Position numbers and translations under genes: made by a program | From: Candidatus Hydrogenedentota bacterium | GTDB lineage: Bacteria; Hydrogenedentota; Hydrogenedentia; Hydrogenedentales; SLHB01 | Length of the DNA stretch: 44,113 nucleotides | Assembly (NCBI GenBank): GCA_016215105.1 | Contig: JACRLJ010000119.1 | Span: 1-44,113, forward strand | Reading direction: 5' to 3' | In this document: piece by piece, positions 1-44,113 of the stretch | Layout: each line of letters starts with the position of its first letter | Numbering within the stretch: position 1 is the first letter of the stretch | Notes under the pieces: model-generated | Databases searched by the model: none | Told to the model about the DNA's origin: nothing | Seen by the model: only the letters and a program-made list of their open reading frames with translations

Positions 1-408
1 CTGCGCTAACCGGCCGCTTTCGCCGTTTCCGTCAACTGAGCACCCCTCGTTTGACGATTCGACACCCCTTCCCCAGCCTGCCAGGCCCCGCTCCCACCAA
101 CCCAGACCTCAGCCCGTCTGCGGAGCGCAGTCAACCATTTCCCCTCGTCTCGCGCCCGCGCGCTCCCCGTCAGAGCCACCGAATTCCGTCACATTCCCGC
201 AATTTCCCCGGTCTTCCCGCCGCCACACCCGAAACACCTGACCCTTATATATGGGGGCGTATCGCGAGGCGCCCGTTTCCGCCAAGACGATTTCCTTTCT
301 CGGGCCGCCATCTTGCAAATTAGCCACGAGGCGTTTTATATTGCGCATCTGTTCGGTGTGACCAGAAGCAGCGCATCAAGAGTAGTCATTTTCGCCCGGG
401 AGTAACGA
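1..408. other. Upstream region, no gene recognised
   Basis: I see no convincing gene here. The open frames present are proline/arginine-rich and look like chance reading of C-rich DNA. The last 20 bases hold the ribosome binding site of the exonuclease gene (GGGAG, 7 bases before its ATG). An AT-rich stretch near 245-252 (TATATATG) and another near 332-342 could belong to a promoter, but neither has a good partner element at the right spacing. Confidence 0.5.
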
Positions 409-1170
409 ATGCCGCGCATAATTTCGTGGAACGTCAATGGAATTCGAGCAATATCCCAGAAGGGTTTCTTCGACTGGCTGGGACAGGAACAGCCGGACTT
501 TTTGTGCGTCCAGGAGACCAAGGCCCAGCCCGACCAGCTTACCGAAGCCATCCTCGCCCCAAAAGGCTACCGGTCGGTATGGCATTCCGCCCAACGCAAG
601 GGCTACAGCGGTGTCGCAACCTACTTCAAGAAGGAGCCCCTCTCCGTAACCGACATGGGCATCAGCGACTACGACTGCGAGGGCCGCGTACAGGCGCTCG
701 AGTACAAGAACTTCACCCTCATCAACGCCTACTTCCCCAACAGCCAGGAGGAACGCGCCCGCATCCACTACAAAGTCGGCTTCTGTAATGAAATGATCAA
801 CTTTTGCGATAGACTCGTCAAGGACGGTAAGAACATCATCCTCTGCGGCGACTACAACATCGCGCATCAGCCGATTGACCTTGCGCGGCCCAAGGAAAAC
901 GAAAACAGCGCCGGCTATTACATCGAAGAGCGCGAAAGTATGGCGAAATTTCTCCAAGCCGGGTACGTGGACACCTTCCGGCACTTCACGAAGGACCCCG
1001 GCCACTACACGTGGTGGTCCTACCGCGGCGGCGCCCGCGAACGCAACGTCGGCTGGAGAATTGACTACCACTGCGTCAACAAGGACTTCATCAAGAAGGT
1101 GAAAGACTCCCACATCCTCCCCCACGTCATGGGCTCCGACCATTGCCCCGTGTCGGTAACCGTACAGTGA
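409..1170 (+). CDS. xth: Exodeoxyribonuclease III
   Basis: Base-excision-repair nuclease of the exonuclease III/AP-endonuclease family. It cuts DNA at abasic sites and degrades duplex DNA 3' to 5' using a divalent metal, in the cytoplasm. The 253-residue protein spans the whole endonuclease/exonuclease/phosphatase fold. Visible motifs are WNVNGIR (7-13), the metal-binding Glu of QETK (E36), GDYN (D148, N150), the GWRIDY segment and the C-terminal SDHCPV with the catalytic Asp-His pair (D244/H245). Length is normal for the shorter branch of the family. The ATG at 409 has GGGAG 7 bases upstream and the protein begins directly with the conserved first strand, so the start is secure. The next gene begins 8 bases after the stop, so the two are probably co-transcribed. 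Confidence 0.96.
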   Translation: MPRIISWNVNGIRAISQKGFFDWLGQEQPDFLCVQETKAQPDQLTEAILAPKGYRSVWHSAQRKGYSGVATYFKKEPLSVTDMGISDYDCEGRVQALEYKNFTLINAYFPNSQEERARIHYKVGFCNEMINFCDRLVKDGKNIILCGDYNIAHQPIDLARPKENENSAGYYIEERESMAKFLQAGYVDTFRHFTKDPGHYTWWSYRGGARERNVGWRIDYHCVNKDFIKKVKDSHILPHVMGSDHCPVSVTVQ

Positions 1171-1178
1171 GGTCATCC

Positions 1179-1760
1179 ATGAAATCGCGAGTCACGACGA
1201 AACAAGGCGACCAGGGCCAGACCCGCGCCCTGAGCGGCGACCGCTACTCAAAATCCCACCTCATCATGGAATGCGTCGGCAGCGTGGACGAATTGCGCGC
1301 TCAAACGGCCCTGGTACGCCTGCTCGTGCTCCAGGAAAAGCCCCAAGCCCACGAGCACATCGCCGAGTTCCTGTTCTGGTTGCTGCACACCTATTTCCTG
1401 GTGGGAACCGAATGCAGCGATCCGATGGTGAAGCATCCCGAATACCGCAAGGCGGCGCTAGCGCAAACGCACGTCGATCGCCTCGAAGCTGAACAGATGG
1501 ACATGGAAGCCAAGCTCAAGCTCAGCCGCAAATTCATCGTATCCGCGTCAAACGTCGTTTCCGCGCACGTGGACATCGCCGCCACCCTCGCCCGCCGCCT
1601 CGAACGCAACGTTGTCCGCCTCAAGGAAGCCTACCCGGAGTTTGACGTAACATTACTGCTTATCTACCTCAACCGTCTCAGTGATACACTCTACATCCTC
1701 GCCCGCTACCTTGACGGCAAGTCGATTACCCCTGTTGACTACTCCGTCCTGGAACGATAG
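1179..1760 (+). CDS. PduO-type ATP:cob(I)alamin adenosyltransferase, divergent
   Basis: Probably transfers the adenosyl group of ATP to cob(I)alamin to make coenzyme B12. The 193-residue protein shows the family frame: an N-terminal TKQGDQGQT segment (TKxGDxGxT pattern), then a GSVDEL segment, an ARRLER stretch that keeps the Arg-Arg-x-Glu-Arg spacing of the nucleotide site, and a C-terminal NRLSDTLYILAR that matches the family's last helix. The usual FxLPGG loop is replaced by FIVSAS, so the enzyme may be divergent or have another activity. I chose the ATG at 1179 because GAGG sits 6 bases upstream and overlaps the xth stop; an upstream in-frame start at 1143 would overlap xth and adds no conserved sequence. 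No B12-dependent enzyme or other cobalamin gene is in view. Confidence 0.75.
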   Translation: MKSRVTTKQGDQGQTRALSGDRYSKSHLIMECVGSVDELRAQTALVRLLVLQEKPQAHEHIAEFLFWLLHTYFLVGTECSDPMVKHPEYRKAALAQTHVDRLEAEQMDMEAKLKLSRKFIVSASNVVSAHVDIAATLARRLERNVVRLKEAYPEFDVTLLLIYLNRLSDTLYILARYLDGKSITPVDYSVLER

Positions 1761-1777
1761 CCGCCCTCGGATGACCC

Positions 1778-1804
1778 GATCCGTCTGATCCGTCCGACCC
1801 GTCC
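1778..1804. repeat. Three tandem copies of a 9-bp unit
   Basis: GATCCGTCT, GATCCGTCC and GACCCGTCC follow one another without a spacer just after the adenosyltransferase stop. The units differ by one or two bases. It looks like a small slippage-type repeat in the spacer. I know of no function. Confidence 0.8.
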
Positions 1805-1921
1805 GGCACTTGCGCAAAACCACGTCTCGCCCTATAGTTACCACAGGGTTTGGCCTTCGACTTACACGGCACAGTGCGTTGAGCGCGGCCTTTGACGGCC
1901 ATTCCCGGGAGGTCTCTCACG

Positions 1922-4219
1922 CTGCCCGCAGAACGAAAGCGCGCGCCCGTGATGGCGCTCTTCGTCGGACTTAGCGTCCTCGGCGTATCCTCCTGCCTAC
2001 CCGCTGAAGCCGCTTCACCGCAGCCCGCACCTGCGGCTGCAACGGTGACATTCGGCGAGGACGGGAACGATCTGTTCATAAAATGGCAGGGTGACGAGTC
2101 CATCGGGTTCCGTATCGCCAAGAACAAAGGCGTGTTCTCGTCGCCGATCCGCGTCACGGTCGGTGACAAAGCCCTCGATTTCGGGGGCTTCTACGCCCAG
2201 TTCAACAAACTCCAGGATGGACTGACCTCCGAACTGACCCGTTGTGCTATCGAGGACAACCGCGTCCGCGTCGTCCACACACTGCGCCATTCGTCCCTGC
2301 CTTCTCCCGTTACGATAACCTTCACGCTATGGATGGAGTCCCAGGATAGGGCGTTGCGCATCGAAGTGGAGACTGCCGGTGACGGAGCCCACCTCGACCG
2401 GCTGGGTCTGGGCGATCATCACGGGGCTGGCCTGGCAGCCAAACGCATGTTCTTCGGACGCATGTATGTCCTCGACGAGCCCAAGGCCTTCGAGGTCGAG
2501 CACAACTACAACACCTGCAAGTTCTGGTGTTGGACCATGGCCAACGGCCTTACCGAACTACAGGCTACCGACGGCCCCGCCAAGGGTTTCCGCTACGAGC
2601 CCGAAGCCGGCCGCTACGACCTCTTCACGTACTGCGAATCGCCCATTCGCTACAAGCTCTTATTCACGGGAAAGAGCCCGCAGGACGCCATCGCGGAGTA
2701 TCGAAACACCGTCACGATTCCCGCTCCACCAACCCTCTCCCAGTTGCCGGGACGCGTCGGAGTCATGACGGCCTACCCCATCATGGAGCGCTACGAGGAT
2801 TTCCTAGAGGAGTTCACCGGACGCGGCGCACGCGACTTCGTGTGGCTTTCGTATTGTCCGACGCCGGGTGACCGTCAACGGGTCGAGAAATACGGAGCTA
2901 TATACGCCACCTACGACACCTATCTCGACATCTTCAAAGAGGGAATTCGCGGGGCCGAAGGCTGGACGCCGGAAATGGTTCAGTATCGGGACAACGGCAA
3001 GATGGTTCGGGGCTACTGGTCGTCGACATGGTTGTTGCCTGACCTCTACGTCAAGATGGCGACCACCCGCGTAATGGGCGTGTTCGGCCGCGAATACCGC
3101 AATGACAGCGGCGAAAACGACTTCATCAAGACCCCCGCCACGCGCTTCTCCAACCTGGCCATCACCAAGGAAGAGGTCGGCCCAAATGGGCTGTACCTCG
3201 ACGTACACGCGTCCAAGGCAACGCACCATTTCTATGACTACCAACACAACCATCACCCCGCCCACGAACACCTTCAGGGTGAGAGGAAGCTGTTCGACTT
3301 TGCCCGCGAATACCTAGGCAACGTCCCCATCTGGTCCGAAGGCGGTGGCGAGGACTATGCCGGCATTATGGATGGCGGTTGGTTCATGGACTGGCGTCCC
3401 CCGGACGAGCTGGGCATCCGCAGCGCGAAATGGCAGTACTACCCGTTCATCGACCAGATCCATCGCGAACGCATGCTCAACATGAGCATCTACTATCCAC
3501 TGGACCACTATGATCCAGACATGGTCAATGCGGCCATTCTGTTCGGGCGGCCGCAGGCCATCTCAGTCTACTCCGGGACACCCCAAGACGATGTCAGCGG
3601 CCGTATGCAGGTCTATTATATGACCAAGGCATTTCACAAGATGCTCGGTCTCAGCCGTATGGAGCGCACTGATTTCGCGGATGACGACATTGACCGCTGC
3701 ATTGTCTCGTATTCCAACGGCGCCCGAGTCTGGTCAAACCGAAGCAAAATGACTTGGGACATTGAAGGCTACACGCTTCCACCCTTGGGCTATCTGGTGA
3801 AGGGTCCAAATGACTTCCTCGAGTATCGCGCCACAAAAAATGGCGAGACCGTGGACGTGGTACAGTCCAACGACTACGAGTACTTCTCGAGTCCGAAAAG
3901 CATGAACTTCGGTCCAGTCACGACGAGTGGCGCCATAGCCATCACGACCCAACCCGACCGCATTACGATCTATGAAATCAAGAAACCGGGCGGACTGGAA
4001 CTTCACCTCGGAGCCATCCGTGGAACCCATATCGGCCAAGAGGCCATCCAGGAATTCGCCGTGCTGACGCGCGGCCGCAAGATCGAGATACCGTTCCCCG
4101 ACTTTCGTCAGCCCTTCGATTCCTCACAGAACGGCGAATTGGGTAACCTGATCCGCGTCGGTACCGTGGAAATGCGCGAAGTCGTACGCTATGAAGTGCT
4201 TATCAAGTCAAAATCTTGA
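1922..4219 (+). CDS. Secreted/lipoprotein glycoside hydrolase-like protein (GH101-like)
   Basis: Large exported protein, 765 residues from the start chosen here. After a basic n-region (ERKR) comes a hydrophobic stretch ending in VSSC, which resembles a lipobox, so it is probably a lipoprotein. A beta-rich N-terminal half (about 40-270) is followed by a barrel-like region with YLDV (D427) and WSEGGGED (E473). Their spacing resembles the nucleophile and acid/base of GH101-type endo-alpha-N-acetylgalactosaminidases and DUF5696-like proteins. A C-terminal beta region ends the protein. Family assignment is inference from these motifs. The start is unusual: GGGAGG at 1907-1912 lies 9 bases before a CTG codon at 1922, giving a complete signal peptide. 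A TTG at 1892 lacks a ribosome site, and GTG/ATG at 1949/1952 would remove the basic n-region. Confidence 0.6.
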   Translation: MPAERKRAPVMALFVGLSVLGVSSCLPAEAASPQPAPAAATVTFGEDGNDLFIKWQGDESIGFRIAKNKGVFSSPIRVTVGDKALDFGGFYAQFNKLQDGLTSELTRCAIEDNRVRVVHTLRHSSLPSPVTITFTLWMESQDRALRIEVETAGDGAHLDRLGLGDHHGAGLAAKRMFFGRMYVLDEPKAFEVEHNYNTCKFWCWTMANGLTELQATDGPAKGFRYEPEAGRYDLFTYCESPIRYKLLFTGKSPQDAIAEYRNTVTIPAPPTLSQLPGRVGVMTAYPIMERYEDFLEEFTGRGARDFVWLSYCPTPGDRQRVEKYGAIYATYDTYLDIFKEGIRGAEGWTPEMVQYRDNGKMVRGYWSSTWLLPDLYVKMATTRVMGVFGREYRNDSGENDFIKTPATRFSNLAITKEEVGPNGLYLDVHASKATHHFYDYQHNHHPAHEHLQGERKLFDFAREYLGNVPIWSEGGGEDYAGIMDGGWFMDWRPPDELGIRSAKWQYYPFIDQIHRERMLNMSIYYPLDHYDPDMVNAAILFGRPQAISVYSGTPQDDVSGRMQVYYMTKAFHKMLGLSRMERTDFADDDIDRCIVSYSNGARVWSNRSKMTWDIEGYTLPPLGYLVKGPNDFLEYRATKNGETVDVVQSNDYEYFSSPKSMNFGPVTTSGAIAITTQPDRITIYEIKKPGGLELHLGAIRGTHIGQEAIQEFAVLTRGRKIEIPFPDFRQPFDSSQNGELGNLIRVGTVEMREVVRYEVLIKSKS

Positions 4220-4399
4220 CTTCCACGCCCCGGATTGTTACAGTCCCCCACTCTAGATCCCCTGGATTTGCGTGGCCTCTGACCAACTCGGTGTCCATTC
4301 AGAAGCATCTGTTTTGTACCGAGTTACGTTGGGTTGGATCGGGTGTTGGTGAGTGGCGCGCGACGTTATCGTAGTTTGCGGAGCGGTCTTTACCCCAAC

Positions 4400-5416
4400 A
4401 TGACACTAGAAGAGTCCATTTCCCTTCTTGTTCAACGCCGCGATTTGACCGAAAGTCAGGCTGCGGACGCCATGCGTTCGTTCATGACGGGCGTGGCTAC
4501 TCCGGCGCAGATGGCCGGATTCCTTGTCGCCTTGCGCATGAAGGGCGAAACCATCGACGAGATTACCGGGTTCGCCAAGACCATGAGGGAGCTCGCCACC
4601 CGCGTCCCGACGTCGCGCCGTCCGCTTGTGGACACCTGTGGAACCGGCGGAGCCCAGTCCGGAACCTTCAACATCTCGACCACGGCGGCGTTTGTGGTGG
4701 CGGGCGCCGGCGTAGCCGTAGCCAAGCACGGGAACCGCAGCGCGACCCGCCCCTGCGGCAGCGCCGACGTACTTGAAGCGCTCGGGGTGAATATCAACGC
4801 CAGCGCGGAAAAGGTCGGCGCGTGTATTGACCGCATCGGCATCGGCTTTCTCTTTGCGCGCAACCTGCACGGCGCCATGAAGCACGTAGCTGGTGTCCGC
4901 CAGGAACTGAAGATACGCACCGTGTTCAACATTCTCGGGCCACTCACCAACCCCGCCGGCGCCTGCGGCCAAGTCATGGGCGTGCCCGAAGCGCGGCTCG
5001 TAGAGCCGCTCGCGCGGGTTCTCAGTAATCTCGGTGTCCGCTGCGCGTATGTGGTCAACGGTTCGGATGGAATGGATGAATTGACCCTCTCCGGCGCGTC
5101 TTCGGTGGCCGAAGTCCAGAATGGAAAAGTTGCTGTATATGAGATGCGCCCCGAATTGTTAGGGTTGGCGCGGGCCCCGAAGGACGCCTTGCTCGGAAGC
5201 GATCCGGCAAGTAACGCGGCGCTGCTCCGGGAAGTACTTCAAGGAAAGCCCGGCCCGCATCGCGATGTCGTACTATATAACGCCGCCCCGGCCATAATGG
5301 CGGGCGAAGCCGCAAAGGACTGGGTCGAGGGCCTGAACTTGGCCCGCGCGTCCATTGACTCCGGCGCCGCCTTGGAGAAACTTGAGGCATTGATTAGGGA
5401 TTCCCATGATTCTTGA
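4400..5416 (+). CDS. trpD: Anthranilate phosphoribosyltransferase
   Basis: Second step of tryptophan synthesis: joins anthranilate and phosphoribosyl pyrophosphate to give phosphoribosylanthranilate, in the cytoplasm. The 338-residue protein has the helical N-terminal domain, the CGTGG phosphate loop near residue 79, the GNRS motif, the VRxELxIRTVFN(I/L)LGPL(T)NP stretch, and DGxDELT near the C-terminal half. Length is normal. I chose the ATG at 4400 because family members begin close to this MTLEESI sequence; an in-frame TTG at 4334 adds 22 unconserved residues. It is the first gene of a trpD-C-F-B-A operon whose genes all overlap. trpE and trpG are not in the window, so the anthranilate synthase must be encoded elsewhere. 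The 180-base leader shows no obvious Trp-codon attenuator peptide. Confidence 0.96.
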   Translation: MTLEESISLLVQRRDLTESQAADAMRSFMTGVATPAQMAGFLVALRMKGETIDEITGFAKTMRELATRVPTSRRPLVDTCGTGGAQSGTFNISTTAAFVVAGAGVAVAKHGNRSATRPCGSADVLEALGVNINASAEKVGACIDRIGIGFLFARNLHGAMKHVAGVRQELKIRTVFNILGPLTNPAGACGQVMGVPEARLVEPLARVLSNLGVRCAYVVNGSDGMDELTLSGASSVAEVQNGKVAVYEMRPELLGLARAPKDALLGSDPASNAALLREVLQGKPGPHRDVVLYNAAPAIMAGEAAKDWVEGLNLARASIDSGAALEKLEALIRDSHDS

Positions 5417-6188
5417 CGAAATCTGCGCATACAAGAGGGAAGAATTACAGCGCCGTATCGCGGCGGTTCCGTTGAAGGAGTTGCTCGAACAAGTAGAACA
5501 GGCCCGGCCTGCGCGGGACTTTCGCGCCGCGCTCCGCCTCGAGGGCATTAGTCTTATCGCCGAGGTTAAGCGCGCGTCGCCGGCCAAGGGAGTTCTCATG
5601 GCGGACCTGGACCCGGTCGAAGTCGCCGGCGCGTATGAACAAGGCGGGGCACGCGCCATTTCCGTGCTGACTGATGAGCGCTTCTTCAGAGGTTCGCTCG
5701 ATGATCTGACCACGGTGCATAAGCACGTCGCGGTACCGTGTTTGCGCAAGGACTTCACGATTGACGAATACCAGATCTACGAGGCCCGCGCCGCCGAGGC
5801 GGACGCCATCCTGCTTATTGTTGGAATCTTGTCCGACGAACAGATCAAGGACTACCTCGCTCTAGCTGTTTCTCTCGGCATGGCCGCGCTCGTGGAGACA
5901 CACGACGAAGCTGAGATCGAGCGCGCGCTTGCGGCCGGGGCGCGCATCATTGGAATCAATAACCGCAATCTCAAGACCTTTGAAGTAGATATCAACACCT
6001 CGATACGACTGAAGAAACTGGTGCCTGGCGGGAAAGTGCTCGTCAGCGAAAGTGGCATCCACACGCGCGAGCATGTCCGAATTCTGGAGAATGGCGGCGT
6101 TGACGCAATTCTCGTCGGCGAAGCGCTGGTTACCAGTAACGACATCAACGCAAAGATACGGGAACTGCTCGGGCGTGACGAGAGTTAA
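5406..6188 (+). CDS. trpC: Indole-3-glycerol phosphate synthase
   Basis: Closes the ring of carboxyphenylamino-deoxyribulose phosphate to indole-3-glycerol phosphate, the fourth step of tryptophan synthesis. A 260-residue beta/alpha barrel with the diagnostic elements: EVKRASPAKG (catalytic Lys, residues about 53-62), LRKDF (second Lys), INNRNLKTFEVD and VSESGI. It is a single-domain TrpC, not fused to TrpF as in enteric bacteria. The ATG at 5406 lies inside the last codons of trpD (11-base overlap), and its own end overlaps trpF by 14 bases, so the operon is translationally tight. Nothing is missing. Confidence 0.97.
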   Translation: MILDEICAYKREELQRRIAAVPLKELLEQVEQARPARDFRAALRLEGISLIAEVKRASPAKGVLMADLDPVEVAGAYEQGGARAISVLTDERFFRGSLDDLTTVHKHVAVPCLRKDFTIDEYQIYEARAAEADAILLIVGILSDEQIKDYLALAVSLGMAALVETHDEAEIERALAAGARIIGINNRNLKTFEVDINTSIRLKKLVPGGKVLVSESGIHTREHVRILENGGVDAILVGEALVTSNDINAKIRELLGRDES

Positions 6189-6798
6189 GATTTGCGGCAT
6201 AACCAATATCGAAGACGCTTTGGCCGCGTGCGAAGCGGGCGCTGACGCGTTGGGGTTCAACTTCGCGCCCGAGGCGCGCCGCCGCAATCGGTACATAGAT
6301 CCCGAAGAGGCGCAACGCATTATTGAACAGTTGCCGTCCTTCATTACCTCGGTGGCAGTATGCGTCAATGCCCCGGCGGAGGACATGCTGGAATACTTGG
6401 AGTTTGTGGATCGCGTTCAGTTGCACGGCGAAGAATCCGCGGAGGAGTGCCTCCCTTTCGCGGCGCGCGCCATCAAGGTCTTCCGAGCCGCCCCGGGATT
6501 CGCTCCAGAAAGCATGCTCGAATACCCGGCCACAACGTTTCTACTTGACGCCTACGTGCCTGACGCGCGGGGCGGCAGTGGGACAACTTGCGACTGGGAG
6601 TTGGCGCGCCGCGCGGTAGCCCTGGGCCGTCCACTTATACTGGCGGGAGGGCTTACGCCCGAAAATGTCGCCGAGGCGGTGCGCTCTGTAAAGCCGTACG
6701 CTGTGGATACCGCGGGAGGCGTCGAGAGCGCTCCCGGAAAGAAGGATCATGACCGAATTCGCGAGTTTATCCGCAATGCCAAGTTATCCGTTTCCTGA
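6175..6798 (+). CDS. trpF: Phosphoribosylanthranilate isomerase
   Basis: Third step of tryptophan synthesis: Amadori rearrangement of phosphoribosylanthranilate. A 207-residue beta/alpha barrel starting [10 protein letters not shown], where the Cys is the catalytic base. It contains VQLHGEE in the middle, FLLDAYV with the catalytic Asp, [10 protein letters not shown] and the final VDTAGGVES phosphate site. The frame is open upstream to 6052, but that part is the shadow of trpC. The GTG at 6175 places the first strand exactly at the amino end, as in the family, so I take GTG as the start. Overlaps trpC by 14 bases and trpB by up to 50. Confidence 0.95.
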
Positions 6799-7981
6799 CA
6801 CGCAGGGCCACTTTGGCCAGTTCGGCGGAAAGTTCGTGCCGGAAACTCTGATGCCAGCCCTGACTGAACTGGAAGAAGTCTTCCATTCGGCGCAGGCCGA
6901 CCCCGAATTCCAGCGCACACTCTCCGATTACCAAGCCCACTACGTCGGCCGACCGACCCCGTTATACTTTGCAGCGCGCCTGACGGAACACCTGGGCGGC
7001 GCCAAAGTCTATCTCAAGCGCGAAGACCTCGCCCACACCGGCGCCCACAAGATCAACAACGCCCTTGGCCAAGTCTTGCTCGCCAAACGCATCGGAAAGA
7101 AACGCATCATCGCGGAAACCGGCGCCGGCCAGCACGGCGTGGCCACGGCTACCGCGTCGGCCCTGCTCGGTCTCGAGTGCGAAGTCTATATGGGCGCCGA
7201 AGATATCGAGCGGCAAAAGCTCAATGTCTTCCGCATGCGCCTGCTGGGCGCGAAAGTTACGTCCGTTACGTCGGGAACCAAGACACTCAAAGACGCCATT
7301 AACGAGGCACTGCGCGATTGGGTAACCACGGTCCGTAACACCCACTACGTCCTCGGCACCGTCCACGGTCCCCATCCCTTCCCGCTCATCTGCCGCGAGT
7401 TCCAGCGCGTTATCGGACGCGAAGCGCGCGAACAGATTCTTACCGAGGAAGGGAGACTCCCGGATCTGCTCATCGCCTGCGTCGGCGGGGGCAGCAACTC
7501 CATCGGCCTATTCTTCGACTTCATCGAGGATAAGACGGTGAAAATGATTGGCGTCGAGGCGGGCGGTGAGGGCCCTGAAACCGGTAGACACGCCGCGCGC
7601 TTCGCTGGCGGCGTTGTGGGAACCCTCCAGGGGGCCAAAAGTTACGTCCTTCAAGACAAGAATGGTCAAATCCTGGGTACGCACAGTGTCTCCGCGGGAC
7701 TGGATTACGCCAGCGTTGGCCCTGAACACGCCCATCTTCGCAGCACAGGCCGCGTCGCTTACACCTACGCCAACGACAACGACGCTCTCCAAGCGTTTCA
7801 ACTGCTCAGCCGGCTCGAAGGGATCATACCAGCGCTCGAGAGCGCCCACGCCGTGGCCCACGCCTGCCGGGTCGTGCCCACCTTGCCCAAAGATCAAATC
7901 GTCATCATCAACCTATCCGGACGGGGCGACAAAGATGTGCAGCAGGCCGCCAAATACATACTTCCCGGGGAGACGTTCTAG
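6749..7981 (+). CDS. trpB: Tryptophan synthase beta chain
   Basis: Pyridoxal-phosphate enzyme condensing indole with serine to give tryptophan; works as an alpha2-beta2 complex with TrpA. About 410 residues. Visible: [20 protein letters not shown] near the start, the PLP lysine in [13 protein letters not shown] (residues about 91-104), [10 protein letters not shown], the phosphate-binding GGGSNSIG, and the C-terminal LSGRGDKD. Two starts are possible. The ATG at 6749 has GAAGGA just upstream but overlaps trpF by 50 bases; the ATG at 6776 begins closer to the family's usual amino end but lacks a ribosome site. I list the former. The stop TAG shares a base with the trpA GTG start. Intact. Confidence 0.96.
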
Positions 7982-8778
7982 TGAACCGTATCGAACAACG
8001 CTTCAAGTCCCTTGCCCAGCAGCGCAAAGCCGCTTTCATCCCCTATATCACCGCCGGAGACCCCACGCTTGAACTAACCGCTCGTTTGGTCCCGGAACTG
8101 GAGCGCGCGGGAGCCGATATCGTAGAACTCGGCGTTCCGTTTTCCGACCCGCTTGCGGACGGGGTCGTAAACCAGGAGGCCGCGCTGCGCGCATTGCGGC
8201 ACGATGTATCATTGCACGACATTTTGGCAATGGTAGGCAACCTGCGCAAGACCTGCCAGACACCGATAGTGCTTTTCACCTATTTCAACCCGATCCTCGC
8301 GTACGGCCTTGAGGGGTTCGCCCAAGACGCCGCCAGCGCCGGAGTGGACGGCGTCCTGTGCCTCGATCTACCTCCCGAGGAGGCGTCGGAATACTGCAAA
8401 CTGATGGACGCCCGGAATATCGCGACAATCTGGCTTATTGCGCCCACGACTCCCGAGCACCGGATTGAATTGATTGCCGGTATAGCGCGCGGTTTTATCT
8501 ACTACGTCTCGCGCACGGGCGTCACCGGCGAACGCGAATCCATGGACACTTCGATCAAAGATCAGGTCGCGGCAATCAAACGCCATACTTCCACGCCGGT
8601 TGCAGTGGGCTTCGGTATTTCCAAGCCGGCGCACGCCGCAGAAGTCGCATCTTGCGCGGACGGCGTCGTGGTCGGAAGCGCGATTGTCCGCCTCATGGGT
8701 CAGTTGGGCGATTCGCCGGAAATGATTCCGAAGGTTTGCGAATTCGTAAAATCCCTGGCTTCCGCCGCCAAGAGTTGA
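7981..8778 (+). CDS. trpA: Tryptophan synthase alpha chain
   Basis: Cleaves indole-3-glycerol phosphate to indole and glyceraldehyde phosphate, passing indole through a tunnel to TrpB. A 265-residue barrel containing FIPYITAGDP, the catalytic Glu in VELGVPFSDPLADG, the catalytic Asp in LCLDLPPEEA, YYVSRTGVTG and VGFGISKP. After PLADG the usual PTIQ is replaced by VVNQ, a mild departure next to the active site. Starts with GTG at 7981, sharing one base with the trpB stop (TAGTG), which implies translational coupling and equal amounts of the two chains. It is the last gene of the trp cluster; a 108-base spacer follows. Confidence 0.96.
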   Translation: MNRIEQRFKSLAQQRKAAFIPYITAGDPTLELTARLVPELERAGADIVELGVPFSDPLADGVVNQEAALRALRHDVSLHDILAMVGNLRKTCQTPIVLFTYFNPILAYGLEGFAQDAASAGVDGVLCLDLPPEEASEYCKLMDARNIATIWLIAPTTPEHRIELIAGIARGFIYYVSRTGVTGERESMDTSIKDQVAAIKRHTSTPVAVGFGISKPAHAAEVASCADGVVVGSAIVRLMGQLGDSPEMIPKVCEFVKSLASAAKS

Positions 8779-8886
8779 TGCCCGGCCAGCGCTTTGGTTG
8801 CGCCGCGCGGCCAATGTCCGTATATTTCCCGGTAGTGTGCCATAATTCCTAAGTCGCATGCAGACCGGTAAACTCGTGGAGAACGA

Positions 8887-9792
8887 ATGGATATCCAAAT
8901 CTTGAACACCGTTTGCTCGATTTTCGCGTTCGTATTGGGCGCGATGGTCGGCAGTTTCCTCAACGTGTGTGTTTACCGCTTGCCACGCCAGCTTTCCGTA
9001 GTCAAGCCGCGCTCGAAATGCCCCAAGTGCGACAGTGGCATCGCTTGGTACGACAACATTCCCGTGGTGAGTTGGCTCGTCCTTGGCGCCAAGTGCCGCA
9101 ATTGCGGCCAACCCATTAGTTGGCAATATCCACTGGTTGAAGCGATCACGGGAAGCCTGTTCTTCTTCGTGTTCTGGCGCTACGGTTTTGTGCTCGCGAC
9201 CCCAATCTACATGGTGCTTTCAACGGGCTTGGTGCTTGTCACTTTTGTGGATCTCACCGACTGGACTATCCCTAACGAAGTCACGTTTCCCGGTATCCCG
9301 CTGGGAGTCGCCTGTTCTGTCTTAGCCATGTATTATCCAGAAAGCCGGCTGGTCGTTGCAGGACCGTTTCAAGAGCAGGCCTGGAACTCGCTTCTGGGCG
9401 TGCTGGTGGGTGGAGGTTCACTCTATCTGCTCGACAAGATCAGCCTGCTCCTCCTCGGCAAACGCGGCATGGGTTTCGGAGATGTGAAGCTGCTGGCCAT
9501 GCTTGGCGCCTTTTTCGGCCTATACCACGTGTTCGTAATAATTCTTCTGGCGTCACTGATGGGCAGCGTGATCGGCGTTCTCGCAATCATGGTGCAGAAA
9601 GCGAAGCCGGCCCATGGTTCGGAACCCAAATCCGCCACTGAAGAAGCAGCGGACACAACGCCGGCTTTGACAGGGCACTACCTTCCCTTTGGTCCGTATC
9701 TCGCTATCGCCGGAATCATCGTCATGTTTTTCGGGGCCGATATTATCCATTTGTACACGTCGTTTACCTCACCGCCCGAGTCGCCATTCTAG
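8887..9792 (+). CDS. pilD: Prepilin peptidase (A24 family), leader peptidase/N-methyltransferase
   Basis: Inner-membrane aspartic protease that cuts type IV prepilin or type II secretion pseudopilin leaders and methylates the new amino end. The 301-residue protein has about eight membrane segments. The N-terminal cytoplasmic loop carries two CxxC pairs (CPKC and CRNC) that bind zinc in the methylating enzymes. The two catalytic aspartates are in VDLTDWTIPNE and in the GxGDxK motif GFGDVK. A charged insert (about 238-260, rich in Ala/Glu/Lys) precedes the last two membrane segments and is longer than usual. The ATG at 8887 has GGAG about 7 bases before it. No pilin or secretion gene is nearby; aroC follows after 39 bases. 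Confidence 0.92.
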   Translation: MDIQILNTVCSIFAFVLGAMVGSFLNVCVYRLPRQLSVVKPRSKCPKCDSGIAWYDNIPVVSWLVLGAKCRNCGQPISWQYPLVEAITGSLFFFVFWRYGFVLATPIYMVLSTGLVLVTFVDLTDWTIPNEVTFPGIPLGVACSVLAMYYPESRLVVAGPFQEQAWNSLLGVLVGGGSLYLLDKISLLLLGKRGMGFGDVKLLAMLGAFFGLYHVFVIILLASLMGSVIGVLAIMVQKAKPAHGSEPKSATEEAADTTPALTGHYLPFGPYLAIAGIIVMFFGADIIHLYTSFTSPPESPF

Positions 9793-9831
9793 CTCGAGTA
9801 GCCGTGTGTTAGCAGACTAAGGAGTTGTTCG

Positions 9832-11007
9832 TTGTTGCGTTACCTTTCAGCCGGTGAATCCCACGGACGCGGAATCTTCTGTTTTCTCGACGGTTTTCCC
9901 GCTGGTCTCAAGGTCAAGCCACAGGACATCAATTTCTGGCTGGCCGAGCGCCAAAAAGGATACGGACGAGGTGGCCGCCAGCGCATCGAAAAGGATGAGG
10001 TAGACGTACTCACCGGAATACGCGCCGGCGCCACCGTGGGTAGTCCCATCTTACTCGCCGTGTGGAACCGGGATTTTGCCAACTGGGTCGACGCCATGGA
10101 CCCGTGGAAGAAATCCACGGGCAAACGGGCCGTCAAAGTGGTTCAGCCGCGTCCCGGCCATGCCGACCTTGTCGGGGCGATGAAATACGACCAGGACGAC
10201 TGCCGCAATGTACTCGAACGCGCCAGCGCCCGCGAGACCGCCGCTCGAGTCGCTGCGGGCGCACTTTGCCGCAAGCTCTTGGCGGAATTTGGTGTGGACC
10301 TTGCCGGCCATGTGATCCAGATCGGAGACGTAATGGCCGACGTGGATGCGGTGCCGTCAGAGCGCATCCGCCCAATTTCGATGAAATCGGAAGTCCGGTG
10401 CTGCGACAAGGCGGCCAGCGCTGCGATGATCGAAGCTATCCGGAAGAGCAAACAAGACAAAGATTCGCTGGGCGGTGTCGTTGAAGTTCGGGCGTGGGGT
10501 TTGCCCCAAGGACTCGGAACCCATATCCAATGGGATCTGAAACTCGACGCCAAGATCGCTCAGGCAATGATGAGTATACAGGCCGTCAAGGGAGTCGAAA
10601 TCGGATTGGCCTTCCGAGGCGTTGGACGTCCCGGGAGCAAATTCCATGACGAGATTGTCTACTCGCCTGACGCTCGCAAAGGCTCTCACTACCGGCGCAT
10701 CACCAACAATTTGGGCGGGTTCGAGGGCAGCATGACCACTGGTGAAGAGGTCGTCGTACGCCTCGCGAAAAAGCCTATCTCTACCTTGATGAAGCCGCTC
10801 CGGAGCGTCAATATCGCCACCAAGAAACCGGCCCTTGCGGTGCTCGAACGCAGCGACACCTGCGCTGTGCCCGCACTGGCGGTCATCGCGGAAGCGTCGC
10901 TCGCCATTTGCCTCGCGGAAGCGTTTATCACCAAGTTCGGCGGAGACACAGTCGCCGAAATGAAGCGGAACTACGCCGCGTACCTCGATGCTATTGAGAA
11001 GCGATGA
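9832..11007 (+). CDS. aroC: Chorismate synthase
   Basis: Last step of the shikimate pathway: removes phosphate from EPSP to give chorismate, using reduced FMN. The 391-residue protein begins LRYLSAGESHG (family signature), followed by ERQKGYGRGGRQ, RPGHADLVGAMKY, ERASARETAARVAAGA and, near the end, RSDTCAVPA and AEA. Its product feeds the trp genes just upstream. The start is TTG (9832, or TTG at 9835) with AAGGAG 7-10 bases upstream. The stop overlaps the ATG of the next, broken gene by 4 bases (ATGA). Confidence 0.96.
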   Translation: MLRYLSAGESHGRGIFCFLDGFPAGLKVKPQDINFWLAERQKGYGRGGRQRIEKDEVDVLTGIRAGATVGSPILLAVWNRDFANWVDAMDPWKKSTGKRAVKVVQPRPGHADLVGAMKYDQDDCRNVLERASARETAARVAAGALCRKLLAEFGVDLAGHVIQIGDVMADVDAVPSERIRPISMKSEVRCCDKAASAAMIEAIRKSKQDKDSLGGVVEVRAWGLPQGLGTHIQWDLKLDAKIAQAMMSIQAVKGVEIGLAFRGVGRPGSKFHDEIVYSPDARKGSHYRRITNNLGGFEGSMTTGEEVVVRLAKKPISTLMKPLRSVNIATKKPALAVLERSDTCAVPALAVIAEASLAICLAEAFITKFGGDTVAEMKRNYAAYLDAIEKR

Positions 11008-11947
11008 TCCACCCCATTGAGGGAACCGATATCTACCGGTTATCCCTGCCAACACCCTTTGAAGTCGGGAACGTCAACGTGTTCCTGATCAGGAGCGATC
11101 CCCTCATCCTTATCGATACCGGTCCCAGGACCGACGCTGCGTATGACAGTCTTGCCGCCGGTCTCAAGACGATTGGCGTTTCTATACGCGACATTGCCAC
11201 ATCGGCCTCCTGGGCCGCCTTATGGAAGAATCCGGCGCCGAATCCTGGGCGCATCCTCACGCCGCCGAGCGAACCGCTTCTTACGATGAAGCGTCCGCTG
11301 AAACCGGGGCCTTCTATCTTTCCATCATGCGTGAGTTTGGTGTGCCGGACGACGCTATTGCAGCCGCGTCCTCAGACCACGCCAGTTTCACGCCCTACGG
11401 CGCCCAAGCCACGGTAAGCCATGTCCTCGATGACGGCGCCAAGGTAGCCCGTTACACGGCCTATCACGCGCCGGGGCATTCCTCCTCTGACACGGTGCTG
11501 TTCGACACCGAGCGGCGCGAAGGCTTCGTCGGGGATCACGTGCTTGCCACGACCAACCCCAATCCGCTTATCCGCAGGCCGCCTCCCGGACAACCTCGTC
11601 CAAAGAGTCTGCTCGAGTTTATGGCATCCTTGCGGCGCACGCGGTCTCTCGATATTGATTGGTGCTGTCCCGGTCACGGTGAACCGTTCCGCAACCATCG
11701 CGAAGTGATCGACCGTCTCCTTATGAAACTCGACGAGCGAAGCGAACGCGTCTTGAATTGCCTGCAAGATACGCCACTAACACCCTATCAACTCAGCCGA
11801 TGTCTCTACCCTAATCTGGAAACCAAGTACGTCTACTTAGGCATTTCAGTGGCGATTGGGCATCTTGAAGTACTGGAGTCCGATGGGCGCGTCATCGCCG
11901 AGCCGGACAACGGTGTTGCTCGCTATAGGAAAACCGAAGGCGCATAG
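11004..11947 (+). pseudogene. Metallo-beta-lactamase-fold hydrolase, broken: metal motif lost and frame shifted
   Basis: Two reading frames together make one MBL-fold protein. Frame 1 (from ATG 11004) gives strands ending in VFLIRSDPLILIDTGP and LKTIGVSIRDI. The protein then resumes in another frame at 11198 with HIGLLGRLMEESGAES and continues to 11947 through YHAPGHSSSDTVLFD, FVGDHV, CPGHGEPF and a C-terminal helical DNA-binding-like domain, as in the lactamase/thioesterase LACTB2 type. Between RDI and HIGLL the family has about 11 more residues including THxHxD, the core metal site. These are absent, so the loss (about 30 bases, not a multiple of three) both breaks the frame and removes the active site. 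The rest is well conserved, so the lesion is recent or an assembly fault. Starts within the aroC stop. Confidence 0.8.
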
Positions 11948-11962
11948 CCACAGGGCACTCAA

Positions 11963-13030
11963 ATGACGAACTCCGTACTCCCGGCGCTTCAATTCGAAGA
12001 AGCCTACTTTGAACGGATTTGGGGAGGCCAAAAGCTACATACGCGCTATGGCAAACCTATTCCCTCCGATCGTGCAATCGGAGAAGCCTGGCTGATATCC
12101 GACCACCCGCTCCATGGGAGCCGGGTAGCTTCAGGGCCGCTCCAAGGCCAAACCTTGCGCCAGCTCTTGGCGCGGAACGCTGCAGCCGTATTGGGCTCGC
12201 GCGCCACACTGACGAAACACGGGCGATTTCCCTTGTTGCTGAAACTGCTCGACGCCGCGGACTATTTGTCCGTCCAAGTTCATCCCGATGATGCGTGCGC
12301 CGCCGCGCTCAACGAGCCTGATGTGGGCAAGACAGAAATGTGGCATGTCTTGGAGGCTGACTCCGGCAGCGAACTCATTTGTGGTCTCGTGGCCGGGGCC
12401 ACTCCCGACACGTTTAGGAACAATGCCGCTGCTGACCTCGAGCCGCTGCTGTGCCGTTTTCAAGTTCAGGCTGGAGATTCGGTGTTCGTTCCGGCTGGTA
12501 CGGTCCATGCAATCGGCAAGGGCATCGTGTTAGCGGAAATTCAACAGAATAGCGACTTGACCTACCGCTTGTACGACTGGGGCCGGCTCCAATTGGACGG
12601 GAAACCCCGTGACCTCCACATCGAGAAATCCATCGCCGCGACGCATTTTGGCTCGCACCATAGCGGAGTCTCCTTCCCACTCTCTCACTATCAGGGTAGC
12701 GCGCGACGTACCGTTCTCGCCGCCTGCAGCTATTTTGCGGCGGAGCGCATCGAATCGACTGGGACTTGCCAATTGTCGACGAAGCGGGAGTCATTTCACA
12801 TCGCTCTGGCGACCGAAGACCAACTCCACGTCTCGTCTGCCGAAGGTTCCAACGTCGTGGCGCGTGGACAGGCCATACTCATTCCTGGAAGTCTGGAAGA
12901 TTACGAAGTCACCTGCGCGGGCCCTTTCCTGCTATATTACGTGCCTGATATCGTCCGAGATGTGGTGACCCCGCTCCAGGACGCCGGTCACCCTGAGAGA
13001 GCAATCGAGGCACTCCTGGCGCAGGAATAG
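11963..13030 (+). CDS. manA: Mannose-6-phosphate isomerase, class I
   Basis: Interconverts mannose 6-phosphate and fructose 6-phosphate, supplying mannose for cell-surface sugars. A zinc-dependent cupin of 355 residues. Visible: ERIWGGQKL near the start, the ligand-bearing QVHPDD, KTEMWHVL with the Glu ligand, FVPAGTVHAIG with the His ligand, and IQQNSDLTYRLYDWGR. Length is as expected for the shorter bacterial class I enzymes. The ATG at 11963 follows the broken metallo-hydrolase by 15 bases; no strong ribosome site is visible (CAGGG about 7 bases before). Intact. Confidence 0.93.
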   Translation: MTNSVLPALQFEEAYFERIWGGQKLHTRYGKPIPSDRAIGEAWLISDHPLHGSRVASGPLQGQTLRQLLARNAAAVLGSRATLTKHGRFPLLLKLLDAADYLSVQVHPDDACAAALNEPDVGKTEMWHVLEADSGSELICGLVAGATPDTFRNNAAADLEPLLCRFQVQAGDSVFVPAGTVHAIGKGIVLAEIQQNSDLTYRLYDWGRLQLDGKPRDLHIEKSIAATHFGSHHSGVSFPLSHYQGSARRTVLAACSYFAAERIESTGTCQLSTKRESFHIALATEDQLHVSSAEGSNVVARGQAILIPGSLEDYEVTCAGPFLLYYVPDIVRDVVTPLQDAGHPERAIEALLAQE

Positions 13031-13201
13031 CCGTGTCACTACGCGGATCGAGCTCCCCACCGCCCTCCACCTGCTATCCCCACTATCGCTACCCGCTCCA
13101 AAATGGCGCAGTTCGTGCCGATTTCTATCCTGATTACTACTTTACTGGCGACAGTAGAATCTGCGGCGGCATCGGGGCGCTGCAAAAAGGGATGATCAGC
13201 G

Positions 13202-13795
13202 ATGCAATTCGATGATGCTCAGCTGGTTTCCCGGTGCTTGGAAGGCGATACCAGTGCCTATGGCACGCTCGTAAAGCGCTATCAGGGCGCGGTGTACGGA
13301 ACCGCCTACTTCTATGCCGGACGTTACGGCGCGGCGGAAGACATCGCCCAAGATGCCTTTATGGCGGCGTACCAAAACCTTCGCTGGCTTCAGGACCCGA
13401 GCCGGTTTGGGCCGTGGCTCAAGTCAATCGCCTGCCGGACGGCGGCCAATTGGCTTCGCCGACACGGTAAACGCCTCAATAGTGAAACGCCGCTGCCGTT
13501 TCGGCGCACGATTTCGATTGAGGACGCCCGTGAAAGCCCGCGGGGAACGCTGGAACGTGGTGAGCGGTACGAGCGTGTTCAGATGGCGATTGACTCGCTG
13601 CCAGAGCGTTACCGGCTTCCCGTTGTCCTGCGCTACTTGCAGGAGTTGTCATACGACGAAATTGCTGATTTTACCGGTGAGAGCCGTGATGAAGTTCGCG
13701 GTGTACTCCACCGCGCGGGCCGCCAGTTACGTGAATTGCTGGCCGACATGGATGAATCGGAGGGAAGCGCCAAGTGGCATCCTGCACGCAAATAG
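13202..13795 (+). CDS. ECF-type RNA polymerase sigma factor
   Basis: Extracytoplasmic-function sigma factor, 197 residues. Region 2 covers about residues 8-80 (LVKRYQGAVYGTAYFYAG, then EDIAQDAFMAAYQNL with the core-binding acidic patch, then FGPWLKSIACRTAANWLRR). A linker follows, and region 4 covers about 120-180 (LPERYRLPVVLRYLQELSYDEIADFTGESRDEVRGVLHRA), the -35-binding helix-turn-helix. Both domains are complete. It starts at ATG 13202, with AAAGGGATG about a dozen bases upstream. Its last 22 bases overlap the gene for its probable anti-sigma factor, the usual arrangement for membrane-held ECF factors. The 171-base spacer upstream is the likely site of its promoter, but I cannot identify a clear box. 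Confidence 0.93.
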   Translation: MQFDDAQLVSRCLEGDTSAYGTLVKRYQGAVYGTAYFYAGRYGAAEDIAQDAFMAAYQNLRWLQDPSRFGPWLKSIACRTAANWLRRHGKRLNSETPLPFRRTISIEDARESPRGTLERGERYERVQMAIDSLPERYRLPVVLRYLQELSYDEIADFTGESRDEVRGVLHRAGRQLRELLADMDESEGSAKWHPARK

Positions 13796-15060
13796 AAGGC
13801 CTTCTCCAGGCATATATTGATGGCGAGTTAGGTCAATCTGACCGCATCATTCTTGATCGCCACGTCAATGAATGCCCGGTCTGCGCTGCGCTCTTTACAA
13901 GGCACCAACGCGCATCCGCCATCATGTTTGAAGTGTTCGCCGAGGATCGTCTATTTCGGGATTTGTCTCCCGCAGTTCTTGAGAATCTTCCGGAAATGCA
14001 AATGCCAAAGCAGGACATGGAAGGCATTAACTGGCGGGTAAAGCACCCTGCCAATTGGTCGTCTCCAATAACCCGTTTCGTGCCTGTTGGAGTACTTGCG
14101 GTATTGGTCGTCCTGTTCTTCATCATCCGGGAACACTGGCCCGCGCCGTTGCCCAGCGAGAGCGTTATCGGCATGATCACCCATGTCGGCGGCTCTCCAA
14201 CGAAGCTTTCCGGCGCCGCGGCAAGGTCGGAAGAGTGCGCCCTCGAAGGATTCGTCAACCGGGGTGATCGTTATATTACTGGCAAGGAGTCAACGCTCAT
14301 CCTCTCTATGCTTGGCCCGACGCAGCTCAAGCTCAGTGAGAACAGCCACCTTAAGGTGGAAACAGATCGGCGATTGTCGTTGGAAGAGGGTGAACTCTGG
14401 CTGGATATTGGAGGCGAGGCCAACCCGTTCAAAGTGCTAACGCCAAACGGTGAAGTCACTGTCTTTGGGACCTCGTTCGATGTGCGCGTAACCAAGAACG
14501 AAACCACCGTCACGGTAAAGCGCGGTAATGTCACCGCGGAAAATGCGCTGAATGTCCGTAGCCTCGTTGCGGGCGACCAAGTGGTGCTGCCCGCGACCGG
14601 AGAGGTGCCCCCTGTTCACGCCGTTGATGTCGTGGCGGTCACGAAATGGGCGGACTTACTCAGCCCTGAGGAGCGCGCAACAACGGCATTCGACTACTTT
14701 CTTAAGCGGTTTGGATCACAGACCGAGCTTACAGGGAGAGCTGTTTTTCTATTCAACACCCAACGCGACGACGGCGCGCCGATGGCCGTGAAATCCATTG
14801 AACTGTCCTGGAATCCCGACTCAAACTCGGCGCATCACTGCGGATACACCGTGTATGTGTTCGACGACGCAAGCCGCGTGCTCTTCCGGGAACGGATCGA
14901 CGCAAGCGTCTTCAACGATCACTCGCTGCGCTCCATCGAGATCCCAGTTCCGGGAAAGCCAATAAAGGGCGTGAAGCAGTTGTCCGTACGGTTGGTGCCT
15001 GATTACCGCTCGGGCGAGATTCAGACGTCGTTTGACAAAGTCACCGCGTCCGTTAGCTGA
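13774..15060 (+). CDS. Membrane anti-sigma factor with zinc-finger and FecR-type domains
   Basis: Likely inhibitor and sensor for the sigma factor encoded just before it. The 428-residue protein starts with a ZAS-type anti-sigma domain: Cys4 and His30, Cys34, Cys37 (HxxxCxxC) in the cytoplasm. One membrane helix follows at about 102-118. The periplasmic part contains a FecR-like region (about 130-280) with the typical LSLEEGELWLDI, PNGEVTVFGTSFDVR and TVKRGNVTAEN, then about 140 residues I do not recognise, beta-rich. Classical FecR systems sit beside a TonB-dependent receptor; none is here. Starts with GTG at 13774 inside the sigma gene (22-base overlap). Followed by 1.25 kb without a convincing gene. 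Confidence 0.85.
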   Translation: MASCTQIEGLLQAYIDGELGQSDRIILDRHVNECPVCAALFTRHQRASAIMFEVFAEDRLFRDLSPAVLENLPEMQMPKQDMEGINWRVKHPANWSSPITRFVPVGVLAVLVVLFFIIREHWPAPLPSESVIGMITHVGGSPTKLSGAAARSEECALEGFVNRGDRYITGKESTLILSMLGPTQLKLSENSHLKVETDRRLSLEEGELWLDIGGEANPFKVLTPNGEVTVFGTSFDVRVTKNETTVTVKRGNVTAENALNVRSLVAGDQVVLPATGEVPPVHAVDVVAVTKWADLLSPEERATTAFDYFLKRFGSQTELTGRAVFLFNTQRDDGAPMAVKSIELSWNPDSNSAHHCGYTVYVFDDASRVLFRERIDASVFNDHSLRSIEIPVPGKPIKGVKQLSVRLVPDYRSGEIQTSFDKVTASVS

Positions 15061-15371
15061 ACAGTTGAATCATTTCCCTCCGGAATAGACCGCAATGTGC
15101 ATTTCCGCGGATGTTCCGGGTGCAGTTCGGTCAAATGCCTGCGCGTATGCGGGCAGGTTCGAACCGGCTTCTCTGGATCCTCGGAGAGGGAGTGGACGGA
15201 AGTACCTATCAAGAATCTACCTCAAGTCACTCCTTCCCCAAGAGTAACTACAGCCAGATGCTTCCCGAGGCTCACTCTCCGAGGACCACTATTGGATAAC
15301 GCTTGAACTGAACACTATCGGGAGTTTCTGCAGTTCGAGGCGTAGTGTCCGCCATCGGCGCTCAAAAAGAA

Positions 15372-15402
15372 GGACACCAAGCGTCGGGGTCGCTTGGTGT
15401 CC
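15372..15402. repeat. Perfect 12-bp stem hairpin
   Basis: GGACACCAAGCG (15372-15383) and CGCTTGGTGTCC (15391-15402) pair perfectly around a 7-base loop TCGGGGT. No T-run follows, so it is not an intrinsic terminator. Its ACCAAGCG/CGCTTGGT arms recur in the next hairpin. Confidence 0.9.
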
Positions 15403-15412
15403 GCCATCAAAT

Positions 15413-15462
15413 GCTTGGTAATTCTCCGGCCTCTCTCGTGAGAGATTGGCCGGTTACCAAGC
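15413..15462. repeat. 50-base interrupted hairpin sharing arms with its neighbour
   Basis: Three nested stems: GCTTGGTAA/TTACCAAGC (15413-15421 with 15454-15462), CCGGCC/GGCCGG (15426-15431 with 15448-15453) and CTCTC/GAGAG (15433-15437 with 15440-15444), closed by a GT turn and separated by small bulges. In all, 20 pairs. The outer arms repeat the CTTGGT/ACCAAG arms of the hairpin at 15372-15402, so the four arms can also pair across the two hairpins. Confidence 0.9.
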
Positions 15463-16172
15463 GTCTTGTCACGATTGTACCATCCGTTGCCCATCCTCGC
15501 AAGCGCACTATATTCAATTCTAGCACCTTTTTCGGATTAGATGAATCTGGACCCGCAATCGGCGGTCAGCGCGTTTCAACAACGCGAAATCATGGCGAGA
15601 GCTGAAATCGGCGGCAACACAATACAGTCTATTTGTTCCGGACGGCTGCCGGACTTGCTCGCATCCAGCAACGGTTGGTCCATGGCCATTACTTGAGCGC
15701 GGCCACTCCGCCTGCGCTACCGGGCGTCTTACGCACCGGCGGCGAACAAGCAGACTCGGAATCTGTCTCGAACTGTAAACCGCGCGTAGAGGTGCGATGG
15801 TTCGGCGCGTGCTGCTTGGCCTTCCATGCCATCCGGGCAAAGATGCCCATGCCACATTGCGCGCCTCTCGAGGTTATGTGTTCGTGCGATCACACCATTC
15901 GACAGGCGTGTATCACAAACACACGAACCCATCCGGCGAATTGAGGCCAAACGGAACTGCTTGACTTGCGCTATCCACCGTAAGATAATCCCCTACCCGA
16001 GCGCGACCACTGTCCACGTTTGGTCCTCGTAGCTCTGATCGGCCATAGCGTGACTGGAGTTACAATGGTCAACGGCTTCTTACCGGGCCTTCCGGTGACA
16101 GCAGGAAGAGCGCGGTAGCGCCACGAGAACTGTAGAGAAGTAGTATCCACACGGCACAAAACGCACATTCAT

Positions 16173-16184
16173 ATCTATATAGAT
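16173..16184. promoter_or_regulatory. 12-bp perfect palindrome upstream of the protease gene
   Basis: ATCTATATAGAT is its own reverse complement and stands out as AT-rich in a GC-rich region, 122 bases before the protease start. It could be an operator or part of a promoter. No factor can be named. Confidence 0.4.
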
Positions 16185-16306
16185 AGAACAATGTGTTTCA
16201 TCCGGACGGCGCGGGGGTACAACCGCTGGCATAGGGCGGTTCGCACTGGAAATAATTGAACAAGGCTTGGTCTGAAACGAAGCAGAAAACACTCGAGGTA
16301 ACTTGA

Positions 16307-18352
16307 ATGGGTCGCCACCTGAGAACGATGGTTCTTGCCGCCACCGCCGCCATATCGCTGATAGTATTCTGCAGCCGATCGGCGCGAGCCGAGGAAGTTC
16401 CTGACGCGCTTCGCAGCGCGGTTGAGAACGCGGTAGCCAAGGTCAAACCCGCTTTGGTCCGCATACACGTTGTATTCGTCGAATATAACGATGGACGCGA
16501 GGTAAAATTTCAAGCGTCAGGCAGCGGCGCGGTGATCGGCAAAGAAGGTTACGTCATTACGAATCACCACGTGGCCGGACATGCCACCCGAATCCAGTGT
16601 ACTTTCTCAAACAAGGAGGAGATGGAGGCGGATCTGGTTGGCACCGATGCGTTGACGGATATTTCGGTGTTGAAATTGAGGCCTGACTCCCCTCGTGACT
16701 TTCCGGTTGCGGAGTTCGGTGACTCATCCAGAGTTCTTGTCGGCGACAACGTATTGGCGATGGGGAGCCCCATGGCCCTGTCCCAAAGTGTTACTCTCGG
16801 CATTGTCAGCAATACGGAAATGATCATGCCGAAGATGATGCAGTGGCGGTTCACGCTGGATGGGGAAGATGTGGGCTCAATCGTGCGCTGGATTGGCCAT
16901 GACGCTGCAATCTATCCGGGCAATTCCGGCGGTCCATTGGTTAATCTCAACGGACAAATTATCGGTATCAACGAGATCGACCTCGCACTGAGCGGCGCGA
17001 TTCCGGGAAATCTCGCTAATACGGTTGCCCAGGAGATCATCAAGAACGGCCGTGTAAAGCGCAGTTGGCTTGGGCTCGAAATACAGCCCTTGCTGAAACA
17101 TTCGAAAATCGATCACGGAGTCTTGGTCAGCGGTACGATGAAGGGTTCGCCCGCAGACAAAGCGGGCATCCAGTCTGGAGACATCATAGTTCGTCTGGCA
17201 GGCAAAGATGTGAACATACACTTCGACGAAGAGAAACCCGGATTCAACCGCATGGTAGCCGATCTCCCCATTGGCCAGGAGATCGAAGTGGCGATCCTGC
17301 GTGACGGCAAGGAGATTCCCCTGAAGGTCGCCACGGCGGAGCGTGAGGAAGCCAGCCCCAAACAGTCGGAGCTCAAGAAATGGGGAATCACCGGCCGCAA
17401 TATTTCGTTCTTCATCGCCAAGGAAATGAAACTCGACAGCCAGGAGGGCGTTCTGATCACTTCGGTTAGCCCGGGAGGACCGGCCGGTGACGCGAAGCCC
17501 AAACTAACGCAAGATGATGTCGTTCATGATGTCGGCGGGACTCCCATTAAGAATGTGAAAGAATTGTCCGAATTGACCGCGAAACTTACCGAGGGAAAGA
17601 AGGACCCTGTGCCGACGCTCATTGGATTTACTCGGGACACCGAGAAACTCGTGACAGTCGTCAAAATTGGGATCAAAGATTTCGACGATCCCGGCCTCGA
17701 GGTCCGCAAGGCGTGGCTTCCCATCAAGTATCAGGTGATTACAAAAGATATCGCCGAGCAACTGGGATTTCCGGATAGGAAAGGATTCCGAATAACCGCC
17801 GTGTTTCCAGAAAGCGCCGCGGAGAGAGCCCAACTGAAAGTGGGTGACCTTATTGTCGCGGTTGACGGCGCCCCATTGACCGCCTCCGCTCCCGAACAAT
17901 TGGAAGAGCTTCCCGCGCTAATCCGCCAGTACAAAGTTGGCACAACGGCTGAACTCTCCATTATCCGCGGAAAGGAGCCGATGAAGGCGTCTATCGAGCT
18001 TCCGCAGGGTCCGCCTGAGAGCCGTGAGATGAAGAAGCATCAGGATACCGATTTCGAATTTACCGTACGTGACATCTCGCTGACGGACCAGGTCAGCCAG
18101 CAATGGCAGAAGGATCAGCACGGGGTCTTGGTCATCGAGATCAAACCCGGAGGATGGGCGGAACTCGGACGCATGAACGTCAGCGACTTGATCACCGACA
18201 TCGAGGGTACACCGATCAGCAGCGTGGATGGCTTGCAGTCCAAGATGAAGGAAATCGCCGCGGCTAAACCGCGTTCAGTCGTGCTGCGGGTTCTCCGTGG
18301 CGTACACACTCTCTTCCTGGAACTGGAGCCCAACTGGAGTACAAGCCCTTAG
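16307..18352 (+). CDS. Exported HtrA-like serine protease with four PDZ domains
   Basis: Periplasmic trypsin-fold protease of the Deg/HtrA type. 681 residues: a signal peptide (about 1-28, ending ARA), a protease domain (about 35-240) with an intact triad (His88 in TNHHV, Asp118 in LTDISVLKL, Ser207 in YPGNSGGPL), then four PDZ-like repeats at about 245-345, 355-450, 480-575 and 585-675, each with a recognisable GVLV/ITSVSPGGPA/VGDLI-type core. Four PDZ repeats are more than the one or two of classical DegP/DegS, so substrate recognition or assembly is likely elaborate. The ATG at 16307 has GAGGTAACTTGA before it (GAGG 8-9 bases away). A catalytically dead homologue follows after 19 bases and is probably co-expressed. 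The ECF sigma/anti-sigma pair lies upstream. Confidence 0.9.
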   Translation: MGRHLRTMVLAATAAISLIVFCSRSARAEEVPDALRSAVENAVAKVKPALVRIHVVFVEYNDGREVKFQASGSGAVIGKEGYVITNHHVAGHATRIQCTFSNKEEMEADLVGTDALTDISVLKLRPDSPRDFPVAEFGDSSRVLVGDNVLAMGSPMALSQSVTLGIVSNTEMIMPKMMQWRFTLDGEDVGSIVRWIGHDAAIYPGNSGGPLVNLNGQIIGINEIDLALSGAIPGNLANTVAQEIIKNGRVKRSWLGLEIQPLLKHSKIDHGVLVSGTMKGSPADKAGIQSGDIIVRLAGKDVNIHFDEEKPGFNRMVADLPIGQEIEVAILRDGKEIPLKVATAEREEASPKQSELKKWGITGRNISFFIAKEMKLDSQEGVLITSVSPGGPAGDAKPKLTQDDVVHDVGGTPIKNVKELSELTAKLTEGKKDPVPTLIGFTRDTEKLVTVVKIGIKDFDDPGLEVRKAWLPIKYQVITKDIAEQLGFPDRKGFRITAVFPESAAERAQLKVGDLIVAVDGAPLTASAPEQLEELPALIRQYKVGTTAELSIIRGKEPMKASIELPQGPPESREMKKHQDTDFEFTVRDISLTDQVSQQWQKDQHGVLVIEIKPGGWAELGRMNVSDLITDIEGTPISSVDGLQSKMKEIAAAKPRSVVLRVLRGVHTLFLELEPNWSTSP

Positions 18353-18371
18353 GGGTGGAAAGGCGTTTCGT

Positions 18372-19301
18372 ATGCTTACATTGACCAAACGGAGTGCGTT
18401 GGGAGCGGTCGCGGCGGCTGCGTTGGTGTTTTCTGCTGCCGCTGACGAGGCGGCCGTTGCGGGCCGCACCGTCTTGGATGCGCACAAGAACGCCGTCGTC
18501 ACGGTTTCCTTGGTTATCAAACAACAGTTTTCGATGGGAGGATCCGGATCGCAGGAACAGGAAGAAAAAGCCGAAGTCACCGGAACGGTCATCGATCCTT
18601 CCGGACTTACGGTCCTTTCACTGAGCCAAACCGATCCGTCAGCCCTCATCCAGAGCATGATGGGCGATATGACGGACGGCGGGGACATGAAGATTGATAG
18701 CACTCTTGCGGATGTCAAGATCATAACCGAGGACGGGAAGGAATTGGCCGCCAAAGTTGTGCTGCGCGACAAAGATCTCGATCTGGCTTTTATCCGTCCC
18801 ACGGAAAAACCCGCCGCTCCGCTTGCCTCAATCAACCTCAAAGAGTCCGGGACCCCTCAAATACTCGATCAAATCCTGGTGCTGAATCGCCTGGGCAAGG
18901 TAGCCAATCGCGCGTACGCGATGTCTGTTGACCGTGTTGAAGCCATCATCGCGAAGCCGCGCACGTTTTACGTTCCTGGCCGTGGTGAATCTACGGGCGC
19001 CTTGGGCTGCCCCGCGTTTACGATTGACGGCAAGATTGTCGGTGTCGCCTTGCTGCGCACCATCCCCGGCGGACTGAGTGGCGGCGGCATGATGAGCATG
19101 ATGGGCGGCGGACATGACAGCGTGTTGCCGGTTATTCTGCCCGCGGCCGACATCCTAGAGGCCGGCCAGCAAGCCCCCGCGGCGGCGGACGTCAAGGACG
19201 AGCCCAAGCCAAAGCCTGAACCGGCGCCAGCAGCCGCTCCATCATCGAATTCGGTCACTATTCCCGCGACTCCTGCCCCGCCGACGCCCAAGACGCCGTA
19301 G
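18372..19301 (+). CDS. Exported HtrA-like pseudoprotease (catalytic His and Ser lost)
   Basis: Homologue of the protease domain of the preceding gene, without its chemistry. 309 residues: a signal peptide (about 1-24, ending SAAA), a trypsin-fold region (about 30-270), a Gly/Met-rich loop near 237-250 and a Pro/Ala/Lys-rich tail. Where active relatives have a TNAHV-type motif this one has VLSLSQ, so His is lost. Where they have GNSGGP it has GALGCP, so Ser is lost. The Asp-bearing strand DLDLAFI remains. No PDZ domain is visible. It is therefore likely a regulator, chaperone or partner of the active protease rather than an enzyme. I chose ATG 18372 (after GGGGTGGAAAGG) over an upstream frame opening that overlaps the previous gene. 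A strong terminator follows. Confidence 0.8.
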   Translation: MLTLTKRSALGAVAAAALVFSAAADEAAVAGRTVLDAHKNAVVTVSLVIKQQFSMGGSGSQEQEEKAEVTGTVIDPSGLTVLSLSQTDPSALIQSMMGDMTDGGDMKIDSTLADVKIITEDGKELAAKVVLRDKDLDLAFIRPTEKPAAPLASINLKESGTPQILDQILVLNRLGKVANRAYAMSVDRVEAIIAKPRTFYVPGRGESTGALGCPAFTIDGKIVGVALLRTIPGGLSGGGMMSMMGGGHDSVLPVILPAADILEAGQQAPAAADVKDEPKPKPEPAPAAAPSSNSVTIPATPAPPTPKTP

Positions 19302-19768
19302 AATCCAGCGCAACACGGTCTCCCGCCAGCAATTTGGCCAGGGCGAGTACGGTTCGATTCCTGCGATGGCAGTGGCGGATGCGCCGCCACTGCCATCGCT
19401 TTTTCGCGCCATGCCTGAAGTGTCAGCTTACCGTCGAAGTGTACAGCCGGAGTATCCCGCGCGAAATAATGTGGCACGCGCCGCGTGTTTATCCGGAAAC
19501 CTCCACTTTGCTATGATCGCGAAATGGAAGTGCGTCGCAACTGCTCCGAGCGGCGCTTGCTCCGCCGCGTGGCGCGGATGAACTGCGGAGTTTGGCTCCA
19601 CTGTGGAGAATGCCTCGCACCGAGTGTAGGTATCCCACTGCCGGAAGTCATGACACGCGAACGGTGGCCTACTCGATCCCAGGAATCCGGCCAGAAAGTC
19701 GACTCTCTGGCCGCGCCCCTAGAAGTTTGGACGGTTCAATTGCAGGACATACCGAGGAGCAATGGCTT
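19302..19768. other. Spacer with terminator and possible fol promoter
   Basis: Holds the terminator at 19363-19404. Further on, TATGAT at 19512-19517 could be a -10 box for the folate operon, but the hexamer 17 bases upstream is a poor -35. The frame open through part of this stretch lacks conserved sequence before the SDR start at 19769. Nothing else recognised. Confidence 0.5.
19363..19404 (+). terminator. Intrinsic terminator, 16-bp perfect stem
   Basis: GCGATGGCAGTGGCGG (19363-19378) pairs without mismatch to 19384-19399 across the 5-base loop ATGCG and is followed at once by five T (19400-19404). It closes the protease/pseudoprotease transcription unit, 61 bases after the stop. Confidence 0.93.
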
Positions 19769-20518
19769 ATGAGCGGGGCTAGTCCGCTTGCGGGAAAGAC
19801 CGCGCTCGTCACCGGCGCCGCCAAGCGAATCGGCCACGCCGTGGCCCTCGAGTTGGCGCGAAATGGCGTCAATGTCGTCGTGCATTACCGCCACTCATCT
19901 GAGTACGCATTGGAGACGGCCGACGCGATTCGCGCGACGGGAGTGCGCACTTGGACCCTTTCGGCGGACTTGGCCGATCCAGACGCCGCAGCCGGTCTGA
20001 TGTCCCGGGCTGTCAAGACCGCAGGACCAATCGACATTCTTGTGAATAGCGCTTCCGCGTTTCCGGAAGATACGTTGAGGGATTTCTCGCTGGACCGACT
20101 GCGCCAGTCGATTGCGGTGAATGCCTTTGCGCCTCTCGTGCTGTCGAGGCGTTTCGCGTCGCAAGATCGGGAGGGCGCTATCATCAATTTCCTCGATGCG
20201 CGCATGAACGATTACGACCGAGGCCACGTTTCGTATCAACTCGCCAAACAAATGCTTGCTTCCCTTACGGGAATGATGGCCAATGAGTTCGCCCCGGCGA
20301 TTCGCGTCAACGCCGTCGCGCCAGGACTCGTGCTGCCGCCCGAAGGCAAAGACGACGCCTACCTCCATTCGTTGGCGCACACCAATCCGCTGAACGCGGT
20401 GGGTACCGTCGCCGAGGTCACCGATGCCGTGTTATTCCTATTGCGTAGCCCTTTCGTCACCGGCCAAGTCATCTATGTGGACGGGGGACGACACCTGAGG
20501 AGCAGTGTGCATGTCTGA
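19769..20518 (+). CDS. Short-chain dehydrogenase, pteridine-reductase-like
   Basis: NADPH-dependent reductase of the SDR family, 249 residues. Visible: the nucleotide loop TGAAKRIG (about 14-21), VVVHYRHSS, a DILVNSAS strand, the catalytic Tyr and Lys in SYQLAK and a final VIYVDGGRHL. TGxxxRIG together with VVHYxxS is typical of pteridine reductases and FolM (dihydromonapterin reductase). The overlap with folB, folK and folE supports a role in reducing pterins or dihydrofolate. It could replace a classical dihydrofolate reductase, which I do not see here. The ATG at 19769 has GAGGAGC about 9 bases upstream. It is the first gene of the operon and overlaps folB by 8 bases. Confidence 0.85.
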   Translation: MSGASPLAGKTALVTGAAKRIGHAVALELARNGVNVVVHYRHSSEYALETADAIRATGVRTWTLSADLADPDAAAGLMSRAVKTAGPIDILVNSASAFPEDTLRDFSLDRLRQSIAVNAFAPLVLSRRFASQDREGAIINFLDARMNDYDRGHVSYQLAKQMLASLTGMMANEFAPAIRVNAVAPGLVLPPEGKDDAYLHSLAHTNPLNAVGTVAEVTDAVLFLLRSPFVTGQVIYVDGGRHLRSSVHV

Positions 20519-20888
20519 TCATTCGCTCGACACGATCTATATTCGTGATTTGCTGTTGCGCTGCGTCCTCGGCGTGAATCCGGAAGAGCGCGGACAGCGC
20601 CAGGACGTCGTGGTCAATATAACGTTGCGCGCCAATCTAGGCGAGGCATGCGCGAGTGATCGAATTGAAGATACGATTGACTACAAGACCCTGAAAAAGC
20701 GCGTTATGGCCATGGTGGAAGGTTCCGCGTATTTCCTTGTTGAACGGCTTGCGCAACGCATTGCAGAAGTCTGCCTCGACGATCCCCGCGTTATGTCCGT
20801 GGACGTCGTCGTTGACAAACCGGGCGCGCTCCGTTTTGCGCGCAGCGTCGCGGTCGGCGTTTCTCGAGGACGCGGCGGTCATGCGTGA
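20511..20888 (+). CDS. folB: Dihydroneopterin aldolase
   Basis: Splits 7,8-dihydroneopterin to 6-hydroxymethyl-dihydropterin and glycolaldehyde in folate synthesis. 125 residues, the usual single tunnel-fold domain. Visible: IYIRDLLLRCVLGVNPEER (Glu of the pterin site), the Tyr in DTIDYKTL, and the catalytic Lys in VDKPGALRFA. The ATG at 20511 follows GAGGAGC by about 8 bases; an in-frame GTG two codons earlier (20505) is less likely. It overlaps the SDR gene by 8 bases (ATGTCTGA) and folK by 8 bases (ATGCGTGA), so translation is coupled along the operon. Confidence 0.94.
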   Translation: MSDHSLDTIYIRDLLLRCVLGVNPEERGQRQDVVVNITLRANLGEACASDRIEDTIDYKTLKKRVMAMVEGSAYFLVERLAQRIAEVCLDDPRVMSVDVVVDKPGALRFARSVAVGVSRGRGGHA

Positions 20889-21414
20889 GCGCAGCGTACT
20901 ACAACGTGTCTTCATTTCGATTGGCTCGAACATCGAGCCGGAGTCGAATATTGTCAAGGGTCTCGGATTGCTTTCCAGCTATGTCACCATAAACGCGGTC
21001 TCGACTGTTTTCCGAACAGACCCAATTGGTCCGGGCGGCGGACCGCCCTTCCTTAATGGCGTGTTCGCCATCACGACTCAGACGGGCCCGCGCGCGCTGA
21101 AATACCGCGTATTGCGTTCCATTGAAGACCGTCTTGGACGGATTCGCACGGACGACCGCTATGCGCCGAGAGTGATTGACTTGGATATTCTGCTCTACGA
21201 AAATGAGATGATCGATGAGCCCGGCTTGAAGATCCCGGACCCGGATCTCGCCGACAGGCCATTTCTCATCGAGGCTTTGCTCGAGATCGAGCCCGGCCTC
21301 GTGCTGCCCGGGACTCAGGCGCCGCTCGCGATGCTTCTTCCAGAGAGTGAAGCCCGCTCCTATACGCCTGAACACGAATTTACAACGCAACTACGCCAGA
21401 GGTTAGCCCAATGA
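20881..21414 (+). CDS. folK: 6-hydroxymethyl-7,8-dihydropterin pyrophosphokinase
   Basis: Transfers pyrophosphate from ATP to hydroxymethyl-dihydropterin, preparing it for joining to p-aminobenzoate. 177 residues. Visible: [12 protein letters not shown], the VFRTDPIGP segment with FLNGV, then the signature [16 protein letters not shown] with the metal-binding Asp pair, and [19 protein letters not shown]. The start at ATG 20881 lies inside the folB end. Its stop overlaps folE by 4 bases (ATGA). FolP, the next enzyme, is not in the window. Confidence 0.95.
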
Positions 21415-21977
21415 ATCAGGAACGCGTCGCGCATCTTGTGCGAGAACTATTGCTTGAAATCGGAGAAGATCCCGACCGCGAGGGTCTGCTCAAGACACCA
21501 CAGCGCGTCGCGCAGGCATACGAGTACCTTACCTCCGGGTATGCGCTATCCACTGAGGAAGTGGTGAATGGCGCAATATTCGAATCGCACTCCAACAACA
21601 TGATCATCTCCCGCGATATTGAAGTGTACAGTTTGTGCGAACACCACATGTTGCCGTTCCTGGGCCGCTGTCACATCGGGTACATCCCGCGGAAGAAAGT
21701 GCTGGGACTGAGCAAGCTGTCCCGCATCGTGGATTGCTTCGCTCGCCGCCTCCAGATTCAGGAGCGATTGACGGCGCAGATTGCGGAAGACCTGATGTCG
21801 GCAACCGAGGCCGAAGGGGTCGGCGTCGTAATGGAATGCAAGCATTTGTGCATGATGATGCGCGGCGTCGAGAAGCAGAACTCGGTCATGGTGACTTCGT
21901 CGGTTCTCGGAAGCTTTCTTGACGAGGAAGCGACACGACTGGAATTCCTCAATCTGATCGGCCCGCGTCATTCCTGA
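21411..21977 (+). CDS. folE: GTP cyclohydrolase I
   Basis: First committed step from GTP to pterins, giving dihydroneopterin triphosphate. 188 residues of the zinc-dependent FolE1 type. Visible: [15 protein letters not shown] near the start, the zinc ligands in CEHHMLPF (Cys and His) and the later Cys in [24 protein letters not shown] and the QERLT stretch. The missing upstream member of the branch is a dihydroneopterin triphosphate pyrophosphatase, often unlinked. Last gene of the pterin operon; no terminator is visible in the following 50 bases. Confidence 0.96.
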
Positions 21978-22025
21978 CGGAAACACACCGCAACTCCTCG
22001 CTTCAACACCGGCCGGACCTCATAC

Positions 22026-22054
22026 TTGACTTCAATGACCAATCAAGTCATAAT
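22026..22054 (+). promoter_or_regulatory. Sigma-70 promoter with overlapping dyad upstream of cysI
   Basis: TTGACT (22026-22031), a 17-base spacer, then CATAAT (22049-22054). The arms TGACTT (22027-22032) and AAGTCA (22045-22050) form an inverted repeat spanning the -35 and the start of the -10, a natural place for a repressor. Together with its position before the sulfate assimilation genes this suggests control by sulfur supply, though the factor is unknown. Confidence 0.7.
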
Positions 22055-22082
22055 TACATCGAATTCGCCGAATAGCGACTAT

Positions 22083-22114
22083 CATTGAAATGTTTATCAT
22101 GATAGCTATCAATG
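22083..22114 (+). promoter_or_regulatory. Nested dyads in the cysI leader
   Basis: Within the predicted leader, TGATAGCTATCA (22100-22111) is a perfect 12-bp palindrome. It is nested inside a wider dyad CATTGA (22083-22088)/TCAATG (22109-22114). Another short dyad, ATCAG/CTGAT, follows near 22130-22143. These could be operator copies or RNA hairpins in the leader. Confidence 0.45.
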
Positions 22115-22162
22115 TTGGGATTGGTGACATCAGATCACTGATATACAAGGAGTTACGACGCA

Positions 22163-23932
22163 ATGCCGAATACAGACACTGACGGAGCCGAAGTCAAGCT
22201 GACCGCGGTGGAAGGCTTCAAGTCCGCGAGCCGGGGGCTCTACGGTCCCATCCCAGATGAGTTGGGCAGCACCGCCCCCTTTTCGGAATGTTCGTCCCAG
22301 TTGCTCAAGTACCACGGGACTTATCAGCAAGACAATCGGGATACCCGTACCGAGCGCAAGAAGGCGGGCCTGGACAAAGAGTATCGGATGATGCTTCGTA
22401 CAAAGTTTCCCGCCGGGCATCTGACGGCGGAGCAGTATCTTGCGTGCGACGCACTTGCCACTCGGTACGGTCAGAACGATATGCGCGTGACTTCGCGCCA
22501 GGATTTTCAGTTCCACGGCGTGCTCAAAGGAAATCTGCGCGCGCTCATTCACGACTTGAATCTCTACTCGAAGGTTACCACCTTCGGCTGCTGCGGAGAT
22601 GTGGTGCGCAATACGACCGGGAGTCCGGTGGCGGATATCGACCCGAAGTACCGCAATTGCGGTGTCAATCTTCTCGACGTTGCGCGCCGGATCAGCGCCC
22701 ATTTCCTGCCAAAGACGCGCAGCTACTACGACCTCTGGCTCGACGATGAAAAGGCCACCGTCAACAGCGACGGCACTGTTACATTTGCAGCGGACGTACA
22801 CTCGGCAACCGCGGTCGAAGAACCGGTCTACGGCACGTCCTATCTTCCGCGGAAGTTCAAGATTGGCGTCACGACCGATTTTGACAATTCCATAGACGTG
22901 TTCACCAACGACGCCGGGGTTATCGCGGCGACCGAATCCGGCCGCGTTGTCGGCTATGAGATCCTGGCCGGTGGCGGGCTCGGGTACACGCACAATAAGG
23001 CGGCAACGTTCCCGCGTCTGGCGACACCGATTGCCTTTCTGACCGACGAAAAAGAGATCGTTGGTGTCCTCGAAGCCATCGTGAAGATCTTTCGCGATTT
23101 CGGCGGACGTTCCGACCGTAAACACGCGCGCCTGAAGTACCTCATAGAGGATTGGGGTGTGGACAAATTCCGCGCCAAAGTCGCCGAATACTATGGCAAG
23201 CCGTTGCCGGAACCCCGCAATATTCAACCAGGATCGCAGCCAGACTACCTGGGTTGGTCGAAGCAGATTCAGCCCGGCTCGAACTATGTCGGGATTTGGG
23301 TCGAAAACGGCCGCATACGCGATTTTGGAGGTAGTCACCAATTCAAGAGCGGTTTGCGCGCTATCGTCGAGCGATTCAAGCCCGATATCCGGTTGACGGC
23401 GCAACACCGCGTCATTCTGGCAAACATCCGTGATGAAGATGTGGCGGCCGTGCAGGCGCTGCTCGACGAGTACTCGATCCCGACGGACAAGGGTATTTCC
23501 ACCATTCGGCGCGCGGAAATGGCCTGCCCGGCGCTGCCGCTGTGCTCCTTGGCGATGTCGGAAGCGGAACGCGCGCTTCCCGATGTGATGAAGGCCATCG
23601 AGGACGCGGGTCACGGCGACGCGGACGTAACGATTCGCATGAGCGGCTGCCCCAACAATTGCTCGCGGCCGCGAACCGCCGAAATCGGGATCGTTGGCTG
23701 GGGTACGGACCGATACCAGTTGTACGTAGCCGGCCATCATCTCGGAACGCGCCTGAACGCGACCCTGGTTGACAAGATCGCGACAAAGGACCTCGCTCCG
23801 GCGATCGCGGCTCTGCTTGACGCGTGGAAAGCCGGACGTGCGGATGGAGAACGGTTCGGCGACTGGTCGGCGCGCGTGGGGATTGACGAACTGCGTCCCT
23901 TGGTTAGCGGCGTCGTGGCGCAGAAGGCGTAA
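22163..23932 (+). CDS. cysI: Assimilatory sulfite reductase, hemoprotein (nitrite/sulfite reductase family)
   Basis: Reduces sulfite to sulfide by six electrons using siroheme and a 4Fe-4S cluster. 589 residues, the duplicated two-repeat architecture of the family: MRVTSRQDFQFHGV and TFGCCGDVVRN in the first half, RQDFQ-type siroheme contacts, and in the second half the cluster ligands CPALPLC (C-x5-C) and CPNNCSRP (C-x3-C). Nitrite and sulfite reductases share this plan. The adjacent APS/PAPS reductase favours sulfite. A separate flavoprotein (CysJ) is absent, so electrons probably come from ferredoxin. The ATG at 22163 follows AAGGAGTTACGACGCA, a good ribosome site. First gene after the promoter at 22026. 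Confidence 0.93.
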   Translation: MPNTDTDGAEVKLTAVEGFKSASRGLYGPIPDELGSTAPFSECSSQLLKYHGTYQQDNRDTRTERKKAGLDKEYRMMLRTKFPAGHLTAEQYLACDALATRYGQNDMRVTSRQDFQFHGVLKGNLRALIHDLNLYSKVTTFGCCGDVVRNTTGSPVADIDPKYRNCGVNLLDVARRISAHFLPKTRSYYDLWLDDEKATVNSDGTVTFAADVHSATAVEEPVYGTSYLPRKFKIGVTTDFDNSIDVFTNDAGVIAATESGRVVGYEILAGGGLGYTHNKAATFPRLATPIAFLTDEKEIVGVLEAIVKIFRDFGGRSDRKHARLKYLIEDWGVDKFRAKVAEYYGKPLPEPRNIQPGSQPDYLGWSKQIQPGSNYVGIWVENGRIRDFGGSHQFKSGLRAIVERFKPDIRLTAQHRVILANIRDEDVAAVQALLDEYSIPTDKGISTIRRAEMACPALPLCSLAMSEAERALPDVMKAIEDAGHGDADVTIRMSGCPNNCSRPRTAEIGIVGWGTDRYQLYVAGHHLGTRLNATLVDKIATKDLAPAIAALLDAWKAGRADGERFGDWSARVGIDELRPLVSGVVAQKA

Positions 23933-23980
23933 AGGCGATTGCGAAGCCCTTCGCCGGGCGGAACCTGTTGAGGTAAACAA

Positions 23981-24715
23981 ATGACGATTCTCGAAAATCA
24001 GAGCGAACTCCTGGATCGCCTCGAAGCCATGAGCCCCGAGGAAATGTTGACGTGGGCCCACACAAACCACGGCGACCGCGCCGGCATCATCACGAGCTTT
24101 CAAGACACAGGAACGGTCATGGTCGATATGTCGCGGCGTTGCGCTCCCGGACTTCGGGTTATCACGATCGACACGCTCCGATTGCATCCGGAAACCTACG
24201 AGCTCATGGACGCCATCGAGAAGCGCTATGGCATCACGGTGGAACGTTTCCAACCCGATCCCGAGCGCCTTCAAAAGATGGTAGCTCAACACGGCGAGTT
24301 CCTTTTCTTCGACAGTAAACCCAAGCAGGAGTTTTGCTGCAAGATACGCAAGGTCGAGCCGAATGAACGCGCTCTGGCCTCGCTCGATGTCTGGATAACC
24401 GGATTGCGCCGGGACCAGTCCGCGGCGCGCAAGGTTACGCCCCGCGCGTCCTGGATCGACCGGAATGGGCGCGCGCTGCTCAAACTTGCTCCGCTTGCCG
24501 ATTGGTCCGAAGAGCAGGTTCGGCAATATGTCAAGAAACACGATCTTCCCTATAACACCTTGTATGACAAGGGTTACTCGAGCATTGGCTGCGTAATCTG
24601 CTCGACGCCGACCCTTCCCCTCGAGGACAAGCGGGCGGGCCGGTGGCGCTGGTTCAACCACACTGGCGAGGGCGACAAGGAGTGCGGCATACACATCGGC
24701 GGCAGCGGGATATAG
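23981..24715 (+). CDS. cysH: Adenylyl-sulfate (APS) reductase, 4Fe-4S type
   Basis: Reduces activated sulfate to sulfite for cysteine synthesis. 244 residues of the PAPS/APS reductase family. The Cys pair in FCCKIRK and the later CxxC in GCVICSTP are the 4Fe-4S ligands that mark the APS-reducing form; enzymes using PAPS lack them. The catalytic Cys is in the C-terminal KECGIH. The SFQDTGTV (P-loop-like) and ITGLRRDQS segments are the nucleotide and substrate sites. Its ATG has GAGGT 8 bases upstream, and it lies 48 bases after cysI. ATP sulfurylase is not in the window. A small GCCGGC-gcct-GCCGGC hairpin (24715-24730) sits at its stop. Confidence 0.94.
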   Translation: MTILENQSELLDRLEAMSPEEMLTWAHTNHGDRAGIITSFQDTGTVMVDMSRRCAPGLRVITIDTLRLHPETYELMDAIEKRYGITVERFQPDPERLQKMVAQHGEFLFFDSKPKQEFCCKIRKVEPNERALASLDVWITGLRRDQSAARKVTPRASWIDRNGRALLKLAPLADWSEEQVRQYVKKHDLPYNTLYDKGYSSIGCVICSTPTLPLEDKRAGRWRWFNHTGEGDKECGIHIGGSGI

Positions 24716-24730
24716 CCGGCGCCTGCCGGC
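24715..24730. repeat. Short GC hairpin at the cysH stop
   Basis: GCCGGC (24715-24720) and GCCGGC (24725-24730) pair across GCCT. No T-run follows. It may stabilise the cysIH message or be a weak transcription pause. Confidence 0.5.
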
Positions 24731-24925
24731 CCAAACGATAGACCGCCGACGCTGTTTGACGATTGGACCTGGCCACGCCCGCGAATTCCAGAAATGTTCG
24801 CCACGTCCCGGGTGTTCCCATAGCGTTGACCTTGATTGGCGGCCAAGAGCGTGGCGAGCCCGTTCGGGCGGTCTTGCAGGACTCTCGGCGACTTCCCTCC
24901 AACCAAACACGACGGAGATCACGAA

Positions 24926-25936
24926 GTGAGCAGCAATCGGCTGGAAGTTATGCGGCATCTTCAGGATTTTGTGCGCGACGCGTTGCCGAGTCTGCTCAAG
25001 ACAGAGGACACGTATTGGCAGCCGAGCGATTTTCTTCCCGATATGTCGCAACCGGATGCGTTTGACCAGATACGCGAGCTTCAGCAGGCTGCGCGCGAGT
25101 TGCCGGACGACCTCCTTGCAGTTCTCGTGGGTGACATGATCACCGAGGAGGCCCTGCCCACTTACAGCGTTTGGCTCCACAGTTACGAAGGCATCGACAA
25201 GGGCGGCGAACCGCGCGGCCCGTGGGGCGAATGGGCGCGAAAGTGGACCGCCGAGGAGAACCGCCATGGCGACGTGCTCAACCGGTATCTGTACTTGACG
25301 GGCCGGGTGAACATGCGCGAGGTCGAAGCCACAATCCAGAACCTGATCAGCGACGGCATGGACATCAAAACCGGCTCGGACCCCTATAAGGCGTTCGCCT
25401 ATACCAGCTTCCAGGAAATTGCCACACAGGTCTCTCACAAAAACGTGGCGGTGCGCGCAGCTTCGTTGGGTGACCGTCGGCTAGCCCGATTGTGCAGCCA
25501 TGTGGCCAGCGACGAGAATCGTCACGCAAAGGCCTATAAACTGTTCTTCGAGAAGATTCTAGAGGTCGATCCCAGTGACGCGCTGCTGTCTTTTCAGGAA
25601 ATGATGAAAAGCAAAGTGACCATGCCCGCGATGTACATGCGCGAAAAAGGAAAACAGATCGGCGAGTCTTTCCGCAAATTCGCGGACGTGGCCGAGCGCA
25701 CGGGTGTCTATACGCGCCTTCACTACGTGGACATCCTTCAAGGTCTGGTCCGCTCCTGGAATATTGAAGCGCTCACCCAGCTGACTCCCGCCGCCGAACA
25801 TGCCCAGCAGTTCCTGTGCAGCCTGCCCGAGCGCTACCGCAAGGTGGCGGAGCGGTTCGAGAACGTATCTAAAGAACTCCACTCATTCTCCTGGCTCAAC
25901 GGCGGCGAATCCACGCCGGTCGCACAGCCTTCGTAG
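24926..25936 (+). CDS. Acyl-[acyl-carrier-protein] desaturase, di-iron
   Basis: Soluble ferritin-like desaturase that inserts a double bond into acyl-ACP with oxygen and reduced ferredoxin. 336 residues. Two diiron helices are clear: WTAEENRHGDVL and SDENRHAKAYK (ExxRH and DExRH pairs), with further helices carrying TYSVWLHSYEG and YTSFQE. This class is best known from plants and actinobacteria; most bacteria use other routes to unsaturated fats. The start is a GTG at 24926 with CGGAG 8-9 bases before it; an in-frame TTG at 24836 gives an unconserved extension. A 210-base gap separates it from cysH. Sharing a ferredoxin electron source is one link with cysI, but shared transcription is unproven. 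Confidence 0.9.
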   Translation: MSSNRLEVMRHLQDFVRDALPSLLKTEDTYWQPSDFLPDMSQPDAFDQIRELQQAARELPDDLLAVLVGDMITEEALPTYSVWLHSYEGIDKGGEPRGPWGEWARKWTAEENRHGDVLNRYLYLTGRVNMREVEATIQNLISDGMDIKTGSDPYKAFAYTSFQEIATQVSHKNVAVRAASLGDRRLARLCSHVASDENRHAKAYKLFFEKILEVDPSDALLSFQEMMKSKVTMPAMYMREKGKQIGESFRKFADVAERTGVYTRLHYVDILQGLVRSWNIEALTQLTPAAEHAQQFLCSLPERYRKVAERFENVSKELHSFSWLNGGESTPVAQPS

Positions 25937-26201
25937 GGCAGCAAGCCAACGCCGTCTCCCAAAAGGTTCCTATAATGTAAGTGTGGTTTGTTTCGGCTTC
26001 TGGGTGGCGAAAGCGGAGGGGACATGGGAGCGATGCGAGGTATAGGATTGATGGGAGGAAAGAAGAGAGCGACCCTCGCCAAGGCGTGGACACGAGAACA
26101 GACGGGTTCTCCAAACAAGGGGTGCGAGGGGATAAGTCATTGTGACGTATTGGGTTTTGGAGGTAAGGCCGGAGCAGGACGGGGTTGGAGGCTGGCAGCA
26201 A

Positions 26202-26283
26202 AGACCGGCGGATGAGGACATCCGCCCTCCCCTGGGAATCGAAGGCCAAAAGAAACGAGTTGACGCGGCGGGTCGGCGCGTCT
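26202..26283. repeat. About 80-bp direct repeat, copy 1
   Basis: Begins AGACCGGCGGATGAGG, continues through CATCCGCCCTCCC and ATCGAAGGCCAAAAG, and ends GGCGCGTCT. Copy 2 at 26344-26423 matches it with about ten differences and a two-base gap. The first 25 bases form the hairpin described at 26207-26226. Confidence 0.85.
26207..26226. repeat. Dispersed hairpin element, copy 1
   Basis: GGCGGATG-AGGA-CATCCGCC: 8 perfect pairs, loop AGGA, followed by CTCCC. Copies at 26349-26368 and 40067-40086 keep the loop and flank; see the findings for the compensating changes. Confidence 0.85.
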
Positions 26284-26288
26284 CCCTT

Positions 26289-26318
26289 CCACCTTTTCTT
26301 TGCGGAAAGAAAAGGTGG
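26289..26318. repeat. Perfect 13-bp stem hairpin
   Basis: CCACCTTTTCTTT (26289-26301) pairs with AAAGAAAAGGTGG (26306-26318) across the loop GCGG. It lies between the two 80-bp repeats and runs into a partial third copy of their core (GGCCAAAAGAAACGAATTGG, about 26317-26337). Confidence 0.9.
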
Positions 26319-26343
26319 CCAAAAGAAACGAATTGGGGAGCGT

Positions 26344-26423
26344 AGACCGGCAGATGAGGACATCCGCCTTCCCGAGGAATCGAAGGCCAAGAGAAACGGA
26401 TTGACGCGGCGGCCAGCGCGTCT
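26344..26423. repeat. About 80-bp direct repeat, copy 2, with hairpin copy 2
   Basis: Diverged copy of 26202-26283. It opens with hairpin GGCAGATG-AGGA-CATCCGCC (26349-26368), which has one mismatch (A against C), and ends CAGCGCGTCT. The first codon of the next gene lies 100 bases downstream. Confidence 0.85.
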
Positions 26424-26522
26424 TGGGAACGATTGGCCAAAGGCGCCCCGTTTGTGGTTAAGTGTTTGGTTTAACTTCGGCGCGCTGCGGCGCCGGGGAC
26501 TTTGAACTAGGCGCCACGACGG

Positions 26523-29093
26523 ATGAGCATGGAAACAGAATTGGGTCAGGACGCGAGGGAGCGGATATCTCCCGCTGCCGCTCGCGCTATGGTAAGAGAG
26601 ATAGCGGAGTCGGGCGGTCGAGAGGTGTTCTTCGCCGGGACGCTTAACGGCGACGGGGTTGTCGAGTCGGTGCGGGTGTGCGCGCGGGGGCATGAAAGCG
26701 CGGTCCCGGCGTTTTTTGAGGCGGTGGGCACGCGGGAGGTAGTGATTCACAATCATCCGTCTGGCTTGATTGCTCCGTCCGAGGCCGATTTGGAATTGGC
26801 CGCGATATTCGGACGCCACGGGAACGGGGTGTTCATCGTAGACAACGAGGTTGCGCGGGTCTACGTGGTTGTCGAGCCGTTCTTTCAGCGCCAACTCTCG
26901 CAACTGAGTCCGGACGAGTTGACACGATCGCTGAAGCCGAACGGAAAACTGGCGCGGGCACTCCCCCACTTCGAGGTTCGGCCGCAACAGTCGGAGATGA
27001 TGGCGTCGGTAGCGCGGGCGTTTAACACCGACGGGATTAGCGTGATCGAGGCGCCTACCGGCGTCGGGAAGACGCTGGCGTATTTGCTTCCGGCGGTACA
27101 GTGGGCGATTCGCAATCGCGAGCGGGTGGTGATATCTACGAAGACGATTAATCTTCAAGAGCAGATTGTGCTCAAGGACATCCCGGTGCTGGCGCGGTGT
27201 ATCGAGGACCGATTTACGTGCGTGTTGGTCAAGGGACGGAGCAACTACCTGTGCCAGCGCAAGCTGCGGCAAGCGTTGACGGAACTCACGCTGTTCGAGG
27301 ACCAGGAAAACGGCCCCATGCTCAAGGCCATTGCGGAATGGGCCAAGACGACCGAGGACGGCAGTCTTTCGGATTTACCGTTCGTTCCGGCGCGGGACGT
27401 TTGGGAGCGGCTTTGTTCGGAGGCGGATACGTGCCACGTGTCACAGTGCCCCACTCCGTCGAAGTGTTTCATCGGCCGGGCGCGCCGCGAAATGGCGAAG
27501 GCCGATCTGCTGGTGGTCAATCACTCGATGCTGTTCGCGGATATGGCGGTCAAGAAGGAGTTGGGGGCGTTTACCGCGATGGGCGTGCTGCCGTCGTATC
27601 AGCGGCTCGTGTTTGATGAGGCGCATCATATTGAAGACTCCGCTACGGAATACTTCGGAGCTGAGACCACGCGGAATGGCGCTTTGGCGGCGTTGGGCTT
27701 TCTGCTGCGGGTCGAGGGCGTTCATGAGCGGGGTCTATTGCCCTTCGTCCGAGCGAAGCTATCCAAGCTGGGGAGGCGCGTTTCGGCCGAAACGTATGAA
27801 ACGATACTCAACGTTCTGGACAACCAACTGTGTCCGAGCATTGCCGCGGCGCGCGAGGCGGTCATTTCCGCGTTCAGCACGCTGCGAAGTCTCACTGCGG
27901 AACGCTGCGGGCAAATTGGCCGCGACATCAAGTGGCGGCTAACGCCTGAGGTGTTGCGCGATCCGCAGTTGCGCGAGGCGCATTCGGTATACGTGTTGCC
28001 CGCCATGGACGAGATCTTAACGTGCGTCAAGGAATGCAACCGGCTGTTGGCGCCGCTGAAATCCATCGAAGCGGCGCCCGATGAGACCGAGGCGCCGTTT
28101 CTTACCGAGATGACCCAGCTTAACGCCTACCGGGACCGCTTGATTCGGGTGGCGTCAGTCTTGGCGGAGGTCACGAGCGAGGATTGTCCGGCGAACACGG
28201 TTCGCTGGATAGAGATCGACGCGCGCAACGAGACGATTGTCCGATTGGCGCGGTGTCCGCTTGAAGTAGCCGAGTCTCTCTCGGAATGGGTTTACCGCAA
28301 CCTCAAATCGGTAGTGATGACGTCGGCGACGCTTTCGGTGCAGCGCAGGTTTGACTACCTATTCTCGCGCATCGGGTTGGACCGTGTCGGCGAGCGGAAT
28401 GTTGAGGCGTTGGCGCTTGATTCGCCGTTCGACTTTGAGTCGCAGGCGCTGCTGTGTCTGCCCAACGACATTGCGGCGCCCGACCATCCGTCGTTCATGG
28501 AAGAGGCCGTGGATCACATCCGGGAGGCGTTGTCGATCACGCGGGGGCATGCATTTGTTCTGTTCACGTCGTTCTATGCGCTCGATTTCACGTTCAAGCG
28601 GCTCGAGGGGGATTTGCGGCGGGCGGGCATCGCGGCGCTCAAACAGGGCTCGGCCACGCGGACGCAATTGCTGGATCGATTTCGTAAGGACACGTCGAGC
28701 GTGCTGTTCGCGACGGACAGCTTCTGGGAAGGGGTGGACGTTGCCGGCGACGCGTTGCAGTGTGTTATACTTCACAAACTGCCGTTCCGGGTACCCACAG
28801 AGCCCATCCTGGAGGCCCGGGCTGAAGCCATTGATTCCTCGGGCGGGAACTCGTTTATGGCGTATACGGTGCCTCAGGCCGTGATTAAGTTCCGGCAAGG
28901 GTTTGGCCGCTTGATACGGCGCGCGACGGACCGAGGCGCTATCCTGGTGTTGGATCGCCGGATCATCACAAAGTACTACGGGAAGGTATTTCTGGATTCG
29001 CTTCCCGGCGTGCGCGTCGTCAAGGGACCGCGAGCCGGGGTCTACATGGCGCTGCGGAACTTCTTCAACACACCACCAACTGACGGGAAATAG
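26523..29093 (+). CDS. dinG: DinG-type DNA helicase with N-terminal RadC-like JAB domain
   Basis: ATP-dependent 5'-3' helicase of the XPD/DinG superfamily 2 group, acting on DNA repair intermediates. 856 residues. Residues about 15-120 carry a JAMM metalloprotease-like motif, HNHPSG (His76, His78) with Ser86 and Asp89 eight to eleven residues on, as in RadC. The helicase follows: Walker A APTGVGKT (177-184), candidate iron-sulfur cysteines (SNYLCQRK, RLCSEADTC, SQCPTPSKC), DEAH box FDEAHH, and the C-terminal motifs TSATL, FATDSFWEGVDV and FRQGFGRLIRR. The JAB fusion is uncommon for DinG. The ATG at 26523 (another at 26529) has only weak ribosome signals. pgi starts 2 bases after its stop. Confidence 0.92.
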   Translation: MSMETELGQDARERISPAAARAMVREIAESGGREVFFAGTLNGDGVVESVRVCARGHESAVPAFFEAVGTREVVIHNHPSGLIAPSEADLELAAIFGRHGNGVFIVDNEVARVYVVVEPFFQRQLSQLSPDELTRSLKPNGKLARALPHFEVRPQQSEMMASVARAFNTDGISVIEAPTGVGKTLAYLLPAVQWAIRNRERVVISTKTINLQEQIVLKDIPVLARCIEDRFTCVLVKGRSNYLCQRKLRQALTELTLFEDQENGPMLKAIAEWAKTTEDGSLSDLPFVPARDVWERLCSEADTCHVSQCPTPSKCFIGRARREMAKADLLVVNHSMLFADMAVKKELGAFTAMGVLPSYQRLVFDEAHHIEDSATEYFGAETTRNGALAALGFLLRVEGVHERGLLPFVRAKLSKLGRRVSAETYETILNVLDNQLCPSIAAAREAVISAFSTLRSLTAERCGQIGRDIKWRLTPEVLRDPQLREAHSVYVLPAMDEILTCVKECNRLLAPLKSIEAAPDETEAPFLTEMTQLNAYRDRLIRVASVLAEVTSEDCPANTVRWIEIDARNETIVRLARCPLEVAESLSEWVYRNLKSVVMTSATLSVQRRFDYLFSRIGLDRVGERNVEALALDSPFDFESQALLCLPNDIAAPDHPSFMEEAVDHIREALSITRGHAFVLFTSFYALDFTFKRLEGDLRRAGIAALKQGSATRTQLLDRFRKDTSSVLFATDSFWEGVDVAGDALQCVILHKLPFRVPTEPILEARAEAIDSSGGNSFMAYTVPQAVIKFRQGFGRLIRRATDRGAILVLDRRIITKYYGKVFLDSLPGVRVVKGPRAGVYMALRNFFNTPPTDGK

Positions 29094-29095
29094 CT

Positions 29096-30460
29096 ATGAC
29101 GGACATCAACATTCAGATCGATATCTCGCGGGCCAAAGCGTCGTCGGTCGGCCAGGCACACGGGGTGACTCCCCAGGAATTGAAGGATATTGCCCCGCGT
29201 GTCGCCGAGGCGCACACCGCGCTCGTCCAGGAGCGGGCTGAGAAGAAATACGGGTTCTACGATCTGTACAAGGACACCGCGGTTCTCAAGGACGTCAAGG
29301 ACACCGCTGCTGCCTTTCGTGACAAAAACTACGAGAATCTGGTCGTCCTTGGGATCGGCGGATCGGCATTGGGCACGACCGCGCTGGTGACCGCGCTGAA
29401 ACCGCCTTACTACAACCTGCTAACGCGAAAGACGCGACGCGGGGCTCCGCGCCTATTTGTGATGGACAACATCGACCCCATCACGTTCCGGCAGATGATG
29501 AAGATTTGTCCTCCGCAGAAGACGCTTTTCAACGTCATCTCCAAATCAGGCGATACCGCTGAAACGATGTCGCAACTTATGATTGCGGTGGATGCAATTG
29601 AAAAGCACTTGGGCCCTGACGCAGTGAAAGAGCATGTCGTCGCGACAACGAATCCCCGAGGCGAAAAGGCAAGCCTGCTGCATCCGATTGCCGACCACTA
29701 TGGTCTGAAATGCTTTGCAGTGCCGCTCAATGTTGGCGGGCGATTCTCGGTGTTCTCTCCGGTCGGAATGTTTCCTGCGGCGGTACTCGGTTTGGATGTG
29801 GATGCCCTTTTCGCCGGGTGCGCGTCCATGGATGCGCGGTGCTCGACGGCGACTCTCGAAGAGAATCCGGCGTATCTTCGTGCCGCGATGCACTACTTAG
29901 CCGATACCCGCAAAGGGAAGGTCATGTCGGTCATGATGCCGTACACCGATGCACTGCGCGACGTGGCGGATTGGTACCGGCAGATTTGGGCGGAGAGCCT
30001 TGGAAAGCGCGTCAGCCTGGACGGGCAAGAGGTCTTTGCCGGCCAGACTCCGATCAAATCCCTGGGCGCGACGGATCAGCATTCGCAGATACAGCTCTAC
30101 CGTGAGGGCCCGAACGACAAGATCATCACGATACTTGAAGTGAAGCGTTTCGCCAAGACCTTGCGTATACCTGAAGCTCTGGGGTTTGTCGAATCGCTTG
30201 GCTATTTGCGTGGCCAAACCATGAACAAGCTCATGGCCGCGGAGTTGAAGGGCACGATGGATGCGCTGAAACTGAGTGAACGCCCCGTGATTCGCGTCAC
30301 GTTGTCCTCCGTTGACGAACACTCCTTGGCGCAGTTGTTGTACATGCTCGAGGTGGAAACGGCCATGGCTGGGCGGCTGTATAATGTGGACACATTCAAC
30401 CAGCCCGGGGTAGAAGAAGGGAAGAAAATTGCCCGCGCCCTTATGGGAGGCCAGGGTTGA
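29096..30460 (+). CDS. pgi: Glucose-6-phosphate isomerase
   Basis: Interconverts glucose 6-phosphate and fructose 6-phosphate. 454 residues of the shorter bacterial type. Visible: VVLGIGGSALGTTAL (phosphate site), NVISKSGDTAETMSQ, the catalytic Glu segment in GGRFSVFSPVG, and GATDQHSQIQLYREG with the ring-opening His. A final Lys-containing helix (PGVEEGKKIA) completes the active site. Begins 2 bases after dinG and shares 4 bases (TTGA) with the next gene, so the three are co-transcribed. With manA earlier in the window the cell can feed both glucose and mannose phosphates into fructose 6-phosphate. Confidence 0.96.
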   Translation: MTDINIQIDISRAKASSVGQAHGVTPQELKDIAPRVAEAHTALVQERAEKKYGFYDLYKDTAVLKDVKDTAAAFRDKNYENLVVLGIGGSALGTTALVTALKPPYYNLLTRKTRRGAPRLFVMDNIDPITFRQMMKICPPQKTLFNVISKSGDTAETMSQLMIAVDAIEKHLGPDAVKEHVVATTNPRGEKASLLHPIADHYGLKCFAVPLNVGGRFSVFSPVGMFPAAVLGLDVDALFAGCASMDARCSTATLEENPAYLRAAMHYLADTRKGKVMSVMMPYTDALRDVADWYRQIWAESLGKRVSLDGQEVFAGQTPIKSLGATDQHSQIQLYREGPNDKIITILEVKRFAKTLRIPEALGFVESLGYLRGQTMNKLMAAELKGTMDALKLSERPVIRVTLSSVDEHSLAQLLYMLEVETAMAGRLYNVDTFNQPGVEEGKKIARALMGGQG

Positions 30461-31830
30461 CGCTGCCCGAACCACGGTTTCCAGATTACGGAGACGGTGG
30501 CGACGAAATTGGCGCACGGCGTTCCCGGCGCGCCTTTCGCCGTTCCGTCGCGGCGGTAATACTGCTTTCCGCGATGCTATTCGTTTCGGAGAACTATCTC
30601 CGCTATGAACAGACGGAGCGTCTATTTCGTCTCGGCGTAAGTTTTCCGGTGAGCGAATTCCCGTCGGCGCGGACGGTCCTGCGCGCCGCAGTCAAGCAAG
30701 ACGCGGCATTGCACGGTACTCCGAACGCCAAGTACTACGAGGCCCTTGCGGAACGCGAGGAAGACGATCGCATCTTACCGGCCTACGCGAAGGCTCATGA
30801 ACTCGATCCCAGCAATGCGTTTCTGGCGATTCGGTATGGCTGCGCCTTGGCGAAACAGGGCCAGACGAGCCAGGCATTGGACATCTTCCGAAAAGCGGCA
30901 GAACGCGACCCGCACAATGCGCTGTCCGCCTATTTGCAGGCCGCTGTTACCCCGTTGTCGTCGAACGGAAAGGACAGCCCTGAGGAATCCTTGGCGTTGG
31001 TGGCGCGGGCGAACAGCAGCGGTAATCCAGTGGTGTTTCCACGGCCTCTGTGGGTTTCGAGTTTCCCGGTGGACGGCGCGTGCTACCAGGACCTTCGGCG
31101 TAACGCTATTCGGGAGTGCTGCGCTCCACTCCTTGAGTACGCCAAGAATGTGGGCGCATTGGCCGAATCTCAGATTAGGCGGGGCCAACCTCAGAACTGG
31201 GACGCATGGCTCAACACGCTCCAGGAAATGGGTGACCGATTGGCCACGGGCGACCCCGGGACCCTTCAAGTGAAGACGGGCCTTGAAATCGAAGCGCGCG
31301 CCATCCGGCTGCGAGAACAACTTCGCCAATCGGAGAAGAGCACCGAGGACAAATCGCTGCCGACGCTTCTCACTCAGGTGCAAGCGGCGCTCGATACAGT
31401 AGATACGTTTGAGGCGCAACGCGCAGGCACAATCCAACAGGACCGAGCCCGGTTCGAGGCGCCAAAGTGGCTTTGGATTGAATCATTTTGTCTTCTCTTC
31501 ATGATCTATTTCCTTTCCGTCACCTTGGCGCGACTTTCTCGCGCAAGCGCAATGCATTGGACGGTGGCTCATAGACGCGCGGGATGGGCCGTCCCGGCCT
31601 TTGGCTGCGTGGTATGTATTCTGCTCCTCGCGGTGGAGCCGTGGCTGGGAAAACTGGCGCCGGACAAGTTGGACTGGATTAGCGATACATGGTGGGGCGG
31701 GATGGCCGTTATGGTCGCATTTGGCCTGTATTACCCTGTGTACCGGTTGAAATCGTCAAAAGCTGTCTGCGAGTCCCTAAATGTCCAGCTGGGCTACGAA
31801 ACGCATCTGACACAGGCTGTCGACGCGTAA
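30457..31830 (+). CDS. Membrane protein with TPR-like region, possibly truncated
   Basis: I do not recognise the family. 457 residues: a basic cytoplasmic start, one membrane helix at about 30-44, a soluble helical region (about 60-335) whose PSNAFLAIRYGCALAKQGQTSQALDIFRKAAERD stretch looks like TPR repeats, then three more membrane helices (about 337-357, 372-395, 412-430). It starts with TTG at 30457, overlapping the pgi stop by 4 bases. The frame ends at TAA 31828-31830, but the same frame then stays open for 70 more codons that encode another membrane helix. This suggests the true protein once extended to 32043. Role unknown; the repeats suggest protein-protein contact. Confidence 0.65.
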   Translation: MTLPEPRFPDYGDGGDEIGARRSRRAFRRSVAAVILLSAMLFVSENYLRYEQTERLFRLGVSFPVSEFPSARTVLRAAVKQDAALHGTPNAKYYEALAEREEDDRILPAYAKAHELDPSNAFLAIRYGCALAKQGQTSQALDIFRKAAERDPHNALSAYLQAAVTPLSSNGKDSPEESLALVARANSSGNPVVFPRPLWVSSFPVDGACYQDLRRNAIRECCAPLLEYAKNVGALAESQIRRGQPQNWDAWLNTLQEMGDRLATGDPGTLQVKTGLEIEARAIRLREQLRQSEKSTEDKSLPTLLTQVQAALDTVDTFEAQRAGTIQQDRARFEAPKWLWIESFCLLFMIYFLSVTLARLSRASAMHWTVAHRRAGWAVPAFGCVVCILLLAVEPWLGKLAPDKLDWISDTWWGGMAVMVAFGLYYPVYRLKSSKAVCESLNVQLGYETHLTQAVDA

Positions 31831-32043
31831 CGGAAGGCATCCGTAATCCTATGCCGAAGGTATTACGGCATTCTTACGGGTCTTATGCTGTCGTCCTGTG
31901 CAATCTGGGTCATCATTTTTCGGATTGCTTCGGGAATTTACCCGCACTATGTCGAGCTTCTTGCGACCGGCCTGGGTACCGAGGAACTTCGGGCCGTAAC
32001 GCAGGCCCTTGCTCAGTTGCCCCAGCAGGTGGGCCTGGACTAG
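31831..32043 (+). other. In-frame continuation after the TAA stop, possible lost C-terminus
   Basis: Directly after the stop of the TPR-like gene, the same frame runs open for 70 codons to TAG at 32041-32043. The deduced peptide has a charged linker (RKASVILCRR), a hydrophobic segment (YYGILTGLMLSSCAIWVIIF) and an amphipathic tail (TEELRAVTQALAQLPQQVG). One base change (CAA to TAA) would explain the break. Alternatively it is a separate small protein starting at ATG 31885 (52 residues), but no ribosome site is visible before that ATG. Confidence 0.5.
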
Positions 32044-32218
32044 GGATCCGGCCAGAGAGCCGGCAATTTGAGGCTGCGAGACAATCCGCGTCGTCTCTCG
32101 GGATAGCAGATGCCTGAGCGCCCAAGAGGCGTTGGCTGTCCGAGGGAGAAAATGGCCTACTGACCCGTAAGTAGGCAAGTAATGTCGGATGGGGGCAACT
32201 GTATTTTGGGAGAATAGT

Positions 32219-32247
32219 TTGACAAAAAGGCCCTTGGTAGTTATAAT
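32219..32247 (+). promoter_or_regulatory. Consensus sigma-70 promoter
   Basis: TTGACA (32219-32224), exactly 17 bases, TATAAT (32242-32247). Both boxes match the consensus perfectly, rare in this GC-rich sequence. It should drive the HTH-receiver, kinase and ABC genes strongly. The leader is about 97 bases and contains the hairpin AGGTGCG-aattataga-CGCACCT at 32265-32287. Confidence 0.88.
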
Positions 32248-32264
32248 TTAGTTAAAATGTGACA

Positions 32265-32287
32265 AGGTGCGAATTATAGACGCACCT
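32265..32287 (+). promoter_or_regulatory. Leader hairpin before the HTH-receiver gene
   Basis: AGGTGCG (32265-32271) pairs with CGCACCT (32281-32287) over an A/T-rich 9-base loop, starting about 11 bases after the expected transcription start. It leaves the AGGAGG at 32337 free. Possible message stabiliser or protein site. Confidence 0.5.
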
Positions 32288-32350
32288 GGGGCGCGGCATG
32301 TCGCATTTGGGTTAAGTAGCGCGGGGTCAATATCTTAGGAGGTTCGAATC

Positions 32351-32812
32351 TTGAGCGATCGGGAGAAGAAAGCATACACCACGTTCGAGGCGGCTGCGAT
32401 CTGCCACGTCACCCACCACAGCATCAAGAATTGGATAAAGCAAGGGCTCATTAAGGCGTCCCGTACCCCTGGGGGACACTTGGAGAAGTTGTTGACGGAT
32501 GAGGGATTCGACCTCATTAAGGTGAGCAATGCCACCGAAGTGGGGCTTAAGGCGGCCCAATTATCTCCGGATCTGATTTTGCTGGACTTCCTGATGCCGG
32601 AGATCAATGGGTTTGAGGTGTGCAAGGCGTTGCGCGAAAACGAATTAACGCGAAGCACGCCGATAATGGCAGTGACGTGTCTTTCCAAAGAACGCGATAT
32701 CGAGCGCATTTTTTCTTGCGGCGCTGATGAATATCTCGCGAAGCCATTCAAAGTGGACCAGCTACTCGACAAAGTACGGGAACTGATTGGGCGCGGTCGA
32801 GTAGTCGAATAG
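32351..32812 (+). CDS. HTH-receiver response regulator with an internal gap
   Basis: 153 residues. The first 43 form a MerR/excisionase-like helix-turn-helix (TTFEAAAICHVTHHSIKNWIKQG then RTPGGH). From residue 44 the sequence is the second half of a CheY-like receiver: the phosphorylated Asp79 in LILLDFLMPEING, the Thr site in MAVTCLS and the Lys in LAKPFK. What usually lies between is missing: the wing after PGGH, the linker and the first receiver strand with the acidic Asp pair that holds Mg. The loss keeps the frame. Without the acidic pocket normal phosphorylation is unlikely. It starts with TTG at 32351 after a strong AGGAGG. The hybrid kinase follows after 18 bases and is the natural partner. 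Confidence 0.85.
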   Translation: MSDREKKAYTTFEAAAICHVTHHSIKNWIKQGLIKASRTPGGHLEKLLTDEGFDLIKVSNATEVGLKAAQLSPDLILLDFLMPEINGFEVCKALRENELTRSTPIMAVTCLSKERDIERIFSCGADEYLAKPFKVDQLLDKVRELIGRGRVVE

Positions 32813-32830
32813 TTCCCGCGGCGAGCTGCG

Positions 32831-35800
32831 ATGCGGACCAATGAGCCCCGAAAGGGGATTGAGCGCAAGATACTCACGTCTATTCTGATCGTGGGTATTC
32901 TGCCGATGGCGGTCGCGCTTTTCATTGGATTCATTTCGGCGCGCGAAGGCCAAAGTTCCGCGATCGAGCAGAATCTTGCCAATGCTGCGTTTAACAAAGC
33001 GCAGGGCGTACTTCTCGCGTCAAAATCGCGCTTGCGTACGGTTACGATACTCGCCTCTGATGCACGCGTGTTGGATGCGCTTGGACCGAGTCCGCAGAAT
33101 GCGCCGCGCGCAACCCCCCAGGCTCCGGAACTTGATTCCTTACAGGCTCTGCTGCGTCGTGAGGCGCATGGCGCGATTGACGATGGTCCGTCGGTATGCA
33201 GCGTGTACGACCCGCAAGGAATATTGCTCGCAACATCGGATCAATCAGCGGCCTCCACGGACCGGACGGTCCCCAATTGGGTTGGCCACGTTCATGGCGC
33301 TACTTTTGTGGGCGTCAAGTATGATGCGAGTAGCCAGCGGTATATGGTCCAAGCGGTGGCGCCGGTTTTTGCGCAGAACGGGGGCCAACCGCTTGGATAC
33401 GTTTCTGAGCTTCTCGGCATCAATACCCTGCTCACGTACGCTCTGGGGTCGGGGTCGCCTACGGCCGCGCGGCGGGCCGGGGTTGACCGCTACCAAATCG
33501 CCTACCTTGAGGGTGACAAGATGCTCGTGTCAAGTCTTGAGCAGAAATCACCGAGCGACAGTCCAAGCCTCATCACACAAGACGCTGACCCGGAACTGCG
33601 AAAGGCTATCGAGTCCGATCCGTCGGGTGGCCCCCACTCCCTTTATATCAAACGTTATCAAGGGATGGAGCGCCCTGCAAGCGTATTTGCCGCGTATCAG
33701 GAGCTGTTTCCAACGCAGGGCATTTACATTGTAGTTCACCGATCGGCCGCATCCGTATTCACGAACATCTACCGCGGCGCATTGGTGGCGCTGTTCGGAT
33801 CGGCGATCGGCATCGCCGTGCTTTGTCTGTTCGCATACCGCAATGTACACAACAATATCGTGCGCCCGGTGTCGCTATTGAATGACGGCGCGCAGATCAT
33901 TGGGCAAGGCGACCTCGAGCTCAAGTTGAAGATTGGCACCGGTGACGAAATCGAGGAGCTGGCTGATTCGTTCAACAAGATGGCGCTGGCGCTGAAGCGC
34001 AACATTCGGCAGCTCGAGGAATCGGAAGAGAAGTACCGCAGCCTCATTACGTCGATGCGTGATGGCATTTTTCAGACCGATCCTGACGGGGTTATCGGGT
34101 TTCTGAATCCGGCGGGCGTGGAAGTCTTCGGCTATACCCGAGTTCAGGACGCGATTGGCCAGAACTTGCGCGAGGTGTTTCTCGAGGAACTTGATTATGC
34201 ACGGATGTCCGGCGAGCTAGACAATAAGGGGTACATCGAGCGGACGCGCGTGTGGATGAAGCGGCGCGATGGCCGGGCAATCTGCGTGGAGCTTTCGGGC
34301 AACCGCGTGGTGGACGACTATGGCGCCGCAGTTGGAACCGAGGGAATCTTCCGGGACGTCACAAAGAGCGTCCGCCTGGAGCAAGAGGCGCGCGAGCGCT
34401 CGGAACGCATCAGCGTCATTAATCAAATAGCGAACGTAATCAATTCGAGCCTCGAGTCCGGCCGCGTGTATGAGAACCTGGTTGTCGAGTTGAAGAAACT
34501 CGTGGGATTTGACTACGCCGCGCTGGCGCTGCTCAACGAGCGCGGTGACGCGTTTGTCACCCGCCGGTTGTGGCCGGCGCAGGAATTGAGCCTTGGCCGT
34601 TCGTATTCGCTGGACGACGAGAAGTCATGCGAGGCGTGGGTGGCCCGTCAACGTGAATGCCTAGTGGTGGACGACCTCGCTTCTCCGGAGTCGCCGTTTG
34701 CGGAACAATATCCACCGCTCACACGGAGTTGCTTGTGTGTACCCTTGTACGCGTCAGGTCGGATCATAGGCACGGTGAATCTAGGTGCGAACGCCGCGTT
34801 CTCATTTTCCAAGCACGATATTGAAGTGCTGGAGCAGATGGCGCCTCACGTGGCGGTAGCCATACGGAACGCGCAATTGCTCGAGAACTTGCAGCAGTCT
34901 CTCGAGGAAGTGACACGCGCGCGCGAAAAGCTGCACGAGGCGAACGAGGAACTCAAGACGTTGGACGAGATGAAGACGAACCTGCTGTCCAACGTATCTC
35001 ACGAATTGCGTACCCCGCTAGTCGCCGTCATGGGGTATACTGACATGATATACAATGGGAAGGGCGGCCCTGTCACGGATACGCAGAAGGAGTATCTGGG
35101 GATAAGTCTGCGAAATATCGAACGGCTGGTCACGTTGATCGAGAATTTGCTCGATTTTTCGCGGCTGCATCGCGGCGCTGAAACGCTCGTGTACGACACG
35201 CTCGACTTGGTGGACTGCGCCCGTGGAAGCATCCAGATTATGCAGCCGCTTTCGGACAGCCGCGAGATCGAACTTGAGCTTATTACGTCGGACGAAACCA
35301 TTCTGGTTGAAGGTGATAAGGGGAAACTGGGGCAGGTATTTAATAACCTCCTTTCCAACGCGGTCAAGTTCAACCACAACGGCGGACAGGTCATTATCGA
35401 ATTGCGGCGGGGCGAGGAGACGGTGGACGTAACTGTGTCCGACACGGGCATCGGAATTCCGGCGGAGGCGATAGACAAGGTGTTTACCCGTTTCTATCAG
35501 GTTGACGGTTCGTCGACTCGGAAGTATGGCGGCACGGGCATTGGGCTTTCGATCGCTCAAGATATCGTGAGCCTGCACGGCAGCCGCATTACGCTCACCA
35601 GCGAAGTTGGGAAAGGCACCACCTTCCGATTCGCGTTGCCGCTTACGGGCGCGCGTCCTGAATCCAGCGGGGCGCAGTCTGGCGAGCCAATTCCGAAGGA
35701 GACCCATCTGCTGATTGAAGTGGTGACGCCAGACCGGGCGCTTGGCGCGCAGGTACGCGCGCTGCTTGGCCCCGAAGGCATGGACGTGATCCACGCGGTC

Positions 35801-36463
35801 AATCCGTCGAACGCGGTCGCGCTCGCGCTTAAGCACAGTCCCGACTGTATCCTTGTGGACTCCGCGTCAGGTACGCGAGGACACGCGATACTCGATGAGC
35901 TTCTCGCGCACCCGGTATCGGGCTCACTTCCGATCATTGTCCTCACCAATGACGATGAGTTGTATGGGTGTTACCGCTCTGTTGTGGCGGCGCGCATCAA
36001 GCGGGGGTTCCGCAAGAGCAGCCTGTTGAGTTCAATCCACTATGCCCTCAGCCAAGGCATGGCGATCGGCGAACCCTTTGGGGACAAGGTGCTCTGCGTA
36101 GATGATGACCCCGAGATCCGGGTATTCATCGGGCGCTGCCTCGCAGGGGAAGGCTACACCGTAGATGGGTGTGGTTCGGGCGAAGAGGCCTTGTCGTTAG
36201 CCGCCAGCCACGAATACGGGCTAATTCTTCTGGATATTGCAATGCCGGGCATGGACGGGTGGGAGACGTGCCGGCGGATCAAGTCGGATCCGTCGTTAGC
36301 GGGTATCAAGGTTTACATGGTTACAGCGAAACCGGTGGACCGCAAGTCTCCGCGCGCGCAGGAAGTTGGCGCGGACGGCTATCTGGTCAAGCCATTCAAG
36401 GCCGAGGATTTGCTGGAAATGGTCCAAGGGCTTGAGACCTTCCGCGGCGCGCGGGAGACGTAG
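32831..36463 (+). CDS. Hybrid sensor histidine kinase (sensor-HAMP-PAS-GAF-HisKA-HATPase-REC-REC)
   Basis: 1210-residue inner-membrane kinase. Order: membrane helix (about 16-36), periplasmic sensor of dCache type (about 40-315), second helix (about 318-336), HAMP (338-392), PAS (400-520), GAF (535-690), a coiled coil, HisKA with His724 in NVSHELRTPL, and an ATPase domain with NNLLSNAVKF, DTGIGIP and YGGTGIGLSI. Then come two receivers. The first (about 975-1085) is degenerate: it lacks the acidic pair and has Arg-Lys in place of the conserved Lys context. The second has LCVDDDPEIR, Asp1135 in LLDIAMPGMDGW and VKPFKAED. It probably passes phosphate to the HTH-receiver protein upstream or an unlinked output. 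Its stop shares one base with the ABC gene start (TAGTG). Confidence 0.93.
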   Translation: MRTNEPRKGIERKILTSILIVGILPMAVALFIGFISAREGQSSAIEQNLANAAFNKAQGVLLASKSRLRTVTILASDARVLDALGPSPQNAPRATPQAPELDSLQALLRREAHGAIDDGPSVCSVYDPQGILLATSDQSAASTDRTVPNWVGHVHGATFVGVKYDASSQRYMVQAVAPVFAQNGGQPLGYVSELLGINTLLTYALGSGSPTAARRAGVDRYQIAYLEGDKMLVSSLEQKSPSDSPSLITQDADPELRKAIESDPSGGPHSLYIKRYQGMERPASVFAAYQELFPTQGIYIVVHRSAASVFTNIYRGALVALFGSAIGIAVLCLFAYRNVHNNIVRPVSLLNDGAQIIGQGDLELKLKIGTGDEIEELADSFNKMALALKRNIRQLEESEEKYRSLITSMRDGIFQTDPDGVIGFLNPAGVEVFGYTRVQDAIGQNLREVFLEELDYARMSGELDNKGYIERTRVWMKRRDGRAICVELSGNRVVDDYGAAVGTEGIFRDVTKSVRLEQEARERSERISVINQIANVINSSLESGRVYENLVVELKKLVGFDYAALALLNERGDAFVTRRLWPAQELSLGRSYSLDDEKSCEAWVARQRECLVVDDLASPESPFAEQYPPLTRSCLCVPLYASGRIIGTVNLGANAAFSFSKHDIEVLEQMAPHVAVAIRNAQLLENLQQSLEEVTRAREKLHEANEELKTLDEMKTNLLSNVSHELRTPLVAVMGYTDMIYNGKGGPVTDTQKEYLGISLRNIERLVTLIENLLDFSRLHRGAETLVYDTLDLVDCARGSIQIMQPLSDSREIELELITSDETILVEGDKGKLGQVFNNLLSNAVKFNHNGGQVIIELRRGEETVDVTVSDTGIGIPAEAIDKVFTRFYQVDGSSTRKYGGTGIGLSIAQDIVSLHGSRITLTSEVGKGTTFRFALPLTGARPESSGAQSGEPIPKETHLLIEVVTPDRALGAQVRALLGPEGMDVIHAVNPSNAVALALKHSPDCILVDSASGTRGHAILDELLAHPVSGSLPIIVLTNDDELYGCYRSVVAARIKRGFRKSSLLSSIHYALSQGMAIGEPFGDKVLCVDDDPEIRVFIGRCLAGEGYTVDGCGSGEEALSLAASHEYGLILLDIAMPGMDGWETCRRIKSDPSLAGIKVYMVTAKPVDRKSPRAQEVGADGYLVKPFKAEDLLEMVQGLETFRGARET

Positions 36464-38173
36464 TGGTGTCTGCCGCTTCGGGTAACGTCGTGCCCGGTCA
36501 ACCGTTTCGCACACTTCTTCGATACAGCCTTCCCTACTGGAAAGACTTCGCGATTGGCGGCTCCCTTGCGATTCTGTTTGTCTTCATTGGCTTGGGGCTA
36601 CCCTACGTGCTTCGCCTGGCAGTCAACCAATTTGACGCCGGAACGATGTCCGCGAGCTATCTCTGGGCTTATTTCGCCGGACTGCTCGTAATCGCCTTGG
36701 CCACCGGCGCGGCCCGGTACTGGCAGCGCATGCTCATGATCGGCGCTTCCCGCAAGTTTGAGTACGACCTCCGTAACGATTATTTCCAGCATATTCAGCG
36801 CTTGTCTCAGGATTTCTTCCATCGCACCAAGACCGGGGATATCGTCGCGCGCGCGACAAACGACCTCGACTATGTGCGCTCCTTTGTGGGGCCGGGCGTG
36901 ATGGGCACAGTGGACTTAATCCGGCTTCCGTTCACGTTAGCGTGGATGATCTATCTAAGCCCCAAACTTACCGTAATCTCACTGATGCCCCTCCCCATCG
37001 TGTCTCTAGTTGTCTACTTCTTCGTCGTGTATATCAACCACCAGTCCAAGACGGTGCAGGAGCAGTTTTCGACTTTGTCGAACCGCGCACAGGAAAATCT
37101 CGCGGGCGCGCGCGTCGTCAAAGCGTACAGCGCGGCCGGGCGGGAACTGCGGGACTTTCAGGGCGATTGCGCCGCTTACATGCGCGAGAATATGAAACTC
37201 GCGGCGATGACCTCGCTCGCATGGCCGTTGATCGGCTTCATGATAGGGGCCATCATGATGCTGGTGATGTGGCAAGGCGGCGTCATGGTCATTCGCGGCG
37301 CGATCAACCGGGGAGACTTGATCGGGTTCATCGTCTGTTTTGCGCTGCTGGCCGATCCGCTCGTTAGTTTTGGATGGGTCCTCACGCTTTATCAGCGGGG
37401 CGCGGTAGGCATGAACCGTATCGCGGAGTTTCTACTTGAAGAACCGTCTATCCAGGACACGCTCGACACGCGGCGCGATATTGAGACCCTGACCGGCGCG
37501 GTACGCTTCGATCGTGTCAGCTTCGGTTATGGCAGCGCCACCGTGCTCCATGACATCAGCTTTGACGTGGCCGCGGGGAAAACCGTGGCCATTGTAGGGC
37601 CTACCGGGTCCGGAAAATCGAGTATTGTCTCGCTCCTTACACGGGAATACGATCCCACTTCGGGCACGGTGTCGATCGATGGGATCGGCCTGCGTGAAAT
37701 TCCGGTGCGTGTATTACGCGGAACATTCGGATACGTTCCACAGGACACGTTCTTGTTTTCAGACAGCATTCACGCCAACCTAGCGTTTGGTCGCCCTGAT
37801 GCTACGCGGATACGACACCTTGCTCGGCGAACGCGGGGTCAACTTGTCGGGCGGACAAAAGCAGCGCTTGGCGATCGCTCGCGCGGTTCTCCGGGACCCG
37901 AAGATTCTCATTCTTGACGATGCCCTTTCGAGCGTGGATACCCATACGGAAGAGCGGATACTGCGGCGGCTCAAAGACGTAACAGCGACCCGCACGACAG
38001 TCCTCATTTCTCACCGTGTCTCGACGATTCGGCATGCCGATCTCATCTTGGTATTGCGCGATGGACAAATCGTCGAACGCGGTTCCCATGACGCTCTTGT
38101 GGCTCAGGCGGGCCTCTATGCGGACATGTACACGCGGCAACTCCTTGAAGATGAGTTGGAGGATGAAGCGTGA
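36463..38173 (+). pseudogene. ABC exporter subunit (first of a heterodimer), frame broken in the ATPase
   Basis: A half-transporter with six membrane helices and an ATPase, read in two frames. Frame 1 (GTG 36463 to about 37810) covers the membrane domain, Walker A GPTGSGKSS (from residue 379) and the Q-loop YVPQDTFLFSDSI. Frame 2 (about 37808-38173) gives [20 protein letters not shown], Walker [12 protein letters not shown] and the H-loop SHRVST. About 23 residues that should lie between GRPDA and GYDTL are missing, and the frame changes. Walker B ends in Asp instead of the catalytic Glu, typical of the degenerate partner in heterodimeric exporters. Left as it stands, frame 1 ends at 37917 without the signature motif. 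A real lesion would abolish the exporter; otherwise the assembly is wrong. Confidence 0.85.
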
Positions 38174-40023
38174 CCGAAGGCTATCACGTTGAAGACGAGT
38201 TGCAGGAGCGGGCCTACGACGCTCGATTAATGCGCCGTCTATTGCAGTATTTGCGCCCCTTCAAGACCTACATGGTCTTCGCGACGCTGCTGCTCGTGGG
38301 CGCGACGGTTCTTTCGAGCGCGGTACCCGCTTTGAGCAAGATCGCATTGGACACGTATATCGCCGACCCATCAAGCGCGCCGGCTACGTCCGGGATGCCC
38401 CTAGATATCGCTTCGGCCCGCGTACGCAATGAGCACGGCCTGGCGGCGCTCACCGCGCTGATCGTAGGGCTGATGGTCGCCGAGGGGCTAGTCCGGTATC
38501 TTCAGATGCTGCTCGTCGCATACGTCGGGCAAAAGACGATGCTCGAAATGCGGGTCGGCGTGTTTTCGCACCTGCAACGGATGTCGTTGCGTTTTCTCGA
38601 TAAGAATCCCGTGGGCCGCCTGATGACCCGAGTAACCAGCGACGTCGAGAACATCCAAGAGACGATCGTGAACGGAGTGGTCCAGGTCTTGAGCGATCTG
38701 TTCACGATTGTGGGTGTCCTCGGGTTTATGTTGTGGATGAATTGGCCGCTCGCGCTTCTGACGTTGACGACGGTACCACTGGTTTACCTGACGAGCCTGA
38801 TTTTCCGAAAGTATGCGCGAAAGTCCTATCTCGACATACGGAAAAAGATCGCGCGCGTAAACGCCTTCCTCCAAGAAAACGTTACCGGGATGCGGGTGGT
38901 GCAGCTCTTTGGACGGGAACAACAGAATTACGAGGAGTACGAGCGCCGTAACGCCGATCACCGTGACGAGTGGATTCGACAAGTGCGGAACTACGCCTAC
39001 TATTTCCCGACGGTGGATTTCCTGGGCTCTTTGGCGATAGCGCTGATTATTCTTTTCGGGGGCTACCAGATACTCCGCGCCACACAACAGGGGACGGGGC
39101 TGGCGTCCGTCGGGATGTTGTTCGCCTTCGTGCAGTACTCTGATCGCATTTTTGGGCCGATTCGCGGCTTGGCCGATAAGTACAACCTTTTGCAGGCGGC
39201 CATGGCGTCGTCGGAGCGCGTGTTTCAGCTTTTGGATACGCCCGAGGACGTGGCGGACAAGCCAGACGCCGTACCGTGCAGTCACCTCGAGGGCCGCGTT
39301 GAATTCAAGAATGTGTGGTTCGCCTATGAATCGGAGCAATGGGTCCTCAAGGACATCAATCTCCGCATTGAACCTGGTGAACGCATTGCCATTGTCGGCC
39401 ACACCGGCGCGGGGAAGAGCACGTTCATTAGCCTCTTGAGCCGGTTTTACGACGTACAGCGCGGGGCCATCCTGGCCGACGGGGTCGATGTATGCGATTA
39501 CGAACAGGAGTCGCTCCGCAAGAACATTGGCGTGGTGTTGCAGGATGTGTTTCTTTTTTCCGGGTCCATCGAGCGGAATATACGTCTCGGTGATGAGACG
39601 ATGACGGACGAACACGTCCGGGCGTGCGCGCGATACGTCAATGCGGCAGGCTTCATCGAAAAGCGGCCGGAAGGGTACGATTACGACGTTGGCGAACGTG
39701 GCGGAAACCTTTCGACCGGACAGCGGCAGTTGCTTGCGTTTGCTCGGACGTTGGCTCATAACCCGCGAATCCTCGTACTGGACGAGGCGACATCGAGCGT
39801 GGACACCGAAACGGAAGCGCTGATCCAGGACGCCATCGCCAAACTGATGGAAGGCCGCACGTGCATCGTCATCGCGCACCGGCTATCGACGGTTCAGCAC
39901 GCGGACCGCATCGTGGTCGTGCACCACGGGGAGATCCGGGAGATCGGCACGCACCAGGAACTGCTGGTAAAGAGGGGGCTGTATTACACGCTTTACCAAC
40001 TGCAATACCAAGATCAGGCCTAA
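38170..40023 (+). CDS. ABC exporter subunit (second of a heterodimer)
   Basis: 617-residue half-transporter: a six-helix membrane domain (about 25-345) and an ATPase (about 375-610). The ATPase has Walker [10 protein letters not shown] (from residue 410), Q-loop [12 protein letters not shown], a signature altered to LSTGQRQ, Walker [12 protein letters not shown] with the catalytic Glu, and H-loop AHRLST. The canonical Walker B here, the altered signature, and the opposite pattern in the preceding subunit fit a heterodimer with one working and one degenerate ATP site. Starts with GTG at 38170, overlapping the first subunit by 4 bases (GTGA). The substrate cannot be read from sequence; the kinase in the same operon suggests a regulated export or lipid-flipping role. 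Confidence 0.92.
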
Positions 40024-40066
40024 GTCTGAACTTAGAGCCCCTACCAAGACGTCATGCGAGCACTCC

Positions 40067-40086
40067 GGCGGCTGAGGACAGCCGCC
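40067..40086. repeat. Dispersed hairpin element, copy 3
   Basis: GGCGGCTG-AGGA-CAGCCGCC followed by CTCCC: the same element as at 26207-26226, with A/T pairs replaced by C/G on both arms. It lies between the convergent ABC and glycosidase-like genes, 43 bases after the ABC stop, and could end transcription or protect message ends from both sides. Confidence 0.85.
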
Positions 40087-40113
40087 CTCCCGTTTGCCAC
40101 GACCAGGAAGCCC

Positions 40114-41637
40114 TTAGCGGTTGGCTTCGATAAATTGTTGAAGCGCGGCGAACTTGGGCGCCTGATCTAGTGGCTGTCCAAGGTACTCTTCCGCTCCCCA
40201 TCGTCCCCACTTGCCGAAGTTGCTGGTATTGACGAAGTGCATAAATAGCCCACCACCCGCTTGTTTCCACGCGGTGAGGTAGTCGGCGTACAGCGCGCCG
40301 ATGCGCGGGTCGCGATTGAATGCGTCGAACAAGGCGTTGATGGTGTTATTGTTCTCAACACCCTGGTAACCGACAAGGTGCTGGCCCCCTTCGTAGGCGA
40401 CCAGGCGGACACCGAACTTCTTGGCCACGGCCGCCTGCTGCTTCATCCACGAGATGCTCATGGCAAGCCCACCGGGGTCATTACGCATATAATCGAAAAG
40501 CTGGTCTATGGACATGGCCTGAACGGCGCCTTGATCGTCGGGGCCGACGGCTCGCCCAAAATACGGCGCAATGGCGAGCGCATCGGTGTGTTCGAAGGCT
40601 TTGTTGAACTTGAGTACCTGCTCGGAAGTCCAGGAACTTGCGGCCTGAGCGGCCATTACGCGCACGAGTGTAGTGTGACCGCTGTAGACTTGTTCGAAGA
40701 CGTTGAATACCTGAACGCTGCGTTGGGAGTAGAACTGCAGCGCCGCGCCGAAGGCGTTCGTGGTGAGTCCCAGTTGGAGGCCCTGCGCCTCGGCGTACTT
40801 GTATTGCGGGAACGCGGTGTTCCAGACCTCGTTTGAGTATTCAATGTGCGGCGTCAGCCCCGGCGCCAAACAGCGGCGTATAAGTTCCGCCATCTGAGAC
40901 ACGTAATCATCATCCGCCAAGTGAGGAACATTAAACCATGGATCGGCATGGAGAAGGTTCGCCAAAGAGCACATAATCTCGAGCGGAATTCCTCTACCCC
41001 TCCAGCGCGCGTCGGCTAGGTCTGGACGCCCTTCAAACTCTTGCTGCGAAGATCCATTGGTTCCCATCCAGTCCATGAAGCGCAACGCACGATAGTTCTT
41101 GATGCTGGCCAGGAAAGCGGGGTGAAAGACTTGCTTGGCGCAGGTCTGCTCAAAGGTCTTGAACGAACCGTGCGGACAGTCTTTCGCGTCAATCCACCAC
41201 GAATAGGGTTCCTCCGGCGCGCCGCCGCCCGGCATGATCACGCGAATGTTGCGGATATAGTCCGCCGGATCGGTGGCGGTAATCTCCAAGCGTAGTTGAA
41301 CTCTCGGACTCACCGTGATCACATCGCGCCCCTCGGGACTCCAGTCCGACGGCCCGGTAAGGTTGGTTCCCAGGATTGAGCCGTCGTTCGGATGCAACGC
41401 GGAATTGGAAGCGGAATCACTTCCACTGACTTCGCCTCTTGCAGCCCCAGTGGCAGCACTCTCGACGCTCGTGGACGCCGCAGAATCAGAAGCGCGTGCG
41501 GATGTGACAACCATGCGGGAGGCGTCCGTATCACTGCTTGTTGATTTTCCAGCCTTGTCTGCGACGAGCATCACGGCGCCTGCGCCGAAGACGCAGACTA
41601 TTCCCAAACCCCATCGCAAGCGACTTGTACTCATCAT
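40114..41637 (-). CDS. Secreted glycosidase-like/cellulose-binding-type protein with N-terminal gap
   Basis: 507 residues on the reverse strand. A membrane anchor or signal (about 7-25) is followed by a Ser/Ala/Thr-rich linker and a short N-terminal piece with GTNLTGPSDWSPE. Then comes a barrel-like domain with FMDWMGTNGS, IEYSNEVWN and VAYEGGQHL; the Glu in SNEVWN and in YEGGQ are candidate acid/base and nucleophile, as in clan-A glycosidases. This resembles proteins annotated as cellulose-binding in alphaproteobacteria. In those relatives about 90 further residues separate the NLSGPxxWS motif from the ITATDPADxIRNIRV motif. Here the two are joined by only about 18, so a block appears lost without shifting the frame. 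Starts at ATG 41637 or 41634. The only reverse-strand gene seen. Confidence 0.7.
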   Translation of the reverse strand: MMSTSRLRWGLGIVCVFGAGAVMLVADKAGKSTSSDTDASRMVVTSARASDSAASTSVESAATGAARGEVSGSDSASNSALHPNDGSILGTNLTGPSDWSPEGRDVITVSPRVQLRLEITATDPADYIRNIRVIMPGGGAPEEPYSWWIDAKDCPHGSFKTFEQTCAKQVFHPAFLASIKNYRALRFMDWMGTNGSSQQEFEGRPDLADARWRGRGIPLEIMCSLANLLHADPWFNVPHLADDDYVSQMAELIRRCLAPGLTPHIEYSNEVWNTAFPQYKYAEAQGLQLGLTTNAFGAALQFYSQRSVQVFNVFEQVYSGHTTLVRVMAAQAASSWTSEQVLKFNKAFEHTDALAIAPYFGRAVGPDDQGAVQAMSIDQLFDYMRNDPGGLAMSISWMKQQAAVAKKFGVRLVAYEGGQHLVGYQGVENNNTINALFDAFNRDPRIGALYADYLTAWKQAGGGLFMHFVNTSNFGKWGRWGAEEYLGQPLDQAPKFAALQQFIEANR

Positions 41638-41941
41638 GGCGCCACTATTCCCATCCCGCCCAAGGGCGATTGCTACCGGTCGTGCTGATTGCATTCGAAC
41701 AGAGTCGCTACCGCCAGAAGCTGCGGTCAAAGCCGATCAATCTCATCCGCAGAACGCTATCGTGATTGCCGGAAGTCTAAGCTCATGCGAGTACCTTTTC
41801 AAAACAGCCTGGCAAGTCTTGCGAGTTCGTATCGTGCGAAGAGCAAGCCAATGTGTCGTGGTTTGATACCGAACACCTGATATGCGATGATCATTTGGCA
41901 ACTTTCCAAAGTCCAATTTCCAACTCTGAAAGGAGCGTGCC
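41638..41941. other. Divergent spacer
   Basis: Lies between the reverse-strand glycosidase-like gene and the sulfurtransferase gene and must hold both promoters. I see no clear boxes. The last 15 bases carry AAAGGAG, the ribosome site for the sulfurtransferase. No gene recognised. Confidence 0.5.
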
Positions 41942-42847
41942 ATGTCCATTACAGCCGGCGTGATTCTTGCCTTCTTTGGGGTTTCCACTCCAGCGATGTT
42001 GACGTCTACGGATGAACTCGGCCAATTGAAGAATTCGTTGATTGTGGATGCGCGACCGCTCGCCGATTATCAGGCCGGCCACATTCCCGGCGCGGCTCAC
42101 CTTGACGTTACGCAATTGTCCGAGACGCGCAATGGGGTAAAGGGGCTGCTCAAACCGGTCGAGCAGGTTCGCGAAGCGCTTGGAAAAGCGGGTTTGGCCA
42201 TGGACAAGCATATCGTCATCTACTCGTCCATGAAGACCGCGGACGATCTCAAGGACGCTACCCGTCTGTTTTGGATTTTGGACTATCTCGGGTACCCCAA
42301 CATCGCGGTTCTGGACGGGGGCTTCGCAAAGTGGACCGCTGATAAGCGCCCCACCGAAGCCGGTGACTCGCCGGTAAAAGCCGTTGCGCCTCCGGAAGTT
42401 CACGTGCAAGCGAATCGGCTTGCGTCCAAGGAGGACGTACAGAAGTTTCTTGGCGCCAACGCGGGGCTACTTGTTGACCAACGGTCGAAGGAGGAATTCG
42501 GCGGCGAAAAGAAGGCGGAACCGGTGGCGAAACCTGGGCATATTCCGGGGGCAAAGAACGTTCCCGCTACGTCCTTTGTACAGGATAGCGACAAGACTTT
42601 GCTGCCAGGAAAATCTTTGGAAGACTTGCTGAAAGGCAGCGGCATGGCGTCGGACAAGCACACCATCACGTACTGCAACACCGGCCGCCAGGCCAGCGTC
42701 GGTTACTTTGTGATGCGCCTGAGCGGTCACGATAATGTTTCGCTGTACGACGGCTCGATGGCGGAGTGGACGGCGGATTCAAGTTGCCCCGTTGCGACTG
42801 GCACTGCGAGGAAAAAGACTACGGCGACCCCGAAGGAGGCCAAATGA
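41942..42847 (+). CDS. Two-domain sulfurtransferase (rhodanese family)
   Basis: Transfers sulfur from thiosulfate or mercaptopyruvate to a thiol or cyanide acceptor. 301 residues, two rhodanese domains: an inactive first domain (about 25-150, with IVIYSSMKTAD where an active domain would have Cys) and an active second domain (about 165-285) with the persulfide Cys in ITYCNTGRQAS. The loop CNTGRQ differs from the thiosulfate (CRKGxT) and mercaptopyruvate (CGSGxT) types, so the substrate is open. The N-terminus is hydrophobic (AGVILAFFGVSTPAM) and may be an export signal. A Lys/Thr-rich tail ends the protein. The ATG at 41942 has AAAGGAG 7 bases upstream. Overlaps the next gene by 4 bases. Confidence 0.88.
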   Translation: MSITAGVILAFFGVSTPAMLTSTDELGQLKNSLIVDARPLADYQAGHIPGAAHLDVTQLSETRNGVKGLLKPVEQVREALGKAGLAMDKHIVIYSSMKTADDLKDATRLFWILDYLGYPNIAVLDGGFAKWTADKRPTEAGDSPVKAVAPPEVHVQANRLASKEDVQKFLGANAGLLVDQRSKEEFGGEKKAEPVAKPGHIPGAKNVPATSFVQDSDKTLLPGKSLEDLLKGSGMASDKHTITYCNTGRQASVGYFVMRLSGHDNVSLYDGSMAEWTADSSCPVATGTARKKTTATPKEAK

Positions 42848-44013
42848 AGTATCGCCGGGTTGGAAAGACGAAGCTCCAGATTCCTGCTATCAGTTGTGGG
42901 GGGATGCGGTATCAGCAGTCGTGGAATAGCGATGACCCGCATACAGAAGAGAGCCAGAAGAATGTCGAGGCGTGCATACGCCGCGCGATTGAACTGGGAA
43001 TCAATCACATCGAGACGGCGCGCGGCTACGGCACGAGCGAGGAACAACTGGGCAAGATTCTACCTTTGCTTCCCCGTGATCAGATCATAGTGCAGACAAA
43101 GGTCGGTCCGGATAAGGACGTGGAGAAGTTCCGGGCGAATTTCGAGAAGTCGATGCGCCTGCTCGGGGTTGGCTATCTTGACATCTTCTCGATTCACGGG
43201 ATAAACGATGACGAAGCGCTCGAGAACACCAAGGTCTGCCTGGACCAGGCCCTGCAATGGCAAAAGGAAGGCCGTATCCGCCACATTGGTTTCTCGACAC
43301 ATGGACCGACCAGAGTCATTCTCGACGCGATCCGCTTGGGCGTGTTCACCCACGTGAATCTGCACTGGTACTACATCTTCCAGGAGAATTGGCCGGCGAT
43401 TGAGGAATGCAAGAAGCGCGACATGGGCGTGTTCATTATCAGCCCCAATGACAAAGGCGGACTACTGTACAATCCTTCGGAGAAGCTCAAGAAGCTAACG
43501 GAACCGTTGCACCCGATCGTTTTCAATGACCTGTTTTGTCTGCTGCGCCCCGAAGTACACACCCTGAGTTGCGGCGTGGCAAAACCGCAGGATTTCGACC
43601 TTCATGCCGAGGCGGTATCGTTGCTGGACCGCGCCCACGAGATTGTTCCGCGGATTGTGGCCCGGCTCGAAGCGGAACTGGATCGCGTGCTGGGCAAGGA
43701 GTGGATGGCGACGTGGCGCGATGGTCTGCCGGAATGGGACGAAACACCTGGCGAGATCAATATCCCGGTTATTTTGCGTATGCGCAATCTGGCGAAGGCG
43801 TTCGATATGGTGGACTATGGCCGGATGCGTTATAACATGCTGGGTAGCGGCGGGAACTGGTTTCCAGGCAAGAAAGCAGTGGAACTGGAGAAGCTGGACC
43901 TGAAAGAAAGCCTAAAGAAATCCAAGCACGCCAAGGCTATTCCGGCGCTGCTGGCGGAAGCCCATGGGATGTTCGAGGGAGAACAAAAGAAACGCCTGCA
44001 AGAGGGCGAGTGA
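42844..44013 (+). CDS. Aldo/keto reductase family protein
   Basis: NADPH-type oxidoreductase with a beta/alpha barrel (about 1-270) and a helical C-terminal extension, 389 residues. Visible: VGKTKLQIPAISCGGMR at the start, ETARGYGTSE (catalytic Tyr; the usual Asp is Glu), VQTKVGP with the Lys, DIFSIHGIND with the His, and HIGFSTHGP. Many relatives carry a C-terminal 4Fe-4S cluster; the extension here has no matching Cys set. Substrate unknown. I chose ATG 42844, with AAGGAGG 6-7 bases upstream, over an earlier frame opening at 42766 that overlaps the sulfurtransferase. Overlaps that gene by 4 bases (ATGA). The 100 bases that follow to the window end hold no visible gene or terminator. Confidence 0.9.
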   Translation: MKYRRVGKTKLQIPAISCGGMRYQQSWNSDDPHTEESQKNVEACIRRAIELGINHIETARGYGTSEEQLGKILPLLPRDQIIVQTKVGPDKDVEKFRANFEKSMRLLGVGYLDIFSIHGINDDEALENTKVCLDQALQWQKEGRIRHIGFSTHGPTRVILDAIRLGVFTHVNLHWYYIFQENWPAIEECKKRDMGVFIISPNDKGGLLYNPSEKLKKLTEPLHPIVFNDLFCLLRPEVHTLSCGVAKPQDFDLHAEAVSLLDRAHEIVPRIVARLEAELDRVLGKEWMATWRDGLPEWDETPGEINIPVILRMRNLAKAFDMVDYGRMRYNMLGSGGNWFPGKKAVELEKLDLKESLKKSKHAKAIPALLAEAHGMFEGEQKKRLQEGE

Positions 44014-44113
44014 GCGCGGAGCGGCATGGCTTCTGACAAGGCGGCTTGGCTGCGAGAGAACGGATGGAAATTACGAATTACGTTCTTGGAGCGTCTAGTA
44101 AAAGCCTCAGCGA

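Follow-up and report, generated by a model that had tools for sequence, protein, structure and literature searches.

Two homologous gene pairs, each consisting of an active HtrA-type serine protease and a catalytically inactive relative, were found in a single Hydrogenedentota MAG. The first pair, P1 and P2, lies in the window (the whole stretch of DNA that was analysed, 44,113 nucleotides), and the second pair, Q1 and Q2, was found at G000:C160 of the same genome. What is new here is this second homologous pair and the set of six domains that both pairs share. P2 and Q2 are considered to be non-catalytic partners that modulate or scaffold the active proteases P1 and Q1, acting in mixed oligomers or as adaptors, with a probability of about 0.5.

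The active protease P1 and its inactive neighbour P2

P1 (16307..18352, forward strand) encodes an HtrA/Do-type serine protease of 681 amino acids with a signal peptide (judged by eye, as was that of P2), a protease domain and four PDZ domains. The Pfam domain Trypsin_2 was matched at residues 72-221 with an E-value of 1.9e-28, the protease domain extending over 16520..16969, and all four PDZ stretches were above the Pfam cut-off (PDZ1-PDZ2 at 17042..17641 and PDZ3-PDZ4 at 17702..18346). The earlier note, made from the DNA letters, had described P1 as a four-PDZ protease that keeps its triad, and this description was borne out: His88 (16568-16570), Asp118 (16658-16660) and Ser207 (16925-16927) were invariant in an alignment of 25 relatives, and the His-Asp-Ser triad with the GNSGGP motif was intact in all 32 P1 relatives. 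The best match of P1 among all models was TIGR02037 (Do family), with a score of 391.8 bits, which is below the cut-off of 416.2. Judged by its sequence, P1 is Do-like and short of a certified Do member.

P2 (18372..19301, forward strand) begins 19 bases past the stop codon of P1 and encodes an HtrA-type pseudoprotease of 309 amino acids, with one protease domain, no PDZ domain and a Pro-rich tail. A terminator-like hairpin with a 16-pair stem followed by TTTTT was located 3' of P2 (19363-19399, forward strand), and none was found between P1 and P2, in agreement with the single shared terminator proposed previously. Alignment placed Ser85 (18624-18626) at the position of the catalytic His and Leu211 (19002-19004) at that of the catalytic Ser. 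The reported loss of both residues was thus confirmed, to which it may be added that the catalytic Asp is kept, as Asp137 (18780-18782).

No significant similarity between P1 and P2 was detected by BLASTP. The Trypsin_2 match of P2 scored 31.8 bits against a Pfam cut-off of 27.6, the same domain was matched by 26 of 27 P2 relatives, and profile-profile comparison of the P2 and P1 families gave an E-value of 8.7e-8. When P2 models were used as Foldseek queries, the best 50 rows were all HtrA-type protease domains, aligned mainly over the first beta-barrel; both query models were of low confidence (mean pLDDT 42 and 47), structure prediction by AlphaFold2 having used two sequences, with no confident model of the second barrel. 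Taken together, profiles and models indicate that the protease fold of P2 is real but remote, and the claim that P2 kept its fold was upheld at this level. No second domain was found in P2 with Pfam, and none of the curated families narrower than Trypsin_2/HtrA fitted P2 or Q2. Residues 234-250 of P2 (19071-19121) form a Met/Gly-rich loop, GGGMMSMMGGG, at the position of the HtrA L2 specificity loop, and the Met content of the P2 family is approximately twice that of P1.

Conservation and linkage of P1 and P2 across the phylum

P1 was present in 63 of the 68 Hydrogenedentota genomes, and P2 was present in 65 (in one of them as an edge fragment) and absent from three (G045, G058 and G065). Because both genes are near-universal in the phylum, a check of their co-occurrence was uninformative. 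The distribution of P2 and Q2 was surveyed within Hydrogenedentota; a single-sequence scan of genome contigs yielded one relative, a Candidatus Hydrogenedentota MAG, while a scan of viral sequences gave no relative and a plasmid collection searched with P2 gave no match.

The catalytic Asp was kept in 50 of 50 P2 sequences and the catalytic His was present in none of them. The Ser column was occupied by Leu, Gln, Val, Met and others, including one Ser that lay outside any GxSG motif, and the motif GxSG[G/S/A]P occurred in none of the 50. Relatives of P2 with an intact triad, which had been named beforehand as evidence against a dead partner, were thus not encountered (0/50). The motifs RDxDxD and KPRxxY were conserved in P2, and the C-terminal tail was variable, with no conserved hydrophobic PDZ ligand at its end. 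For P2, dN/dS lay between 0.04 and 0.18, and the same genome pairs gave values of 0.05 to 0.12 for P1, the changes in P2 being overwhelmingly silent; the sample comprised four pairs of close genomes in which both genes occur and one pair of solo P2 genes, and ranges are given only where synonymous change was unsaturated. Because dN/dS was as low as in P1, it was concluded that P2 is a maintained pseudoenzyme under purifying selection like that of P1. P2 diverges faster than P1 (mean distance about 0.93 versus 0.66), and some genomes carry extra solo copies of it.

P1 and P2 were adjacent in 40 genomes, among them all resolvable members of families f1, f3, f4, f8, f9 and f11, and were both present but unlinked in 19 genomes of families f2, f6, f7 and f10; two genomes (G008 and G049) are cases of contig breaks, and the counts rest on draft MAGs. 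Conservation of the pair in relatives, proposed earlier as a check, was therefore found in the former families and not in the latter four, in which the second gene is unlinked, as the earlier note had said would speak against its proposal.

With Q1 as the root of the P1 tree, the first branches were f6 and part of f10, the unlinked families were mostly early branches, and most linked P2 sequences were nested among solo P2 sequences. In f6 and f7, the genes SDR-folB-folK-folE lie directly 3' of P1, whereas in the window the same genes (19769..21977, forward strand) sit 3' of P2. Because the unlinked families are mostly early, most linked P2 sequences are nested among solo ones and the fol genes directly follow P1 in f6 and f7, it is probable that P2 originally stood apart from P1 and settled behind it later; some subsequent moves or losses may have occurred. 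From these sequence relationships, the linkage looks derived and not ancestral. A linkage that was gained late and long kept is itself evidence for a functional link between P1 and P2, and the unlinked genomes do not cancel that link.

Several features of the neighbourhood were also recorded. A gene for an ECF-type sigma factor (13202..13795, forward strand), kept near P1 in some relatives, overlaps a gene for an anti-sigma-like protein with a zf-HC2 domain, a hydrophobic segment and a FecR domain (13774..15060, forward strand); the anti-sigma-like protein has an RseA-like topology, and the two genes (13202-15060) lie 1.2 kb upstream of P1. Several relatives have both genes close to P1, and among these are f6 loci that branch early and at which P2 is absent. 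An envelope-stress regulon or a DegS-like role for P1 is possible. In one genus (g5, three loci), P1 and P2 stand in one reading frame with a single TAG codon between them, a layout that is probably due to chance, with readthrough as a putative option only. In three f6 loci, a solo P2 is located beside dxs, the trigger factor gene and clpP, on the opposite strand.

The second pair and its relation to the first

Q1 encodes an active HtrA of 472 amino acids with a lipobox-like start, and Q2, which follows it, encodes 481 amino acids comprising a protease domain and two PDZ domains. Among 20 Q2 sequences, the catalytic Asp was present in all and the catalytic His in 18, and the Ser was replaced by Val, Ile or Leu in all 20. 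Q1 and Q2 were adjacent in all 58 genomes with both genes on one contig. Since a second active/dead pair exists in the same genome, with its members adjacent in 58/58 genomes, a working pair becomes more likely. The earlier proposal of a working pair thus stands on a pseudoenzyme that is real, old and selected and on the existence of a second pair; what tells against it is the separation of P1 and P2 in four families.

In 11 of 20 loci, Q2 is followed by a gene for a small lipoprotein that weakly matches TPR (at 7043-7678 in L081), likely a third member of the Q operon. The source genome contained 13 Trypsin_2 matches, including matches on contigs C104, C89, C46, C162, C18 and C33, some of them in long frames with several domains (921 and 1248 amino acids).

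The inactive proteins of the two pairs resembled each other. A KPRTxY motif preceding the Ser loop is common to P2 and Q2, and their profiles matched with an E-value of 7.7e-16. In the protease-domain tree, P2 and Q2 grouped together (95/92), separately from P1 and Q1; this clade joins long branches and therefore carries moderate weight. Among the outgroups of that tree, two fragments (L004 and L007) appear to be off-domain or in the wrong frame, and the remainder are long. A constrained tree with P1 and P2 as a clade was rejected (p 0.011), and one with Q1 and Q2 as a clade was not clearly rejected (p 0.087).

When tandem PDZ pairs were placed in one tree, PDZ1-2 of P1 were sister to the Q1 pair, and PDZ3-4 of P1 were sister to the Q2 pair (100/98). 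Profile comparison aligned the Q2 tail to the last two PDZ domains of P1 with an E-value of 2.3e-40. The P1 PDZ3-4 tail and the Q2 tail thus go back to one common source, and an identical set of six domains is divided between two genes in different ways: as (protease-PDZ1-PDZ2) + (dead protease-PDZ3-PDZ4) in Q1 and Q2, and as (protease-PDZ1-PDZ2-PDZ3-PDZ4) + (dead protease) in P1 and P2. Such shuffling of domains between active and dead genes would be expected if both proteins act in one assembly. The distances of P1 and P2 were still correlated after control for neighbouring genes in a mirror-tree analysis (partial r 0.45-0.66), and the signal was not clearly above that of the neighbour gene for two of three controls, so that this correlation is suggestive only.

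Proposed function and comparison with known systems

According to the partnership proposed here, P1 would cut, or hold, misfolded envelope proteins, and P2 would keep the protease fold and a surface contacting P1, whether it joins mixed oligomers or serves as an adaptor. P2 could thereby set the assembly, activity or substrate choice of P1, and Q2 would play the same role toward Q1. Secretion to the envelope, physical contact between P1 and P2 and the direction of regulation are what we infer, as are the regulation of P1 by P2 and the role in envelope quality control suggested in the earlier note. The 19 unlinked genomes, mostly early-branching, and the solo P2 copies are points against this partnership.

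The main alternative, somewhat unlikely in our estimation, is that the protease fold of P2 was repurposed for a binding role of its own in the envelope, toward a metal, a peptide or a cell-wall ligand. P2 would then be only co-expressed with P1 at linked loci and make no contact with it, a situation comparable to metal binding by MamO. The same unlinked genomes and solo copies would suit such a role, as would the faster divergence of P2 and the Met/Gly-rich loop that replaces the HtrA L2 region. However, the linkage to P1 arose later and was kept in 40 genomes, Q2 accompanies Q1 wherever the locus is readable, and P2 has no conserved His pair for MamO-like metal binding. P2 might also be an inhibitor or decoy that holds P1 inactive until stress and is then itself degraded. 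Its place as the second, closely spaced gene of an operon-like unit and the sigma/anti-sigma pair nearby in some relatives are compatible with this; nevertheless, it appears improbable, as no inhibitory loop or conserved cleavage site was seen in P2 and its variable tail ends without a conserved hydrophobic PDZ ligand. That P2 is a decaying, functionless duplicate of P1, as the loss of two catalytic residues might suggest, was rejected as scarcely credible, being contradicted by its low dN/dS, its near-universal presence and its strongly conserved motifs.

HtrA proteases are usually described as homo-oligomers. If the partnership of P1 with P2 and of Q1 with Q2 is true, two dedicated dead partners throughout a phylum, together with PDZ tails shared by active and dead genes, would make mixed active/inactive assemblies of bacterial HtrAs directly testable, as well as the manner in which such a protease-chaperone is tuned by its dead subunit. 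The case is also a warning that annotations such as "trypsin-like peptidase" can conceal non-enzymes.

No description of HtrA pairs in Hydrogenedentota was found in the open-access literature, subscription journals being outside the scope of the search. P1 resembles DegP/DegQ (Do family, TIGR02037) in its layout of signal, protease and PDZ domains and in its intact triad, but it has four PDZ domains instead of two and is accompanied by a dead homologue. MamE/MamO of magnetotactic bacteria likewise combine an active HtrA and an HtrA-like pseudoprotease in one bacterium; MamO is needed for MamE proteolysis and activates MamE without catalysis, and no physical contact between them was detected (PMC4794232). 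The TauE transporter domain and the metal-binding histidines of MamO, which is part of a magnetosome gene island, are lacking in P2, a lone domain. Membership in this system was rejected, since the domains differ and scores were far below the NCBIfam cut-offs (for the MamO model NF040961, no match was listed for P2, and Q2 scored 24.6 bits against a cut-off of 800). The plant Deg5/Deg8 hetero-oligomer (PMC4877387) also unites two different Deg proteins in one complex, but both are Deg proteases and neither is called inactive, whereas each Hydrogenedentota pair has one dead partner.

In plant DEG7, active and inactive protease domains are combined in a single chain, PD-PDZ-PDZ-PDia-PDZ-PDZ, the inactive one having a part in trimerisation (PMC3473262). 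Q1 followed by Q2 gives exactly this domain order. Both Hydrogenedentota pairs are divided into two genes, with no uninterrupted open frame seen across the partners of either pair, and in the first pair all four PDZ domains belong to active P1, whereas P2 is a dead domain by itself; the match to DEG7 is thus one of domain content and not of chain organisation, and the inactive domains are likened by layout. It is tentatively proposed, with the odds somewhat against it, that the two pairs represent a phylum-wide hetero-oligomeric HtrA machine, a split bacterial counterpart of DEG7, in which each active HtrA would have its own dead subunit and the two versions would divide the same one active protease, one dead protease and four PDZ domains differently.
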